From: Mucilaginibacter pedocola
Lineage (GTDB): Bacteria; Bacteroidota; Bacteroidia; Sphingobacteriales; Sphingobacteriaceae
Direction of reading: 5' to 3'
Length of the DNA: 64,000 bases
Assembly: GCF_002013915.1 (NCBI RefSeq)
Contig: NZ_MBTF01000037.1
Location: forward strand, 1 to 64,000
Part shown: positions 1 to 64,000 of the stretch, piece by piece
Layout of the letters: every line of letters begins with the position of its first letter
Numbering within the stretch: the stretch's first letter is position 1
Notes under the pieces: generated by a model
What the model was told of the DNA's origin: nothing
Databases searched by the model: none
What the model saw: only the letters and a program-made list of their open reading frames with translations
Program-made: the position numbers and the translations under genes

Positions 1-16
1 TCGAAATGAACTGTGT

Positions 17-982
17 TTAAAAGCAAATAATATTTGAATAATTTTCCTGATATGTTGAGTTAGTTTTAGCTATTGCAAAAGCTTGCTTTAGCAACTTATT
101 TACGACTGCGATCAAAGCAACTTTTTTGGCTTTTCCTTTTGCCAGCAAGCGTTCATAAAGCTCCCGGCAGGCTTTATTGCAGCGTTTTGCGCTCCATGAG
201 CATACATACAATGAGGCCCTGATCGCAGACATGCCCATTTTACATATTCTTGGCCTGCCTTTTACACTGCTGCCCGATTCGAACAGGCGCGGGCATGTCC
301 CAATGTAAGAGCTTAATTTACTGCAATCGCCGAAACGCTCGAAACCACCGCTTACCAGGATGAGCATTATCGCTGTTTTTTTGCCAATGCCAGGTATGCT
401 TTTCAGTCCTGATAGCATTTGCCCATAATGTTCAAGAACGATCTTTTCCATGTTAGCTGAAAGCCGTGATATAAGTTGTTTAAGGTGGCATAGCTCTTTT
501 TGTATCGTCTGCCTCAGTGCTTTTTGCATCATTCCTGTAGCTGTAAAGCTTTCAAGCTGGTTGCTTAACACAGTATGCTGCTTGCTCAATCCTGATAAAA
601 TGGCTTCTGTTTGCTGTAATTCTACCACATGCTGCTGTGGTGGGGCCCATTGCTCCGGCTTAGCCATGGCACCATACTCTGCGATCAGGAGTGCGTCTTT
701 CTTATCTGTTTTAGCCCGGGACATACGCATTTGGCTGTAGCGGCGAATCACCAAAGGATTTACCACACTTACCTTAATGCCCTTCGTATGCAGGAAGCAA
801 GCAAGCCTTAAATAATATGGGCCGGATGCTTCCATCACGATATGGCTATCTGTATCCAATAGCTTTAAGAAGCCGTCGAAGCCTGTAGTTTCGTTGCTGA
901 ACTGATAATGGCGTCGGCCGGCTGATACGTCAAAGGACGCTTTTGAAATGTCTACACCAATGTAATTTGCATGAGTTTCCAT
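17..982 (-). mobile_element. IS110-family transposase
   Basis: 321-residue DEDD transposase of the IS110 family. The N-terminal RuvC-like domain starts with YIGVDISKASFDV (catalytic Asp near residue 11), continues with a VMEASGPYY segment carrying an acidic residue, and has the family's KTDKKDA motif around residues 90-96. The C-terminal half is the Transposase_20 domain, with the helix-hairpin-helix-like LKSIPGIGKKTA and a conserved Ser-containing segment. Length is normal for the family, so the gene looks intact. Elements of this family move as circular intermediates without terminal inverted repeats, and none was seen here. The gene ends 16 bases from the window edge, so that end of the element cannot be placed. 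It lies next to the duplicated regulator at 1300-2847. Confidence 0.93.
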
Positions 983-1199
983 AACTTTGTTTTGAGATAA
1001 ATACTGTAGAAGAACCTGCTTTACTGCTTATCAATCCTACATACAGGCTCTTGTGGCCTAATGAACTGTTCAAGCTTGTAAGCAAAGGGGTAAAGTGATC
1101 TGCATTTCGAACGGCTTCCTACAGCCAATGACAACTCGTGATCTTTCTCTTTACCCTTTTTCTTCTACTTTAAATTTACTCTAAACACTTAACTTTTTC
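983..1199 (-). ncRNA. Candidate IS110 bridge (seeker) RNA region
   Basis: Non-coding DNA directly upstream of the transposase start. IS110-group elements encode a structured guide RNA in this 5' flank (established for the family). The segment can fold: the AAGGGGTAAAGTGATC stretch at about 1084-1099 is complementary to the GATC...CTTTACCC stretch at about 1140-1157. Exact RNA ends, target-binding loops and the element boundary cannot be fixed by eye. The assignment rests on position plus this fold. The rest of the interval up to 1299 holds the palindromic repeat listed separately and no ORF. Confidence 0.35.
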
Positions 1200-1230
1200 C
1201 TATAAGCAAACATAGGATGACATCGTTTTT

Positions 1231-1290
1231 TTTCCGTCCCCGCAGGGTCTCTTTGCAAAAGGACCCTGCGGCACACGGATGCCATTCAAA
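1231..1290. repeat. GC palindrome, copy 1 (duplicated with AraC 3' end)
   Basis: Contains a perfect inverted repeat CCGCAGGGTC (1240-1249) / GACCCTGCGG (1262-1271) around a 12-base loop. About 60 bases here recur nearly identically at 1916-1975, 685 bases away, so the palindrome is part of a tandem duplication unit. It is intergenic at this copy. Confidence 0.8.
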
Positions 1291-1299
1291 AACGTAAGG

Positions 1300-1974
1300 C
1301 TACTTCTTCACATAGCACTTCTGATAACTCAGCGGGCTTTTCCCGGTTATCTCTTTAAAGTACTTATGAAAGCTGGCGAAGTTGTAAAAGCCGCTTTCGT
1401 AGCATATCTCCTTTACGTTCATTTGGTTGTTGATGAGTAGCTTACACGCGCTGCCTACTCGTATCTCGTTTATAAAGCGCGAGTAGGTTTTTTTGCTGCG
1501 CGATTTAAAAAACTTGCAAAACGAATTGGGGCTGATATTGGCTACCGAGGCTATCTCCTCCAGCGTTATTTTCTTTTTAAAATTCTCGATAGAGTAATTA
1601 TAAATGGCGTTGATACGGTCCTTCTCCGATTCCTGGAAGTTATGCTGAAAGCCCAGCGATGCCAGTACCTTGGTTTCTTCGGCAGCGGCTATGGCAATCA
1701 ATACCTCCATTAGCAGGATGATTTTGCGGCTGCCCTCGGCCCGGGTTATTTGTTCTACCAGTTCGCCAATTTTAGGTACCCCTGCCCCAATAGGTTGTAA
1801 GCCCCTCCGTGCTCTGTTCAGTAGGTTTTTAATTCCCTTGTTTTCGGGCAGGGAAAGAAATTGCGCCCCCCAAAAATCTTCTGTGAAGTGTACTACGCTC
1901 ACATCGGCGCTGGCTTTTCCGTCCCCGCAGGGTCTCTTTGCAAAAGGACCCTGCGGCACACGGATGCCCTTCAA
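1300..1974 (-). pseudogene. Truncated tandem copy of AraC-type regulator
   Basis: The 224-residue reading frame repeats the C-terminal about 200 residues of the neighbouring regulator (1984-2847) with few substitutions, starting at the shared ASADVSVVHF. The first about 80 residues, which hold the cupin-type sensor barrel, are absent. They are replaced by about 20 residues read through the GC palindrome (MKGIRVPQGPFAKRPCGDGK). The two-helix-turn-helix AraC DNA-binding domain (residues about 125-222, ending SPLSYQKCYVKK) is complete. It probably arose by tandem duplication and is called a pseudogene because the sensor domain is lost. A free DNA-binding fragment that competes for operators cannot be excluded. 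Confidence 0.75.
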
Positions 1975-1975
1975 A
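1916..1975. repeat. GC palindrome, copy 2
   Basis: Second copy of the 1231-1290 repeat: CCGCAGGGTC at 1925-1934 pairs with GACCCTGCGG at 1947-1956. It abuts the truncated regulator on one side, supplying its aberrant N-terminus, and the stop codon of the intact regulator on the other. It therefore marks the duplication junction. Confidence 0.8.
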
Positions 1976-1983
1976 GACGTAAC

Positions 1984-2847
1984 CTATTTCTTCACATAAC
2001 ATTTCTGATAACTCAGCGGGCTTTTACCCGTTATCTCTTTAAAATACTTATGAAAACTGGCGAAGTTGTAAAAGCCGCTTTCGTAACATATCTCCTTCAC
2101 GTTCATTTGGTTATTGATGAGTAGTTTGCAGGCGCTGCCTACTCGTATCTCGTTTATAAAGCGCGAGTAGGTTTTTTTGCTGCGCGATTTAAAAAACTTG
2201 CAGAACGAGTTGGGGCTGATATTGGCCACCGAAGCTATCTCCTCCAGCGTTATCTTCTTTTTAAAATTCTCGATAGAGTAATTATAAATGGCGTTGATGC
2301 GGTCCTTCTCCGATTCCTGGAAGTTATGCTGAAAGCCAAGCGATGCCAGTACCTTGGTTTCTTCGGCAGCGGCTATGGCCATTAATACCTCCATCAGCAG
2401 TATAATTTTGCGGCTGCCTTCGGCCCGGGTTATTTGTTCCACCATTTCGCCAATTTTAGGCACGCTGGCCCCTATCGGTTGTAGTCCCCGCCTTGCCCTG
2501 TTCAGCAGGTTTTTAATATCCTTGTTTTCGGGCAAGGAGAGGAACTGTGGCCCCCAAAAATCTTCAGTGAAGTGTACTACGCTCACATCGGCGCTGGCTT
2601 CATCGTTCTCGTATTGCTCGTCGAATTGCCAGTAGTGGGGCAGGTTAGCGCCTACCAATACCACATCGCCATCGCTGAAATGCGAGATATGGTCGCCAAC
2701 GAACTGTGTACCGCTGCCCTGTTTCAGGTATATCAGCTCCACTTCGGGGTGGTAATGCCAATGCCCGTTCACGTTGGGCCGGGTATCGCGCCGTGCATTG
2801 AACGATTGCACCAAATTGGTAGATACTTTTAATAACTGCGGTTTCAT
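1984..2847 (-). CDS. AraC-family transcriptional regulator, cupin sensor
   Basis: 287 residues. The N-terminal cupin-like barrel includes WHYHPEVELIYLKQGSGTQFVG and HFSDGDVVLVGANLPHYW (residues about 30-75). The C-terminal AraC DNA-binding domain (about 185-285) has the first helix-turn-helix at ITLEEIASVANISPNSFCKFFK and the second at NVKEICYESGFYNFASFHKYFKEITG. Such regulators sense a sugar or related ligand in the cytoplasm and activate nearby catabolic genes. The divergent neighbour is a secreted glycosidase (3028-4623) across a 180-base shared upstream region, a likely target by position only. Its 3' portion is duplicated downstream. Confidence 0.9.
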   Translation of the reverse strand: MKPQLLKVSTNLVQSFNARRDTRPNVNGHWHYHPEVELIYLKQGSGTQFVGDHISHFSDGDVVLVGANLPHYWQFDEQYENDEASADVSVVHFTEDFWGPQFLSLPENKDIKNLLNRARRGLQPIGASVPKIGEMVEQITRAEGSRKIILLMEVLMAIAAAEETKVLASLGFQHNFQESEKDRINAIYNYSIENFKKKITLEEIASVANISPNSFCKFFKSRSKKTYSRFINEIRVGSACKLLINNQMNVKEICYESGFYNFASFHKYFKEITGKSPLSYQKCYVKK

Positions 2848-3027
2848 TTTGGGGGATAATTGGTAAGGATGAATCTACAAAAATTCAATCATTAAGCTTG
2901 TAAATGCATTTTATATTTTACAATAATACAATATCGCTTAATATTTTGATAAAGCCGTTAAATTCTACACTTTATTTCAACAGGTTAGTTACAATGCCCT
3001 ACAGGCAAAAAGTTTAAATTTACGCCT

Positions 3028-4623
3028 ATGAATATCCGCTTCCCCCGATACATTAAGCTTGCTCTATTGTTTACCGGCTTTTTGGCATTTGCACAGGAGT
3101 CGTTCGCCCAAACAAAGCCACAGGCAGCCTTAACCATTACCGTTGATGCCAATAACACCGCCCAAACTATCGAGAACATCGGTGCCTCGGGTTGCTGGTT
3201 TTCGGAGGGGATAGGTAAATACTGGCCTCAAAGCAAGAAAGAGAAAATAGCCGAATTGATGTTCAGTAGAGCGTTCGATGACACCGGCGCACCTAAAGGC
3301 ATAGGCCTTTCCGCATGGCGTTTTAATATAGGCGCAGGCACCGCAGAGCAGGGCGATAGCAGCGGTATTAAAGATTTCCGCAAACGCACCGAATGCTTTT
3401 TAAGTGCCGACGGCAAATACGACTGGAGCAAGCAAAGCGGCTACCAATGGTTCCTGCGCAAGGCTAAGGACTACGGCGTTGAAAACCTCATAGCCTTTGT
3501 GAACTCGCCGCCGGTGCAGTTCACGCAAAATGGCTTGGGCTATAAAACCGTTAAAGACTACCGCAGCAACCTCAAGCCCGAAGCTTATGAAGCCTACGCT
3601 GCATTCCTGGTCGAAGTGATAAAGCATTTCGATGGCGAAGGGCTGCATTTTAACTACATCAGCCCTGTGAACGAACCGCAATGGGACTGGTACAACAAAA
3701 AGGGCCAGGCATCGCAGGAGGGGAGCGCCTGGGCCAATGCTGAGATACACCATGCCGTTGAAACCTTAGATGCCGCTTTGCAGAAAGCGAAACTCAGCAC
3801 GCAAATATTAACCACCGAGGCGGGTATGCTCAACTATTTGTATGGCGGAAAAACCGCAACCTCGCGGCAAATACAAAACTTTTTTACCGATAGCAGCAAA
3901 CTGAGTTTTGCAAAACTTAAAACCGTGCCGCGCATTATTGCCGGGCACAGCTACTTTACCGATAGTGGCGACAGCGCTATGGTGGCTACCCGCAGGCATT
4001 TGTCAGATACAGCCGCTAAATACGGCGTGAAGTATTGGCAGTCGGAATATTCGATGCTGGGCGATGGTTTCCGCGAAGGCACAAAAGCCAAACGCAGCCA
4101 AATGGATTGCGCCCTGTTCTTAGCTAAAATTATCAACCGCGACCTTACCATAGGCAATGCTACCGCCTGGCAACTGTGGAACAGTTACGAACCCGGCAGC
4201 GCCGAATGGGATACGCGCTATTACCTCATCGCCCTTAAACCGAACGAACAACATACCGACGGCGACTTCAGCATCACTAAAAACCTGTGGGCAATGGGCA
4301 ACTACAGCCGCTTTATACGCCCGGGCATGAAAAGGCTCAACATGCAGCGCAGCGATAATATGGACGATGTAAAGGCCGGGCAGCAGCTGATGCTTTCGGC
4401 TTTTAACGGCGGAAAGGATAAACTGGTAATAGTGGCTGTTAACTACACCGATGAGGCAATGCCCGTCAACCTTGCCCTCAAAAACTTTAAAAGCATCCGC
4501 AAGTACCGCACTTATACCACTTCGGCAGCCCCCGAAGAAGATTTGAAACCCTCATCGGTACAAAAAATAAGCAACGGCATAGTGGTTAAGCCCCGTTCGG
4601 TAACCACTATTGTGCTGAATTAA
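3028..4623 (+). CDS. Secreted GH30-type glycosidase (endo-beta-1,6-galactanase-like)
   Basis: 531 residues with a signal peptide ending near FAQESFAQ (residue about 28). The (beta/alpha)8 catalytic domain resembles the Glyco_hydr_30_2 group of clan GH-A. Glu216 in SPVNEPQWDW is the expected acid/base and Glu340 in KYWQSEYSML the expected nucleophile; both are seen. The last about 100 residues form the side beta-sandwich typical of GH30. Members cleave beta-1,6-galactan side chains of arabinogalactan or related glycans in the periplasm or outside the cell. Substrate is inferred from family only. The gene stands alone, with no SusC/D beside it, and is divergent from a sugar-type AraC regulator. 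Confidence 0.85.
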   Translation: MNIRFPRYIKLALLFTGFLAFAQESFAQTKPQAALTITVDANNTAQTIENIGASGCWFSEGIGKYWPQSKKEKIAELMFSRAFDDTGAPKGIGLSAWRFNIGAGTAEQGDSSGIKDFRKRTECFLSADGKYDWSKQSGYQWFLRKAKDYGVENLIAFVNSPPVQFTQNGLGYKTVKDYRSNLKPEAYEAYAAFLVEVIKHFDGEGLHFNYISPVNEPQWDWYNKKGQASQEGSAWANAEIHHAVETLDAALQKAKLSTQILTTEAGMLNYLYGGKTATSRQIQNFFTDSSKLSFAKLKTVPRIIAGHSYFTDSGDSAMVATRRHLSDTAAKYGVKYWQSEYSMLGDGFREGTKAKRSQMDCALFLAKIINRDLTIGNATAWQLWNSYEPGSAEWDTRYYLIALKPNEQHTDGDFSITKNLWAMGNYSRFIRPGMKRLNMQRSDNMDDVKAGQQLMLSAFNGGKDKLVIVAVNYTDEAMPVNLALKNFKSIRKYRTYTTSAAPEEDLKPSSVQKISNGIVVKPRSVTTIVLN

Positions 4624-4740
4624 GTGGTGTGGCGAAAATAATTGAAAAATTAATCGGCTGAATTTCAGGCAGAGGAGGGCGATTTTTGGCGAGGATGAAA
4701 ACTAAATTCAAAAAAAACTTTACAGTAACCGAAAAAACGC

Positions 4741-4748
4741 TACATTTG
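4741..4748 (+). promoter_or_regulatory. -7 box of tRNA-Phe promoter
   Basis: TACATTTG matches the Bacteroidota -7 consensus TAnnTTTG exactly and lies 19 bases before the mature tRNA start. A possible upstream element CTTTAC sits at 4718-4723. It matches the consensus but is not otherwise supported. Confidence 0.6.
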
Positions 4749-4767
4749 CAAACCTTAAACGGAACGC

Positions 4768-4840
4768 GGTACCATAGCTCAGATGGTAGAGCAATGGACT
4801 GAAAATCCATGTGTCACTGGTTCGATCCCAGTTGGTACCA
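4768..4840 (+). tRNA. tRNA-Phe (GAA)
   Basis: Full cloverleaf by eye: acceptor stem GGTACCA (4768-4774) with TGGTACC (4833-4839) and discriminator A4840; D arm GCTC/GAGC; anticodon stem ATGGA/TCCAT around loop CTGAAAA, giving anticodon GAA; T arm ACTGG-TTCGATC-CCAGT. CCA is not encoded, as usual in this phylum. It is a single tRNA with no neighbouring tRNA or rRNA. Confidence 0.97.
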
Positions 4841-4843
4841 CGA

Positions 4844-4885
4844 AAAGAAAGCCTTTAATCGAAAGATCAAAGGCTTTTCTTATTT
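4844..4885 (+). terminator. Intrinsic terminator after tRNA-Phe
   Basis: AAAGCCTTT (4848-4856) pairs with AAAGGCTTT, and an inner ATC/GAT pairing caps the loop. A T-rich tail follows (CTTATTTTAT). It starts four bases after the tRNA. Confidence 0.8.
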
Positions 4886-4962
4886 TATACCCTTCGCTGG
4901 ACAATAATTATATCTAAAAGACAGATACTCGCTTTTATGTACTATATGGCGGTATTCTTGAT

Positions 4963-7412
4963 CTAAACCTTGGGTACGGTAAACCAAAAAGTGCTGCCCT
5001 TACCCAATTCGCTATCGGCGCCGATGCGGCCGCCATGCCGGTTGATGATCTCGGCGCAAATGAACAGGCCTAACCCAAGGCCCGAATAATTTTTACCCGA
5101 GTGGTCTGCCCGCCAGTAACGGTCGAACAGGTGCGGCAATTGTTCGGCGGGTATGCCAGGGCCGGTATCTTTTACCGATATTTTTACTTCGGTTTCCAGC
5201 TCATCAATGATCATCCAAATAGTTTTAGATGCCGGCGCATATTTTACTGCGTTGTTCACAAAGTTTACCACCACCTGGTCTATACGGTGTTCGTCGGCAT
5301 AAATTTGCAGGCTCTTGTCGCCCTGCACTACCAATTCGTGCTTCTGCTCTATGCGTATGTGATTGCAGCAAACGTCCAGCATTTCCCAAATGGTGAACCA
5401 TTCTTTTTGTAATTTCAACTTGCCCTCGCTGAAACGGTTAATATTCAACAGGTCATCCACCAAAGTGGTTATTTTGGCCATGCTGCGGTTAGATGTTTCG
5501 ATGAGTTTAGGCAAGAGCGGACTCTCCGGCTTATCTTTCAACCGTTCCATTAGCTGTAAATTAGCTTTCAGGCTGGTTATAGGAGTTTTTAGTTCGTGGC
5601 TGGCAATACTCAGGAAATCATCTTTTCGCTGCTCAAAACCCTTACGTTCGGTAATGTTTTGCGTTACGCCTGCCATTTTAACGGGTTGGTTTTCCGCATC
5701 GTAGCGAGGCCTGCCCGATGCCAGTATCCAATGCCGTGAGCCATCGGGCCAGGTGATTTGGTATTCAGCTGTGTATACGCTGTCGTTTTTAAGTGCGGCA
5801 TTGATCTGCTCCTGCACGTAATTGCGGTATTCGGGTACAATGGCTTCTATCAGGTCGGGGAAATCGAGCGGAGCGTTCGCAGCCAAACCAAAATTCTTTT
5901 TACACTGATCGCTGCAGGTCATTCGTCCCGATGTGATATCGAGCTCATAAGAGCCTAATTGCCCCGCTTCCAGTGCAAGACTTAAGCGCTTGTTCGCCTC
6001 TAAAACATCCTGCCGTGCCTCAACCTGGCTGCTCACATCCGTAGCCACGATCATTACCGATACAGTTTGCCCGTTCTCATCTTTCACGGGCTGGTAAACA
6101 AATTGAAATATATGCTTACCAATTCGCCGTTTTGCTCAATTAACGCTTTGGCTTCATCTCCATAGTAAGGTTTTCCGTCGGTCAGCACATCCTGCAATAA
6201 ATCTAAAAAAGGCTGGCCTTCCAATTCGGGCAGGGCTTGTGCCAGGGGCAGGCCTATAACCCTGGCCGTTTTACCCCAAAGTTCCAGTAACTTACCGTTG
6301 GCCGATTCTACTACCAGGCTGTGCCCTGTTAGCAGGCCTATGGCAACCGGTGCATCGGCAAAAAGCGCGAGCGCCCTGGCCTCGCTTAAAAGCAGCACTT
6401 CGTTTTCCAGCCGCAGCCCGGCATTTGATGCATTAAGTTTTTGATTAGCGTTTTGCAGTTCGCGGCCTATCTCGTCCAATTGTTCATTGGCTGCAGTTAG
6501 TTCTTCATTTACAGATGTATATTCCTCGTTCAGGGCCTGCAACTCATCGTTGGTGGCCATATATTCTTCGTTGGCGGCGGCCAGTTCTTCGTTAAGGTCT
6601 TTTAATAACGCTTCGCTTGCTTCCAGTAACTTGCGGTTTTCCACAATGGCGGTTATATCTGTTACGGTGGCAAGTATAGAAGTTATATTGCCCTGGGAGT
6701 CCTCGAGCGGCTCGTAACCCAGGTCGATATAAATTTTGCGGGGACTGCCGTCGGTGCCGGCAATATCAGCCGGTGTTTCCTTAATGGCCAGTGAACGCCC
6801 GGTGTTCAGCACATCGCGCAGTAATTGCGGAAAAGGCTGCCCCTCCAGATCAGGGAAAACATCCATCAGCTTTTTGCCAATCACTTCTTCGCGGGTGCGC
6901 CCCCATATTACCAGCATTTGTTCATTGGCGGTCTCTATAACCAGGTCTTGCCCGTCTATAATACACATACCCACCGGCGAACTTGATACCAGTTGCTGTA
7001 AACGGCGCTCGGCCTGCTGCAAAGCTATACGCGCACTCACCTCTACAGCGGTATGCAAAAGGGCGTAGGTTTTGCCCTCATCGTCGAGCATTGGGCGGTA
7101 TGTGAAATCGAAATAAAAGGTTTGCAAGTGGCCGTCTACCATTATTTGCGCAGGCGTGCCCTTGGCCTCATAGGTCTGCCCGGTGGCCCAAACGTTCTTT
7201 AGCAATTGAGTAAATGGCTGCCCGGTCATTTCCGGCAAAGCATCTTCAAATCGTAAGCCGTTCACGGTAGCATCTTTCCCCCATATCTTCAGCATGGCCT
7301 GGTTTACAAATGCAATGGTAAGATCTGCATTGCTGTAAATGGCAGTAGCATCGGTAGAGTTTTGTAAAATGGTTAATAGTTGGCCAGGGGTAAGGCCTTT
7401 ATTATTAGTCAT
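4963..7412 (-). pseudogene. Multi-PAS sensor histidine kinase, one-base frameshift
   Basis: Two overlapping frames (7412-6084 and 6087-4963) together make one kinase of about 816 residues. The N-terminal part holds PAS domains of the DALPEMTGQPF / VFPDLEGQPF type, a coiled coil rich in EELAAANEEY, and a third PAS. Frame 1 ends with YFNLFTSP-stop, while the next frame supplies YQPVKDENGQTVSVMIVATDV, the normal continuation of this PAS type. Restoring one A in the AAA run at 6100-6102 (plus strand) joins them as FNFVYQPVKDENG. The distal part has another PAS, HisKA (ASHELKTPITSLKANLQL) and a HATPase with DTGPGIP and GLGLGLFI. The start is the ATG at 7412; an upstream TTG is less likely. It is either a decayed kinase or a sequencing deletion. 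Confidence 0.85.
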
Positions 7413-7564
7413 ATCTTCAATTAGGGAAAAACAGTGCAATAATTTTAGAACTTTTAAAGTTAAATAAATGTTCTAATAGTAAAAAGGGCGTAGCCGCAAA
7501 AGGTGTATCATAATTATTGCGGGTGAGTGCTAAATTGAATTGGAGGAGTTGTGGCCCGGCAAAT

Positions 7565-7603
7565 AAAAAAGCCCCGATCGATAAAGATCAGGGCATTCTT
7601 TTT
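7565..7603 (-). terminator. Intrinsic terminator after 7626-8177 gene
   Basis: GCCCCGATC (7571-7579) pairs with GATCAGGGC (7586-7594) with one mismatch, followed on the minus strand by a T-rich run opposite AAATAAAAAA. It sits just past the stop of the minus-strand gene at 7626. Confidence 0.75.
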
Positions 7604-7625
7604 ACATCGGGCGACCGTGCTTTAC

Positions 7626-8177
7626 TTATATCCCATACTCCCCGGTCAACGCTTTCTTCTCAATGCTTTTGGCAAATAGCGGCGTTTCTTCGTGGTTGTG
7701 CGCGTCAGATGCTTCCTGGCGGTCGTGGGCGGCTTGTGCCAGGGTAATGTTGTGGGCTTTAATATGCTCTAAAAACTCTGGCGTAGCGGTGGCGTGTATC
7801 TCGTTGGTGTACTCGCAGGTGTTATCGTCTATTTTGGTGGCTTTTAGTTCCCATAGCACCTGCACTTTGCTGCGGCCGTTGGCGGTGATGGCGTCTGATA
7901 CCGATAACATGCGGCAGTAATCGGCACGGTACTCGGTGGCTACGTAGTGCTGTATGATGAGTGCGGTACCAATAGTTTCCACGTTTATAGACATGGGTTG
8001 GCCATCCGGTGTGCGGGTAAAGCCGGCGGCGATATGTGCCGTAGAGCAGGCCTGGTATTCGGCATCGGGAAGATTGAACAGCCAGTCGGCGATGTTTACT
8101 TTTTCGATAGGTGCGTTGATGATAGCTTTTACGGTAGAGTGCGAAAGGGCGTTTTCTGATGTTTGTTTAATTTCCAT
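7626..8177 (-). CDS. Conserved hypothetical, SRPBCC-like fold possible
   Basis: 183 residues with no signal peptide. The pattern VKAIINAPIEKVNIADWLFNL at the start, central strands (ETIGTALIIQHYVATEY, VQVLWELKATKIDDNTCEYTNEIHA) and a C-terminal helix resemble START/SRPBCC ligand-binding proteins. I do not recognise a specific family. The C-terminal region is His-rich (HDRQEASDAHNHEE). The gene is divergent from a LysR regulator 109 bases away, with an inverted repeat between them, so LysR control is likely by the usual arrangement. A terminator follows. Function unknown. Confidence 0.7.
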   Translation of the reverse strand: MEIKQTSENALSHSTVKAIINAPIEKVNIADWLFNLPDAEYQACSTAHIAAGFTRTPDGQPMSINVETIGTALIIQHYVATEYRADYCRMLSVSDAITANGRSKVQVLWELKATKIDDNTCEYTNEIHATATPEFLEHIKAHNITLAQAAHDRQEASDAHNHEETPLFAKSIEKKALTGEYGI

Positions 8178-8252
8178 GGCTTTGTTTGTTTTGATATTTC
8201 AAAGGTGGTGGTTATTTGGTAATCGTCTAAACTCATTTTTTCGATATAGTTC

Positions 8253-8267
8253 ATCGGTAAAACCGAT
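8253..8267. promoter_or_regulatory. Probable LysR operator
   Basis: Perfect inverted repeat ATCGGT-AAA-ACCGAT in the divergent region between the LysR gene and the 7626-8177 gene, 18 bases before the LysR start. It fits the interrupted-dyad sites (T-N11-A type) bound by LysR regulators. Binding is inferred. Confidence 0.5.
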
Positions 8268-8285
8268 TAATGACTATCTTTAGTT

Positions 8286-9173
8286 ATGGAACTCCGCCAA
8301 CTGAAATACTTTGTAAAAGCAGCCGAACTGCAAAACTTTACCGATGCCGCCGCACAGCTTTTCATTACCCAGAGCACCCTTTCGCAACAAATAAAACAAC
8401 TGGAAGATGAACTGCGCCTGCCGCTGTTTGATCGTATAGCCAAGCGTGTGAGGCTTACCGAAGCGGGCAAAACCTTTTTGCCCTACGCCCGCAAAACCCT
8501 GAAGGATGCCGAAGATGGCCGCGATATGCTTAAAGATATGATGAACCTGCACACCGGTACGCTGGCGGTAGGTGTTACTTATGGGCTTACCAACCTGCTT
8601 ACAAAAGCAGTAATTGGCTTTGCAGAACAGTACCCCGCTATTCAATTACAGATTGGGTTTGGGACTACTGAAGAATTGCTTCACAAACTCAACGAGGGTA
8701 AGCTGGATATGATGTTGTCGTTTTTCCGGGGAGATAGCAGCGGGAGTTATATTACCGAAGAGCTGTTTTTGTCGCGGCTTTCCTTAATTGTACACCGCGA
8801 TCATCCGTTGGCAAGTAAAAGGCACATTAGTATAAAACTGCTTCAAGGCATGCATTTATTGTTGCCATCGGCAGGGTATAGTATTCGCAACTATCTGGAT
8901 AGTGCGTTGACAAAGCAGGGCGTAACGCCTGATGTGCGAATGGAGGTAAACGACATTAATACCTTATTGCAATTAGTAAGCAGCGGCAAGTGGGCAACGG
9001 TGCTAATGGCCTCCTCGATATTCGATCATCCCGAACTGGTGGCTGTTGAGATAAAAGCCGATGGTATGGCGAGGTTTGGTACCATTACCTGGCCATTGGA
9101 AGCCTACCGCAAAAAAGCCGCTCTAAAATTATCAGAATGCTTAATTGCGGAAGGGAAGAAAATTGGAGGTTAA
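8286..9173 (+). CDS. LysR-family transcriptional regulator
   Basis: 295 residues. The winged helix-turn-helix at the N-terminus (MELRQLKYFVKAAELQNFTDAAAQLFITQSTLSQQIKQLEDELRLPLFDR is the signature region, residues 1-50) is followed by a linker helix and a two-lobed periplasmic-binding-like effector domain (about 90-295). This is the CynR/OxyR-like length and order. It reads divergently from a possible ligand-binding protein, with an operator-like dyad between, which suggests local control plus autorepression. The effector is unknown. Confidence 0.93.
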   Translation: MELRQLKYFVKAAELQNFTDAAAQLFITQSTLSQQIKQLEDELRLPLFDRIAKRVRLTEAGKTFLPYARKTLKDAEDGRDMLKDMMNLHTGTLAVGVTYGLTNLLTKAVIGFAEQYPAIQLQIGFGTTEELLHKLNEGKLDMMLSFFRGDSSGSYITEELFLSRLSLIVHRDHPLASKRHISIKLLQGMHLLLPSAGYSIRNYLDSALTKQGVTPDVRMEVNDINTLLQLVSSGKWATVLMASSIFDHPELVAVEIKADGMARFGTITWPLEAYRKKAALKLSECLIAEGKKIGG

Positions 9174-9344
9174 ATAATAAGCAAAAATACACGTAATTAT
9201 ACGTATAATTGATTCCCCTAAGGAAAACGTCTGCCGATGAATCGGCTTGATTAAAATGAATGATGGCTGCTTACTAAAGCTGCATTTCATTGTTTTGATG
9301 CACCATGCCTTTTCTGTTTCTCTTACAAATTTCTGCCGATACAA

Positions 9345-10621
9345 ATGACTTTTTCTTTCCGCAATCAATTCCGAAACTACTATACCGCTTTCGTTGGAAA
9401 ACGGATACTGCAAGATACAGTAAGCGGGCAACGCGACCTGAGCTACTGGCAGAACAGGCTGTTTACAACTGCCATATTTTTTGCCTTGCCGGTTAGTTTA
9501 TTTGCGCTGATACCGAGTGTTATACTGGAGTTGCAGGAGGGGCATACCTACATTGTAGCCGTGAACTTTTTTGCGCTTGGTTCGGTTGCGTTTTTTGCTA
9601 CCACAACCAAAATCAGCATCCACTTGCGTAAAATGTTTATAGCGGGGGTAATAGTGTGTTTCGCCATAGTGGCCATGGCTTTTATGGGTTCGTTCACCAT
9701 GGGCTGCATTTACCTGTTCCCCTTAAGTATATACGTGGCCCTTCAGTTCTCCAGCCGGTTGGCATACGGCACTGTAGCCTTAAACTTTGCTATATGCAGC
9801 TTTTTTGCCCTTGTTATTTGGCTCAGGCCCTTTAACCTGCCCGAACTTTTCAAAAATGTATCCCTTAACCATTGGCTTATTTATTCGGTCAACTTTGTTT
9901 TTATGGACCTGGTGGTTGTTATACTCATCAGGCAATTGCTAACCGGGCTGGAGCGAACAATGGTGAAAGAAAATTCCCTTTACCGCAACCTGCAAAAAGA
10001 ATGGCACGAGAAACAGGTAAGCAGCGAGTTACTTAAAGAGTCGGAAGCGCATTACCGCACGCTGTTTTTTCAGAGCCCGCTGCCTAAATGGATATTAGAC
10101 AGTGAAAGCCTGGCCTTTTTGCAGGTGAACAATGCAGCGCTGAATGCTTATGGGTATACCGAGGAAGAGTTTTTGCAGATGAAACTGCAGGATATTCATT
10201 TGCAAGGACAGCTGCCCGAATTTTGAGGGTCGCCCGGGTATCGCCCGAGTTTACGCCGGTATATACCACCATGCATGTATGTAAAGATGGCACCCCATTG
10301 CATGTAGAGGTTAGGCGCAGGGATATTTTGTTTAATGGAAAAAAAGCAAGGCTTATTATAACAACCGATATAACCGAGCAGGTTAACTATACACACGCCA
10401 TTAAACTCCAGAATAAAAAGCTGCACCAAATTGCTTATGAGCATTCGCACGTGGTGAGAGTTCCGCTGGCCAACATTATTGGCTTAACCATGCTTATTAA
10501 GCAAACCGGGCTAACTGCCGAGCAAGCCGAATTGCTCGATTACATGGGGCTATCTGTTCAGCAGCTTGATGAAGCCGTAGGGCGAATTGTGCAGCACGTA
10601 GAAACTGTATTACCCGAGTAG
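9345..10621 (+). pseudogene. Membrane PAS sensor with orphan DHp helix, frameshifted
   Basis: The first frame (9345-10226) has about six hydrophobic segments (residues about 45-205), then a coiled coil and the first half of a PAS domain (YRTLFFQSPLPKWILDSESLAFLQVNNAAL). It stops at QLPEF-stop. The next frame (from about 10223, non-ATG) continues the same PAS with RVARVSPEFTPVYTTMHVCKDGTPLHVEV. One extra T in the TTTT run at 10221-10224 would join them as PEFLRVARV, giving about 425 residues. The C-terminus carries a HisKA-like helix, HSHVVRVPLANIIGL, and ends about 60 residues later with no ATPase domain. It is very similar in plan to the C-terminus of the next gene. Confidence 0.8.
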
Positions 10622-10805
10622 TGCCGCCGGGCAGGCCGCAATCAACGGCGGTAGCAATTAGGTTGAATGCCCTGCCAGGTTAACAATGGTAGTGGCATGC
10701 AAGGCCAACAGAAATAAACCAAAAATTTTCAATTTTAAAAACCTTGCGCTATCTTGCATAACCTGATTTTTTAATGTATTCGTTTGGAGTGCAGCTTATA
10801 TTACT

Positions 10806-13271
10806 ATGGCTAAACCTTTATTGCACAATCCACTATTGGAAGTGCTTTGTGAGCATTTAACCGATTGTGCTATCTGTTTATTGAACCAACAAGGAGAGGT
10901 TATTAACTGGAATACCGGTGCCGCTCGTTTTTTTGGTTTTGAACCTGCCGAAGTGCTGGGGATGCCTGCCGATATACTTTTCAGCCAATCGCAATTAGCC
11001 CAAGCTTTACTTTCAACACATTCGAGGCCATTTTACCAAGCAGAGTGGCAATTGGCCCGCGGTGGCGAAATGGTGCTGGTGAAATTGCAACTTATAACCA
11101 CAAACGGGGAAGGCGATTCGTACGCGCTGCTTGGCCAAAGCCTTTCGGGCGGATACAAGCCCGGTAACGCCTCAGATGCCGATAGCCCTTTTCTCTACAA
11201 CGAAAGCCTTTTCAGGCAATTGATTGAGCATAGCCATTCGGGCATTAGTTTGTTTGATAGCAGGCTTAATTTTATTTACCGCAGCCCCTCGGCTGCACGC
11301 ATTACCGGTTTTAAAGATACCCAGCGCGCTGTGCTCACCGTTTATGAAACCGTGCACCCCGAAGACCTGGCACATGTAAAGGCCGTGCTCAACGATCTGA
11401 TGCTTTTTCCGGGGCAGTCGCGCCAATGCCATTTTAGGTGCCAACATGCTGATGGGCACTTCATACATCTCGATTGCATATTTACCAACTGGCTGGATGA
11501 ACCCGGTATACGGGCCATTGTATTGAATTTTCATGATGTAATCGAAACCAAACTATCCGAAACAAAACTGGATGGCATGATGCAGGAGCTATCGGCCTAC
11601 CAGTACGCGCTCGACGAAGCCGCTATTGTTGTGGTAACCGACCGCTTTGGTAGTATTACGCACGTTAATGATTATTTCTGCCGCATATCGGGCTATTCGC
11701 GCGAGGAGGTGTTGGGGATGGATCATCAACTGCTTATTTATAACCATTACCCAAAAGCTTTTTTAAAGAACATAAGGCATAACCTGGCCATGGGTAAAAT
11801 ATGGCGGGGCGATATACGCAACCGGGCAAAAGATAAAAGCTTTTACTGGGTAACAACCACTATTGTACCCTTCCTGAACCCCGATGGCAAGCCCTACAGG
11901 CACATTGCTATTTGCTATGATATTACGGCGGGCAAACAGGCCGAAGAAGAATTGCAGAGGCTTTTTGAGAGCGTGCCCGATATTGTTTGTACGGTTGGTA
12001 CCAACAGGCGTTTCAGGTGGGTTAACCCGGCTGTGCGCAACATTTTGGGCTATACAGAAGATGAGTTTGTTCAGAAAACGATAGACGAACTTATTCACCC
12101 GGCCGATCGGGAGGTAAGCCGCCACCGAATGAAACGCTTTATTGAGGCAGAGATAGACACACATTCGTTCGAGAACAGGTATATAAAAAAAGATGGCTCG
12201 GTTATTAACCTGGCATGGAGCGTTCGTAAATCTCCCGAAGAAGGTATACACTTTTGCATAGCAAGAGATATTACAGAGAAAAAGCAGTTGGAAGAACTAT
12301 TGCATAAAACCAACGAACTGGCCCATATAGGTAGCTGGGCCCTTTACCCGCAAACGGGAAATGTTTTTTGGTCGGACATAACGCGCGAACTGCTGGAGGT
12401 AGCGCCCGATTATGATATGCAATGGCATATGGCAGATATATTTTGCGGCCCCGAGTCGCTTAATAAAATAAACGGCTCTATTGACGATGTTATAAATGGA
12501 GGTGACCCTTTTAATATTGAAATAGAGGTGCGCACCGGCGGCGGAAAAATGATTTGGGTAAGTATTTTGGGCGAGGGCAAGTTTGACGGAGGTGTTTGTA
12601 CACAGGTTTATGGTACGGTACAGGATATCGACATACAAAAACGCGCTCAACTGAAACTACAGGAGCAAGCCGAAGAACTGGCGGCCTCGGGCCAGCGGTA
12701 CGGTGAACTTTTTCACATGAACCCGTTGCCCATGTTTGTGTTTGATGCCGATACACTGGCTTTTATGGATATAAACAGCGCTGCTATTAAACAATACGGC
12801 TATAGCCGCGAAGAATTTTTAAGCATGACGCTGCGAGAAATACGCCCTGCCGGTGAGGTAGATCGCCTCAACCGCGCCGTTGAAGAGCGCCGGCTGCATA
12901 ACCACTTGTTTCGCCCGGGTGTGTTTACCCATCTAAAGAAGAATGGCGAGGCCATACAGGTAGAAATTGTAAGCAGCGCACTGCAATACCACGAGCGCCC
13001 TGCGAGGTTGGCCCTGGTGTTGGATGTTACCGAACGCAACCGGCAAGTAGCCGAAATAGAGGCGCAGAACAAAAAGCTGCGCGAAATAAGCTGGATGCAA
13101 TCGCACATTGTGCGTGCGCCGCTATCGCGTATAATGGGGCTGGTAAACCTGCTGCACGATACAAACCCCAATAATAAAGAAATAGCGGAAATTACCGGTT
13201 ACATACAACTGTCGGCAAAAGAACTCGACCAGGTGATCCAAAACATTACCGACAGCGCCTTTTCTAATTAA
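10806..13271 (+). CDS. Multi-PAS signalling protein with DHp-like end, no ATPase
   Basis: 821 residues, no membrane segment seen. About six PAS/PAC units follow in series: residues about 10-120, 135-250 (with SPSAARITGFKD), 260-370 (DRFGSITHVNDYFCRISGYSREEV), 385-495, 500-610 and 635-745 (FHMNPLPMFVFDADTLAFMDINSAAIKQYGYSREEF). The last about 70 residues form a phosphoacceptor-type helix, REISWMQSHIVRAPLSRIMGLVNLL, with the His in place, but the protein ends without N, G1 or G2 boxes. It therefore cannot autophosphorylate alone. It may dimerise with or be phosphorylated by another kinase (inference). It lies 184 bases after a broken paralogue; the gap shows no other feature. Confidence 0.88.
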   Translation: MAKPLLHNPLLEVLCEHLTDCAICLLNQQGEVINWNTGAARFFGFEPAEVLGMPADILFSQSQLAQALLSTHSRPFYQAEWQLARGGEMVLVKLQLITTNGEGDSYALLGQSLSGGYKPGNASDADSPFLYNESLFRQLIEHSHSGISLFDSRLNFIYRSPSAARITGFKDTQRAVLTVYETVHPEDLAHVKAVLNDLMLFPGQSRQCHFRCQHADGHFIHLDCIFTNWLDEPGIRAIVLNFHDVIETKLSETKLDGMMQELSAYQYALDEAAIVVVTDRFGSITHVNDYFCRISGYSREEVLGMDHQLLIYNHYPKAFLKNIRHNLAMGKIWRGDIRNRAKDKSFYWVTTTIVPFLNPDGKPYRHIAICYDITAGKQAEEELQRLFESVPDIVCTVGTNRRFRWVNPAVRNILGYTEDEFVQKTIDELIHPADREVSRHRMKRFIEAEIDTHSFENRYIKKDGSVINLAWSVRKSPEEGIHFCIARDITEKKQLEELLHKTNELAHIGSWALYPQTGNVFWSDITRELLEVAPDYDMQWHMADIFCGPESLNKINGSIDDVINGGDPFNIEIEVRTGGGKMIWVSILGEGKFDGGVCTQVYGTVQDIDIQKRAQLKLQEQAEELAASGQRYGELFHMNPLPMFVFDADTLAFMDINSAAIKQYGYSREEFLSMTLREIRPAGEVDRLNRAVEERRLHNHLFRPGVFTHLKKNGEAIQVEIVSSALQYHERPARLALVLDVTERNRQVAEIEAQNKKLREISWMQSHIVRAPLSRIMGLVNLLHDTNPNNKEIAEITGYIQLSAKELDQVIQNITDSAFSN

Positions 13272-13343
13272 GGTTGCAGATGGCTTTGATAGCGCCTTGA
13301 TAAATGGTGCTGATTGCCTACATTAGCATAAACAATTATACCT

Positions 13344-14360
13344 ATGTTTTGCTCAAAATTTGCCAAATGTCTTGTGCCCGCCTTGCTTATATTGCCCATA
13401 ATTGCCTTTTCGCAACCCAAAAAGGTTAAAACTGCCGATATGCCAACAGGCTCAATAGAGGTATTCCGCCCTGAGATGAAGAAACTTTTTAGCGTGGATG
13501 CGCGTGCGGAGGTTATTGCCAAAGGCTTTAAATGGGCCGAGGGGCCGGTTTGGGTACCCGGCAAAAAGATGCTACTGTTTTCTGACGTACCCAATAACAA
13601 AGTATACCAGTGGACGGCTGCCAAAGGCCAGGCGCTTTATTTGGAGCCTTCGGGGTATTTGGGTACAGCGCCAAGGGCAGGGGAGAAGGGTTCTAATGGT
13701 TTGGCCTTAACCAACGATGGGCGCTTGCTACTCTGCCAAGATGGTGAACGCGTGCTGGCCGTGATGGATGCCCCCATTAATGCACCAAAGGCGAAGTTTA
13801 AAGTATTGGCCAAAGGCTATCAGGACAAACGCTTTGATAGCCCTAACGATTTGGCAGTTGCCAAAAACGGCGATATTTATTTTACCGACCCGCCCTATGG
13901 CCTGGTGGAAGGCATTAAAAAAGATGCACCCTACCAAGGGGTATACCGTGTAAGTAAAAACGGCGTAGTAACGCTGCTGGTAGATTCGATATCGCGCCCT
14001 AACGGTATTGCCTTGTTCCCCTACGGGCGCAGCCTCATCATTGCTAATTCGGATACTAACAAGCCTTTTTGGTACAAGTACGACATTGATAAAAATGGCA
14101 AGCTAACCAACGGGCATGTATTTTACGATGGGCGTGCCGAATTCAAAAAAGCACCCCGTTCATCCGACGGCGTAAAGATTGACCCGGCAGGCCACGTTTA
14201 CGCTACCGGCCCCGGCGGCGTGTGGGTTTTTGATAGTAAAGGTGTACCCCTTGGCCGTGTGAAGATCAATATTGATACCTCTAACTGCGAGATAGCTTAC
14301 AACACTAAAGAAATGTTTATTACAGCAGGTAATTATGTGCTGAAGATAAAGATGCTGTAA
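13344..14360 (+). CDS. SMP-30/gluconolactonase/LRE-family secreted hydrolase
   Basis: 338 residues with a signal peptide (LLILPIIAFSQ, cleavage near residue 24). The six-bladed beta-propeller of the SMP-30 family shows FKWAEGPVWVPGKKMLLFSDVPNNKVYQW, GSNGLALTNDGRLLLCQDG, FDSPNDLAVAKNGDIYFTDPPYGL and RPNGIALFP. The Glu in WAEGP and the Asn and Asp in SPNDL are the usual metal ligands. It probably opens a sugar lactone or similar ester in the periplasm. It stands alone between the PAS sensors and a convergent AraC gene, and a GC-rich inverted repeat follows its stop. Confidence 0.87.
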   Translation: MFCSKFAKCLVPALLILPIIAFSQPKKVKTADMPTGSIEVFRPEMKKLFSVDARAEVIAKGFKWAEGPVWVPGKKMLLFSDVPNNKVYQWTAAKGQALYLEPSGYLGTAPRAGEKGSNGLALTNDGRLLLCQDGERVLAVMDAPINAPKAKFKVLAKGYQDKRFDSPNDLAVAKNGDIYFTDPPYGLVEGIKKDAPYQGVYRVSKNGVVTLLVDSISRPNGIALFPYGRSLIIANSDTNKPFWYKYDIDKNGKLTNGHVFYDGRAEFKKAPRSSDGVKIDPAGHVYATGPGGVWVFDSKGVPLGRVKINIDTSNCEIAYNTKEMFITAGNYVLKIKML

Positions 14361-14370
14361 TAGCTGTTTT

Positions 14371-14429
14371 GGAACGCGCGGCACGCGCGCACCAGCGTAG
14401 CTTGGCGCTCGTGCGTTTGTGCCGCGTTC
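14371..14429. repeat. Dispersed GC-rich repeat, copy 1 with inverted partner
   Basis: The 26-base core 14371-14396 contains CGCGCGGCACGCGCGC. The same core recurs at 16375-16400, 17775-17800 (inverted) and 24306-24331. Here a diverged inverted partner (14405-14429, GTGCGTTTGTGCCGCGTTC) follows, so the whole can form a long hairpin between two convergent genes. It may help end transcription, although no T run is present. Confidence 0.75.
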
Positions 14430-14432
14430 GTG

Positions 14433-15212
14433 TCAAACCAGTTCTGTAGGGTTATATCCAAAGCGCTTTTTAAAGGCGAAAGAAAAATGCGAAAGGTCTT
14501 CAAAGCCGCTGTCTAAATAAACTTCGGATGGTTTGCGTTTGTGCTCGGCAATCTGGTAATGCGCCAGTTCTAACCGTTTATTGGTTAGCCATCGCCCGGG
14601 TGTTTGGTTAAAGGCTTGTTTAAAATCCTTTTTGAAGGTGGTGAGGCTTCTGCCTGTGAGGTACCCAAACTTCTCCAACGGCAGGTTAAACCTGAAATTC
14701 TGCTCCATAAAAGCTGCCAGGTCCAGTTTGCCGGGTGCTTCAAAATACCCTAACAACCCATCGGCTGCCGGGTTAATAGTGCGTAGTACTCTTATCGCTT
14801 CTTCTACCTTAAAGGCGGCAATATCGGCGGGCAAAGCATCATTTAAATCGAAGTAGGGCTGCACCGAATTAAACAAACTCTGCAGCAGCATATTCTCGGT
14901 AAATATAACAGGCAGGTTACTGCGTGGTGCCATCGGCCGCTCATTGGTATAAAAGCGCTTTAGCCTATCCTGGCGGAAAATAACGGATATGGCCAGGCAG
15001 GGTTCGCCGTTGAGGGGCAGCTTACTCATGCGGCCCAGCTGGTCGCGCGGGAACAATACCGTATCGCCCGCCCGGAACCTGAAACTACGGTCGGCAGCGG
15101 AAATGCGCACCTCACCAGATAGTACGCGCAGCAGCACCGGGAAAGGCAGGGTAAGCTCGCGGCTGTAATGGATCTCTTTTTTGCAGGATACAAACACTTC
15201 GGCTATCTCCAT
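14433..15212 (-). CDS. AraC-family transcriptional regulator
   Basis: 259 residues. The N-terminal half is a cupin-like sensor (RVLSGEVRISAADRSFRFRAGDTVLFPRDQLGRM, residues about 28-62). The C-terminal AraC domain has LPLEKFGYLTGRSLTTFKKDFKQAF as first helix-turn-helix and KPSEVYLDSGFEDLSHFSFAFKKRFGYNPTEL as second. It starts eight bases after the stop of an upstream reductase gene on the same strand, so the two are probably co-transcribed. It likely regulates that reductase (inference). The direct repeats at 16309-16346 in front of the reductase are candidate binding sites. Confidence 0.9.
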   Translation of the reverse strand: MEIAEVFVSCKKEIHYSRELTLPFPVLLRVLSGEVRISAADRSFRFRAGDTVLFPRDQLGRMSKLPLNGEPCLAISVIFRQDRLKRFYTNERPMAPRSNLPVIFTENMLLQSLFNSVQPYFDLNDALPADIAAFKVEEAIRVLRTINPAADGLLGYFEAPGKLDLAAFMEQNFRFNLPLEKFGYLTGRSLTTFKKDFKQAFNQTPGRWLTNKRLELAHYQIAEHKRKPSEVYLDSGFEDLSHFSFAFKKRFGYNPTELV

Positions 15213-15220
15213 AACGCAAT

Positions 15221-16258
15221 TTACAATAAATTTAACCTGATGAGGCTTTCTGCCGTTGCAAGTATGGCCTCTTTGGTGCTGCGCGGTTTCCAGCCTAGTG
15301 TATCAATGGCTTTGGCGCTGGTGGTATTCATGTGTTTACTCAATAGCGGCAGCATGCTTTTTACCATGGGGTCGGTAAGGGCGGCAACGCGCAGCAGGGT
15401 ATTGGGCAGTTGCTTTACGCTTACTTTTGCGCCGGCCTCGCCAAGGTTATCTTTTAATATTTTAGCTACCTCAACCATCCAGATGCTTTCGCCCGCGGTA
15501 GCTATATAGCGTTCGCCATTGGCTATGGGGCTGGTCATGGCCAGCAGGTGCAGGCTTGCTACATCGCGCACGTCCACAAAGAAGGAGTTTATTTTAGGGC
15601 TGCCTGCCATTTTACCGGTTAACAGGTTTTTTATCACGTTTATAGAGTGCGAATACTCGGCACCCAGCACCGGCCCCATTACGCCTGTGGGGTTAACCGC
15701 GCTTAATTCAAGCGCACCGCCTTCGCGTTGTATAAATTCCCAGGCGGCCTTTTCGGCCAGTGTTTTCGATTTCTGATAGGCAGGGGCTTTTTCGGTATTG
15801 CTCCAATAACTTTCGTCGTAAGGCGCGGTTTGGTCGGGGTGCCCGTAAACTATTGCACCTATGGCCGATGTTAGTACCACCCGTTTTACACCGCCATCGC
15901 GGGCCGCACGCAATACCCGCAGCACACCCTCGCGGGCGGGGACGATCATTTCGTCTTCGTGTTTAAAGTTGAGTTTAGGAGTGGGCGAGGCTACATGCAG
16001 TACATATTCGCAGCCTTTTACGGCTTCGGCCCAGTTATGATCTGCTGACAGGTCGGCTTTTATAAAGCTGAGTTTATCGCCAGCGTTGGCGCCACCTTCG
16101 GCCAGCATGGCATGTACATTAGCTGCCTTATCTAACGAACGCAGGGTAGCCCTTACGCGGTAGCCTGCATTTAACAATTGAATAATGCAGTGTACGGCAA
16201 TAAAGCCCGAACCGCCTGTTACTAAAACTAATTTTCCGTTATCTGAATTTGTGTTCAT
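15221..16258 (-). CDS. NAD(P)-dependent extended SDR (dihydroflavonol-reductase-like)
   Basis: 345 residues. Rossmann nucleotide-binding motif TGGSGFIAVHCIIQLL near residue 15; DxxK-type acidic stretch KADLSADHNW; catalytic YxxxK seen as YQKSKTLAEKAAWEF (about residues 160-165) after VLTSAIGAIVYG. It fits the aldehyde/ketone reductases of the extended SDR family that resemble dihydroflavonol-4-reductase. Physiological substrate unknown. First gene of a two-gene unit with an AraC regulator. Confidence 0.88.
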   Translation of the reverse strand: MNTNSDNGKLVLVTGGSGFIAVHCIIQLLNAGYRVRATLRSLDKAANVHAMLAEGGANAGDKLSFIKADLSADHNWAEAVKGCEYVLHVASPTPKLNFKHEDEMIVPAREGVLRVLRAARDGGVKRVVLTSAIGAIVYGHPDQTAPYDESYWSNTEKAPAYQKSKTLAEKAAWEFIQREGGALELSAVNPTGVMGPVLGAEYSHSINVIKNLLTGKMAGSPKINSFFVDVRDVASLHLLAMTSPIANGERYIATAGESIWMVEVAKILKDNLGEAGAKVSVKQLPNTLLRVAALTDPMVKSMLPLLSKHMNTTSAKAIDTLGWKPRSTKEAILATAESLIRLNLL

Positions 16259-16308
16259 CTCTTATGGTATTTGATGACACAAAAATCGGTGTAAACAGCC
16301 CCGCTAAT

Positions 16309-16346
16309 TTTGTTTAAAAGGCGTAAGGTGCTTTGTTTAAAAGGCG
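16309..16346. promoter_or_regulatory. Tandem direct repeats, candidate AraC sites
   Basis: TTTGTTTAAAAGGCG occurs at 16309-16323 and again at 16332-16346, a 23-base offset (about two helical turns). It lies 50-90 bases upstream of the reductase start. AraC-family proteins bind direct repeats with about this spacing, and an AraC gene is in the same unit. Binding is inferred. Confidence 0.45.
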
Positions 16347-16374
16347 GGTGGGGGTGGCTTGGATAGCTTGCAAG

Positions 16375-16400
16375 GGAACGCGCGGCACGCGCGCACCAGC
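16375..16400. repeat. Dispersed GC-rich repeat, copy 2
   Basis: Identical over 26 bases to the core at 14371-14396 (contains CGCGCGGCACGCGCGC), without the inverted partner. Confidence 0.8.
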
Positions 16401-16641
16401 GGTGGAGAGTAATTTAAAATAACTCTCGCACGGAACCTGTCGAAGACAATAAAAACCGGCATTGGCCTGTTCGGTAACCACAGGCCCTGCTTAGGCATTG
16501 CCTTTCATAGAACAGGGCGCAGCCGGCAGTTTTCTTTGGTTCGTTTCTTTTGCTGCCAAAAGAAATGAACATCCACAGGCTGAACATATATCATTGCCTC
16601 AGCTAACGAAGCGTTTCAGAACATTAAGCAATGACTAATGA

Positions 16642-17148
16642 TCACTTCCCCTCCAACTTCTCTTTATACGATTCCATTTTTGGAAACAGCCCGGTTTCGT
16701 GCCAGGCACGGGTGGGGCGATCGGGCGGAAAGCCGTATTTTTCGCGGTAGGCCTTTCGTTCGGCGGTGAAATTCCACCAGCGTTTACTTTCGTCGCGGTG
16801 TTCAATGTAGTGGGTAAGCAAACGGTACGAATCTTCTACACATGGATCGGCCCAGCAGTTGCAGTGCTTTTCGTAGGCATCAAAAAGTTCTACCGGAGAT
16901 CGGCCTTTCAATTCATCCAGCGAATAATAGCCTTGTGCCATCAACTCTTTGGCAAAGCCGATGCCTAAAGATGGAATGCTTTGGAATTCCGCAAGGGCAT
17001 GCAACTCTTTACTGCGTTGCGGCGAGGCAGCAAGCATGGCAGCTATCTCATCAGGCGCGTAATCGCGCAGCATTTTTTGGCTCACCTTCTGCTGCTTCAG
17101 CGTTTGCTTCTCGGCAACGGTTAGTTCGTAGTCAATGTTCTTTTTCAT
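16642..17148 (-). CDS. Helix-hairpin-helix protein of the Cdd1 (pathogenicity locus) family
   Basis: 168 residues. The middle has ALAEFQSIPSLGIGFAKELMAQGYYSLDELKGRSPVELFDAYEKHCNCWADPCVEDSYRLLTHYI (residues about 50-115), a helix-hairpin-helix segment followed by a Cys-rich turn, as in the Cdd1 family (PF11731). A basic C-terminal tail follows. The family probably binds nucleic acid, but no precise role is established. Its start overlaps the stop of the upstream 86-residue gene by four bases (ATGA), indicating translational coupling. Confidence 0.72.
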   Translation of the reverse strand: MKKNIDYELTVAEKQTLKQQKVSQKMLRDYAPDEIAAMLAASPQRSKELHALAEFQSIPSLGIGFAKELMAQGYYSLDELKGRSPVELFDAYEKHCNCWADPCVEDSYRLLTHYIEHRDESKRWWNFTAERKAYREKYGFPPDRPTRAWHETGLFPKMESYKEKLEGK

Positions 17149-17405
17149 AGCGTTTTCAGCAATTGGTCCATTTCTTTTTGGTGCCCGCCAATAATGCCTG
17201 CTACTTCTTCCTGCTCATAAACATCAAGCACAGTGCCATCATATATCCAGTTGTCATCCGCATCGAACAATATGCGGCCAACATTAGCCTCCTGCATGGC
17301 ATCGTACAAAGCATAGCCCTCGCCTGTATCGGGCAATATGCGCAGCCAGCGGCCGGTACTTGTTTGGGCGTTGGTAGGTTTTTCGTGGAATAGCTTGCTC
17401 CTCAT
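17145..17405 (-). CDS. Small hypothetical protein coupled to Cdd1-like gene
   Basis: 86 residues, acidic, no signal or membrane segment. Visible features are GRWLRILPDTGEGYALYDAM, DADDNWIYDGTVLDVYEQEEVAGIIGGHQKEM and a C-terminal helix. I do not recognise the family. It overlaps the next gene by four bases, so the pair is probably made together. Confidence 0.65.
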   Translation of the reverse strand: MRSKLFHEKPTNAQTSTGRWLRILPDTGEGYALYDAMQEANVGRILFDADDNWIYDGTVLDVYEQEEVAGIIGGHQKEMDQLLKTL

Positions 17406-17494
17406 GCAAGTAAAGGTACAATAAAATCGCCTATTTGCTAATTAAATTAGTAATTTATTAAAGGAACTCGAAAAGGTTTTTATAGGAATTTTTG

Positions 17495-17751
17495 TCAAGC
17501 AGGCAGGTATATCCCCCAAACCATATTGGAGAACTCGCCTGCGGCAAAGCGGACGAGGGTTTGTCCGTCAGTAATTTCAAAAATGCCCATTTCGTGCCAT
17601 TGTTGGTAAAGAGGGTCTTGCACCCTTACCGACTTCCTAAGATCTTTCCATTCGTGCCCCAAATATTCAAGCCATCTATCAGAAGTTCTTCTCCGTCGAT
17701 CACCGAGCGAAAGAACACCCAGTTTTCATTTGATTGTATGTTAGTATACAT
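17495..17751 (-). pseudogene. Small hypothetical gene split by one-base frameshift
   Basis: Found by reading the minus strand of a stretch with no intact gene. Frame 1 from the ATG at 17751 reads MYTNIQSNENWVFFRSVIDG and on to NIWGTNGKILG before an early stop. The next frame continues KSVRVQDPLYQQWHEMGIFE and then TDGQTLVRFAAGEFSNMVWG to a stop at 17495. Restoring one base near 17635 (GGAAG to GGAAAG on the minus strand) gives one protein of about 86 residues. Composition and amphipathic pattern look protein-like in both halves. Function unknown. Confidence 0.5.
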
Positions 17752-17774
17752 TATCCAACCGCTATTTTATTATC

Positions 17775-17800
17775 GCTGGTGCGCGCGTGCCGCGCGTTAC
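17775..17800. repeat. Dispersed GC-rich repeat, copy 3 (inverted)
   Basis: Reverse complement of the 14371-14396 core with one difference (GTTAC in place of GTTCC). It lies just past the 3' end of the HxlR gene. Confidence 0.8.
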
Positions 17801-17812
17801 CCAATAAGCAAA

Positions 17813-18172
17813 TTATCTCCCTGCTATCTTTTTCCGGTGCACTACGCCCCAGTCCGAAAGTTCGGTAATGATGGTTTGCAACGTATTGCCGTGTTCGGTA
17901 AGTTGATATTCTACCGTTACGGGTTGGGTCGGTAGAACCGTGCGCGTGATCAGCTCATTTATTTCCAGTTCCTTCAGTTCTTTACTCAGCATCCGGTTAG
18001 ATACCCCTTCCACATCATTCAAAATATCAGAGAACCGCCGTTTGCCGTAGCAGCATATCGATGAGATGATCGCGATCTTCCATTTCCCGTTCAGGGCATC
18101 CATCGCATCCTGAACCGACCGCATCCTTTTTTTCTGTTCCTGGTGGAACTCAGTTATTTTACACGTTGCCAT
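17813..18172 (-). CDS. HxlR-family transcriptional regulator
   Basis: 119 residues, one winged-helix domain. Seen: DAMDALNGKWKIAIISSICCYGKRRFSDILNDVEGVSNRMLSKELKELE (residues about 22-70) and the wing PVTVEYQLTEHG. Cys residues near the N-terminus (Cys4) and Cys41/Cys42 could allow redox or electrophile sensing as in some family members (inference). Divergent from two SDR genes across a 102-base region containing an operator-like dyad. Confidence 0.92.
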   Translation of the reverse strand: MATCKITEFHQEQKKRMRSVQDAMDALNGKWKIAIISSICCYGKRRFSDILNDVEGVSNRMLSKELKELEINELITRTVLPTQPVTVEYQLTEHGNTLQTIITELSDWGVVHRKKIAGR

Positions 18173-18208
18173 GATACTTAGTTACATCTGTGTTACCATT
18201 ACTTTTCG

Positions 18209-18238
18209 GTACTAAGTTACTAAAAATAACTTTAGTAC
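18209..18238. promoter_or_regulatory. Probable HxlR operator
   Basis: GTACTAAGTTA (18209-18219) pairs with TAACTTTAGTAC (18227-18238), an inverted repeat with one bulged base. A further half-site-like ACTTAGTTAC lies at about 18177-18186. The dyad sits directly before the -7 box of the SDR promoter, suited to repression by HxlR (inference). Confidence 0.55.
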
Positions 18239-18240
18239 TA

Positions 18241-18248
18241 TAGCTTTG
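18241..18248 (+). promoter_or_regulatory. -7 box of SDR operon promoter
   Basis: TAGCTTTG matches TAnnTTTG and lies 27 bases before the SDR start codon, immediately after the dyad at 18209-18238. Confidence 0.5.
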
Positions 18249-18274
18249 CCCACGAAATCTTAAATGAAAAAGTA

Positions 18275-19027
18275 ATGAGCAAATTAAAAAACAAAGTAGC
18301 CGTTATAACCGGTGGCAATAGCGGTATCGGCTTCGGTATTGCAGAAGCATTAAAAAACGAAGGCGCATCAGGAGCCATTGTAGGTAGGAACCAGGTAACG
18401 TTAGACAGCGCCTCAGCACGATTAGGAGACAGCTTCATTGGCATTAATGCTGATGTGACCAACAATGCTGATCTGGAACGCGTGTTTAAAGAGGCATCAG
18501 AAAAATTTGGTAAGATAGATGTATTAGTGGCCAACGCGGGTGCCGGAACCATTGGAACGGTAGCAACCATCAGCGAGGCAGACTACAACCAAACCATGGA
18601 CCTGAACCTCAAGAGTGTTTACTTCACCGTGCAAAAAGCCTTGCCATACATGAATGATGGTGCATCTATCATCCTTATCGGCTCAAACGCAGCGCACCGT
18701 GCCTATGCATCTTTCACGCTGTATGGCGCAGCCAAAGCTGCGGTTATCTATTTGGCCAAAGGATTTTCCAGCGACCTACTGGACAGGAAGATCCGTGCGA
18801 ATGTAATTACACCCGGAACCACCGATACGCCTGCCTTCGACAAGTTCGTTCCCGCCGAACAGATCGATGGATTAAAGCAACATTTCGCCAGCGTAATGCC
18901 GATAGGCAGGATTGGCCAACCCTCAGATATTGGTAAAACGGCGGTTTTTTTGGCCTCGGACGATTCTTCGTTTATGCTGGGTGCCGAGCTATTGGTAGAT
19001 GGTGGGATGACGTATTTGTCGAAATAA
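18275..19027 (+). CDS. Classical SDR oxidoreductase
   Basis: 250 residues. Cofactor motif TGGNSGIGFGIAEAL (residues about 12-26), NAG motif VLVANAGAGTIG, catalytic Ser in IILIGSNAAH and YGAAKAA (YxxxK) around residue 153. The C-terminal SDDSSFMLGAELLVDGG is typical. It reduces or oxidises a small carbonyl/alcohol substrate with NAD(P)H; the substrate is not predictable. First of two SDR genes divergent from HxlR; such pairs often answer to reactive carbonyls or quinones (inference). A four-codon frame MKK-stop overlaps its start as TAATG. Confidence 0.92.
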   Translation: MSKLKNKVAVITGGNSGIGFGIAEALKNEGASGAIVGRNQVTLDSASARLGDSFIGINADVTNNADLERVFKEASEKFGKIDVLVANAGAGTIGTVATISEADYNQTMDLNLKSVYFTVQKALPYMNDGASIILIGSNAAHRAYASFTLYGAAKAAVIYLAKGFSSDLLDRKIRANVITPGTTDTPAFDKFVPAEQIDGLKQHFASVMPIGRIGQPSDIGKTAVFLASDDSSFMLGAELLVDGGMTYLSK

Positions 19028-19040
19028 TTAATTGAAAAAC

Positions 19041-19799
19041 ATGAAAAAGTTAGAAAACAAAGTAGCGGTAGTTACCGGTGCTTCAAAAGGAATAGGTGCC
19101 GCCATAGCAAAATACTTTGCAGCAGCGGGCGCTAAGGTGGTAGTGAACTATGCCTCGAGCAAAGCAGGCGCAGATAAAGTTGTAAAGGAGATTACAGAAA
19201 ACGGCGGCACAGCCATTGCCGTACAAGCCGATGTATCAAAAGAGGCCGACGTAACAAGGCTATTCGAAGAAACCGTAGCGGCTTTCGGCTCGCTGGATAT
19301 TTTGGTGAATAATGCCGTATCGCAAGGCTACGCACCTATCGAAATGATATCTGTAGAAGCTTTTCACCAAAGCTTTAATGTGAACGTATTGGGGCCTATA
19401 TTAACCATACAGGCAGCGCTGAAGCTGTTTGGCGCTAATGGCGGCAACATTATCAATATCAGTTCGGGAGCCAGTAAATACCCGCTGCCCAATGCCTCTT
19501 TGTACTCATCAACCAAGGCGGCATTGGATGCTTTCACCATTGCTTTATCCAAAGAACTGGGCACCAAAAACGTGCGTATCAATTCTATTTTACCCGGTGC
19601 TACCGATACCGAAGGCGCACGCAGCGCAGGCGTTACCGTAGGCAGCGAATACGAAAAAATGTTTATTGCAAATACGCCGCTCGGCCGCCGCGGTCAACCA
19701 GAAGATATTGCCAAAGCCGCAGTTTTCCTGGCATCGGATGATGCCGCCTGGATAACCGGCGAACAAATTTCCGTTTCGGGTGGGATGTATGGGTTTTAA
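19041..19799 (+). CDS. Classical SDR oxidoreductase (FabG-like)
   Basis: 252 residues from the ATG at 19041; an upstream in-frame TTG is less likely. TGASKGIGAAIAKYF, DILVNNAVSQGY, ISSGASKYPLPNASLYSSTKAALDAF and the NVRINSILPGATDTEG signature are present. It lies 13 bases after the preceding SDR, so one transcript is likely. It is a close paralogue of the SDR at 57442-58191: both begin MKKLENKVAVVTGASKGIGA and share SSKAGADKVV. Substrate unknown. Confidence 0.92.
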   Translation: MKKLENKVAVVTGASKGIGAAIAKYFAAAGAKVVVNYASSKAGADKVVKEITENGGTAIAVQADVSKEADVTRLFEETVAAFGSLDILVNNAVSQGYAPIEMISVEAFHQSFNVNVLGPILTIQAALKLFGANGGNIINISSGASKYPLPNASLYSSTKAALDAFTIALSKELGTKNVRINSILPGATDTEGARSAGVTVGSEYEKMFIANTPLGRRGQPEDIAKAAVFLASDDAAWITGEQISVSGGMYGF

Positions 19800-19818
19800 T
19801 GACTGTTAAATGCAGAGA

Positions 19819-19837
19819 GCGGGCACTTAGGGCCCGC
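19819..19837 (+). terminator. Weak hairpin after SDR pair
   Basis: GCGGGC (19819-19824) pairs with GCCCGC (19832-19837), 20 bases after the SDR stop. No T run follows, so termination is doubtful. Confidence 0.3.
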
Positions 19838-19994
19838 CCTTCCCAAACACCGTTGGCATTCACATTCAGTGGGCATATATTGGACGGAACTTTTCTGGTG
19901 CGGTTACTTACAGTTGCAGGCAGGCAGTATGGGGATTAAATGCCATAGGTTAAGAATTGGGTAACAATGTTTATCTTTAACAAACCTTATTAAC

Positions 19995-20555
19995 ATGTCT
20001 TTCAAACTCGGCGACTTTTTCCCTAAAAAACAAATAAACGAGCCCTATTTAGAGCTGGCAGACCCGCGTTGGTCCGAATTGGAAGGCGGGTATAGAGCTT
20101 CGGGTTACGACGCTTCAATTTCGCTGAGGAAACTTGAAAAAGCAGCCAATGCCAAAGAGGTTGAGGAAGTATATCGCGAGTTATGGGAGGATCTTCATCA
20201 CCAGGGCGACCTTGGCCCGGCATCTTACTATGCAGTTCCGCACATGGTACGGATAGCAAAAGAAAATAAGATCGTGACCTGGGATGTATTGGGTTTGGTA
20301 TCTTTAATAGAGATACAACGCCACAAAGATGGCAACCCGGCTTTACCAAAAGCGCTGTATCCTGTATACAGTAAGGCTTTGTCCATGTTACAGGACTTAG
20401 TTGCGATGATATTGGATAACGATTGGGACACGAGCACTATAAGCACCGCACTTACGGCCCTGGCAATTGCCAAGGGGCATCTTAAATTGGCTGAAGCCGT
20501 TCAGAACCTGGATGATGACGACCGTATAGAGGACTTTTTGGAGCAATACGGATAA
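19995..20555 (+). CDS. Hypothetical protein, helical
   Basis: 186 residues, acidic, cytoplasmic by appearance. It starts MSFKLGDFFPKKQINEPYL, has RWSELEGGYRASGYDASISLRKLEKAANAKEVEEVYRELWEDLHHQGDLGPASYYAVPHMVRIA, and ends in paired helices (LTALAIAKGHLKLAEAVQNLDDDDRIEDFLEQYG). The repeated helix pattern recalls HEAT-like or immunity-type proteins, but I do not recognise a family. It is six bases before the next gene and likely co-expressed with it. Confidence 0.7.
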   Translation: MSFKLGDFFPKKQINEPYLELADPRWSELEGGYRASGYDASISLRKLEKAANAKEVEEVYRELWEDLHHQGDLGPASYYAVPHMVRIAKENKIVTWDVLGLVSLIEIQRHKDGNPALPKALYPVYSKALSMLQDLVAMILDNDWDTSTISTALTALAIAKGHLKLAEAVQNLDDDDRIEDFLEQYG

Positions 20556-20561
20556 AGTACT

Positions 20562-21251
20562 ATGTATATCAAATTAGCAAAACACACAAAACTCGATGAT
20601 ACTTTGAACCGTGCGTTCGCGCAAATAGGTTCTATATTAAAGGTGAGGGTTGATGAAGAGAATTTTCTCCCCGATTTCGGTTCGTGTGTAGAGAACGGCG
20701 CGAAGTTTTCGCAAATTTATACTGCGGAAGACGACACCTTGATACTGCCCGACTTTTGGAAAAATGGCGTTTGCTTTGCCCACGGAAGCACCACTGATGT
20801 TATCCAATTAGCTAACGCAATTGATCGGTGGTTATGCAACGATATTAAAATAAAAGAACTTTCAGGCCAGTTCCCTTTTATCTCGCCAACCGAGCAGGCT
20901 GCTTTTTTTGAAGAAGGCAGGGAAGTTGAATATGCCTGGAACAGGGTATTAAATGACCGCTCATTGAAAAATATCTCGACCGTAGTTAGGCTTGCTAAGC
21001 AAGACGAGGTATTAGGCGCGCTCTTTCCTTTCACGAGTATGAACAGGCTTTGCTTCAGCAGATGCACCGGGTATCCTTACACTTCTGATATTCCCCTCAT
21101 CCAAGCAGCTCTTGATGGTACCTACCAAGTTCGGCTGCCGGATAATACTTTGTTAGGTGGTGGCAACGCTATAGAGGTAATATCTTTACTCAAACAAAAC
21201 CTACCTGCGAATATTCAACCGGCAGTGCCCGGAACAGCGGATGATTTGTGA
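20562..21251 (+). CDS. Hypothetical protein, DUF6193-like
   Basis: 229 residues without signal peptide. Visible: FAHGSTTDVIQLANAIDRWLCNDIKIKELSGQFPFI, EGREVEYAWNRVLND and PLIQAALDGTYQVRLPDNTLLGGGNAIEVISLLKQNLP. The W-L pattern and the terminal GGGNAIEVISLL segment resemble DUF6193 proteins. I hold that assignment weakly. It follows the 186-residue gene after six bases and overlaps the open frame of the next gene by four bases, but the likely start of that next gene is 63 bases further on. Confidence 0.65.
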   Translation: MYIKLAKHTKLDDTLNRAFAQIGSILKVRVDEENFLPDFGSCVENGAKFSQIYTAEDDTLILPDFWKNGVCFAHGSTTDVIQLANAIDRWLCNDIKIKELSGQFPFISPTEQAAFFEEGREVEYAWNRVLNDRSLKNISTVVRLAKQDEVLGALFPFTSMNRLCFSRCTGYPYTSDIPLIQAALDGTYQVRLPDNTLLGGGNAIEVISLLKQNLPANIQPAVPGTADDL

Positions 21252-21313
21252 TATGCCTTTTCCTTTTCCCACCCAAAACACCTACCTTTCCTATCAATAA
21301 ACCATCTCAACCC

Positions 21314-22861
21314 ATGCCAGCTAAAAATACCCTCTTGCCCTCTGCAAAGCTTTTCGCCTTTGCTTTATGTTTTGCCATAAATACATCGCAAGCGCAAAGC
21401 ACCTTACCAACCAGTAAGCCCGAAACCGAAGGCATACCCGCCGCGGCTATCGATAGCTTTTTAACAGCTGTTGGGCAGAGCAAGCACGAGTTTCATAGTT
21501 TTATGATGCTGCGCCACGGTAAGGTGGTGGCACAGGGCTGGTGGAACCCCTACGAGGCTAAGCTGAGGCATACGCTATACAGCTGCAGCAAAAGCTTCAC
21601 TTCTACGGCAATTGGTTTTGCAGTGAGCGAAAAACGCTTAACGGTTAATGATAAAGTGGTATCGTTCTTCCCCGATAAGTTGCCTGATACTATCCCTGCG
21701 CATTTGGCCGCGCTGACGGTGAAGGATTTGCTTACCATGTCGGTAGGGCAGGAGCAGGACCCTACTTTCGCTGTCGCATCTACGCAGGAAGATTGGGTGA
21801 AAGGCTTCCTGGCGCTACCTATTGCAAATAAGCCGGGTACTAAATTTTTGTACAACTCGCTGGCTACGTTTATGCTATCGGCCATTGTGCAAAAGGTTAC
21901 CGGGCAAAAGGAGGTTGATTATTTGAAACCGCGCCTTTTTGAGCCATTGGGCATTAAAGGGCAGGATTGGGAAGTGAACAAACAAGGCATCAATACAGGC
22001 GGCTGGGGGCTGCGCGTGCAAACCGAAGCGCTGGCCAAAATGGGGCAGCTTTACCTGCAAAAAGGCAAATGGCAGGGCAAACAAGTATTGCCTGCTGCCT
22101 GGGTAGAAGAAGCCACCACCGCTAAAATAGACCAGGCACCCGGCGCGCCGCAAAGCAAAAAAGATTCGAGCGATTGGATGCAGGGTTACTGCTACCAGTT
22201 TTGGCGCTGCCGCAACAACGCCTTCCGTGCCGATGGTGCCTTTGGGCAATACATTGTGGTAATGCCCGATCAGGATGCCGTAATAGCCATTACATCTGAA
22301 AGCCCCGACATGCAGGGCGAACTGAACCTGGTGTGGAAGTACCTGCTGCCCGCCATGCAGCCAAAACCGTTGCCTGCCAATGCATCGGCCGATAAAAATC
22401 TCGATACTCATTTGGCAAACCTGAAGCTTGCGCCGCTTTCGGGCAGCGATAAAGGCACTTTCAACCAAAACTTTACAGTGAAGCCCAATCTTTTAAACAT
22501 TAAAGCAATAGGCATCAACATTAAAGATGGCATTTGCCACATCAGTCTGAAAAAGGATGCCGAAACCTACAACCTTGATTTTGCTACCGGCAAATGGCTG
22601 CCCGGCGAAACTGCCATGCAAGGCCCCGGCATTGTTAATGGCGCAAAGGAAGACTTTAGCATACTGCAGCCTTACAAAATAGTTGGCAGCTATGCCTTTA
22701 CCGAGGGGAAAGAATTACAGCTAAAACTTCGCTATATAGAAAGCCCGCATACCGAAACCATCATCTGTAAATTTGATGGCAAAAATTTAACGGCTGATGT
22801 TGGCTTTAGTTACACTTATGGTAAAGACCATATTACTTTGCAGGGAGAACTGGCGGAGTAA
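21314..22861 (+). CDS. Secreted serine hydrolase, beta-lactamase/PBP fold
   Basis: 515 residues from the ATG at 21314, which gives a clean signal peptide (LFAFALCFAINTSQAQ). Class C beta-lactamase-like domain: SxxK as SCSKSFTS, YxN-type YNS in KFLYNSLATFML, and a GxG-like GQYIVV strand near the domain end. An extra C-terminal beta domain of about 130 residues follows, as in many Bacteroidota esterase/peptidase homologues. It probably hydrolyses an ester or D-peptide in the periplasm rather than acting as a true beta-lactamase (inference). Confidence 0.87.
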   Translation: MPAKNTLLPSAKLFAFALCFAINTSQAQSTLPTSKPETEGIPAAAIDSFLTAVGQSKHEFHSFMMLRHGKVVAQGWWNPYEAKLRHTLYSCSKSFTSTAIGFAVSEKRLTVNDKVVSFFPDKLPDTIPAHLAALTVKDLLTMSVGQEQDPTFAVASTQEDWVKGFLALPIANKPGTKFLYNSLATFMLSAIVQKVTGQKEVDYLKPRLFEPLGIKGQDWEVNKQGINTGGWGLRVQTEALAKMGQLYLQKGKWQGKQVLPAAWVEEATTAKIDQAPGAPQSKKDSSDWMQGYCYQFWRCRNNAFRADGAFGQYIVVMPDQDAVIAITSESPDMQGELNLVWKYLLPAMQPKPLPANASADKNLDTHLANLKLAPLSGSDKGTFNQNFTVKPNLLNIKAIGINIKDGICHISLKKDAETYNLDFATGKWLPGETAMQGPGIVNGAKEDFSILQPYKIVGSYAFTEGKELQLKLRYIESPHTETIICKFDGKNLTADVGFSYTYGKDHITLQGELAE

Positions 22862-22889
22862 TTTTGGGGAGGCTAAAGTCCGCGAGTTA

Positions 22890-23029
22890 ACTCACCCCGA
22901 CGGCCTGCCATTCGCGGGCGTAGGCTCTTTCTACTTCGTAAAGAGGGCGTAAAACATTTTATTGTAATGCAGCTCACCCTCTTTGCGAAGCAGAGAGGGT
23001 CGAACAGCGATAGCGCATTCGGGGTGAGT
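22890..23029. repeat. Long imperfect intergenic hairpin
   Basis: Outer arms ACTCACCCCGA (22890-22900) and TCGGGGTGAGT (23019-23029) match exactly. Inner segments (CTCTTTCTACTTCGTAAAGAGGG versus CACCCTCTTTGCGAAGCAGAGAGGG) are also partly complementary. It lies between convergent genes. It looks like a repeat of the REP/MITE sort; no ORF inside. Confidence 0.7.
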
Positions 23030-23044
23030 AAAATAGCCCGCCTA

Positions 23045-24235
23045 TTAAAACGCCACCTTCACCTGCTGCTGTTTCTTGATCAGTAACCAGGCGAAGAAAG
23101 TTCCTGCCAAAGCCATACAGGCCCCCACCAACGATGGCGAATTAAAACCAAAACCCGCAGCAATAGGCAATCCTCCGAAGAATGCGCCCAAAGCATTACC
23201 GATGTTAAAGGCAGCTTGCGTGGCTGCAGCGCCAAGCATTTCGGCCTCCGCGGCGGTTTTTATCATGAGTATTTGTATGGGAGTTGCTAAGGCGATAGAT
23301 AAAGCACCGGCAATAAAGGTAAGCGCCAACGAAACGGACTGGCTACCGGAGAACAGGAATATCAGCACTAATGTGGCCGCCATGGCGAACAGCAGCACAA
23401 TACAGGCCTTTACGGGTTCCATTTTATCAGCCAATCGGCCACCAATAACGTTACCCACCACCATGCCCAAACCCGCAAGCACCATAATGTACGATACCTG
23501 GTTGGCCGAAAAATGCGAAACGTTGGTCATCAGAGGTGCTATATAGCTTATCCACGCGAACAAACCGCCGGTGCCTATAGCTGTGATCAGAATAATGAGC
23601 CATGCTTCGGTGCGTTTAAATAAGGCCAGTTCTGTTTTGATATCGCCGGTCCTATCTACCGGTAGCCTTGGCAACCATAATTTTATGGATAACATAGTAA
23701 TTAGCCCTATAACAGCCACTAAACCAAAGGTATACCGCCACGAATAATGGTGCCCTATGTAGGTACCTATAGGCACCATCAACAAATTGGCCACGGTAAG
23801 GCCCGCAAACATTAAAGAAATGGCTTGCGCCTGTTTACCTTTCTCGGCCAAACGGCTGGCCACTACCGAACCTACGCCGAAGAAAGCGCCATGTGGCAAA
23901 CCCGAAACCAGCCTCGCAATTAGCAGCGTGGTATTGTTTGGCGCAAAGGCCGATAGCGCATTGAATAGGGTAAATATTCCCATCAGCGCCAGCAATATCT
24001 TCTTGGGCTCGTAATTACTGCTAATGGCAACCAGCAAAGGCGCACCAATAACTACGCCTAATGCGTATGATGATATGAGGTGGCCGGCAACAGGTATGCT
24101 GATGTGGAAATCGGTTGCGATATCGGGCAGAAGGCCCATCATTACAAATTCGGTGGTGCCAATGCCAAGCCCGCCAAGGGCCAAAGGGAGTAGGTTCTTC
24201 TTCAAAACGGATATATTAAGTGTTTCGACACACAA
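23045..24235 (-). CDS. MFS transporter, DHA1 family (AraJ/YdhP-like)
   Basis: 396 residues, about 12 membrane helices. LALGGLGIGTTEFVMMGLLPDIATDFHISIPVAGHLISSYALGVVIGAPLL and the motif-C region RLVSGLPHGAFFGVGSVVASRLA are characteristic of the drug-proton antiporter subgroup that includes arabinose and nucleoside exporters. It probably exports small hydrophilic metabolites or drugs. No ATG lies at the N-terminus: translation must begin at a TTG (24235, or the TTG at 24205 before KKNLLPLALGG). The start is therefore uncertain. Confidence 0.88.
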   Translation of the reverse strand: MCVETLNISVLKKNLLPLALGGLGIGTTEFVMMGLLPDIATDFHISIPVAGHLISSYALGVVIGAPLLVAISSNYEPKKILLALMGIFTLFNALSAFAPNNTTLLIARLVSGLPHGAFFGVGSVVASRLAEKGKQAQAISLMFAGLTVANLLMVPIGTYIGHHYSWRYTFGLVAVIGLITMLSIKLWLPRLPVDRTGDIKTELALFKRTEAWLIILITAIGTGGLFAWISYIAPLMTNVSHFSANQVSYIMVLAGLGMVVGNVIGGRLADKMEPVKACIVLLFAMAATLVLIFLFSGSQSVSLALTFIAGALSIALATPIQILMIKTAAEAEMLGAAATQAAFNIGNALGAFFGGLPIAAGFGFNSPSLVGACMALAGTFFAWLLIKKQQQVKVAF

Positions 24236-24305
24236 AATTACGGTTTTGAAAGCAGGTAAATGGTATTAATAGTGTCATTTCGACACGAAGTGTTCTTGGC
24301 TCCCG

Positions 24306-24331
24306 GGAACGCGCGGCACGCGCGCACCAGC
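24306..24331. repeat. Dispersed GC-rich repeat, copy 4
   Basis: Identical over 26 bases to the 14371-14396 core. It is just past the stop of the alpha/beta hydrolase gene on the minus strand. Confidence 0.8.
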
Positions 24332-24338
24332 ACCTATT

Positions 24339-25124
24339 TTATTTTCCTGCCGATGCCTTTTCTATTAATGCAGAAACCTCTTTGGGGCGCGACTGGTAAA
24401 TCGAGTGGCTGGCACCGGCAACTTCTACCGTTACGCTATTGGCACGTTTGGCGTACATGCGCTCCAGGTCGGGATTAATAATGCGGTCGGCACCGGCCAC
24501 CATGTACCAGCTGGGCTTGGTTTTCCAGGCGGGGTTTACGATGACGTGATGAAAGACCGAATCGGTTATAGGCATCTGTGCGTGTGCGGTAAAGTTGGCA
24601 TCGACGGCGGGCAGGTCGGCGGCAAAATCGGCAGCGAAGCTTTCGGGGGCAATGTTATCTTTCCCGTCGGCACCTTTCTGTAACGATTTATAGGCCGCCG
24701 GGAATTTTTTGCCGTTATCGGCCTCGTTCTCGCCGGCATCAGGCGCGTGGGCCGCAATGTACACCAGCGCGGTAACTTTAGGGTCGTTACCCGCTTCAGT
24801 AATTATAGCACCGCCGTAGCTGTGTGCCACCAATACGCATGGCCCGTCCTGCGCATCTATTACCCGTTTCACGGCTTGCAGGTCGGCTTCGTATGATGTT
24901 AGCGGCTGCTGTACCACGCTCACTTTATAACCTTTTTTGGTAAGGATATCGAACACCGGCCGCCAGCCCGAGCCATCCACAAAGGCACCATGCACCAGCA
25001 CGATGTTTTTTACAGGCGGAAGTTGGGCAATAGTTGGGTTATATATAATGGTGGCAGCTTGTAAGGTTGGCGCACTTTCGGCCATCGATAAAAGCAAAAG
25101 GGCAGCGGCTAATAATTTTTTCAT
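24339..25124 (-). CDS. Secreted alpha/beta hydrolase
   Basis: 261 residues with a signal peptide (MKKLLAAALLLLSMAESAPTLQA). Alpha/beta fold: oxyanion-hole region NIVLVHGAFVDGSGW, nucleophile elbow VAHSYGGAIITEAG with Ser, acid in GADRIINPDLE and His in AGASHSIYQS. It fits the EstC-like esterase group. Exported, probably periplasmic, substrate unknown. On the same strand as the MFS gene but separated by a repeat. Confidence 0.88.
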   Translation of the reverse strand: MKKLLAAALLLLSMAESAPTLQAATIIYNPTIAQLPPVKNIVLVHGAFVDGSGWRPVFDILTKKGYKVSVVQQPLTSYEADLQAVKRVIDAQDGPCVLVAHSYGGAIITEAGNDPKVTALVYIAAHAPDAGENEADNGKKFPAAYKSLQKGADGKDNIAPESFAADFAADLPAVDANFTAHAQMPITDSVFHHVIVNPAWKTKPSWYMVAGADRIINPDLERMYAKRANSVTVEVAGASHSIYQSRPKEVSALIEKASAGK

Positions 25125-25277
25125 GGTGTTAGCTAAGTTAACTTAAAGCGATAACGGCGCTATTCTTCAATTGTTTAGCTTTAGTATTTATCCTCATTGG
25201 TTTTTACAATAGCCCGACGTTTGTCCCCCTAATTTCCTCCTCTATCCCCGTTAATAATTGCTATTTTAGGCACATAT

Positions 25278-27866
25278 ATGAAACCTATATACCTTACCTT
25301 ATTTCTACCGCTGTTTTTAATAATATGCTTCAACGCTTCGGCCCAAAAACACGGGCAGGCCGAGATAGATTCGCTAAAGGCGCGTTTGGCCACCGAGAAG
25401 CGCGATACCGCCAGGCTTACCCTGCTGTGCAAACTCGGGGCGGCTTATGCTCCCATTGGCCAGGCAGATATTGCCGCTAAATACATCCACGAAGCCGAGG
25501 CGCTTAATAAAAAATTGAAGCCCAAATACACCAATGTGTTGTTACTGCGTTCCTCGGCCATTGTTGATTTTTACGGAGCCGATATGGTGGGGACAATAGC
25601 CAAATTCAACCGCATTATAGCCATTGCCGATTCTACGCACAATGAAGCGCAAAAATTTGATGCCCTAACCTTCATAGCCCGCTGCGAAATAGGTATGGGG
25701 CAAAAAGATAAGTCGCTGGAGCATTCGCAGCAAACATTGGCCTATTTTAAAAAGGTAGGTAATAACAAGCGCATATCTGCCGAAATGGGGCGGATAGCCA
25801 CTATCAATAGCATGAACCAAAAGCGGGACAAAGCCCTTGCCCTTTATGCCGAAGCACTGAAATATGCCACGGCCTCGCGCGATACCACCACTATTATCGA
25901 TTCGTATAGCAACTATGGCGAGTTTTATATGGACAATGGCGAATATCAAAAGGCATTAGACTGGTTTGCAAAGGTTGAACCGCTTCTTAAGGGCTACGAG
26001 GCCACGCCCGATTATACGCATTTACTTACCCTGCAGGCCACCTGCTACCAATACATCGGTAATTTCAGTAAGGCGATAGAAGGCTTTTTGTTGGTGGCCA
26101 AAATAGCTGCCTCAAAAAGCAACAACTTCGAGTTGATGCAGGCATACTTTGACCTGGGCTATGTTTACGACCAATTGCACAACCCGCAAAAGGCTATAGA
26201 CCTGTATAAAAAAGCGCTTATCCCTGCCAGAAAGATACCCCAGATTGGCGCAAGATATATAAGTGCCACCGAGGGCGAGATAGCCAGGTTACTTTTATCA
26301 TTAAACGACTATAAACAAGCTGTTGAGTATAACAAAATGCAGCTTAAAGATGCCCTGAATCCGCAGATGAAGGCCTATGCCTACAACTCGCTGGCCGATA
26401 CCTATTTTAAGATAAAGGACTACAGCAACGCTATGCGCTACGCCAAACAGGGGCTTGATTACAGCAAAACCCAAAAGTTCACATTTGCTGCGCTGCATAC
26501 CGTAATGGGTAACATCATTCGCGATGCACCCGATAAAGTTCTGGTAGAGGGGGGCTTAGCCCCGGCAAAGCGGAACGAAGAAATGCTGAAGTACCTAAAA
26601 AAAGGTTTTGATTATGATGTGCAAACTAAAAACACCCGGGAGATAAAAGACGACCACCTTGCACTAAGCCTGGCCTACGAAAAGCTGCACAATTACCCTT
26701 TGGCCCTTACGCATTACAAACGCCACAAAGAAATGGCCGACAGCCTGGCCGAGCAAACCCAAAAGAGCGACGCACGCCAAAAGCTGGCCGAGTTTGAGTT
26801 TGCCAAGCACGAAGATTCGTTAAAGTATGCGCAAAGCCTGGCTACCCAAAGGCTGAACGAGCAGATGCGTTTGCAGAAAGCGGAGATACAGAGCAAACGC
26901 TACCAAAGCTATTTTTACATAGGCGGTTTGGTAGCGCTGGTAGTGCTATCAGGTTTTATTGCGCTCAACTACAACAACCAGCGCAAGGCCAATACCCGCA
27001 TCAGCGAGGCCAATAATGAACTAAGCAAACAACAACAGGAAATAACCACCCAGCGCGACCAACTGGCCGAAACGATAACCGACCTGAAGGCTGCGCAGGC
27101 GCAGCTGATACAATCAGAAAAAATGGCCTCATTGGGTGAGCTTACCGCCGGCATTGCCCACGAGATACAAAACCCGCTGAACTTTGTAAACAATTTTTCG
27201 GAGGTAGGTACCGAGATACTGGCCGACCTGAACGAAGAACTGGATAAAGGCGACATAGAGGAAGCCCGCGCCATAGCAACCGAGCTGCACCAAACGCTGG
27301 AGAAAATAAACCACCATGGCAAACGCGCCGATGGCATTGTAAAAGGCATGCTGGAGCATAGCCGCGCCTCCACCGGGCAAAAAGAGGCAACAGATATCAA
27401 TAACCTGGTTGACGAATACCTGCGCCTGGCCTACCACGGGCTGCGTGCCAAGGATAAAAGCTTTAACGCCGACTTTGCTCTAAACCTTGCCGAAGATCTG
27501 CCGCAGCCCAAAGTAATAGCGCAGGATATTGGCCGGGTAATGCTCAACCTTTTCAACAACGCTTTTTACGCCGTGCAACAGAAGCAAAAAACCGCAGGAG
27601 CCGGCTACAAACCTATGGTAAAACTTAGCACCCAGTTAAAAGGTAAACAACTGCTGCTAACGGTAGAAGACAACGGCACCGGCATACCCGATGCTATAAA
27701 AGATAAAATTATGCAGCCATTTTTCACCACCAAACCAACAGGACAAGGTACCGGATTGGGCCTCTCGCTCAGTTACGATATTGTAGTAAAAGCCCACGGC
27801 GGGAAGATAAATGTGGAGAGTAAGGAAGGAGAAGGGACAGTGTTTGTGGTGGCGTTGGGGGTATGA
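25278..27866 (+). CDS. TPR-containing sensor histidine kinase
   Basis: 862 residues. Signal peptide at the start ([18 protein letters not shown]), then about ten TPR-like helix pairs in the periplasm (residues about 30-480), a coiled coil, one membrane helix near 543-563 ([20 protein letters not shown]), a second coiled coil, and a cytoplasmic kinase core. HisKA is seen at [24 protein letters not shown] with His628. The HATPase has [10 protein letters not shown] (N box), DNGTGIP (G1) and [13 protein letters not shown] (G2). No receiver domain or partner response regulator is adjacent. Signal unknown. The next gene (SEFIR) begins 47 bases after the stop. Confidence 0.92.
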
Positions 27867-27913
27867 GGGTATCATAAATTCATGGATATGATTTAGAGTA
27901 GTATTAGATTTTT

Positions 27914-29353
27914 ATGGAAAACAAAAAAGTATTTATTTCATATAGCTGGTCTTCACCATCGCATGAAGATTGGGTGTTAGAGCTGGCAAATCGATTAGTA
28001 CAAGACGGAGTTGATGTAATCTTAGATAAGTGGGATTTACGCGAAGGGCATGACAAATATCATTTCATGGAAGGAATGGTGAAATCCCCTGAAATTCATA
28101 AGGTATTAATAATATTAGACAAAAAATACTCAGAAAGGGCTGACGAACGCAAAGGAGGAGTAGGAACAGAAACTTTGATTATTACACCTCAGCTATATGC
28201 AGATGTTACCCAAGAGAAATTTATACCAGTGGTTGCAGAAGTTGACGAAAGTGGCAGAGCTTATCTTCCTGTTTATTTGAACGGTCGCATCTATATTGAC
28301 CTCTCATCTAAAGATAACTTTGAATCAAATTATGAAAAGTTATTGCGAAGTATATACAGCCGCCCCAGCCTCACCAAACCGGCGTTAGGAAAGCCCCCTA
28401 AATATTTATTTGAAGATTCGCCTGTCCGTTACAAGACTACGACCTTGGTTAGAGGACTGGATGTGCAATTAGACAAAAATCCAAATAGAATAAATAGTTT
28501 TTTAAACGATTTCCTGGACGAATATTTTAATTGCCTGCCAGCTTTTGCTTTAGATGAAACTGTAGGGACTAGCTACTTAGGAATCGGAGAGGCTGCCTTC
28601 AATAAATTAACTCAATATGTCTCTCTAAAAGCAGATTATTTAGCATTCTTGGGTAAGATTTTCAAAAGCACAATCTTCTTTGATCATGACGTATTAATAC
28701 AGTTTTTTGAGAAATTGCCAATGTTATTCAGACCTTTAGATGAAAAAACTAATTGGCAATCGTATTATTACGAACATTATAAGTTAATAATTTATGAATT
28801 GTTTTTATATACAATTGGGCTAGCAATTAGGTATAATAATTTGACACTGTTGCAAGACCTATTTCATTCCCGATATTTTATAAAAGATCAATATGAGGGT
28901 CCAAAAAGTAATGATGATTTTACTGCTTTTCGTTATTATTATGATATGATGGACCAGTATTATAAAAAACTTTATAATAAGAATTTTTATAGCCCGCAGG
29001 CCGATTTTATTATTCATCACATTCCAGAGGGTTGGAATCGTTCATTTGTGATTAACGCCGATTTACTTTGTTATTACGTTGCTGCGTTAAATAATAAAAT
29101 TTGGTTTCCGACCACATATATATACAAGTCTCGGGATGGCGCTCCGTTTGACATAATTTCAAGATTAGTTTCTCGAAAACATTTCGATAAGATAAAAAAT
29201 ATTTTAGGATTTGACGATGTAGAGGCATTGAAGAAAAGAATCGTCGAAGTTAATGAACTAAATCAGCGGAGAAGTTATTCTCACGGATTTGCGGATCCTA
29301 TACCCCAATTTTCCTATTATATCGATGTTGATAAAATTAGTACAGCATTGTAA
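27914..29353 (+). CDS. SEFIR-domain protein, candidate immune effector
   Basis: 479 residues. The N-terminal about 145 residues are a SEFIR domain (TIR-like): KKVFISYSWSSPSHEDWVLELANRLVQDGVDVILDKWDLREGHDKYHFME, then HKVLIILDKKYSERA and KFIPVVAEV. The remaining about 330 residues are helical, rich in Tyr and Phe, and not recognised. Bacterial SEFIR proteins are known in antiphage defence, where TIR-like domains deplete NAD; catalysis here is inferred. The coding sequence is visibly more AT-rich than the genes before and after it, with codons such as ATA and TTA frequent, consistent with transfer. No partner sensor gene is adjacent. Confidence 0.85.
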   Translation: MENKKVFISYSWSSPSHEDWVLELANRLVQDGVDVILDKWDLREGHDKYHFMEGMVKSPEIHKVLIILDKKYSERADERKGGVGTETLIITPQLYADVTQEKFIPVVAEVDESGRAYLPVYLNGRIYIDLSSKDNFESNYEKLLRSIYSRPSLTKPALGKPPKYLFEDSPVRYKTTTLVRGLDVQLDKNPNRINSFLNDFLDEYFNCLPAFALDETVGTSYLGIGEAAFNKLTQYVSLKADYLAFLGKIFKSTIFFDHDVLIQFFEKLPMLFRPLDEKTNWQSYYYEHYKLIIYELFLYTIGLAIRYNNLTLLQDLFHSRYFIKDQYEGPKSNDDFTAFRYYYDMMDQYYKKLYNKNFYSPQADFIIHHIPEGWNRSFVINADLLCYYVAALNNKIWFPTTYIYKSRDGAPFDIISRLVSRKHFDKIKNILGFDDVEALKKRIVEVNELNQRRSYSHGFADPIPQFSYYIDVDKISTAL

Positions 29354-29390
29354 TCCAACCTATCACATCACACAAGTGCGAATATGCATC

Positions 29391-29421
29391 GGTAGGGCAG
29401 GGCGCTTACCCGTGCCTAACC
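29391..29421. repeat. Imperfect hairpin after SEFIR gene
   Basis: GGTAGGGCA near 29391-29399 is nearly complementary to TGCCTAACC at 29413-29421 (two mismatches). No T run. It may be a transcription-end structure or a repeat remnant. Confidence 0.3.
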
Positions 29422-29488
29422 AACTAACAATTCCCAACATCTTCACAATTAAATTATATAATATCTATAGAATTAGTAGAATATATTA

Positions 29489-29496
29489 TATATTTG
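29489..29496 (+). promoter_or_regulatory. -7 box upstream of SAM riboswitch
   Basis: TATATTTG matches TAnnTTTG exactly in an AT-rich stretch, about 25 bases before the first riboswitch stem, so transcription would start just ahead of the aptamer. Confidence 0.55.
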
Positions 29497-29518
29497 CATC
29501 GTTAAATCGTTCTTAATA

Positions 29519-29624
29519 ATTATCAAGAAAGACTGAGGGATAGGCCCGATGATGTCTTAGCAACCTATACGCCCATTGGTATAAAGGTGCTAATTCCTAT
29601 CTGTAGCGATACAGAAAAGATAAT
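29519..29624 (+). ncRNA. SAM-I (S-box) riboswitch
   Basis: Aptamer landmarks appear in order: TTATCAAGAAAGACTGAGGG at the 5' side, then TAGGCCCGATGATG, TTAGCAACC, GGTGCTAATTCC and GATACAGAAAAGATAA. P1 forms from TTATC (29520-29524) and GATAA (29619-29623). These match conserved S-box positions (GAGGGA, GGCCC-TGA, GCAACC, GGTGC-AA-TCC). It heads the TlpA-like/SusC/SusD unit rather than a methionine biosynthesis gene. A short hairpin GCCT/AGGC followed by TTTT at 29645-29662 could be the expression platform. High SAM would be expected to lower expression, as in other S-box leaders. Confidence 0.88.
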
Positions 29625-29726
29625 GTCCGCAAAATATTTGCATTGCCTCGCACAAGGCTTTTCATTAGACCCCTCATCCCGCTCTTCTTTTTCTTGTTGG
29701 TTATTCGGAACACTGAATATCGAACT

Positions 29727-30305
29727 ATGAAAATTAAACATCTACTATTTACAGGCGCTTTACTGTTATCTGCATTTATTGCAGGCGCACAATCCGTACA
29801 ACCGGCTACCGCCGCAACTCCCGAGGTAGACCGCGGTTACCTTGTAAAAACAGGCGACACCGCCCCATCTGATTTTGAACTGCAACTAACCGACGGCACC
29901 AAAACTTCCCTGAAACAACTGGAGGGCAAGATCGTCATCCTGCAATTTACGGCAAGCTGGTGCGAAGTATGCCGCGAAGAAATGCCTCACCTGGAGAAAG
30001 ACGTATGGCAGGCCTACAAAGACAAAGGCGTGGTACTGATAGGTGTTGACCGAGACGAACCGCTGAAGAAAGTTAAAGCCTTCCGCAAATTCATGAACAT
30101 CAGCTACCCGCTGGCGCTGGATCCCGGTGCTGATATCTTTGGCCGCTTCGCCAACAAAAAAAGCGGCGTTACCCGCAATGTGGTGATAGACCGCGATGGT
30201 AAGATAGCCTACCTCACACGCCTTTACGATGAGCAGGAATTTGCCGGCATGCTAAAAGCCATAGACGACCTGGTGAATAAACCCGTTGCTGCCCTTAATA
30301 ACTAA
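29727..30305 (+). CDS. TlpA-like thioredoxin-fold protein, exported
   Basis: 192 residues from the ATG at 29727, which gives a signal peptide (KHLLFTGALLLSAFIAGAQS). A longer in-frame extension upstream runs into riboswitch-proximal leader sequence and is rejected. The redoxin domain has TGDTAPSDFELQLTDGTKTSL, active site SWCEVCREE (WCxxC), and a conserved cis-Pro region around MNISYPLALDPGA. Such proteins reduce disulfides or haem-protein thiols in the periplasm. Under a SAM riboswitch and ahead of SusC/SusD, it may keep an imported thiol or disulfide reduced (inference). Confidence 0.88.
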   Translation: MKIKHLLFTGALLLSAFIAGAQSVQPATAATPEVDRGYLVKTGDTAPSDFELQLTDGTKTSLKQLEGKIVILQFTASWCEVCREEMPHLEKDVWQAYKDKGVVLIGVDRDEPLKKVKAFRKFMNISYPLALDPGADIFGRFANKKSGVTRNVVIDRDGKIAYLTRLYDEQEFAGMLKAIDDLVNKPVAALNN

Positions 30306-30336
30306 TAACCCCTACATCCAAATCAATACATTTTAT

Positions 30337-30441
30337 ATGAACACAACTACCAGCCCCAACCGAAGCCGCTTGAAACAACCGACCTCGAACTTTAACAGCC
30401 TTATGGCAAGCTACCTCTCTTCTATGTGTTGTTTTTGCTAA
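30337..30441 (+). CDS. 34-residue Cys-terminated leader peptide (candidate)
   Basis: ATG at 30337, 31 bases after the TlpA-like stop; 34 codons; stop at 30439-30441. It begins MNTTTSPNRSRLKQP and ends SYLSSMCCFC-stop, with its only three cysteines in the last four codons (TGT TGT TTT TGC). The peptide is hydrophilic, has no signal or domain, and lies before two terminator-like hairpins and the SusC start. Cys-rich leader ORFs controlling sulfur genes by attenuation are known in actinobacteria, and the layout here is analogous. A role in sensing Cys-tRNA charging is inference; a secreted or modified peptide is an alternative. Confidence 0.55.
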   Translation: MNTTTSPNRSRLKQPTSNFNSLMASYLSSMCCFC

Positions 30442-30452
30442 CTCTTCAGCAA

Positions 30453-30501
30453 TTCCCGGCATAAGCTACCGCTTTAAGTAGCCGGGAACCATCAGCTTTT
30501 T
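30453..30501 (+). promoter_or_regulatory. Attenuator-like hairpin 1
   Basis: TTCCCGGC (30453-30460) pairs exactly with GCCGGGAA (30481-30488). An inner TAAGC/GCTTTA pairing fits in the loop, and five T follow at 30497-30501. It begins 12 bases after the leader stop codon, so a ribosome stalled on the Cys codons would abut or block it. Confidence 0.55.
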
Positions 30502-30537
30502 CATTCAATACAAATACCTAAAGCCCGCTGGTATTGC

Positions 30538-30590
30538 GCCAATTGTGCAAGCCATAGCGCGAGCTGTGTGCATTCGTATTGGCATTTTTT
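30538..30590 (+). terminator. Terminator-like hairpin 2 before SusC
   Basis: GCCAAT (30538-30543) pairs with ATTGGC (30578-30583), with inner TGCA/TGCA and AGC/GCT pairings, followed by ATTTTTT (30584-30590). It is 24 bases before the SusC ATG. A terminator between a promoter-proximal leader ORF and its structural genes is the hallmark of attenuation. Strength cannot be judged by eye because the loop is long. Confidence 0.45.
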
Positions 30591-30613
30591 CAGGACCTAT
30601 TCAACAATTGATC

Positions 30614-33600
30614 ATGTTTAAAACTTACAAATCAGTACTGGCAATTTTATTGCTACTCTTTACCCTGCAGCAGGCCAAGGCCCAGGCTTTAAAAATAAGC
30701 GGTGTGGTAACCGCTAAAACCGACGGGCAGCCGCTACCCGGCGTTAGCATCGGCGTAAAAGGAACCACCACCGGCACGCAAACAGATGTGCTGGGTAAAT
30801 TCACCATCAGCGCTAACGCGAACGATGTGCTGCATATATCGTATCTCGGCTTTGCGCAGCAGGATGTGGTTGTGGCCAACACCGGCGCGCCTCTCAATAT
30901 TGTTTTACAGGAAGCCGCCAATTCGCTTAACGAGGTTGTAGTTACAGCGCTGAATATCTCTAAGGATAAAAAGTCGCTGGGTTATGCCGTGCAGGGGCTG
31001 AAGTCTAAAGACATATCCGAAGCCAAGGAAACCAATTTTGTAAACGCTTTATCGGGTAAAATAGCGGGCGTTAACGTTACCGGCAGCCAGGGCGACATGG
31101 GTTCGTCGCGTATAGTTATCCGTGGCGAAACATCGGTATCGGGCAATAACCAACCGCTTTTTGTGGTGGATGGTGTTATTGTAGATAACTCGCAGTTTCA
31201 GGGTACCAACGGTTCGAGGGATTTCCAGAACGCCATTGCGGATATCAACCCCGAAGACATCGAATCGGTAAGCGTGCTGAAAGGGCCGAACGCCGCCGCG
31301 CTTTACGGTTACCGTGCAGCAGCAGGCGTTATCCTCATCAAAACCAAAACGGGCAAAGGCGCCAAAGGACTGGGCATTAGCATCAACTCTAATACCTCTT
31401 TTGCTACACTGAAGGTTTTCCCCGATTACCAGAACGAGTACGGGCAAGGCTCTAACGGCAAATTCAGCTATGTAAATGGTGCCGGCGCAGGTGTTAATGA
31501 TGGTGTTGACGAAAGCTGGGGGCCTGCTCTTAACGGACAGCTGATCCCGCAGTTCTTCTCCAACGGTCAGCCCGCTCCATTTGTGGCTCACCCTAATAAC
31601 GTGCGCGATTTCTTTAAAACCGGTGTTACGCTTAACAACGGCGTAGCCTTGGCAGGTAACAGCGATAAGTTCGATTACAGGCTATCGTACAACAACCTGC
31701 ACCAAACCGGTGTGGTGCCCAACTCGTCGCAAGGCAGAAACTCATTCCTCATCAATACTACCTTCCGCCCTACATCTAAACTGACGATCACTACCATTGC
31801 CAATTACATTAAAGACGATGCCGATAACCTGCCCGGCGCATACGGCAGGCGCGCTACCAGTACCATGCTGCAGTTTACATGGTTCGGCCGACAGGTGGAT
31901 ATAAACCAGCTGCGCAACTACCGCGATGCTAATGGCAACACCTTTAACTGGAACAACAGCTACTACAGCAACCCATATTTTATTGCTTACGAGAACACCG
32001 TGGGGCAGCACAAAAACCGCATCATTGGTAGCGTGGAGCTGAACTACAAGATCATAGATGGCTTATCGGCAAACTTCCGCACCGGTACCGATTATTATAA
32101 CGACCGGCGCAAGATCAAAGTAGCCTATGGCACCAACGGCACGCCATTTGGTTCGTACGAAGAGGATGCTTACACCGTGAACGAAACCAACACCGAGGGC
32201 CGTTTGCAATACACCAAAAAATTGAATAAAGACTTCACTTTTGATGGCTTTGTGGGTGGTAACATCAGCACTATTTTGAACGAGCAGAACGACCAGATAG
32301 CGCCTAAACTGGCGGTAGCGGGTTTATACACGCTGAGTAACTCGCGCGATCCATTGGTATCATCCAACTACTACGGTAAACTAAAAACCTACAGCTACTT
32401 TGCATCGGCACAAATTGGTTTCCGCAACTACGCGTTCCTGAACCTTACCGGCCGTAACGACTGGTCGTCAACCCTGCCGGCATCCAGCTTATCGTACTTC
32501 TACCCATCGGTGAACGGAAGTTTGATACTATCTGAAGCGCTCGACTTTAAGAGCGACGTATTAAGCTACCTGAAACTGCGAGGCGGATGGTCAAAAGTGG
32601 GTAAAGCAACTACGCCTTACCAGCTTATTAATACTTACAACTTCACCGCGCCCTTTGGTACCAACCCGCAGCAAAGCGCAGCAAGCATTAACCTGAACCC
32701 CGACCTGAAACCCGAAACCACAACATCGGGCGAGGCAGGCTTCGAGGCCGGTTTCCTGAACGACCGTGTTAGGCTTGATGTAAGTGTTTACAACACCAAC
32801 AGCGTTAACCAGATACTGAACGTGGATGTGAGCCAAACCACAGGCTACAGCCAAAAGCTGATCAACGGCGGCCGCATTAACAACAAGGGTTTGGAGGTGC
32901 AATTAGGCTTAACGCCCGTAAAAGCCAAGGACTTTACCTGGGATGTAACCGTGAACTACTCGCGCAACAAAAGCAAAGTTATATCGCTTGATAACGAAGG
33001 CAAACTGCAAAGCTACATACTGGGCACCAACCGCACGGTGCAGGTATTGGCAGCCGTTGGCCAGCCGTATGGTACCTTGTTTGGCACTTCGTATACCCGC
33101 GATGCATCGGGCCAAATTATTATTGGTGCTAATGGCACTCCTGTGGTTAACAACACCAAAACGTACCTGGGCAAATACACGCCCGATTGGTTAGGTAGCA
33201 TTAACAACAGCTTCACTTACAAAGGCATTAACCTGAGCTTTTTGGTGGATGCGCGCTTTGGTGGCTCTATCTATTCTAACACCAACCGCACGGGTACTTA
33301 CACCGGCGTGCTGGCGTCAACACTGCCCGGCCGTGGTGCGGCTAATGGCGGTTTAAGCTACTACTATCCAAACAATAATACCTCGGCTGCAGCCGTACAG
33401 ATCGCAGCAGGTACAGCGGCACCGGGCGGCGCTACCGTTTATGATGATGGTATGATCTTTAAAGGCGTAAAGGCTGATGGCTCGGCCAACACCACCATTG
33501 TGCCGGCACAATCGTACTACAAGGGCTTTACCAATGTTGATGAGGCTTTTGTTTACAGCGCATCGTACGTAAAGCTTCGCGAGGTTAAACTGGGTTACAC

Positions 33601-33802
33601 CTTCCCGTCGCAATGGGTTAAGGGTATCGGGCTGCAATCGGCAACACTATCTGTTGTTGGCCGTAACCTGTGGATCATCCATAAAAACGTTCCGAATATC
33701 GACCCTGAGACCGCCTTTAACACCGGTAACGGCCAAGGTTTGGAAGACCTGACCCTGCCAACCGTGCGCAACATTGGCTTTAATGTTAACCTTAAATTCT
33801 AA
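30614..33802 (+). CDS. SusC/RagA-family TonB-dependent outer-membrane transporter
   Basis: 1062 residues from the ATG at 30614, chosen because it gives a signal peptide (SVLAILLLLFTLQQAKAQ). The N-terminal carboxypeptidase-regulatory-like domain (KISGVVTAKTDGQPLPGVSIGVKGTT) is followed by the SusC signature NEVVVTAL, a plug with LSGKIAGVNVTGSQGDMGSSRIVIRG and VLKGPNAAALYGYRAAAGVILI, and a beta-barrel ending NIGFNVNLKF. It works with the SusD lipoprotein encoded five bases downstream to import a bound ligand using TonB energy. Its sulfur-type upstream controls suggest an organosulfur or sulfur-containing peptide substrate (inference); no glycan enzymes are adjacent. Confidence 0.93.
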   Translation: MFKTYKSVLAILLLLFTLQQAKAQALKISGVVTAKTDGQPLPGVSIGVKGTTTGTQTDVLGKFTISANANDVLHISYLGFAQQDVVVANTGAPLNIVLQEAANSLNEVVVTALNISKDKKSLGYAVQGLKSKDISEAKETNFVNALSGKIAGVNVTGSQGDMGSSRIVIRGETSVSGNNQPLFVVDGVIVDNSQFQGTNGSRDFQNAIADINPEDIESVSVLKGPNAAALYGYRAAAGVILIKTKTGKGAKGLGISINSNTSFATLKVFPDYQNEYGQGSNGKFSYVNGAGAGVNDGVDESWGPALNGQLIPQFFSNGQPAPFVAHPNNVRDFFKTGVTLNNGVALAGNSDKFDYRLSYNNLHQTGVVPNSSQGRNSFLINTTFRPTSKLTITTIANYIKDDADNLPGAYGRRATSTMLQFTWFGRQVDINQLRNYRDANGNTFNWNNSYYSNPYFIAYENTVGQHKNRIIGSVELNYKIIDGLSANFRTGTDYYNDRRKIKVAYGTNGTPFGSYEEDAYTVNETNTEGRLQYTKKLNKDFTFDGFVGGNISTILNEQNDQIAPKLAVAGLYTLSNSRDPLVSSNYYGKLKTYSYFASAQIGFRNYAFLNLTGRNDWSSTLPASSLSYFYPSVNGSLILSEALDFKSDVLSYLKLRGGWSKVGKATTPYQLINTYNFTAPFGTNPQQSAASINLNPDLKPETTTSGEAGFEAGFLNDRVRLDVSVYNTNSVNQILNVDVSQTTGYSQKLINGGRINNKGLEVQLGLTPVKAKDFTWDVTVNYSRNKSKVISLDNEGKLQSYILGTNRTVQVLAAVGQPYGTLFGTSYTRDASGQIIIGANGTPVVNNTKTYLGKYTPDWLGSINNSFTYKGINLSFLVDARFGGSIYSNTNRTGTYTGVLASTLPGRGAANGGLSYYYPNNNTSAAAVQIAAGTAAPGGATVYDDGMIFKGVKADGSANTTIVPAQSYYKGFTNVDEAFVYSASYVKLREVKLGYTFPSQWVKGIGLQSATLSVVGRNLWIIHKNVPNIDPETAFNTGNGQGLEDLTLPTVRNIGFNVNLKF

Positions 33803-33807
33803 CGACA

Positions 33808-35247
33808 ATGAAACTTAAATATACGACCATACTATTATCAGGAGCCCTTTTGCTATCGGTAAGCTCCTGCAAAAAGGACTTGGTGAAGATAAACCAAAAC
33901 CCCAACGCATCGCAAAATGCGCAACCTGATTACCTGCTGACGGCCGCCACAAAAGCAACGGCAGATACCTATTGGGGTACCGCCAATAATATGGATGCCA
34001 GCCTGCTATTTGTGCAATACTGGGCAAAAATACAATACACCGACCCCGACAGGTATATCTACACAAGCACCTCGTTCACCGATCTGTGGAGCGTTGGCTA
34101 CGCAAAAAGTATTGTGAACCTTAACCAGATCATTAAACTGGCCGATGCCCAGGCCAACCCCAATTATAAGGGTGTTGCGCTGGTGCTGCGCTCGTGGGTG
34201 TTCGCATTGTTAACAGATAACTATGGCGATATACCTTACACACAGGCTACCAATATCGACCAATATCTTACCCCGGCTTACGATAAGCAAAGGGATGTGT
34301 ACCTCGCTTTGCTGGAGGACCTGAAAACTGCACAGGCATCGCTAAATGTAGCTGGTCCCGCCATATTGGGCGATGTAATCTACGCCAATAAAATAGCGCC
34401 GTGGAAAAAATTCGCTAACTCGTTGCGCCTGCGCATAGCCCTGCGCATTGCCGACCGCGAGCCCGAAAAAGCAAAGCAAGTAATAGCCGATATACAGGCC
34501 GAAGGCAGTGGCTACATCAGCGCCAACAGCGAAACCGCCCAATTGGTTTACCTGGCATCACCGAACCAAAACCCGATAAGCAACCTGTTCGACACCCGTG
34601 ATGATTACCGCATCAGCAAAACCATTGTAGATAAATTGTTCGCGCTGAACGACCCGCGCCTGCCTATATATTCCAGCAAAACGCAGGATGCTACGCCAAA
34701 TACCTATGTAGGTATACCCAACGGTTTATTAGTGGGCGATGCAAGTAATTTGGGCTTCACCAAAACATCAAAACCCGGTACCTACTTTTTGGCACCCGGC
34801 GCCCCGGCAGTCATAATCAGCTATGCCGAAGTATTGTTCGACCGTGCCGAAGCCGCCGCCCGTGGCTTCACTACCGAAAACGCCGCCGACCTGTACACCC
34901 AAGCAATCACCGCCTCGTTAAATCAATACAGCATAGGCGATGCTGCCATAGCAACATACCTTGCACAGCCGGCGGTAGCTTATGATGCCACGAATTATAA
35001 AAAATCGATAGGGGAGCAGAAGTGGCTGGCCTTATTCGGCCAGGGCTTAGAAGCATTTGCCGAATGGCGCAGGTTGGATTACCCGCAACTGGCACCAGCC
35101 GTAGCCGGCACGCTAAGCGGTAAACTACCCCTACGTTTCCTTTACCCCGGCACCGAGCAATCCCTAAACGGAACAAGCTACAAAGCCGCCGTTGCCAACC
35201 AGGGCGCAGATGTGTTGACGACTAAGCTTTGGTTCGATGTGAATTGA
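33808..35247 (+). CDS. SusD-like_2 substrate-binding lipoprotein
   Basis: 479 residues, lipoprotein signal with lipobox Cys in SVSSCKKDLV. INQNPNASQNAQPDYLLTAATKATADTYWG, ASLLFVQYWAKIQYTDPDRY and LRSWVFALLTDNYGDIPYT place it in the SusD-like_2 group (PF12771) rather than classical SusD. The C-terminal segment QKWLALFGQGLEAFAEWRRLDYPQL is typical. It caps the SusC barrel. Starts five bases after SusC and ends 21 bases before a strong terminator. Confidence 0.92.
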   Translation: MKLKYTTILLSGALLLSVSSCKKDLVKINQNPNASQNAQPDYLLTAATKATADTYWGTANNMDASLLFVQYWAKIQYTDPDRYIYTSTSFTDLWSVGYAKSIVNLNQIIKLADAQANPNYKGVALVLRSWVFALLTDNYGDIPYTQATNIDQYLTPAYDKQRDVYLALLEDLKTAQASLNVAGPAILGDVIYANKIAPWKKFANSLRLRIALRIADREPEKAKQVIADIQAEGSGYISANSETAQLVYLASPNQNPISNLFDTRDDYRISKTIVDKLFALNDPRLPIYSSKTQDATPNTYVGIPNGLLVGDASNLGFTKTSKPGTYFLAPGAPAVIISYAEVLFDRAEAAARGFTTENAADLYTQAITASLNQYSIGDAAIATYLAQPAVAYDATNYKKSIGEQKWLALFGQGLEAFAEWRRLDYPQLAPAVAGTLSGKLPLRFLYPGTEQSLNGTSYKAAVANQGADVLTTKLWFDVN

Positions 35248-35268
35248 TACACTTGGTTCTTATACTAA

Positions 35269-35298
35269 CAAAAAAGCACCCGTGAGGGTGCTTTTTTG
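35269..35298. terminator. Bidirectional terminator between SusD and NACHT genes
   Basis: AAAAAA-GCACCC-GTGA-GGGTGC-TTTTTT (stem 35276-35281 with 35286-35291). It is symmetrical and so ends the plus-strand SusC/D transcript and can stop minus-strand transcription from the NACHT gene. Confidence 0.9.
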
Positions 35299-35390
35299 TT
35301 GAATAGATTCGCCGATTAAAAGAAATTAAAGCCTAGCGCGAGTATGCAGCGGTGTGAAATTGAGGGGGCGTACTCGAGTCAGTTAGGGAA

Positions 35391-37373
35391 CTAGCTAATG
35401 GAGAAGTTATCGGCTAAATCAGTTTTGATATTATCTTCTATTTCATCTAACGTTTGCATGGCATTGTCTGCATCGATAATGATTTCTCTCAAACTTGAAT
35501 AAGTCAATAGATTGTTGACATTTTCAAAGTTAATTGTGCTGTTAAGTGAGCTATTGATGTTTCCTGTTAATTTTACAAACTGATACATTTTTTTGAATTT
35601 GTATTTTATCAACGTTTTTTTAGGATCAACATCTCTCCGATTTATATATTTCACAAGTGGATTTTTTTTTGCCGCTAGTATATACAAAATCAAAATTTTG
35701 GGATGATCTGCAAAAAATGCAAATATGTCACCACCATCCATATGGGGCAACGCTATGCCTTCGAGTCTGTTGTTGCCTTGTTCATTTATACTGAACAAAT
35801 CTATCATATTGTCCAGCCTGTCATCATCTTCGTGGTTAATACTGTTATCAAGTTGCGCCAAATAGTGTTGTGTCAAAAAACATAACTCCTTACGATATGT
35901 AATTTCTTTGTTGGGAATAGACAAATCAAGATTTCGAAGATACGATAGAGAAAAATTGCGAAATTCTGTCAGCAAGTTTAGTAATATAACATTTCGAAAG
36001 ATTTTATAATCCATATCGTAATAGAGATCAAGGATATTTTGATATTTTTCAATCTCTTTGTGATTGTAAATTTGAGATATTATAGAAGTTTGGTGCTCTT
36101 TTGAATCTAGATAGATGAATTGCGCAGCAAAATATTCCTGTAATGATTTATGAGCCCAGCGATAATAGTTCCCGTCTTGGGTGAACAGCGGTACAGTTAT
36201 TAATAAATCATTTAAGAAGTCAGAATCTCTAAATTCTATTCCTACACAAAACCCTCTACTTTCCCTTATGAGTCCCAATAATTCGTCTTTATCAAATTCG
36301 ATTTTTTGTCGTTTGAATGTGGAAAATCCTATATGCCTCAATACTCTATGAAAGTCATCTATTTCTAGTTTTGAATATTTCGGGTGGGAATAAGAATCAC
36401 CTTTAGTTAAGTCATGATTTTCAAAGTTTGCGTCGTAAACCTGTCTGTAAAAAAGATATTTTTTAAAAGGAATGGCTTGTTTGAACTGAAATGCTGTAAA
36501 CAAGAGTGATACCAATAGAGGGTTTGTCATAAATTCCTCCATATTGGACATCGTGCTTTCTTGGAGTTTTTTTATCAATGATGTTGAAATATCTCCTTGT
36601 TTATCATATTTTCTAAGTAGTTCAAATGCTTCATTTTTATTTAAGGGTTCGATTCTAAATTGTTCAAAGTCACCAAAGCTTGCTAATGCTTTTTCTGGTC
36701 TAGAGGTTAAAATAAATTTATTATCATTTGCCTTTGATATAAAGCTTTGGATATCGGCCGTAACTATTTCTCTGTCAGTTAATGATATCTCGTCAAAGCC
36801 GTCAAGAATAAAGATAAACCCTCCGTCTTTGATAAGTTCAAACAGTAATTGAGAATTGAACTCTTTGTCGATCGCACTTATCTGTTCATGAATTTCTTTT
36901 AATATCGTTTTGTCCTTGCTTAGCCTTCGTAGTTCGATCAAAATGGGCGCCCCGTGCCGCTTATCTATAACATCCATGAATATTATCTTCATTAATGTTG
37001 ATTTGCCCATACCGGCTGTGTCGGTAATTAATATTCTTTCATACTTTTGTAACAACTCATTTGGAAAACCAGTTAACTGAGTCTTTTTATCATCATTTGA
37101 ATCACGGATTGTTAAAGGAATATAAATCTCCTTGAGAAGTAATTGGGAATTATTGAATACCAAGGTATTGGCAACGGATATTTTTTTATAAGTTCTATGA
37201 AAATATTCTGAAAAGTGCTTATCTGTGGGAACCCAATCTTTATTAAAATCAATCTTTAGTCTTTTATTTAACTTTTCAAGTTTAGGGACTAAAAATGTGT
37301 CAACGACTGCTTTTATTAACGGGCTTGCAACAATTAATGCATCTTTGACTTGACTAAGTTCATTTTGTGCCAT
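35391..37373 (-). CDS. NACHT-domain NTPase (bacterial NLR-like), candidate defence gene
   Basis: 660 residues. N-terminal about 90 residues: helical and not recognised. NACHT ATPase: Walker A TDTAGMGKST (residues 117-126), Walker B FIFILDGFDEIS (186-197, Asp191 with DE at 194-195), sensor-type FILTSRPEK, then the winged-helix/helical region with MTNPLLVSLLFTAF and the WAHKSLQEYFAAQFI motif common to NACHT proteins. The C-terminal about 200 residues are a probable sensor region without clear repeats. Several bacterial NACHT proteins protect against phage (known); this one is assigned by similarity. It is visibly AT-rich against its neighbours and monocistronic. Confidence 0.87.
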   Translation of the reverse strand: MAQNELSQVKDALIVASPLIKAVVDTFLVPKLEKLNKRLKIDFNKDWVPTDKHFSEYFHRTYKKISVANTLVFNNSQLLLKEIYIPLTIRDSNDDKKTQLTGFPNELLQKYERILITDTAGMGKSTLMKIIFMDVIDKRHGAPILIELRRLSKDKTILKEIHEQISAIDKEFNSQLLFELIKDGGFIFILDGFDEISLTDREIVTADIQSFISKANDNKFILTSRPEKALASFGDFEQFRIEPLNKNEAFELLRKYDKQGDISTSLIKKLQESTMSNMEEFMTNPLLVSLLFTAFQFKQAIPFKKYLFYRQVYDANFENHDLTKGDSYSHPKYSKLEIDDFHRVLRHIGFSTFKRQKIEFDKDELLGLIRESRGFCVGIEFRDSDFLNDLLITVPLFTQDGNYYRWAHKSLQEYFAAQFIYLDSKEHQTSIISQIYNHKEIEKYQNILDLYYDMDYKIFRNVILLNLLTEFRNFSLSYLRNLDLSIPNKEITYRKELCFLTQHYLAQLDNSINHEDDDRLDNMIDLFSINEQGNNRLEGIALPHMDGGDIFAFFADHPKILILYILAAKKNPLVKYINRRDVDPKKTLIKYKFKKMYQFVKLTGNINSSLNSTINFENVNNLLTYSSLREIIIDADNAMQTLDEIEDNIKTDLADNFSIS

Positions 37374-37467
37374 ATGAGTTCGATAAGGTTTTTATAAATA
37401 TCGGAAAAATACTTATTCGACAAAATCAAGTATTGGACCGGTAATCATTTACACATTATCCCTACTT

Positions 37468-39648
37468 CTACCACTCCAACTTCACCCTAATCCCATCCGG
37501 GCTATTATCAAACCCCATATAAATGGTAGATGACTTTTCGCTCCACGATAGTTTTGGGTTGGGCACCAACGCGCCTTTGTTATCCGTTACGGTGATGACT
37601 TTCGGTGTAGCCGGCACCAGTACACGCATGCTGTTGATGGTATTTATAGGGCTTTTTGCCGTGAACTCGTAGCTGTTGCTGCCGATCTTTTCATCGTAGA
37701 TGCGGGCTGCGGCGGCCAGTACTTGTGGTTTGGTTTTGTCGGCTATGCGGGCAAGGTTCACTAAAAATGCCTGGGTGCCGGGGGCTATTTTCTTTTCGTC
37801 GAGTACGGGCAGTTGCGGGTCGAAAAGGTCTATCACCGGGCCTTTGATGGTGTAGGGCTGGCTGTCAGTGTTCTCATCTATTACCGAAACGATATCATAG
37901 GGGCCGCGCTGCAGGTACAGGCTGTTCTTAAACTCCATTTGGCCGGCTTTGGCGGCATCTTCGTAGAGGCTTTTTACCGTGGCTATGTAGTTTTTAGCGC
38001 CGCCGGCCTCCAATACAAATTCTTTGGGGTTTTGGTTAATGTAGGCGAAGGTGCCTTTACCCACTTTAAATTGCGTTTGGCCGGGCCCGGGTTTTACACC
38101 GAGCAGTTTAAACAGGTGCTCTGATGGTGAAGCGTATTTATTGCTTTTGGTGTTCCACCATTCCATAACCGATTGGTAAGGGTCGTCGTCGCGGCCGCAG
38201 TAGAGCAGCACGCCGCCCTTTTTCACCCAGGCCGCAAGGTTCTTATGCACCTCGGGCGACATGGGCTTCATGTTCGAATAGCTCATCACCAATACCTTAA
38301 TATCCTTCAGTGTAGCAGCAAAACCCAGGTTCTCCATGTGTACGGTTTGCACCGGTACACCCAGTTTTACCAAGGGCATGGTTTGCCCGTAGAAATTAGA
38401 GAACTGCGGGTCATCATACCCGTTATGCGTAGGGAAACGCTGGAACATCAGTGAGTTACCCATCAGCACACCCACACCATTTACGCCAGAAACGCGGTTG
38501 GCCGATATCGGCATGGCATTCAGCGCATTCACCATCACCTGCATTTGGGTACTGTAATATTTAGGGATAAGCACGGCGCTATCGCTGTTGGCTATTTTGT
38601 AGGGGCGGGTGTATATACGCTCGGGCCATGGCATCACCTCGTAATCGGCAACCATGGGGTAAAGCAGTTTGGCGGTAAAGGTGGCTTCGTAATTGCGTTT
38701 GTAGTCGCTCCAATCGCGCGGCCAGTCTTCAATAGGGTCCGTTAAAAAGAATACCTTACGGCGGGTAGGGGCAGTCATGGATACAGTTGAGCCATACTCC
38801 AAAAAGGCATTCTCGAATACGCGTTCCTTGCGCTTACCGTCATAAAAAGTAGGCTCGCGCGAGGTGCCGGTCCATACCTGTGCTATGTAACCATCAATGC
38901 TGGGCAGCGATGCCAAACTGGCTTCGGGGCTAACGATCTGCCACGAGGAATAGTTGACCAGCGAATGTGTGGGGATAAAAAACTTCACATCAAGCCCCTT
39001 ACTTTTGCCATAGGCCTTGCCATATTCTGATGCCTGTTTAATGGCATTGTAATATAATTGGTATTTCAGTTTACTGCTCAGGTAAGTATTTTCCGGCGAT
39101 TCGTGCTGCGGCCTCCAGGGGAAACCGTAGTACTTCTGCCATTCATCTTTAAAAACATCGCCGTAACCTGCCCTTGCCCAAAATTCAGGTTCCTCCAGGT
39201 AGATAGAAGTAATACCTGCATCGATCACTTTTTTAATAATGGCCTCTTTAAAATAGTTAATGAACGACTGCGTGGGCACAATGTAGGGGATGTTTTTGCC
39301 GTGGCCAATGGTATCGCCGTTTTGTTGTATCTGGCTTTCGGCCATGTGGTTTTTGCCATCCCACTTGCCCAAAAAGTAGTCCTGGTATTCGCCCCAGGCA
39401 ATACCCGTCATAAAATGGGTGGTGTAACCATGCTCGCGCCACGACTGTACGCGTTGCTGAAAGGTTTGGTTGGGGCGGTCGTTAGCGCCGTACACAATGG
39501 CAATATCGCTGCGCACGTCAATCTCGGGCCGCCAGGCGCTGCTGGTTTGGAAGGCGGTTTTCTCTTTCGGGTTGTCAACAGGCGTTATCTGGGCATGCAG
39601 CGCAAGGGAGAACCCGGCGGCGCAAACAAGGGCTATGGCTTTTTTCAA
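37468..39648 (-). CDS. Secreted protein, possible TIM-barrel glycosidase with GATase-like domain
   Basis: 726 residues with a signal peptide (MKKAIALVCAAGFSLALHAQ). The first about 330 residues look like an alpha/beta barrel (GITSIYLEEPEFWARAGYGDVFKDEWQKYYGFPW; PSIDGYIAQVWTGTSREP). Residues about 380-520 resemble a Rossmann-like glutamine-amidotransferase-type domain found in beta-galactosidases (LKDIKVLVMSYSNMKPMSPEVHKNLAAWVKKGGVLLYCG). The rest is beta-rich. Acidic residues in LEEPEFW could be catalytic. I do not recognise a named family. It sits downstream of a SusC/SusD pair, which suggests glycan or glycoside processing. Confidence 0.62.
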   Translation of the reverse strand: MKKAIALVCAAGFSLALHAQITPVDNPKEKTAFQTSSAWRPEIDVRSDIAIVYGANDRPNQTFQQRVQSWREHGYTTHFMTGIAWGEYQDYFLGKWDGKNHMAESQIQQNGDTIGHGKNIPYIVPTQSFINYFKEAIIKKVIDAGITSIYLEEPEFWARAGYGDVFKDEWQKYYGFPWRPQHESPENTYLSSKLKYQLYYNAIKQASEYGKAYGKSKGLDVKFFIPTHSLVNYSSWQIVSPEASLASLPSIDGYIAQVWTGTSREPTFYDGKRKERVFENAFLEYGSTVSMTAPTRRKVFFLTDPIEDWPRDWSDYKRNYEATFTAKLLYPMVADYEVMPWPERIYTRPYKIANSDSAVLIPKYYSTQMQVMVNALNAMPISANRVSGVNGVGVLMGNSLMFQRFPTHNGYDDPQFSNFYGQTMPLVKLGVPVQTVHMENLGFAATLKDIKVLVMSYSNMKPMSPEVHKNLAAWVKKGGVLLYCGRDDDPYQSVMEWWNTKSNKYASPSEHLFKLLGVKPGPGQTQFKVGKGTFAYINQNPKEFVLEAGGAKNYIATVKSLYEDAAKAGQMEFKNSLYLQRGPYDIVSVIDENTDSQPYTIKGPVIDLFDPQLPVLDEKKIAPGTQAFLVNLARIADKTKPQVLAAAARIYDEKIGSNSYEFTAKSPINTINSMRVLVPATPKVITVTDNKGALVPNPKLSWSEKSSTIYMGFDNSPDGIRVKLEW

Positions 39649-39736
39649 GGCGGTATATTTGGAGATGTAAAATTGGTACTCTTCAAATATAGCTGTTGCC
39701 GTTTAAAAATGTCATCAGGACGGGAAAAATGTATGC

Positions 39737-41263
39737 TTACTTACCCATGTTCTTTAACACCACAAACGGCGTGTATGTATCCCACAATGCCTTCGTTTCT
39801 CCCTGGTTCATAAAGCCGATGGCGTAGTTGCCTAACACAACATCCGGCTTGCCGTTGCCATCCACATCTTTTACATCCATACATATCCATCGGCCGTATT
39901 TACTTAAAGGCAGACGGTGCGGGGTAAACTGCATGGTGCCTGTTTGCTCAAAGTAAGTAAAGCCCTCTTCGGGGTTGTTCTTCAGGTCGGAGAAGAAAGC
40001 GATTAGTGCTATATCCTGTTTACCATCGCCATTAAAATCAGTAGCTATGGCTTTGGTGGCGCCGTTAACCGGGTAAAAGTATGCCTGCTTGTATTTAAAA
40101 CCGCCCATGTTCAGGAAGATGTAAACACCGTGGTAGGGTTTCAGCACGCGCGAAAAATCGCCGTTATCGCCGCAGGTGTACAGTATATCTAATTTGCCAT
40201 CGTTATTTATATCTACCATTTGGAAACTGCTGGAGCCATATACCGGCGGAAAATGCAGCAGGTTGGTAGTAGTAAAGCCGCCTTTTTTATCGTTCAAAAA
40301 AAGCCATACACCTTCCTGTGCCTGGGCAAAAAGGCAGGCAACATCCGGCCAGCCGTCGTTATTAAAATCGCCTATGGTTGCTTGTTCTGCACCGGGCATG
40401 CTGCTGATGGTTGTTTTTTGGTATTGCCCGGTTGCCGTTTGCTTGTAAAGGAATAAGCCGCCAAAGTTATGCCCGAAACTGCATACCAAGCGGTCAGGCA
40501 GTCCGTCTTTGTCAAAATCGGCAATGAGCGATTGCATAGGGCGCGGCAAGTTTACTGCTACCGGTGTTTCGCTACCACCGGCGAGGGGCATATCTACTAC
40601 CGAGCCGGTAGCCACATCAACAGCATCCATCGAACCAATAAATGTAAAAGCAGCGTGCTCAACGCTTTTTGCATCTTTGCTAAAATACGCGTCGACAGCA
40701 GGGGAATTGTATTGTTTTGCTGTTAGTTGCTTCAACATGGGCGACCATTGGTAGATGCTGTTTGTAGCTCTATCGCTTGTGAAATACTGTTTGCTAATGG
40801 TATCAAAGGCAACCATAGTGGTAGTTGCCGGGGTGGTATTGGCGTGTTTTGGCAGTTGTAGTTTAAAGCCTGCCCAATCGTGAACAGGCACAACTGGTGG
40901 TTTTGCAGGCGTTAAGGTTTTTGGTGCCGTGGTTTTATAGAAATCAACAATTTTCATCCAGTCTTCGTAACCTAACATGGCCTTGGCCGATGGGGCGTTT
41001 ACATACTGGTCATCGCCATATACTCCTATACCGAGGTGAGGTGCCATTGCCGGCAATACATGCTTTGCCCAGGTTTCTCTATCGAGCAGGGCGGGTTCGG
41101 GGTATTTATGGCAGCTTACGCAGTATTTTTTAGATAATGTTTCGCCTGTTTCGGCGACGGGGGCTTTTGATGGATTGTCCCCACAACCCAGCGCCAATGT
41201 GATGATGATGGCTGTTGTGGCTATTATTGATGAAAGGATGAGGGGCTTGTTGAGTTTTTGCAT
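39737..41263 (-). CDS. FG-GAP/VCBS-repeat lipoprotein with c-type heme motif
   Basis: 508 residues. Lipobox-like ITLALGCGDNPS at the N-terminus, then one heme-binding site KKYCVSCHKYPEP (CxxCH, residues about 47-51) followed by a propeller with five calcium-type repeats: DFDKDGLPDRL, DFNNDGWPDVA, DINNDGKLDIL, DFNGDGKQDIA and DVDGNGKPDVV. One CxxCH with a single propeller suggests a cell-surface electron-transfer or oxidase-like role (inference). It lies between the SusC/SusD terminator and the 726-residue secreted protein on the same strand, with an 88-base gap to the latter. Confidence 0.8.
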   Translation of the reverse strand: MQKLNKPLILSSIIATTAIIITLALGCGDNPSKAPVAETGETLSKKYCVSCHKYPEPALLDRETWAKHVLPAMAPHLGIGVYGDDQYVNAPSAKAMLGYEDWMKIVDFYKTTAPKTLTPAKPPVVPVHDWAGFKLQLPKHANTTPATTTMVAFDTISKQYFTSDRATNSIYQWSPMLKQLTAKQYNSPAVDAYFSKDAKSVEHAAFTFIGSMDAVDVATGSVVDMPLAGGSETPVAVNLPRPMQSLIADFDKDGLPDRLVCSFGHNFGGLFLYKQTATGQYQKTTISSMPGAEQATIGDFNNDGWPDVACLFAQAQEGVWLFLNDKKGGFTTTNLLHFPPVYGSSSFQMVDINNDGKLDILYTCGDNGDFSRVLKPYHGVYIFLNMGGFKYKQAYFYPVNGATKAIATDFNGDGKQDIALIAFFSDLKNNPEEGFTYFEQTGTMQFTPHRLPLSKYGRWICMDVKDVDGNGKPDVVLGNYAIGFMNQGETKALWDTYTPFVVLKNMGK

Positions 41264-41364
41264 CGGTAGAAATATACAGGATGTTTAGGGGATGTATTCG
41301 CAATTATAGCGATGGAGTTCAAACCCATCGCTATGGGGCGTTATCATCCCTCCCCATATAACGC

Positions 41365-41399
41365 AAAAAACGAGGCAACTTGCGCAGCCTCGTTTTTTT
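41365..41399 (-). terminator. Terminator after SusD (minus strand)
   Basis: AAAAAA-CGAGGC (41371-41376) with GCCTCG (41387-41392) and TTTTTTT. Symmetrical; ends the minus-strand SusC/SusD transcript 22 bases past the SusD stop. Confidence 0.88.
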
Positions 41400-41420
41400 G
41401 GATAAAGTTTATGGTGTCAA

Positions 41421-43211
41421 TTAATTGTACCCCGGGTTTTGTTTTAGGGTTGATGCACCACCTACAGTTTGCAAACCAATTTGAAACTGTGGTATAGGGT
41501 AGTATTCGTTTTTATTCGGTGTCCAGCTGGCACCGGTAACATCTGAGGCAAACTGGCCATCAAAACCATAGTAAGCCGCTAATGCCTGCTGCGCTATACC
41601 CCAGCGCGAAATATCGAAGAAACGCTGGCCTTCCATACCCAGTTCTATCTTGCGTTCAAAGTATACGGTCTTCAGAGCCTGGTCTTTACCCATGGCGGTG
41701 AATGCACCTGCAGGCCATGTGGCAACTACATAATTAGCCGCCGTTTCGGTAGTGAAACCGCCGGTTGGGTTAGCTGCGTTTACATATTTGTATACATAGC
41801 TGGCAGGGTTGGCTGCCCTTGCACGCACGCGATTTACCAAAACCTGTGCAGCATCAAGGTTACCCAGTTGTACTTTAGTTTCGGCGGCTAACAGCAACAC
41901 ATCAGCAAAACGGATAATGTTGATCTGGTTGGCACTACCCGGTGCCCAGCTGTGCTGATCGGAGTAGGTATCTTTAGTAGATTGGTAGTACGTATTCTTT
42001 TTAGGCGAATAAGGGCCGGCGTAGCTCTGTGCGCGAATCCAGTCCTGGCCGGGGTGGTTGCCCCAATCTAAGAACGGAATGCCGCGGCGCCCAACGGTCC
42101 AGTCTAAACGCGGGTCAACGTTACCGGCATCTGGCGTAAACGAGTTACCCGATGATACACCACCCAGGCCCTGGTCGGTCTTTAGCGGGTGGCTGTTGTA
42201 ATCGTTTACGTAAGGTAAGCCGGCAGCATCGGTGCGGAAAGAGTTTGCCAGATCCATTGATGGCTGGAAGAAACCGCAGCAACGGAAAGGGCTGTTGTAC
42301 GGGAAGTTAAGCATATCGCCATTGTTGGCCTCTGATATCTGGTTGCTGCCATCGTTAGCTGCCTGCTGTATAGCAAAAACGGTTTCTTTGTTGTTTTTGG
42401 TTGCAGCGCCAAAGTTGTCCTCATAGTTATCGGTAAGCCCGTAAGCTACCCCTTCGGCGTTAGTGCCCGATGCTATAACCGTGGTGAAAAGTGCATCAGC
42501 ATCAGTCCATTTCTTTTGGTAAACATAAGTTTTTGCCAGGTATGCGCCGGCAGCCCATTTGTTTACACGGCCTTTTTGCGATTGCGTAGGAGGCAGGTTA
42601 TCGTAAGCGAACTGGAAATCGGCTTCAATTTTTGGCCAAATGTCCTGGTCGTTGGCCACCATAAAATTGGTGGTGGTTTCATCAACGTAAGGCACCATAT
42701 TCCATATCTTTTTCAGTTCGAAATAGTAGTGGCCGCGCAGGAAACGTGCCTGTGCAATAATATTGGTTTTGTCGGCATCGGGTATGCCGGCAACTAAATT
42801 CGCTATTTTGATGGTGTTATTACACCTGGCAATGCCTTCGTAAACAGCTTTCCATTTAGAGTTTAAGAAACCGTTGCTGGCATCCAGTGTCCAGGCGGCA
42901 ATTTGGTTTATAGCGGTTTGGTCGGTACCGTCGCTGCCTTTGTGGGCATCGCCACCGGCAACACTACCAAATACCCAGTTACTACCTGCTGCTTCCCAGG
43001 CAGAGCCTCCGCCTAAGGCTGCATTATCCTGCGCGGTTCCGTCTAAGGCAGAGTAGGCACCAATTAGTAAACCATCAACACCAGCCGGGGTATATACCTG
43101 CTCTGTGCTTAGTTTACCTAAGGCAGGCTGCTCTAAAAACTTTTTGCACGATGTGCCCAATAAAACACCGGATGCCAATAAGCAAACCGAGAATATCTTT
43201 ATATTTTTCAT
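41421..43211 (-). CDS. SusD/RagB-family nutrient-binding lipoprotein
   Basis: 596 residues. Lipoprotein signal with Cys in LLGTSCKKFLEQPALGKLS. The four TPR-like helix pairs of the SusD fold include ARFLRGHYYFELKKIWNMVPYVDE and KGRVNKWAAGAYLAKTYVYQKKW. The C-terminal half has IIRFADVLLLAAETKVQLGNLDAAQVLVNRVRARA and FERKIELGMEGQRFFDISRWG, classic RagB/SusD signatures. It binds the substrate on top of the SusC barrel encoded 11 bases upstream. Confidence 0.93.
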   Translation of the reverse strand: MKNIKIFSVCLLASGVLLGTSCKKFLEQPALGKLSTEQVYTPAGVDGLLIGAYSALDGTAQDNAALGGGSAWEAAGSNWVFGSVAGGDAHKGSDGTDQTAINQIAAWTLDASNGFLNSKWKAVYEGIARCNNTIKIANLVAGIPDADKTNIIAQARFLRGHYYFELKKIWNMVPYVDETTTNFMVANDQDIWPKIEADFQFAYDNLPPTQSQKGRVNKWAAGAYLAKTYVYQKKWTDADALFTTVIASGTNAEGVAYGLTDNYEDNFGAATKNNKETVFAIQQAANDGSNQISEANNGDMLNFPYNSPFRCCGFFQPSMDLANSFRTDAAGLPYVNDYNSHPLKTDQGLGGVSSGNSFTPDAGNVDPRLDWTVGRRGIPFLDWGNHPGQDWIRAQSYAGPYSPKKNTYYQSTKDTYSDQHSWAPGSANQINIIRFADVLLLAAETKVQLGNLDAAQVLVNRVRARAANPASYVYKYVNAANPTGGFTTETAANYVVATWPAGAFTAMGKDQALKTVYFERKIELGMEGQRFFDISRWGIAQQALAAYYGFDGQFASDVTGASWTPNKNEYYPIPQFQIGLQTVGGASTLKQNPGYN

Positions 43212-43222
43212 AATATGTGAGA

Positions 43223-46200
43223 TTAGAATTTAACTTGTACACCAAATAGAATTGTACGCACAGGAGCATAGCTACCACGGTCGATACCGAAGTTTATGCT
43301 TGATTGCTGTGCACCGTTATCACCAGATCCGGTGATCTCAGGGTCAACACCCGAATAGCCGGTTACGGTTACCAGGTTTGCGCCCGATACGTATACACGT
43401 AGTTTGCTCATACCTACTTTCTTTAAACCTGCAGGGTCGAAGGTGTAGCCTAACTGCACGTTACGTAAGCGCAGGAACGAACCGTTCTCTACGTAGTAAT
43501 CGTTTGGTGCGGTGCTGCTGCTGCTAAAGCCATTAACTTCCTGTATAGGGGCTTTGGCGTTGGTGTTAGTTGGTGTCCACGAATCGTATAAAGCGGTACG
43601 GCTTTTGGCACCACCAAAGTTAGAGTAGAAGTCTGTCCACCATTTTACGTCGTTCCAGATCTTAGCACCAACAGATGCGTACCAGAACATGCTCAGGTCC
43701 CACTTTTTGTAGCTGAAATCTAAGTTTAAGCCGGTAGTAAAGTTGGGGTTAGGGCTGCCTAAGTTGGTACGGTCGGCAGCGGTAATTTGCCCATCGCCGT
43801 TTACGTCAACATATTTAAAACGGCCCAGGCCAATACCGTCCTGGTAAACGCCGGTAGGGGCGCTTGCATTGGCGGCATCAATTTCTGCCTGGGTGTTCCA
43901 GAAACCATTGGTTTTGTAACCGTAGAACGAACTGATAGGCTCGCCTACCGCAATACGGTTAATGTACGAACCCGCAAAACGGCCCGATTGCAGCGGAACT
44001 TCCTGTTGGCCTAAAGAGATAGCTTTTACTTTATTGTTGTAAGAAGTGAACGTTAAGGTAGCGTTCATTTTCAACTCGCTGCCCAGGTTATGGTGGGTTG
44101 AAACAGCCACGTCAAAACCCGAGTTGCGCATTGCACCAACGTTGGTATACGGTTGCGTAGCAGTACCCGCAGTGCCCGGTAGGTTAGGGTTAAACAACAG
44201 GTCGGTAATATCTTTTACGTAATAATCGGCAGAGATCTCCCATTTAGAGTTAAATAAGGTTGCATCAAAACCAACGTTTAAGTTACCGTCTTTTTCCCAT
44301 TTAGCATCGGGGTTACCAAAGGTGCTTTGGCCAAGGCCCGGTACAGTGCTTTTGCTCGATCCGGTTATATCGTAATATGAGTTGAACCTGTTTTGAGCAA
44401 AGGTGGTGTAAGCGTTGGCAGGAGTTACGTTGATCTGGTTACCCATAACACCGTAACCACCGCGGATCTTCAAATCGTTTAACCAGCTAATGCCTTTCAT
44501 GAAGCTTTCTTCAGATAAGCGGTAGCCCAAGCTTGCTGCCGGGAACCAGCCGTAAGTATAGTTCATAAATCTTGATGAACCATCGCGGCGGATAGTGGCG
44601 TTCAGTAACAAGCGGTTGTTCCAGGTGTAGTCTAAACGGCCTATCAGAGAGAATAATTTATCTACCGATAGGTTGCTGTAAGCCGTTGGGGTACCGGTAC
44701 CGGTAGAAAGGTTTACGTAGTTAGGGTCGAAAGTGTAGTAGCCGGTGTTGCTGCCGCCCAAGGCCTGGTATTGGTTACGGTACAATTCGGTACCGGCCAA
44801 AAACGCAATGTCGTGCTTGCCAAATACCTGGTGGTAACGGGCGGTGTTGGTCCAGGTGTAGTTATAGCCCGAGTACGAGTTTTCGTAGTAAGTATTCAGG
44901 ATACCGTTCTCTGAGTTCTCATACTGCGGATAAGTGAAACTGTGGTTGTTACCCGAGAAATACTCGCCACCAAACTGGCTGCGTAACGTAAGCTGTTTAA
45001 GCACGTCTGCCTCGGCATATACGTTACCAAACAGCCTGTTGCCTATACCGTAGTTGTTGGCGGTACGTTGTTGGTTAGCAACCGGGTTAGCTGCGTTACC
45101 CAGGTTGGCAGTATTTGAGCCGGCATAGTTGCCCATAATATCGTAAACCGGGATAATGCGCTGCTCGCGGAACGACATACCGATGGCACTGCCTTCGTCG
45201 TTTTGGTTAGCCTGAGGGTTATCAGTTAACGAGAACGACATGTTTTCGCCTACACGGAAACGCTTGCTAATGTTGTAGCTGGTATTTGCCCTGATGGTGT
45301 AACGCTTGTTGTAAGTGTTTATTAAGCTACCCTGCTGGTTAAAGTAGTTCATCGAGAACAGGTAGGTTGCCTGGTCGGTGCTGCCGCTTAAAGCTAAGTT
45401 GTGGCTTTGTATAGGCGCATTTTTAAATATCTCGTGATACCAGTCGGTACCGGCCTGGTTGGCTTTGGTAATACGGTAAAAGCCAGAAGCATCGCCCGAG
45501 GTATAAAACGGGTTTACGTTATATTTTGAAGGGTCAACTTCCGGGTCACCGCTTTTGATGCCATAAGGGCCAAAGCCACCCGCGCTGATATATTCGGGCA
45601 ATACGTCGCCATTAGGGCCATACAAGTTGCTGTCGAAATTTGGGGTAGTTGGTGTGCTGGTATTTAGCGTGGCCGTGTTAGTAATGGCCAGGCGGCGCAG
45701 GGCCATCATTTCGGTTGGGTTAAGCAAATCGTAAACGTTGCCGCCTTTTGGCCTTTGCGTACCGTAGTAGGCATCGTAGCTGATGTTTACCTTACCCGAA
45801 CCTTTTTTGGTAGTAACAATAATAACCCCGTTGGCGGCACGTGCACCGTAGATAGATGCAGAACCCGCATCCTTCAGTACCTGCATGTTGGCAACGTCGT
45901 TAGGGTTAATATCGTTTACGTTGGTAGTGGGCACACCATCAACCACATACAGCGGCTGGTTATTGCCAAAGGTATTGGCACCGCGTATTTTAACCTGTGG
46001 CGTTTGGCCCGGCGCGCCCGATGTTACTACTGTAACACCCGCTGCCTGCCCCTGTAACTGGTTTTCTACCGATGCTACGGGCTGCTTGTTCATGGCAGCC
46101 ATATCAACTACGGCAACAGCGCCCACAAGGTCTTTCTTGCGTTGGGTGGCATAACCTGTTACAACTACTTCATTCAGTGAGTTTTTGCCGGCTTGTAATG

Positions 46201-46495
46201 TAATGTTAATGGTTTCGCCATCGCCAACGGTAACTTCCTGCGTGGTATAGCCAATGTACGACACCACCAGCACGGCGCCTTTACTTACATTGAGGGTAAA
46301 TACCCCGTTAACATCTGTTTGTGCACCAAGGGTAGTGCCCTTTACCAGCACCGAGGCGCCAACTACGGGCAGCTTGTCATCGCTGCCGATAATTTTACCG
46401 GTGTGCTTGGTTTGAGCCGAAACTACCATTGAGGATACTACGCAGCATAGCAGCATACATAGCGTTTTTCCCTTAAGGAGTAAACTTCTAAGCAT
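43223..46495 (-). CDS. SusC/RagA-family TonB-dependent transporter
   Basis: 1090 residues. Signal region [14 protein letters not shown]; carboxypeptidase-regulatory-like domain ([25 protein letters not shown]); SusC signature [20 protein letters not shown]; plug with [29 protein letters not shown] and [27 protein letters not shown]; barrel ending [10 protein letters not shown]. The N-terminus shows no FecR-interacting secretin domain, so sigma/anti-sigma control is not expected. A minus-strand terminator-like hairpin lies 80 bases upstream. Partner of the SusD gene that follows. Confidence 0.94.
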   Translation of the reverse strand: [1090 protein letters not shown]

Positions 46496-47158
46496 AAAAT
46501 TTGAGATTTGGTTGTTTGTATATTTGGTTTATTTATTGCGCACAAAGAGGGCTTGCCATGCAATAGCATTGGTTAAAAAAGTGCGTTTCGGATCTCATCC
46601 CGAAACGCACGCCAACATCATTTCTCAAGTGATATTGATCAACTAAATCCCGGGCTCTCATGTTAAAAATTGCCCAAGTCCTTTAAATATGATTGTATGA
46701 TAGTAAGGTGGTTTCTTCCTCGCTTATCATGGTAATGTATGTAGTAGGCGTATGGAAGTTTTTATTGATGGGTGTTTAAACGCCTATTTAGGGGGAAGGT
46801 GCGTTAACTTGCCCGGCTCATAAAAGCCTTCCGGTTTATAATTCTTTGCAAATAATAGTGATATAGTCCATCAAAATTTGTAAATGCGACGAAATGGTGC
46901 TTTTGTGAGACGATTTGCCTGATGTTTGAGACATTGAAAAAATGGCAAAAATTATCTGCGGATGTTGTGTAATATTTTTGATATATTGGTGCTGAATATA
47001 TAAACCAGTTATAACACCATCATGTATTTAAGTTAAGTTTGGCGTAGCCGCCGGGCTTATACCTAACTTCCTGCGCCGGAGACGCCGCCTTTGTGCCGTT
47101 GCCTGCCGCGGGGTATAATGATGACCTACTGAACCTTAAGTGATCATTTAACCAGGTT
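46496..47158. other. Gene-free divergent region between SusC and LytS
   Basis: The 663-base region is AT-rich in the middle and holds one strong hairpin (46575-46610) but no convincing ORF on either strand. It probably carries the promoters for the divergent SusC/D and LytS/LytTR units. A G+C-rich patch near 47040-47116 (GCCGCCGGGC, GCGCCGGAGACGCC) lies just before the LytS gene and may be repeat-derived. Confidence 0.5.
46575..46610 (-). terminator. Terminator-like hairpin in SusC leader
   Basis: GTGCGTTTCGG (46581-46591) and CCGAAACGCAC (46600-46610) form a perfect 11-bp stem with an 8-base loop, followed on the minus strand by TTTTTT (46580-46575). It lies 80 bases upstream of the SusC start on the same strand, so it would end a transcript before SusC: an attenuator, or the end of a short leader RNA. 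Confidence 0.75.
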
Positions 47159-48238
47159 ATGAGCAGCAACGCGGCGTTAACTCGCTTTGATTTGTCGAAC
47201 AAGTATTTTAAAATAATAGTCCATGTTATGGCATGGCTGGCTATGCTCGCCTTCCCTTTTGTGTTAGACATTAGCGAGCACGGTAGCTTTCTCGATATTT
47301 TCGACAGCAAGAATCATCTGCTCCGGATACGCCTTTGCAGCTTTGTTTACTGGATACCGCTTTTTTACGTTAACATTTACGTGCTGGTGCCTTTGCTGTT
47401 TAGTAAAAAGCGGTACCTGCTGTACGGGGTTGCCACGGTTGTATTGTTTTGTTTTTGCGTGGTGTCCGATGCGGTGCTTATTAAATTTCTGCATGCGCCT
47501 TTAGTATATAAGCCACTGCTAACGGCATATTTTCGTATGCCGCCCTTCTTGCTTACGCTGGCGGCCAGTACCATATACACCATGATCGCCGATAAAATAA
47601 GCAGCGACCTGCGCAGCAGCGAGAAAGACAAAGAAACCCTTAAATCGGAATTGTCATTTCTGCGCTCGCAAATAAGCCCGCACTTTATTTTTAATATTCT
47701 GAATAATATTGCCGCCATGGTGAGGCTGAAAAGCGACGAGCTGGAGCCCACGGTAATGAAGCTATCGGGACTGATGCAATATATGTTGTATAATACCGAC
47801 GATGATAGGGTGAGCCTGGCGGTAGAAACCAGTTACCTGAAATCATACATCGATTTGCAGAAGCACCGTTTTGGCAACCGCGTAAAAGTGCAAACAACTT
47901 TTGTGGTGCACGATGCCGAGCGAACAATAGAGCCTATGCTGCTGATACCCTTTGTAGAGAACGCTTTTAAACATGGCATCGGGGTTATTAACGATCCGCT
48001 TATTAAGGTAACGCTGGAGGCAGATAATAATAAGCTTAAATTTAGTGTGGTGAATAATTTTAACGATATCGACAATAATCAGAAAGATTCATCGTCGGGT
48101 ATTGGTATAGTGAATGTAACCCGCCGCCTGCAGTTACTATACGGCGACCGCCACCAACTGGATATCCAAAAAGGAGAAACCTGTTTTACTATAAACTTAT
48201 CAATAGACCTGGGACAGAATGAATTGTATAGCCGTTGA
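47159..48238 (+). CDS. LytS-type sensor histidine kinase
   Basis: 359 residues. Four membrane helices in the first about 140 residues (IIVHVMAWLAMLAFPFVLDI; IRLCSFVYWIPLFYVNIYVLVPLLF; LLYGVATVVLFCFCVVSDAVLI; FLLTLAASTIYTMIA), a coiled coil, then the His_kinase domain with SQISPHFIFNILNNIAAMVRL (phosphoacceptor His) and a compact ATPase with PFVENAFKHG and SSGIGIVNVTRRL. It pairs with the LytTR regulator whose start lies 20 bases inside this gene. Confidence 0.93.
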   Translation: MSSNAALTRFDLSNKYFKIIVHVMAWLAMLAFPFVLDISEHGSFLDIFDSKNHLLRIRLCSFVYWIPLFYVNIYVLVPLLFSKKRYLLYGVATVVLFCFCVVSDAVLIKFLHAPLVYKPLLTAYFRMPPFLLTLAASTIYTMIADKISSDLRSSEKDKETLKSELSFLRSQISPHFIFNILNNIAAMVRLKSDELEPTVMKLSGLMQYMLYNTDDDRVSLAVETSYLKSYIDLQKHRFGNRVKVQTTFVVHDAERTIEPMLLIPFVENAFKHGIGVINDPLIKVTLEADNNKLKFSVVNNFNDIDNNQKDSSSGIGIVNVTRRLQLLYGDRHQLDIQKGETCFTINLSIDLGQNELYSR

Positions 48239-48914
48239 CGATGAACCCCTTGCGCTTGCCCTTCTTGCCGATAATATCAGCAAAATACCCTTCCTGAATT
48301 TGGTGGCCACCTGTAACGATGCGTTAGAGGCCAGCCAAATTTTGCAGCAGAACGATATAGACCTGTTGTTTATGGATATACAAATGCCGGCCATGTCTGG
48401 CCTGCAATTTATAGGTACGCTTACCAAACGCCCGCTGGTTATCATTGTGTCGGCCTATAAGCAATACGCGCTGGAGAGTTTTGAACTTGATGTGATAGAC
48501 TACCTGCACAAGCCCGTTCCGCTGGATAGGTTTATGAAGGCCTGTAACAAGGCCAACGAATTATATGAACTGCGCGCGCAGCAAAGCCAGCCATCTAAAT
48601 ACACTTTCCTGAATGTTGGCTATACGCTGTTGAAAGTAGTTTTTGATGAGGTGCTTTATATTGAGGGATTGAAAGATTATGCTAAGATCTACTTTACAAA
48701 CAGCGATAAAACTGCTGTGGTGAGGTTGAGTTTTAAATCTATTGAAGAGCAATGGCCATCAGAATTTTTGAGGGTACACAAATCGTTCATCATAAATTCC
48801 AAACAGATAAGTGCCGTAAAGAAAAGTTCGATACTGGTGGCCGAGAACGAATTGCCATTAAGCGAAACTTACCGCCATACCATCAATAATTTTATAGCGC
48901 TTAACAGCCGGTAA
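48219..48914 (+). CDS. LytTR-family response regulator
   Basis: 231 residues. Receiver domain with IAVDDEPLAL and phospho-acceptor Asp in DLLFMDIQMPAMSG; conserved Lys in YLHKPV. LytTR DNA-binding domain from about residue 125 (VVFDEVLYIEGLKDYAKIYF ... FLRVHKSFIINSKQISAV). It overlaps the kinase gene, so the two are co-translated. It lies divergently from the SusC/SusD unit and may regulate it (position only). Confidence 0.94.
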   Translation: MNCIAVDDEPLALALLADNISKIPFLNLVATCNDALEASQILQQNDIDLLFMDIQMPAMSGLQFIGTLTKRPLVIIVSAYKQYALESFELDVIDYLHKPVPLDRFMKACNKANELYELRAQQSQPSKYTFLNVGYTLLKVVFDEVLYIEGLKDYAKIYFTNSDKTAVVRLSFKSIEEQWPSEFLRVHKSFIINSKQISAVKKSSILVAENELPLSETYRHTINNFIALNSR

Positions 48915-48960
48915 TGCGTAATTGAATTGAGTTGGCCATTTTTTTAGCCCGTGGGGCTGA

Positions 48961-49074
48961 AAGCTTTGTAGAGAACCGTTCAACCAACCTATCGAGCGCC
49001 GTAGGTGCTCAACTAAATCGAGTTCAACACCTAACAGCGTTGTTTATTCTCTAAATATTGTTTCTACAAAGCTT
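48961..49074. repeat. Imperfect intergenic inverted repeat
   Basis: AAGCTTTGTAGA (48961-48972) pairs exactly with TCTACAAAGCTT (49063-49074); intervening sequence AT-rich with GTAGGTGCTC-type motifs. It lies between convergent genes and resembles widespread Bacteroidota intergenic repeats. Confidence 0.6.
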
Positions 49075-49129
49075 GAACCTCTACGAGGTTATAAACTTGT
49101 AGCTTAATGCCATTACGCTAACGGAATTA

Positions 49130-50086
49130 CTACACCACCGGATGTTTACTCGGCAGGTACCCTAACTTCCGTTTAAAAGCATCGCTAAAGTGGTGAGCGT
49201 TTTTATAGCCTACCTCGTGCGCTACTTCGCTTACTTTGTAATTGCCGGATGATAACATGGCAACGGCCCTTCGCATCCTAACATCAAGCAAATAGCCGAA
49301 TACCGTATTGCCATAAGCCTCACGGAAGCCTTTCTTTAACTTAAAATCATTCAACCCAACTTTGTGCGCCAGTTCAATGAGCGAGTAGGGCTGGCGCAGG
49401 TTTTGTTTAATGATGAGCTTTGCCTGCTCCAGTTTCTCCAGGTCTTTTGTTTTGATGGGGGAGGGTTGCTCGGTACCAACCTGTTTCAGTTGCTCCATAC
49501 TGATGAAAAGCAGTTCCAGCATTTTTGCCGCCATAAATAGTTGGTGAAGGCTGTTGTTATCTGCCCGCTGCAGCAGGGTGGTAATTATATCGGTCATGGG
49601 CAAGGTTACCTGCCTGCCCGCGCGCCAGGCATTGCCGGATAGCCTGCTGCGCAACACCTGCTGCTCGCCGCTCGAGAAAAGTTTGGGCAATACATCCCCA
49701 TAAAAACAAGCTACAAAAAGTTTTGCTTTGCCGCTAATGCCAAGCGTTGCCCCGCTGCCTTCTGCAGTAGGGAACACAAAGTGCGAACGCTCGCGCAGGC
49801 TAAAACTTCCGCGTATATGCCCGCTAATAGTTAAACTGCCCGAAAGTGTGAAGCACATAATTAAAGCGGCTTCGCCCAATTGCATATCCAGCGGGATTTC
49901 GTCCTCAATATCTACCTCAATTGAAAATGCCGATACATCCGCTATCTGCATAGCCTTAATATTTATTACCGACCCGCCTAACTTGCTTTCGCGCAGGGTT
50001 ATTACAGGCTCGTTATTGCCCTGCATTTGGTAGGGGCTCGCGTTAAAAATGGTATCGGCAGAAATACTATGCGTAATGGTAAGCAT
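49130..50086 (-). CDS. AraC-family regulator (PchR-like)
   Basis: 318 residues. N-terminal sensor region of about 200 residues (GEAALIMCFTLSGSLTISGHIRGSFSLRERSHFVFPTAEGS) resembles siderophore/heme-responsive PchR-type activators. C-terminal AraC domain: SLIELAHKVGLNDFKLKKGFREAYG and KVSEVAHEVGYKNAHHFSDAFKRKLGYLPSK. Divergent from a TonB receptor and HmuY-like gene across 100 bases, in which CGTTGA occurs at 50104-50109 and 50125-50130 (21-base offset). Likely activator of that uptake module (inference). Confidence 0.88.
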   Translation of the reverse strand: MLTITHSISADTIFNASPYQMQGNNEPVITLRESKLGGSVINIKAMQIADVSAFSIEVDIEDEIPLDMQLGEAALIMCFTLSGSLTISGHIRGSFSLRERSHFVFPTAEGSGATLGISGKAKLFVACFYGDVLPKLFSSGEQQVLRSRLSGNAWRAGRQVTLPMTDIITTLLQRADNNSLHQLFMAAKMLELLFISMEQLKQVGTEQPSPIKTKDLEKLEQAKLIIKQNLRQPYSLIELAHKVGLNDFKLKKGFREAYGNTVFGYLLDVRMRRAVAMLSSGNYKVSEVAHEVGYKNAHHFSDAFKRKLGYLPSKHPVV

Positions 50087-50186
50087 TCAGGTAATCCGTT
50101 TAACGTTGAAAATAATCCCGATGGCGTTGACAGCAGGACTAAGAAATCGTTCAAATTTGCAACATTATTTTTAATTAGTCTAAATA

Positions 50187-52445
50187 ATGATAAAATACTT
50201 TACGATACTCTTTTCCTTTATACTCTTCGTTCAGCAAAGCACGCTGGCACAAAACGGTTTTGGTACCGTTGAAGGCAGCGTAATAACCGCCGATGGCAAA
50301 GCCGCAGCCGGCGTAACCGTGCAGGTGCTTAACTCCAACTATGGTGCAAGCACGCAAAACAATGGCAGGTTTGCTATTAAGGTAAAAGCAGGAAGCTATA
50401 CCTTGCAGTTTAAAGCATTAGGTGCCGCGGTTAAAGAAGCAAACATTACCGTTGAAGCAGGCAAAACCACCACCGTGCCCGGAGTTGCCTTAGAACTTAC
50501 CGCATTGCAACTGAAAGATGTAGTGGTAACGGGCCAGTACGCCCCCCAATCCATGAAAAATTCGGTTTACATGGTACGAACTATCAGCGCCGAGCAAATA
50601 CGCCTGCGCAACCCTACTAAAATTCAGGATATACTAACCGACCAACTGGGCGTACGTTTTACTAACGACCTAACCCTCGGCACATCGGATATTACCTTAA
50701 TGGGCGTATCGGGCCAGCGGGTGAAGATATTAATGGATGGTGTGCCATTGCTGGATAGGGGAGACACCCGCGAAAGCCTTAACCAGATAGACATTAACAC
50801 CATCGACCATGTAGAACTGGTAGAAGGCCCTATGTCGGTAAGTTACGGTAGCGATGCTTTGGGTGGTGTGATAAACCTGATTACCAAACGCGGAAGCGGC
50901 GGCGAAAATCTGAGGGTGAACGGCCGCGTGCAGGAAGAAACCGCAGGCAAACAATACAAAGGCTTTAATGGCAGTGGCACGCACCAGGCCAACCTGGGTA
51001 TAAACTGGGAGCATAAAGGCTGGCAGGTAGGCGGTGGCGCAAGCCGTAATTATTTTGACGGCGCGCGTTTGGGCTGGATGCCGAAAGACCAGTACTTAGG
51101 CAACGCAGTAGTTGGTTATCGCAATAATAAATTTCACCTGTGGTACCGCTTTGATGGCACCGACGAAACCCTGCGCAACGATGGTACGCCAAACGCATCT
51201 ACCAGCATCCGCATAGACCAGCATTTTTTAACCAACCGCTGGATGCACCAGCTACAGGCCGAGTGGCAATTGAGCGATAAACTGAGCTTCAACGGCGCAG
51301 CATCATATACCGATTATAGCCGCCGCACGCAAACCTCCAGCTTTAACGTCCTAACCGGCGACCGCAGGCTTACCCTGGGCACCGGCGAGCAAGACAAAGC
51401 CGCTTTTGATAGCAAATTCTTCCGCGGTACGTTGCAGTATAAACTGAGCGATGCGGTATCGATACAGCCGGGTGCCGAAGTAAACCTTACCGGCAGTACC
51501 GGCGCACGCATATTGGGTACCCCTACTATTAACGATTATGCCTTTTTTGTATCGTCGGAAATAATGCTTAATAAGGCCATCAGCATCCGCCCCGGTGCAA
51601 GGTTCACCAAAAACTCGGTGTACGACGCGCCGCCGGTGATCCCTTCGTTAAATACGAAGATCAAACTATCTAACGACCTGGATCTGCGTTTGGCTTATGC
51701 CCGTGGTTTCCGCTCGCCGGCCCTGCGCGAATTATACTTTAACTTTTTCGATGCCAGCCATTCTATCCGCGGTAACGAAAACCTGAAGGCCGAATACTCT
51801 AACAGTTTCAACGGCTCATTCACCTGGCGCTCGTTCAAAATTGGTGGAGCGGATGTGCGCTCGTCTATCGGAGGTTTTTACAACCAGTTCGATAATTTCA
51901 TTGGCACAGGTTACGATCCTGCCGACCCATCGGTGATGACCTACATCAACATCGATAAATACAAAACCACCGGCGGTACCCTGGATAACACCATCAACTA
52001 TAAAAACCTGACGGCGAAAGTGGGCTTCTCGTACACAGGCGTTTACAACCGCCTGCAGGCAGAAGATGCCAGCCTGCCCGGCTTTAACTGGTACCCCGAA
52101 GTAAACAGCACCCTACTCTACCACCTCAAAGGCATTAAAACAGATTTGAGCCTGTTTTACAAATTCAACGGCAAACTGCCGGCCTACGAACTGCGCACTG
52201 TTAGCGGTGTAACCAGCATCCATCGCGCCGAGCGCGCGGCCTTCCACACTGCCGATCTTACTATCAACAAGTTCGTTAACAGCCGCATTAGCCTGGCCGG
52301 TGGCGTGCGCAACCTGTTCAACATTACCAACGTGAACAACACCTCGGCAGATGTTGGCGGTGCACACAGTACCGGTGGCCCGGTACCAATAGGCTATGGC
52401 CGCTCGTACTTCCTTGGCTTAAACTTTCAATTCAGTAAATATTAA
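50187..52445 (+). CDS. TonB-dependent receptor (heme/siderophore type)
   Basis: 752 residues. Signal peptide (FSFILFVQQSTLAQ), a short carboxypeptidase-regulatory-like domain, TonB-box-like LKDVVVTGQYAPQS, plug with DILTDQLGVRFTNDLTLGTSDITLMGVSGQRVKILMDGVPLLDRGD and VEGPMSVSYGSDALGGVINLITKRG, and a barrel with ARGFRSPALRELYFNFFDASHSIRGNENLKAEYS (NPNL-like region) ending RSYFLGLNFQFSKY. Together with the HmuY-like lipoprotein 40 bases downstream it resembles HmuR/HmuY heme acquisition. Size is smaller than SusC. Confidence 0.9.
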   Translation: MIKYFTILFSFILFVQQSTLAQNGFGTVEGSVITADGKAAAGVTVQVLNSNYGASTQNNGRFAIKVKAGSYTLQFKALGAAVKEANITVEAGKTTTVPGVALELTALQLKDVVVTGQYAPQSMKNSVYMVRTISAEQIRLRNPTKIQDILTDQLGVRFTNDLTLGTSDITLMGVSGQRVKILMDGVPLLDRGDTRESLNQIDINTIDHVELVEGPMSVSYGSDALGGVINLITKRGSGGENLRVNGRVQEETAGKQYKGFNGSGTHQANLGINWEHKGWQVGGGASRNYFDGARLGWMPKDQYLGNAVVGYRNNKFHLWYRFDGTDETLRNDGTPNASTSIRIDQHFLTNRWMHQLQAEWQLSDKLSFNGAASYTDYSRRTQTSSFNVLTGDRRLTLGTGEQDKAAFDSKFFRGTLQYKLSDAVSIQPGAEVNLTGSTGARILGTPTINDYAFFVSSEIMLNKAISIRPGARFTKNSVYDAPPVIPSLNTKIKLSNDLDLRLAYARGFRSPALRELYFNFFDASHSIRGNENLKAEYSNSFNGSFTWRSFKIGGADVRSSIGGFYNQFDNFIGTGYDPADPSVMTYINIDKYKTTGGTLDNTINYKNLTAKVGFSYTGVYNRLQAEDASLPGFNWYPEVNSTLLYHLKGIKTDLSLFYKFNGKLPAYELRTVSGVTSIHRAERAAFHTADLTINKFVNSRISLAGGVRNLFNITNVNNTSADVGGAHSTGGPVPIGYGRSYFLGLNFQFSKY

Positions 52446-52484
52446 TCATACACAACATAATCATTCTTAATTAATACACACTTC

Positions 52485-53852
52485 ATGAAAAAATTATCTT
52501 ACATCGTTTTAGCTTTTTTGCTGATAACTACCGCTTGTAAAAAAAGCGACCCGGCTTTACCGGATAATCAGCTGGCATTTTCGGCATCTACACAAGGTAT
52601 ATCGTCTACCGACGCCTCTATCGACATCGTGCTGAGCCTTGGCCGCGCAACCGACGTAACTATCCCGGTTACTATCGCTGTTACATCAACAGGCGTAACT
52701 TACGGTACCGAGTTTACAACTGCACCTGCTGCAACTGCAGGTACTATCAGCGCAACTATCCCTGCCGGCGCAAGCTCAACTACAATTAAACTGACCAAAA
52801 CTGCCGGTATATTCCTGCAGGGTAACGAGTCGGCTACCTTTGAGGTGAAAACCGCAGGTTCACCTGTAGTTATTGGCGCTACCAGCAAACTGGTATTAAG
52901 CTTCTCATCTATCACTTCAACCGGTTCGGAATTAACACTGAACGGTGGTGAAGGCGGTTCGGCTGCTATCAACTCAGTTTATGTTGATTTAAGCGCAAAT
53001 GCCCAAACATCGGTAAAACGTACCAGCTGGGACCTTGGCTTTTACAGCGGTGCCGATTTCCGCGTGATACTGAACAACACCAGCGCTGCATCGGTAGTTG
53101 CGGTTAACAAAAATGATATCAACGCCGTATCTGCTGCTGATATCACCATCACCGACCTGCAATTGGGCTTCGGCGCGGGTAACTTCAATATTTTTGATGA
53201 TGTAACCGGCGACCTGACCAAAACTGCTATCCCTGTTGTATCGGCAACTGATGCTGATAATAAAGTTTATGTAATAAACCGCGTTGGTGGCTCGGGTACT
53301 ACTGCAGCTGCTGCCGACCTTGAGAAAATACGTGTATTGCGCACCGCGACAGGTTACACCCTTCAATATGCCAAACTGAACGAGACTACTTTTAAAACCC
53401 TTACTATAAATAAAGATGCTGCCTATAACTACAGCTTTGTGAGCTTTGATACCGGCGCTATTGCTGTTGAGCCTGCTAAAGACCGTTGGGACTTTACCTG
53501 GGGTTACAGCATCTACTTCACCGGCACTACGCCTTATGCGTTCTCGGACTTAGTGTTTAACAACTACTTAGGCGGCGTACAAATTGCCGAAGTATTAACC
53601 AGCACTGTAGCTTACGATGCTTACGCCGAAGCTAACATTGCTACTACTACCTTCGCTGCAGGCCGCAACACCATAGGCTCTAACTGGAGGGCAACCACCG
53701 GTACCGTAGGTGTAAAAACCGACCGCTTCTACGTAATAAAAGATGCTGCCGGTAACGTGTATAAACTGAAATTTGTGAGCTTTACCACCCAGGATGGTGG
53801 TACAAGGGGCTATCCGAAAATAGCATACGCCCTGGTGAAAAAAGGCGCCTAA
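52485..53852 (+). CDS. HmuY-like lipoprotein
   Basis: 455 residues, lipobox Cys in LLITTACKKSDP. The first about 150 residues form a beta-sandwich (SASTQGISSTDASIDIVLSL ... ATFEVKTAG), which is extra relative to plain HmuY. The C-terminal about 290 residues resemble the HmuY fold: YVDLSANAQTSVKRTSWDLGFYSG, DRWDFTWGYSIYF, and FYVIKDAAGNVYKLKFVSF. HmuY proteins take heme from host or environmental proteins and pass it to a TonB receptor. Ends 28 bases before a terminator. Confidence 0.83.
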   Translation: MKKLSYIVLAFLLITTACKKSDPALPDNQLAFSASTQGISSTDASIDIVLSLGRATDVTIPVTIAVTSTGVTYGTEFTTAPAATAGTISATIPAGASSTTIKLTKTAGIFLQGNESATFEVKTAGSPVVIGATSKLVLSFSSITSTGSELTLNGGEGGSAAINSVYVDLSANAQTSVKRTSWDLGFYSGADFRVILNNTSAASVVAVNKNDINAVSAADITITDLQLGFGAGNFNIFDDVTGDLTKTAIPVVSATDADNKVYVINRVGGSGTTAAAADLEKIRVLRTATGYTLQYAKLNETTFKTLTINKDAAYNYSFVSFDTGAIAVEPAKDRWDFTWGYSIYFTGTTPYAFSDLVFNNYLGGVQIAEVLTSTVAYDAYAEANIATTTFAAGRNTIGSNWRATTGTVGVKTDRFYVIKDAAGNVYKLKFVSFTTQDGGTRGYPKIAYALVKKGA

Positions 53853-53880
53853 TTAATACGTTGATATATCTGTTTTGAGG

Positions 53881-53914
53881 AAACGGCCCCGTGCAAGGGG
53901 CCGTTTCTGTTTTT
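53881..53914 (+). terminator. Terminator after HmuY-like gene
   Basis: AAACGGCCCC (53881-53890) pairs perfectly with GGGGCCGTTT (53897-53906) around GTGCAA, followed by CTGTTTTT. Confidence 0.92.
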
Positions 53915-53920
53915 GAGTGT

Positions 53921-54117
53921 TTTTTAACCACGGAGGTTAGGGAGGTGACGCGGAGGTTCGCGGAGACAGCCTGGCTTGTGGTTAATTTTTCACGCAAAGG
54001 CGCTAAGCCGCAAAGTGAAAAAACTTGTTAACTTAGGGCTTTTGCAAAACTCTCTAAACGGTTTGCTAAGCTCTCTGTGAACCTCCGCGTAACCTCTGTG
54101 TTCTCCGTGGTTAAAAA
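53921..54117. repeat. Long intergenic inverted repeat
   Basis: TTTTTAACCACGGAG (53921-53935) matches CTCCGTGGTTAAAAA (54103-54117) exactly. Inner arms GCGGAGGTTCGCGGAGA / CTCTCTGTGAACCTCCGC and TTTTTCAC / GTGAAAAA extend the pairing. No ORF. A MITE-like or REP-like element between convergent genes. Confidence 0.75.
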
Positions 54118-54126
54118 ACACTTAAC

Positions 54127-55194
54127 TTAGTTTTTCCCCTTCAACGAAGCCATATCAATAACAAAACGGTACTTCACATCGCCTTTTAGCAAGCGGTCGT
54201 AGGCATCGTTTATGTTTTGGATATCGATCATTTCAATATCGGCAGCGATGTTGTGCGCGCCGCAGAAATCGAGCATCTCTTGTGTTTCGGGGATACCGCC
54301 TATCATAGAGCCTGCAAAGCTTTTGCGGCCGGGGATAAGGCTGAAGGCAGCTACCGGCAGCGGATACTCGGGTGCACCAACCAATGCCAGCGAACCATCT
54401 ACACGCAACAAACCCAAGTAGGCATTAATATCGTGCTCGGCCGAAACTGCATCCAGTACAAAATGCAGTTTGCCTCGGTATGCAGCCATTTGCTCTGCAT
54501 CTTTTGATAGCACTACTTCATCGGCACCCAGGCGTTTAGCTTCCGCAAATTTTGATTCGGATGTGGTGAAGGCCACTACATGTGCGCCCATGGCTTTGGC
54601 AATTTTAATACCCATGTGGCCAAGGCCGCCAATACCTACCACGCCAACTTTTTTGCCGGGACCAACATTCCAGTGGTGCAGTGGCGAATAGGTGGTAATA
54701 CCTGCGCAAAGCAATGGTGCAGCAGCGGCAGGGTCGAGGTTATCGGGGATGCGGAGTACGTAATTCTCGTCGACCACTACGCTTTCCGAGTAGCCACCGT
54801 AGGTAACCTGCCCGTCGATGAATTTGTCGGGAGCGTTGTAGGTACCTGTCATACCGGGTTCGCAGTATTGCTCCAAACCTTCCTGGCAGTACTCGCACTC
54901 GCGGCACGAATCTACTATACAGCCTACGCCCACCATATCGCCCACTTTAAATTTGCTTACATGGCCACCTACCGATACCACGCGGCCAACAATTTCGTGC
55001 CCGGGTACGCAAGGGTAAATAGTGCCGTGCCATTCGTTACGGGCGGTGTGCAGGTCTGAGTGGCAAACACCGCAGAATAAGATGTCTATCTCCACATCGT
55101 GCGGGGTAGGTTTGCGGCGTTTAATGTTTAATTGGTCTAAGGGGGCTTCGGCAGCTTCGGTGCCGAATGCTTTGATATTTGTTGTTTCTGTCAT
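54127..55194 (-). CDS. Zinc-dependent alcohol dehydrogenase (YahK/CAD-like)
   Basis: 355 residues. MDR fold: catalytic zinc ligands in FCGVCHSDLHTAR and PGHEIVGRV, structural zinc Cys set CRECEYCQEGLEQYCEPG, cofactor motif VGIGGLGHMGIKIAKAMGA. It fits the NADPH-dependent aldehyde reductase/cinnamyl-alcohol-dehydrogenase group. Probably lowers reactive aldehydes. It follows a cupin gene after 13 bases, and a regulator lies upstream, suggesting a small aldehyde-response operon. Confidence 0.93.
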   Translation of the reverse strand: MTETTNIKAFGTEAAEAPLDQLNIKRRKPTPHDVEIDILFCGVCHSDLHTARNEWHGTIYPCVPGHEIVGRVVSVGGHVSKFKVGDMVGVGCIVDSCRECEYCQEGLEQYCEPGMTGTYNAPDKFIDGQVTYGGYSESVVVDENYVLRIPDNLDPAAAAPLLCAGITTYSPLHHWNVGPGKKVGVVGIGGLGHMGIKIAKAMGAHVVAFTTSESKFAEAKRLGADEVVLSKDAEQMAAYRGKLHFVLDAVSAEHDINAYLGLLRVDGSLALVGAPEYPLPVAAFSLIPGRKSFAGSMIGGIPETQEMLDFCGAHNIAADIEMIDIQNINDAYDRLLKGDVKYRFVIDMASLKGKN

Positions 55195-55207
55195 AAGTCG
55201 TTTTAAA

Positions 55208-55603
55208 TTATTTAGTGTATTGCTCGTCGGTCACCTTTGCCAGCCAGGTAACCACTTCGCCGTTCACATCTTCCTGTATGGCAATATGGCTCATGGCCTT
55301 ATCGGGCGCGGCGCCATGCCAGTGCTTCTCGTTCGGTTCGAACCAAACTACATCGCCGGGCAATATCTCCTGTATCGCCTCGCCTTCGCGCTGTACGCGG
55401 CCCACGCCCGATACCACAATGAGCGTTTGCCCCGCGGGATGCGTGTGCCATGCTGTACGAGCACCCGGCTCGAAGGTTACGAGCGCCCCGGCACCTTTGG
55501 TTGCCTCTTTCTTCTGAAATAATGGGTCGATGCGTACCTGCCCTGTAAACCAGGCCTCGGGTCCTTTTACAGATGCCTGTGCACCATTTTTAATGATTTG
55601 CAT
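55208..55603 (-). CDS. Small cupin-domain protein
   Basis: 131 residues, single cupin barrel: [60 protein letters not shown], with the two His-rich metal-binding motifs (HTHPAGQT and KHWHG). Such single cupins are often co-encoded with AKR or alcohol dehydrogenase genes next to AraC regulators. Function not established. First gene of a pair with the dehydrogenase. Confidence 0.9.
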
Positions 55604-55699
55604 ATGGATAGATTTTGATTGCTGCTCAAAAAAAGCACTGCAAAAGTAACTACCGTGCTAACGAAGTGTTTATAAAAATCAAACCGATGATTAAGAAAA

Positions 55700-56578
55700 T
55701 CAAACTTCGGCTGTACGCAGCGACATGGGGTTGGTACCCGTAAGGCGTTTAAAGTAGTTGTTGAAATAGCTCGGATACTCAAAGCCCAGGGCGTAGGCAA
55801 TGTCGGCAATGTTCCAGTCGGTGTGTTGCAGCAGGGCGCGGGCTTCGTTGATGATACGCTCGGCGATATGGGCGGTGGTTGGTTTTCCGGTTACCTCTTT
55901 TACGGCACGGTTAAGGTAGTTGATGTGCAGGCTGAGGTTTTGGGCATAATCCTGCGGGCTGCGCAATTGCAGGGGCTTATCGGGGCTTTCTACCGGGAAC
56001 TGCCGCTCAAGCAGATCGAGGAATACCGAAGTGATGCGCGAGGCGGCGTTCTTGTGCTGATCGTAACTTTCGGTGGGCTGCAGTTTCATGGCCTCGTGCA
56101 TAATAAGGTTGATGTAGCTACGCACCAGGTCGTCTTTATAGGCATATTCGCCTTCCTGCTCTTCCATCATCTTCAGGAAGATAGTGGCCAGGAAATCCTT
56201 TTGCTGCTCTGTAATATTAAGAATGGGGGTACCGCCTATCTTAAAGAAAGGCGATTGCTGCAGCATATCCGCTCGTTCAGATACATTCAGAAATTCTTCG
56301 GAAAACAGGCAGGCGTAGCCCACGCAGGTGGAAGAAACGGTTTCCCAGGAATAAGGCACCCGCGGGTTGCCGAAAAACAGCACGGTACCTTCGGCAACGA
56401 AGCTGCGGTCGGCGTAATGGATAATGCTTGTACCTGTGCTGAGGCATATTTTATAAAAATCCTTGCGGCTATAAATGCGGGTGGCGTTACTGTCGCCACC
56501 TATCTGGAAGGCGTTAAAGCCTTTCAGCTTCAGTTTGCTGTTATAATCAGATACGGGCCGGGTGCGTGCAGTTTCCAT
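55700..56578 (-). CDS. AraC-family transcriptional regulator
   Basis: 292 residues. N-terminal sensor with CLSTGTSIIHYADRSFVAEGTVLFFGNPRVPYSWE; C-terminal AraC domain RSPQDYAQNLSLHINYLNRAVKEVTGKPTTAHIAERIINEARALLQHTDWNIADIAYALGFEYPSYFNNYFKRLTGTNP. It is 96 bases upstream of the cupin-dehydrogenase pair on the same strand and probably controls it. Confidence 0.91.
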   Translation of the reverse strand: METARTRPVSDYNSKLKLKGFNAFQIGGDSNATRIYSRKDFYKICLSTGTSIIHYADRSFVAEGTVLFFGNPRVPYSWETVSSTCVGYACLFSEEFLNVSERADMLQQSPFFKIGGTPILNITEQQKDFLATIFLKMMEEQEGEYAYKDDLVRSYINLIMHEAMKLQPTESYDQHKNAASRITSVFLDLLERQFPVESPDKPLQLRSPQDYAQNLSLHINYLNRAVKEVTGKPTTAHIAERIINEARALLQHTDWNIADIAYALGFEYPSYFNNYFKRLTGTNPMSLRTAEV

Positions 56579-56639
56579 CCGGCAAATTTAAGGAAATCAA
56601 ACTTGTATTTTCAAAAAGCCCTTGGGAAGTAGGCTTACA

Positions 56640-57221
56640 CTACCCCAGCACCAGCACAGCGGTATTGATGATATCATCAAAAACAGCCTTATCTTTAGTT
56701 GATTTGGCAGTTACCTGTATGCCTTTTACGGTATTGAACAGGAAGCGGGCGAGGGCGCGGGCATCTTGTTGGTTGGTTATCTCGCCCTTTTCCTGCCCCT
56801 TTTTTATTACGGTGTAAAATATCTCGTCAATCTGCTGGTCGTTCTTTTGGATGGTTTCGCCCACCAGTTTATCGTGCAGGCCCATTTCCACTTCGGCGTT
56901 TACTATGAAACACCCTTTCTGACTTATATCATTCAGCAGACTGCTGCTTATAAATTCCAGCAGGCGTTTGATGGTTTCTTTGGCGGGCTGGTCTACGCGC
57001 ATCAGTTCGCAAAACTTGGCAGAGTTGGCGGTTTGGTAGCTATCCAGCGCTTTCAGGAACAGGCTGTGCTTATCGCCAAAGGTATCGTACAGGCTGGAGC
57101 GGCTGATGCCCAATCCATCCACCAGGTCCTGCATCGAAGTGGCGTTGTAGCCCTTCAGCCAGAACAATTCAATGGCCTTGTTCAGTACCTCTGTTTCATC
57201 AAAATCTTTCGTCCGTGCCAT
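56640..57221 (-). CDS. TetR/AcrR-family transcriptional repressor
   Basis: 193 residues. N-terminal helix-turn-helix ARTKDFDETEVLNKAIELFWLKGYNATSMQDLVDGLGISRSSLYDTFGDKHSLFLKAL, with a helical ligand-binding domain after residue 60. Cys residues (CELMR, KGCFIVNAE) may take part in sensing (inference). A perfect palindrome overlaps its own promoter (57229-57260). Upstream on the same strand is an SDR gene with paired operator-like dyads; such TetR-SDR neighbours are usually regulator and target. Confidence 0.92.
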   Translation of the reverse strand: MARTKDFDETEVLNKAIELFWLKGYNATSMQDLVDGLGISRSSLYDTFGDKHSLFLKALDSYQTANSAKFCELMRVDQPAKETIKRLLEFISSSLLNDISQKGCFIVNAEVEMGLHDKLVGETIQKNDQQIDEIFYTVIKKGQEKGEITNQQDARALARFLFNTVKGIQVTAKSTKDKAVFDDIINTAVLVLG

Positions 57222-57228
57222 AACCTAA

Positions 57229-57260
57229 AATAGCTTTGCCTAATAATAAGCAAAGCTATT
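57229..57260 (-). promoter_or_regulatory. Palindromic operator over TetR promoter
   Basis: AATAGCTTTGC (57229-57239) and GCAAAGCTATT (57250-57260) are exact inverted arms around ten bases, ending eight bases before the TetR ATG. On the minus strand the distal arm contains TAGCTTTG, a TAnnTTTG -7 box, so the dyad covers the promoter and likely start site. Autorepression is the natural reading. Confidence 0.6.
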
Positions 57261-57310
57261 CATTTTTAAAATGTTTTTAAGTGGGGCGCCGCAAACAGAG
57301 CGCAAAGGCC

Positions 57311-57420
57311 GGTGCGGTTCCCCTCTTGAGAGGGGTGGAGGGGTGTGTTTCGCAATTTTGCATAGTGGCTCACACACCCCTGCGCCCGCTCTCATCCAAC
57401 GCGCCCCCTCTCAAGAGGGG
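57311..57420. repeat. Long intergenic hairpin (repeat family with 61320-61440)
   Basis: CCCCTCTTGAGAGGGG (57320-57335) has its exact reverse complement at 57405-57420, and GGAGGGGTGTGT pairs with CACACACCCCT. The right arm (ACCCCTGCGCCCGCTC...CCAACGCGCCCCCTC) resembles that of the element at 61320-61440, so both belong to one family. Confidence 0.75.
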
Positions 57421-57441
57421 AAGTTGGAATCCCGATAAAAA

Positions 57442-58191
57442 TTATCTCACCCCGCCGCCTGCAAGCAGAGTTTCGTTTGTCAACCAGCGCGAATCGTCTG
57501 ATGCCAGGAATACGGCTATATCAGCAATATCATCCGGCTGGCCAATGCGCCCAAGCGGGGTGGTTTTAACAGCCTCGTGGTGGAAATCGCTGCCAATGAA
57601 ACCTGCAGCGTGTGTGCCTTCGGTTTCTACCATGCCGGGGTTTATTGAGTTCACGCGGATATTTTTTGGTCCAAGTTCTTTTGCCAGTACGTGAGTAATG
57701 GCATCAACAGCGCCTTTTGTAGCTGTGTAAATAGAACTTGCCGGAGGCGTAATAGCGCTCACTACCGAACCAATGTTGATAATGCTGCCGCCATTGGTGT
57801 TAAAGTTGGCAACTGCTGCCTGGGTGGTTAACAACAGGCCCAATACGTTGGTATCAAACTGGTAGTGGAAATCTTCCTCGTTTATCTGATCTATCGGGCT
57901 GAATTTGTATACGCCGGCGTTGTTCACCAAAATATCGGTAGGGCCAAAGGCTTTGGTGGTTTCTGCGAAGAGGTTCTCTACTTCGGCGCGGTTGGCCACG
58001 CTGCCTTGTACGGCAATGGCTTTACCGCCGTTGGCCACAATTTCTTCTACCACTTTATCGGCACCGGCTTTTGATGATGAGTAGTTCACCACTACCGAAG
58101 CGCCTGCTGCGGCCAAACTTTTTGCTATACCTGCACCAATACCTTTTGAAGCGCCTGTTACTACGGCTACTTTATTTTCTAACTTTTTCAT
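57442..58191 (-). CDS. Classical SDR oxidoreductase (FabG-like)
   Basis: 249 residues. TGASKGIGAGIAKSLAAAG, DILVNNAGVYKF, INIGSVVSAITPPASSIYTATKGAVDAITHVLAKELGPKNIRVNSINPGMVETEG are all SDR signatures (catalytic Ser-Tyr-Lys). Paralogue of 19041-19799, with a near-identical N-terminus. Its promoter lies between two GGAAyAATCGTTCC dyads. Substrate unknown; regulation beside TetR suggests an inducible detoxifying reductase. Confidence 0.92.
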   Translation of the reverse strand: MKKLENKVAVVTGASKGIGAGIAKSLAAAGASVVVNYSSSKAGADKVVEEIVANGGKAIAVQGSVANRAEVENLFAETTKAFGPTDILVNNAGVYKFSPIDQINEEDFHYQFDTNVLGLLLTTQAAVANFNTNGGSIINIGSVVSAITPPASSIYTATKGAVDAITHVLAKELGPKNIRVNSINPGMVETEGTHAAGFIGSDFHHEAVKTTPLGRIGQPDDIADIAVFLASDDSRWLTNETLLAGGGVR

Positions 58192-58217
58192 TGTTTTTCG
58201 TTTTAAATTTGTTTATT

Positions 58218-58264
58218 GGAATAATCGTTCCGCAAATATAAACACGATTTGGAACAATCGTTCC
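58218..58264 (-). promoter_or_regulatory. Double TetR-type operator around SDR promoter
   Basis: GGAATAATCGTTCC (58218-58231) and GGAACAATCGTTCC (58251-58264) are two dyads 33 bases apart. Between them, on the minus strand, is TATATTTG (58240-58233), an exact -7 box. The proximal dyad covers the expected start site and the distal one the -33 region, a typical repression layout. The TetR protein encoded downstream is the obvious candidate binder. Confidence 0.65.
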
Positions 58265-58709
58265 GATAAATAATTTTTATTAGTTTATTATGACAATGAC
58301 ACGAGTTTATCGGCGAGGTGTCTTGACAGGATTTAGGGATGGGCAGGATTATTTCAGGATTTTATTTTTTGGGATTTAACCGATTGAAAGATGATTTCAC
58401 CGATGGGAATCGATTTTATTGACTGCACCGATTTTTTTAATCTGATAATCCTATAATCATGCGAATCAGGGTTCAGAGAAATGCGATAGGGATAGGAGCG
58501 GAAAACCCACAGCCGCGGGTGGCTTGCGTGCGTGGAGAGGCGAGGATTTGCAGCGGATAGCCCGGGCCGCAGGTATCGCCATTATTTTACGCTTCCTTCA
58601 AGACAGATTCTAAATTCACCTAAACTTTTGCAATTCCTCAACATTTAAACAATCTTCACAAACATTACCGAGAATTTATACTTTAGCCTTTAATTACTAT
58701 GCACGCATA
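58265..58709. other. Gene-free interval with degenerate repeats
   Basis: No convincing ORF. About 58310-58470 contains tandem-like phrases (GACAGGATT, GGCAGGATT, TCAGGATT; GATTTCACCGATGGG, GACTGCACCGAT) resembling decayed intergenic repeats. The last about 100 bases are AT-rich and likely hold the promoter of the Fe-S protein gene. Confidence 0.5.
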
Positions 58710-60008
58710 ATGATAAGCCAATTTATCTTCATCATCATTTTAGGGGCGGCCGTTTATTTGTTCGGCAAAAACGTGGCTAAGGTTAGGCGCAATATTTTGT
58801 TAGGGAAAGATACCGACCGTAGCGACAATCCTGCAGAACGCTGGAAACTGATGGCTAAAGTTGCGCTGGGCCAAAGCAAAATGGTGAAACGCCCAACGGC
58901 GGCAGTGCTGCACTTGTTTGTTTATGTGGGTTTTGTGATCATCAACTTGGAGGTGCTCGAGATAATGATAGATGGCATCTTCGGTTCGCACCGGGTATTT
59001 GCCGGTCCGCTTGGCGGGCTTTATGGTTTGCTTATTGGCAGCTTTGAAGTGTTGGCATTTTTAGTGCTGGCATCATGCGTGATATTCCTGGTTAGGCGCA
59101 ATGTGGTTAAGTTGAAGCGCTTTACGGGTACCGAGATGACGGCCTGGCCAAAGTCGGACGCGAACTATATTCTCATTACAGAAATTTTATTGATGGCGGC
59201 CTTCCTCACCATGAATGCTGCCGATTATAAATTGCAAGCCCTGCATGTTGGGCATTATGTTACTGCGGGGAGTTTCCCGGTGAGCGCCTTAATTGCCCCG
59301 CTTTTGCCTGCGGGTGCCGGTGCTTTGGAGGCTATAGAGCGTGGTTGCTGGTGGTTCCATATCATTGGTATACTGGCCTTCCTGAATTACCTGCCCTACT
59401 CTAAGCACTTCCATATTTTGCTGGCCTTCCCTAACGTGTATTACTCTAATTTGAATGCCAAGGGCAAGTTCAGTAATATGGCGTCGGTAACCAACGAGGT
59501 GAAAGCTATGCTTGATCCATCCTTTGTGCCCGAAACTACCGAGGTGAGCCGCTTTGGTGTGAAGGATGTCACGGACTTAACCTGGAAGAACCTGATGGAG
59601 GCCTACACCTGCACCGAGTGCGGGCGCTGTACATCGGTTTGCCCGGCAAATATTACAGGTAAGCTGCTATCGCCCCGCAAAATTATGATGGATACCCGGG
59701 ACAGGCTGGTAGAGCTGGGCAACAATATTGATAAACACGGAAAGGACCATACTGACGATAAAAGCCTGCTGGATAATTACATTACCCGCGAAGAACTTTG
59801 GGCCTGCACTACTTGCAACGCCTGTGTGGAAGCCTGCCCGGTAAACATAAACCCGCTGGAAATTATTACCGAAATGCGCCGCTACGTGGTGATGGAGGAA
59901 TCGCAGGCGCCGGCCAGCCTAAACAATATGTTCGGCAACATGGAGAATAACGGTGCGCCGTGGAAATATAGCCAGGCGGATAGGTTCAATTGGGCGGAGA
60001 AGGGTTAG
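58710..60008 (+). CDS. Membrane Fe-S oxidoreductase, HdrC/GlpC-like
   Basis: 432 residues. About five membrane helices in the first 240 residues (FIFIIILGAAVYLFG; AAVLHLFVYVGFVIINLEVLEIMI; LLIGSFEVLAFLVLASCVIFLV; YILITEILLMAAFLTMNA; GCWWFHIIGILAFLNYLP) with His residues suited to b-heme. It then has a dicluster ferredoxin domain with CTECGRCTSVCP (near residue 300) and CTTCNACVEACP (near 365). It pairs with the CCG-domain protein at 60497-61285 and probably passes electrons between quinone and a soluble partner. Common in Bacteroidota; substrate unassigned. Confidence 0.88.
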   Translation: MISQFIFIIILGAAVYLFGKNVAKVRRNILLGKDTDRSDNPAERWKLMAKVALGQSKMVKRPTAAVLHLFVYVGFVIINLEVLEIMIDGIFGSHRVFAGPLGGLYGLLIGSFEVLAFLVLASCVIFLVRRNVVKLKRFTGTEMTAWPKSDANYILITEILLMAAFLTMNAADYKLQALHVGHYVTAGSFPVSALIAPLLPAGAGALEAIERGCWWFHIIGILAFLNYLPYSKHFHILLAFPNVYYSNLNAKGKFSNMASVTNEVKAMLDPSFVPETTEVSRFGVKDVTDLTWKNLMEAYTCTECGRCTSVCPANITGKLLSPRKIMMDTRDRLVELGNNIDKHGKDHTDDKSLLDNYITREELWACTTCNACVEACPVNINPLEIITEMRRYVVMEESQAPASLNNMFGNMENNGAPWKYSQADRFNWAEKG

Positions 60009-60071
60009 CAGTTGGCAGCTTGCGGTGGGCAGTTAGCAGTTTGCGTGACGGTTTAAGAAAGAAATTTTAAG

Positions 60072-60497
60072 ATGGAAAGAGATTACGAATTATTTATTGA
60101 GAAGGTGGCTGCATCTAAATTGGTGTGGGGATTGAAGGATAAAAAAGGATGGGCTAATTCGTCGTCGGCGGAGGATGAGGAAGTGGATGTTATTCCGTTT
60201 TGGTCGGAGCGGGCGTATGCCAAGGCTTGCGCGCGTGACGATTGGAAGGATTATACACCTACCGAAATTCCATTGGCTTACTTTTTAGAAGAGTGGTGTG
60301 TAGGCATGGCCGAAAACGACACGCTGATAGGTACCAACTGGAACTCGAAAATGATAGGAGGCGAAGGGGAGGCTTTGGGCATTGCGTTAGATATTCTGAA
60401 CCAGTTGAAGGTTATTAATTCGGCCATAAAGTTTAGCAGTTACGCCAGCATTGATGAATTTATAAGCGAAATAAGCGAAGAAGAAGAGCAACAATAA
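60072..60497 (+). CDS. DUF2750-family protein
   Basis: 141 residues, soluble, acidic. KLVWGLKDKKGWANSSSAEDEEVDVIPFWSERAYAKACARDDWKDYTPTEIPLAYFLEEWCVGMAENDTLIGTNWNS carries the DUF2750 pattern of conserved Trp, PFWS and W-x-GM. Function unknown. It sits between two Fe-S protein genes, and its TAA overlaps the ATG of the next by one base, so it is translated with them. Confidence 0.78.
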   Translation: MERDYELFIEKVAASKLVWGLKDKKGWANSSSAEDEEVDVIPFWSERAYAKACARDDWKDYTPTEIPLAYFLEEWCVGMAENDTLIGTNWNSKMIGGEGEALGIALDILNQLKVINSAIKFSSYASIDEFISEISEEEEQQ

Positions 60498-61285
60498 TGG
60501 AGCTGAATATCCCTACAATGGCGCAAATGGTTGCCGAAGGCAAAACGCCCGAAATACTTTTCTGGGTGGGTTGTGCCGGCAGTTTCGACGAGCGTGCACA
60601 GAAAATTACCCGCGATATATGCAAAATACTGCAGCATGTAGGCATTAGCTACGCCGTGCTGGGTACCGAAGAAAGCTGTACCGGCGACCCTGCCAAACGC
60701 GCGGGTAACGAGTTTTTGTTCCAGATGCAGGCCATGGCTAATATAGAGTTGCTGAACGCCTACGAGGTAAAAAAGATAGTAACGGGCTGCCCGCATTGTT
60801 TCAATACCATTGCTAACGAATACCCCGGGCTTGGCGGCACTTACGAGGTGATACACCATACCCAACTGATACAAGGCCTTATAAATGATGGCAAACTAAA
60901 GGCTGAAGGCGGCGAAAGCTTTAAAGGCCGCCGTATTACCTTTCACGACCCATGTTACCTGGGTCGCGGCAACGGCGTTTACGAAGCGCCACGTGCCGCT
61001 TTAGAAGTGCTGGACACCGAACTGGTAGAAATGAAACGCTGCAAAACCAACGGCCTGTGCTGTGGTGCCGGCGGTGCCCAGATGTTTAAAGAACCAGAAA
61101 AAGGCAATAAAGACATAAACGACGAGCGCATGGTAGATGTAATAGAAGCTAAAGCCGACGTAATAGCCTCGGGTTGCCCCTTCTGTATGACCATGCTGAG
61201 CGATGGTGTAAAACATCTCAACAAAGAGCAGGATATAAAAGTGCTGGATATTGCCGAGATAACGGTGAGAGCGAACGGGTTGTAA
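60497..61285 (+). CDS. (Fe-S)-binding protein with two CCG domains, HdrB-like
   Basis: 262 residues, soluble. Two cysteine-rich CCG modules: the first with FWVGCAGSFDERAQ, EESCTGDPAKRAGNE and GCPHCFNTIANEYP; the second with FHDPCYLGRGNGVYEAPR, GLCCGAGGAQMFKE and SGCPFCMTML. These bind [4Fe-4S] clusters in HdrB, LutA and GlpC-type oxidoreductases. Together with the membrane protein at 58710-60008 it likely forms a membrane-linked redox complex. Confidence 0.9.
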   Translation: MELNIPTMAQMVAEGKTPEILFWVGCAGSFDERAQKITRDICKILQHVGISYAVLGTEESCTGDPAKRAGNEFLFQMQAMANIELLNAYEVKKIVTGCPHCFNTIANEYPGLGGTYEVIHHTQLIQGLINDGKLKAEGGESFKGRRITFHDPCYLGRGNGVYEAPRAALEVLDTELVEMKRCKTNGLCCGAGGAQMFKEPEKGNKDINDERMVDVIEAKADVIASGCPFCMTMLSDGVKHLNKEQDIKVLDIAEITVRANGL

Positions 61286-61319
61286 ACCGAATTTGCCTCT
61301 ATAAAAAAGCGGGGGAATG

Positions 61320-61440
61320 TGCGATTCCTTCCTTGGGGAAGGAGGAGGAAGGGGTTTAGTAGACTGTGTAGATGCCAGCTTTGTGGCTAAACCCCTCCCT
61401 GCCTTTGCGCTCAGCCAACCGCACCCCTCCCCAAGGAGGG
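61320..61440. repeat. Intergenic hairpin (same family as 57311-57420)
   Basis: ATTCCTTCCTTGGGGAAGGAGG is nearly complementary to CCCCTCCCCAAGGAGGGAAT at the far end, and GGAAGGGGTTTAG pairs with CTAAACCCCTCC. The right arm parallels the 57374-57420 arm (ACCCCT-GC-GCGCTC-CCAAC-CGC-CCCCTC order). Confidence 0.65.
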
Positions 61441-61451
61441 AATTTTAAGGT

Positions 61452-61957
61452 TTACATCCCCCTCTGCCTCAAAAACGTCAGCCCCACTTTCAAGCTATCC
61501 AGCCTTTGGGGCGATAATTTCCGCACAGGGATGCTGACGGATGTACCCGTGGAATCGAGGTCGCCGGTTGGGTCCTGGTAGGTTTGGATAATGATATCGT
61601 CGGTTTGGGTCTGCATTTGCAGGGTATCTGTTTGCGCACTGCCGGGCAGATAATTTAAGCCTTTTAGCCGCTTGATATTGAAAGAATAATAAAGCCGCTT
61701 ACCCTGTTGATAAGTTTTTTGCAGGCGTATAAAATGATCGGGTGTGAGGGTTATTTCCCATTTGGCGATGTTTGGTTCGGCGGATGGTCGTAACTTTCTG
61801 TGAGGGCTTTATTGCCCCAGTTTACCCAGCCTTGTTCATCCATAAAAGCCGCAAAACCGCATAGCAAAGCCATTATTGCCAATAGCGGCACCGTTAAAAA
61901 TACTTTTTTCACCGTTGGTAGACGTGATGTTGGTATGACAACAATTAATACTATCAA
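61452..61957 (-). pseudogene. Membrane-anchored hypothetical protein, one-base frameshift
   Basis: The N-terminal frame (ATG at 61957) has a membrane anchor VFLTVPLLAIMALLCGFAAFM then WVNWGNKALTESYDHPPNQTSPNGK-stop. The next frame continues AEPNIAKWEITLTPDHFIRL, QKTYQQGKRLYYSFNIKRL and a long open stretch to a stop at 61452. Restoring one G (plus strand) at the GG near 61782-61783 joins them as ESYDHPAEPNIAKWEITL, about 168 residues. No family recognised; it may be a small exported or inner-membrane protein. Confidence 0.6.
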
Positions 61958-61983
61958 GTTAACAAATACAGTAAATTTGTGTT

Positions 61984-62469
61984 ATGGAATTTTCTTCACA
62001 TTCGCGCGTTTGGGTGTACCAAAGCAATCGTAAATTAACTGATGCCGAGGTGCTTGAAGCACAGGTTTACCTGGATAATTTTACCAAAAGCTGGACGGCC
62101 CACAGCAACCAGCTAAAGGCGAAAGCCGAGGTGCGTTATAACCGCTTTTTTGTGCTGATAGTAGACGAAAGCCAGGCAGGTGCCAGCGGCTGCTCAATAG
62201 ATAAATCCGTAAACTTTATGAAGCAACTGGAGCAGCATTTCGGCGTCAACCTGTTCGATAGGTTCAACCTGGCCTATCGCGATGGGGAAGAAGTAGTATC
62301 AGTTCCACGCGCGCAGTTCGAAGCTTTGTTGAAAGAAGGCAAAATAACATCAGAAACAGTTGTATTCAACAACCTCGCCCAAACCCTTACCGACCTGCAA
62401 ACCAAATGGGAAGTGCCTTTTAAAGATAGCTGGCATAAACAGTTGTTCGGCGATTTGGTGGTGGTGTAG
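61984..62469 (+). CDS. Conserved Bacteroidota protein of unknown function
   Basis: 161 residues, soluble. Seen: SRVWVYQSNRKLTDAEVLEAQVYLDNFTKSWTAHSNQLKAKAEVRYNRFFVLIVDESQAGASGCSIDKSVNFMKQLEQHFGVNLFDRFNLAYRDGEEV. This family is common in the phylum and is often labelled ABC transporter ATPase, but no Walker motif is visible and that label is not supported. Divergent from the frameshifted gene. Confidence 0.8.
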   Translation: MEFSSHSRVWVYQSNRKLTDAEVLEAQVYLDNFTKSWTAHSNQLKAKAEVRYNRFFVLIVDESQAGASGCSIDKSVNFMKQLEQHFGVNLFDRFNLAYRDGEEVVSVPRAQFEALLKEGKITSETVVFNNLAQTLTDLQTKWEVPFKDSWHKQLFGDLVVV

Positions 62470-62488
62470 ATATTTATTAAATTTGAGT

Positions 62489-62680
62489 ATGACAACTTTT
62501 ACAGTACAAATTAAAGATAGCGATACCGAACTCTTTTTGGGTATGCTGAAAAAGTTCAAAGCCAAAGTAATAGAAGCGCCTAAAGAAAGTGAACTTACTT
62601 TGGAAATAATGGAAGCTTTAAAAGAGGTTAAAGATATGCGCGAGGGGAAACTCAAACCACTAACGCTTGAAGATATCTGA
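62489..62680 (+). CDS. Small antitoxin-like protein
   Basis: 63 residues from the ATG at 62489: MTTFTVQIKDSDTELFLGML, then a helical acidic C-terminus ending REGKLKPLTLEDI. Size, order and the one-base overlap (TGATG) with a RelE/ParE-like gene fit the antitoxin of a type II module. The N-terminal strand could form the DNA-binding dimer of the Phd/RHH-like sort, though the fold is not certain. Confidence 0.68.
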   Translation: MTTFTVQIKDSDTELFLGMLKKFKAKVIEAPKESELTLEIMEALKEVKDMREGKLKPLTLEDI

Positions 62681-63015
62681 TGCCTCATAGAATAATTTAT
62701 TCTTCAAGGTTCATTAGAAAAGCGAAAGATTTGAAAAAGAAACATCTTTCGCTTGTAGAAGACTTAAAAGTCCTCGAATCCTCTTTATTAGTTGATCCAA
62801 CATTAGGCGTTGATTTGGGAGCCGGACTCAGGAAAATTAGATTGGCTGTAACCAGCAAGAGTAAAGGAAAAAGCGGCGGCTATCGTGTAATAACTTTTTT
62901 GGTTACGGAAAACGAAGGGGCTATAGCGATTAATATGCTTACACTATACGATAAAAGTGAGGAAAGCAGCATAAACAAGAAACGTTTATTAGAATATGTA
63001 AAGGAACTTGAATGA
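62680..63015 (+). CDS. RelE/ParE-family toxin
   Basis: 111 residues, basic. MPHRIIYSSRFIRKAKDLKKKHLSLVEDL, LRKIRLAVTSKSKGKSGGYRVITFLVTENEGAIAINMLTLYDKSEESSINKKRLLEYVKEL shows the beta-sheet and terminal helices of the RelE/HigB fold. The R-xx-R and GGYRV pattern matches ribosome-dependent mRNA interferases. Which subtype is not decidable by eye. Its ATG shares a base with the antitoxin stop. Confidence 0.85.
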   Translation: MPHRIIYSSRFIRKAKDLKKKHLSLVEDLKVLESSLLVDPTLGVDLGAGLRKIRLAVTSKSKGKSGGYRVITFLVTENEGAIAINMLTLYDKSEESSINKKRLLEYVKELE

Positions 63016-63072
63016 TGACTTTACAATCTGCCCGGAGCAACTTCTTTATGAAATAGTCGTCGTTGATTATAC

Positions 63073-63645
63073 TTACTCCTCGATATTGAACGAGCCCTCT
63101 ACCAAATGCTTACTATTATCGTTTTGGTCGGTGGCTTCCACTCTAAAAAAGCCGCGGATGTGGTAAGCGCCATCTATCTTCTTGAAGGTACTGGCCTTTA
63201 CCTTGCCGCCGCTGTCGTCGCTTAAAATAAAATTTTGATACCGCAGGCCAAGCAGGTCATTGGCGTATTCACCTTCGCTTATAGCACTAAAGTTTAATTG
63301 AAATACGATCTCCGGATCAGCTTGTTCGGCAACCAGATTGGTGTAGCCGGTAACAGCAACGCTACCCGGTTGCGAAACTTTGGCGGTGGGTGCATTCAGT
63401 ATAACCGTTTCGCCGCCATCAACTTTAAATACTATGGTATTGGCGGCGCCAACGGGCACAGTATAGGTAGCATCAGTGGGTGGGTTGCTGCCATCATCAA
63501 CGTCGGGCACGGTTACCGTATCGGTGGTAGTGGTATCGCCGGTTTGAATATCTTTCGGGTATACAGGCGCATCCAATTTGCAGCCGCTAAACATTAAGGC
63601 AACACCAAGCGCAAAAGGCAGTAACCATAAAGTAATTCGGAACAT
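63073..63645 (-). CDS. Hypothetical lipoprotein
   Basis: 190 residues. Lipobox Cys in GVALMFSGCKLDAPVYP, then a Thr/Asp-rich linker (TGDTTTTDTVTVPDVDDGSNPPTD) and a beta-rich C-terminal domain ending HIRGFFRVEATDQNDNSKHLVEGSFNIEE. No family recognised. Probably at the outer membrane. Confidence 0.78.
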   Translation of the reverse strand: MFRITLWLLPFALGVALMFSGCKLDAPVYPKDIQTGDTTTTDTVTVPDVDDGSNPPTDATYTVPVGAANTIVFKVDGGETVILNAPTAKVSQPGSVAVTGYTNLVAEQADPEIVFQLNFSAISEGEYANDLLGLRYQNFILSDDSGGKVKASTFKKIDGAYHIRGFFRVEATDQNDNSKHLVEGSFNIEE

Positions 63646-63808
63646 AGGCGTATAATGGTAATCAAAGTTATCATATTTTCCTATTAGTAAAGTGTTTAAC
63701 TGCGTTTAAATAATTGTTCGATCACTACGGCATCGGGCGGCTTATTAGCTAACAGCCTTGTTTACCGAAATATTTATAAATTTACTTTTATAAACCTACG
63801 CGAAGATT

Positions 63809-64000
63809 ATGGAACAGTACGATGCCCGTATAGATGCCTACATAGAAAAAGCAGCAGATTTTGCTAAACCCATTTTAACGCACCTGCGCCAGTTGGTGCA
63901 TAAGGCCTCGCCGGAAATTACCGAGACTATGAAATGGAGCGCACCATTTTTTGAGTATAAGGGCGTGCTGTGTTTTATGATGGCTTTTAAGCAGCATGCA
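63809..64000 (+). CDS. DUF1801 (YdhG/YdeI-like) protein, cut by window end
   Basis: First 64 codons only. MEQYDARIDAYIEKAADFAK and HKASPEITETMKWSAPFFEYKGVLCFMMAFK match the start of DUF1801 proteins (MKW-x-P and FEYKG motifs). These small proteins include the frataxin-like iron chaperone fold. Truncated by the window. Confidence 0.8.
   Translation, partial: MEQYDARIDAYIEKAADFAKPILTHLRQLVHKASPEITETMKWSAPFFEYKGVLCFMMAFKQHA

Follow-up and report, generated by a model that had tools for sequence, protein, structure and literature searches.

A conserved short open reading frame with a cysteine-rich end between redoxin and susC genes of Mucilaginibacter pedocola, the probable leader of a cysteine-responsive attenuator

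The operon and its leader open reading frame

The window analyzed here is the whole 64,000-nt stretch of Mucilaginibacter pedocola DNA at positions 1 to 64,000 of contig NZ_MBTF01000037.1. On its plus strand, a SAM riboswitch aptamer (29517 to 29626) heads an operon containing a gene for a TlpA/ResA-like redoxin with a WCEVC motif (29727 to 30305; AhpC-TSA, 4e-24), a short open reading frame (ORF; 30337 to 30441), the presumed regulated gene, encoding a SusC/RagA outer-membrane transporter (30614 to 33802), and the gene of a SusD-like lipoprotein (33808 to 35247; PF12771). The aptamer, upstream of the redoxin gene, belongs to RF00162 (85.6 bits; gathering threshold, 44.4), and the transporter belongs to SusC/RagA (TIGR04056, 644 bits; cutoff, 368). 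In a string scan of positions 29301 to 30700, TAnnTTTG, a promoter-like string of the -7 type of Bacteroidota, occurred twice: at 29489 to 29496, 20 nt 5′ of the riboswitch, and at 30134, inside the redoxin gene. These positions fit a single transcript and do not prove one. From the SAM riboswitch at the head of the operon, we infer that SusCD of the window handles sulfur; that the substrate is a disulfide or thiol compound is a guess suggested by the redoxin.

The operon is flanked directly on its 5′ side by a candidate anti-phage gene for a bSEFIR-type protein (27914 to 29353; PADLOC bSEFIR, 9.6e-101; Pfam SEFIR) and directly on its 3′ side by a minus-strand gene for a NACHT protein with an SNaCT5 C-terminal domain (35391 to 37373; 8.6e-47), for which PADLOC gave no match. 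Elsewhere in the window, an AraC-type regulator ORF is followed in tandem by a longer, closely similar one (1300 to 2847), near a transposase-like ORF at 17 to 982 (all annotated by eye).

The short ORF is intact from ATG to TAA and has 34 codons, encoding the peptide MNTTTSPNRSRLKQPTSNFNSLMASYLSSMCCFC. It starts 31 nt 3′ of the redoxin stop codon and ends 172 nt 5′ of the susC start at 30614. The final four codons are TGT TGT TTT TGC, which places Cys at codons 31, 32, and 34. With the preceding ATG, they form the putative control codons, Met-Cys-Cys-Phe-Cys, at 30424 to 30438, as the tail composition of the group of homologues also suggests. The initial annotation had described a complete small ORF between the redoxin and SusC genes under a SAM riboswitch, with three Cys codons in its last four positions; the sequence and the RF00162 match bear out both statements. 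Pfam and other protein-family searches with the peptide matched no family, and the leader region had no match among known RNA families at E values up to 1. The exact string MCCFC followed by a stop codon was rejected as a marker; it was found at six places in 5 of 151 family genomes, and the window locus is the only leader among them.

Cysteine-tailed leaders in relatives and before other sulfur genes

A redoxin search of 120 genomes of the genus gave 52 matches in 47 genomes, and 30 loci were fetched. SusC was the next gene in 28 of these, including the window's own locus, and a short Cys-tailed ORF lay in all 28 gaps. The two redoxin loci without a downstream SusC gene (L069 and L070) both lacked the ORF. 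The tails of the 28 loci include SMCCFC, SMCCYC, SMCCCC, AMCCSC, AMCCCF, CCCCC, SMRCCC, SMHCCC, NMHCYC, NKCCCC, and CCCCCCSLC. The body of the peptide is divergent and its Cys-rich end is maintained; differences at codon positions 1, 2, and 3 numbered 128, 114, and 175, respectively, among 25 nonindependent pairs, consistent with weak constraint on the body. The tail is determined by its codon content rather than as a fixed peptide.

A named set of 30 loci from Mucilaginibacter and Pedobacter species and metagenome-assembled genomes included 18 redoxin-SusC pairs, 17 of which had the ORF; the exception (L313) ends in MQSMRC, with one Cys. Among the other 12 named loci, one ORF ends in RMCMYRCC before a gene without a Pfam match (L335), L331 is an incidental match, and the remainder have no such ORF. 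The initial annotation had made its case depend on conservation of the start, stop, and Cys codons in homologous loci, and the ORF passed, with 28 of 28 genus loci and 17 of 18 named pairs, although the two sets overlap and loci within one genus are not independent. The window ORF thus has the features of the cysteine-codon leader class, namely, a short conserved ORF with Cys codons beside its stop, upstream of a putatively sulfur-related gene.

Further leaders were found in the same genome. Scans of its sequence for CCxC and CCC before a stop codon gave 114 and 84 places, respectively, 30 of each being fetched. Besides the window ORF, two of the fetched places were leader-like, so that the genome holds at least two more Cys-tailed leaders; the remaining fetched places either were not the end of any ATG-initiated ORF or fell within or next to longer ORFs. 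One leader (L017/L188) is a 36-codon ORF ending in CICMCCCC, located 9 nt after a SAM riboswitch and followed by metY. The other (L029/L198) ends in CLSACCCC, 56 nt 5′ of a TonB receptor gene and 6 to 7 kb from two PAPS-reductase-family genes, one of them matched by CysH. The TonB leader is not at any of the five SAM riboswitch places of this genome. Among 61 genus genomes, 11 had homologues of the TonB receptor, and in each of these an upstream ORF ends in at least two Cys, while the peptides outside the tail look unrelated by eye.

SAM riboswitches were detected in 118 of 121 family genomes. The 109 listed family places, taken roughly by score, and the five of the M. pedocola genome gave 114 loci, in which the first downstream gene was classed by BLAST with class references checked against NCBIfam and Pfam; the metY reference matched TIGR01326 (661 bits), the O-acetylhomoserine sulfhydrylase/cysteine synthase family. 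Tails rich in Cys, or in Cys and Met, preceded metY in 31 of 45 loci and metX in 4 of 4 (27 and 2, respectively, by a strict rule requiring three or more Cys among the final six residues). Tails were also present in 4 of 4 loci with redoxin and SusC, in 3 of 12 with SusC directly behind the riboswitch (1 by the strict rule), and in 1 of 5 with unclassified genes. No Cys-rich tail was found in the 41 loci with NifS-like (12), metH (11), peroxiredoxin (7), metE (6), or homoserine dehydrogenase (5) genes, nor in three gene classes with a single locus each.

The 14 metY loci outside the pattern include 11 from genus g16, where the Cys tail is missing in 11 of 12 metY loci and the ORF mostly ends in RMR. 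Those 11 loci (L094, L097, L099, L112, L117, L128, L149, L151, L159, L174, and L175) keep the nucleotide motif CGAATG(C/T)G..TAG, even across a frame change in L094. The motif is followed by TCGT and has a downstream partner, GACGAC (AACGAC in L159), between the SAM riboswitch and metY, at 39 to 76 nt from the motif start in nine loci measured. An Rfam search with the L112 leader gave no match. The g16 motif is a different, RNA-level element and is possibly an undescribed cis-regulatory RNA. In the SusC loci of genus g14, RMC or RMCM occurs in the ORF, mostly not at its end, and these ORFs may be degenerate leaders; L077, L078, L080, L082, L084, and L126 have a SAM riboswitch, an ORF starting with MEK, MKK, or MKN and carrying an MC, RMC(M), or RMR motif, and then SusC.

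Outside the family, 60 riboswitch places were picked for spread over families (L211 to L240 were left out). None of the 23 metY loci behind SAM riboswitches in these families had the tail. The sole case was L265 (family f5), with a riboswitch, an ORF ending in CCCCCCC, and cysH, followed by a nitrite/sulfite-reductase-family gene and a tetrapyrrole methylase gene. A search with the L265 CysH gave matches in 57 of 295 genomes of the class, and 30 loci were fetched. Leaders lay immediately upstream of cysH in 5 of 6 loci of family f42 (MTPIKQHHSSIASNRMMCCCCCCC and variants) and in one f2 locus. The f42 leaders (L340 to L344) start about 20 nt after a promoter-like site, TATATTTG, and no SAM riboswitch was found upstream of them.

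The tail is a coding feature, as judged by strand, frame, and composition. ORFs with three or more Cys among their final five residues made up 33 of 631 on the sense strand versus 1 of 909 on the antisense strand in the 114 family loci, and 1 of 303 versus 0 of 448 in the 60 other-family loci. An ATG follows the riboswitch at a distance of 6 to 11 nt in 49 of 49 metY/metX loci (for L141, this ATG starts metY itself). Runs of at least three adjacent TGY codons in any frame were present in 21 metY/metX loci, and in all 21 they share the frame of the leader ATG and precede its stop. In the last eight residues, Cys makes up 41% (SusC) and 50% (metY/metX outside g16) versus 2.5 to 2.7% in the body, and Met makes up 21% and 18%, respectively, versus 1.6 to 1.9%, i.e., enrichments of 16- to 19-fold for Cys and about 11-fold for Met. 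The SusC composition and pairing tests used 29 loci, with L071 dropped (SusC start not found) and L323 and L324 added. Since Met is enriched in the tail too, Met as well as Cys may be sensed.

RNA pairing and terminators downstream of the leader

Three stems can be drawn 3′ of the control codons in the window. A possible local stem pairs TTGCT (30435 to 30439), which overlaps the last Cys codon and the stop, with AGCAA (30448 to 30452); it is suggested by complementarity (P = 0.018) and an alignment fold. Hairpin 1 (TTCCCGGC/GCCGGGAA; 30453 to 30488) is predicted by folding and has a counterpart in a 6-sequence alignment, with a few double changes. Hairpin 2 (GCCAAT/ATTGGC; 30538 to 30583) is terminator-like in the predicted fold, with a run of six Ts extending it to 30590. 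The leader fold is slightly better than those of shuffled sequences (z = -1.84 and -1.45).

The initial annotation had pointed to two terminator-like hairpins. Both appear in the predicted fold; a terminator scan picked neither of them whole, taking a short stem inside hairpin 2 (30557 to 30571), and hairpin 2 with its T-run was not retained in the aligned homologues (two alignments, by eye). The scan gave 5 sites versus 3.2 ± 1.7 expected from shuffled sequence. An intrinsic terminator was rejected as the readout on these two grounds, and the leader lacks what marks a classical attenuator, a conserved terminator with hairpin and U-run ahead of the gene. Since intrinsic terminators are not conserved, a readout other than an intrinsic terminator is proposed.

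Complementarity between the SusC tail and the following 24 nt exceeded that of shuffled sequences in 16 of 29 loci (P < 0.05); the same held for 4 of 8 metY tails. In the larger SusC clade, 92% of cells retain a six-pair local stem, which scores above slid versions, with no compensatory changes or covariation found. RNAalifold pairs the control codons of the SusC group preferably with a segment about 45 nt further on. Within the genus, a hairpin that follows the stop of the metY leaders covaries, with three pairs showing double changes, and exceeds shuffles; its 5′ arm can instead pair with the Met-Cys codons in 97% of cells, with no double change. In family f42, the predicted folds of four of five loci (two of them alike) join the control codons to the presumed start region of cysH; in L340, that region is paired by RNA after the stop. 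On these models, L340 to L344 should be a clean system for tests of translational attenuation. A scan for one RNA partner of the tail common to all groups, from which four metY loci were dropped (gene start not found), gave mixed positions and no such partner. Synonymous Cys codons in the SusC group depend on position (second-last TGC in 23 of 24, third-last TGT in 21 of 29), which suggests pairing besides coding. Alternative RNA pairing in the leaders is likely.

Proposed mechanism, alternatives, and known systems

We consider it highly probable, from the comparison of sequences, that 30337 to 30441 is the leader ORF of a ribosome-mediated, cysteine-responsive attenuator for susCD inside the SAM-riboswitch-headed operon. 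The ORF, its conservation, its Cys/Met-rich tail, its frame, and its sulfur-gene context are observations, and from them we infer translation of the leader, stalling, a response to cysteine, and the readout. When Cys-tRNA is scarce, the ribosome would halt on the final Met/Cys codons of the ORF and keep the RNA there open; the halt would change the pairing in the 172-nt untranslated spacer, and susC would be expressed. When cysteine is plentiful, the ribosome would complete the ORF and depart, the control-codon segment would pair with RNA that follows the stop, and this would lower susC output via blocked translation initiation or Rho-dependent termination, not via an intrinsic terminator. The partner genes of the leaders, metY, metX, the TonB receptor gene, and cysH, are mostly sulfur genes, and because similar ORFs stand before sulfur genes in relatives, the leader is probably a cysteine-shortage switch. 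The cysteine-attenuator interpretation in the initial annotation is supported by these Cys-tailed ORFs at homologous and other sulfur loci.

Thiols of the nascent peptide could instead sense copper or redox and arrest or release the ribosome, like CruR of Bordetella. Passages in PMC9426467 describe CruR before bfrG as a 145-residue DUF2946 protein for which export is predicted; it and other CruR-type upstream ORFs have CXXC and RAPP motifs at near-constant spacing. CruR is thus a precedent for a Cys-containing upstream ORF before a TonB-dependent transporter, and the operon of the window has a redoxin gene. The window peptide, however, has no Pfam match and lacks DUF2946, CXXC, and RAPP, so that identity with this copper-responsive type was rejected. 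The number and spacing of Cys also vary among leaders (CCFC, CCSC, CYC, CCCCC, and CCCCCC), and other leaders stand before metY, metX, and cysH. We regard sensing of this kind as unlikely.

Slightly less likely again is that an RNA motif is conserved and that its UGY-rich pairing strand merely happens to read as Cys codons. The position-specific synonymous codons of the SusC group and the survival of the g16 nucleotide motif through the frame change in L094 would both fit such a motif, but it would not account for TGY runs that keep to the leader frame in every metY/metX locus that has them, or for tails that gain, lose, or swap whole codons.

The distance between leader and susC was 140 to 194 nt in 29 loci measured, which is long for translation coupling. 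This spacing makes it very improbable that the leader merely aids ribosome access to susC with no sensing of cysteine, a role that would also leave the Cys/Met tail and the sulfur-gene partners unexplained; a part for leader ORFs in translation coupling has been proposed (PMC4833913). A functionless chance ORF, for which its shortness and weakly constrained body could speak, was rejected as next to impossible given its conservation in homologues and the strand and frame controls (33 of 631 versus 1 of 909; 21 of 21 in frame).

A broader reading can be put forward tentatively: Bacteroidota may have recurrent sulfur-amino-acid attenuators, with a SAM riboswitch followed by a Met- and Cys-coding leader whose control-codon RNA would mask the downstream spacer or start, at both importer and synthesis genes. 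With importers (SusCD and TonB) and synthesis genes under such two-signal control, the outer membrane would be opened to sulfur sources only when SAM and charged Cys/Met-tRNA are both low. On account of their leaders, a group of SusCD/TonB transporters are likely to import sulfur compounds, and a short ORF with a Cys/Met-rich end provides a sequence rule for finding such genes.

The initial annotation had noted that cysteine leaders are known in actinobacteria and that no equivalent is known to be described in Bacteroidota. General remarks on leader peptides in Bacteroidota, in passages of PMC7366714 and PMC9723704, make no reference to cysteine, and no description of a cysteine leader or attenuator in this phylum was found in open-licence full-text literature. 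PMC9723704 reports leader-peptide attenuation before amino-acid operons of a flavobacterium, which its passages leave unnamed, and a cysteine case could be among them.

In actinobacteria, short ORFs whose Cys codons form a run close to the stop lie upstream of cysteine and sulfur genes, according to passages of PMC1262725 and PMC4633059, and polycysteine short-ORF attenuators are attributed to Canestrari 2020 as cited in a passage of PMC13236596. The leaders described here resemble them in having Cys codons near the stop, sulfur genes downstream, and no conserved terminator, the last as stated for the mycobacterial loci of PMC1262725. They differ in that they belong to another phylum, with no sequence relation claimed, are often behind a SAM riboswitch, have Met codons in the tail, and stand before outer-membrane importers besides metY, metX, and cysH. 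Unlike the leaderless mycobacterial polycysteine upstream ORFs, the window ORF lies inside an operon and is preceded by the redoxin gene, so it is neither leaderless nor the first ORF of its transcript.

In Rhodobacterales, uORFC-8-2 before cysS is also proposed to act by ribosome-mediated attenuation through Cys codons (passages of PMC8632094). It has two tandem Cys codons, usually codons 14 and 15, in a stem, and a U-run terminator, as that source describes it, whereas the tail here adjoins the stop and no terminator is conserved. As to RF00162, the SAM riboswitch lies 5′ of the metY, metX, and SusC leaders under study, each of which is a further element added downstream of the aptamer; no riboswitch was found at the TonB and f42 cysH leaders. 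The leader probably works like known cysteine attenuators, in series with the SAM riboswitch and responding to Cys and perhaps also Met, and it is apparently the first described cysteine attenuator in Bacteroidota and new for SusCD.
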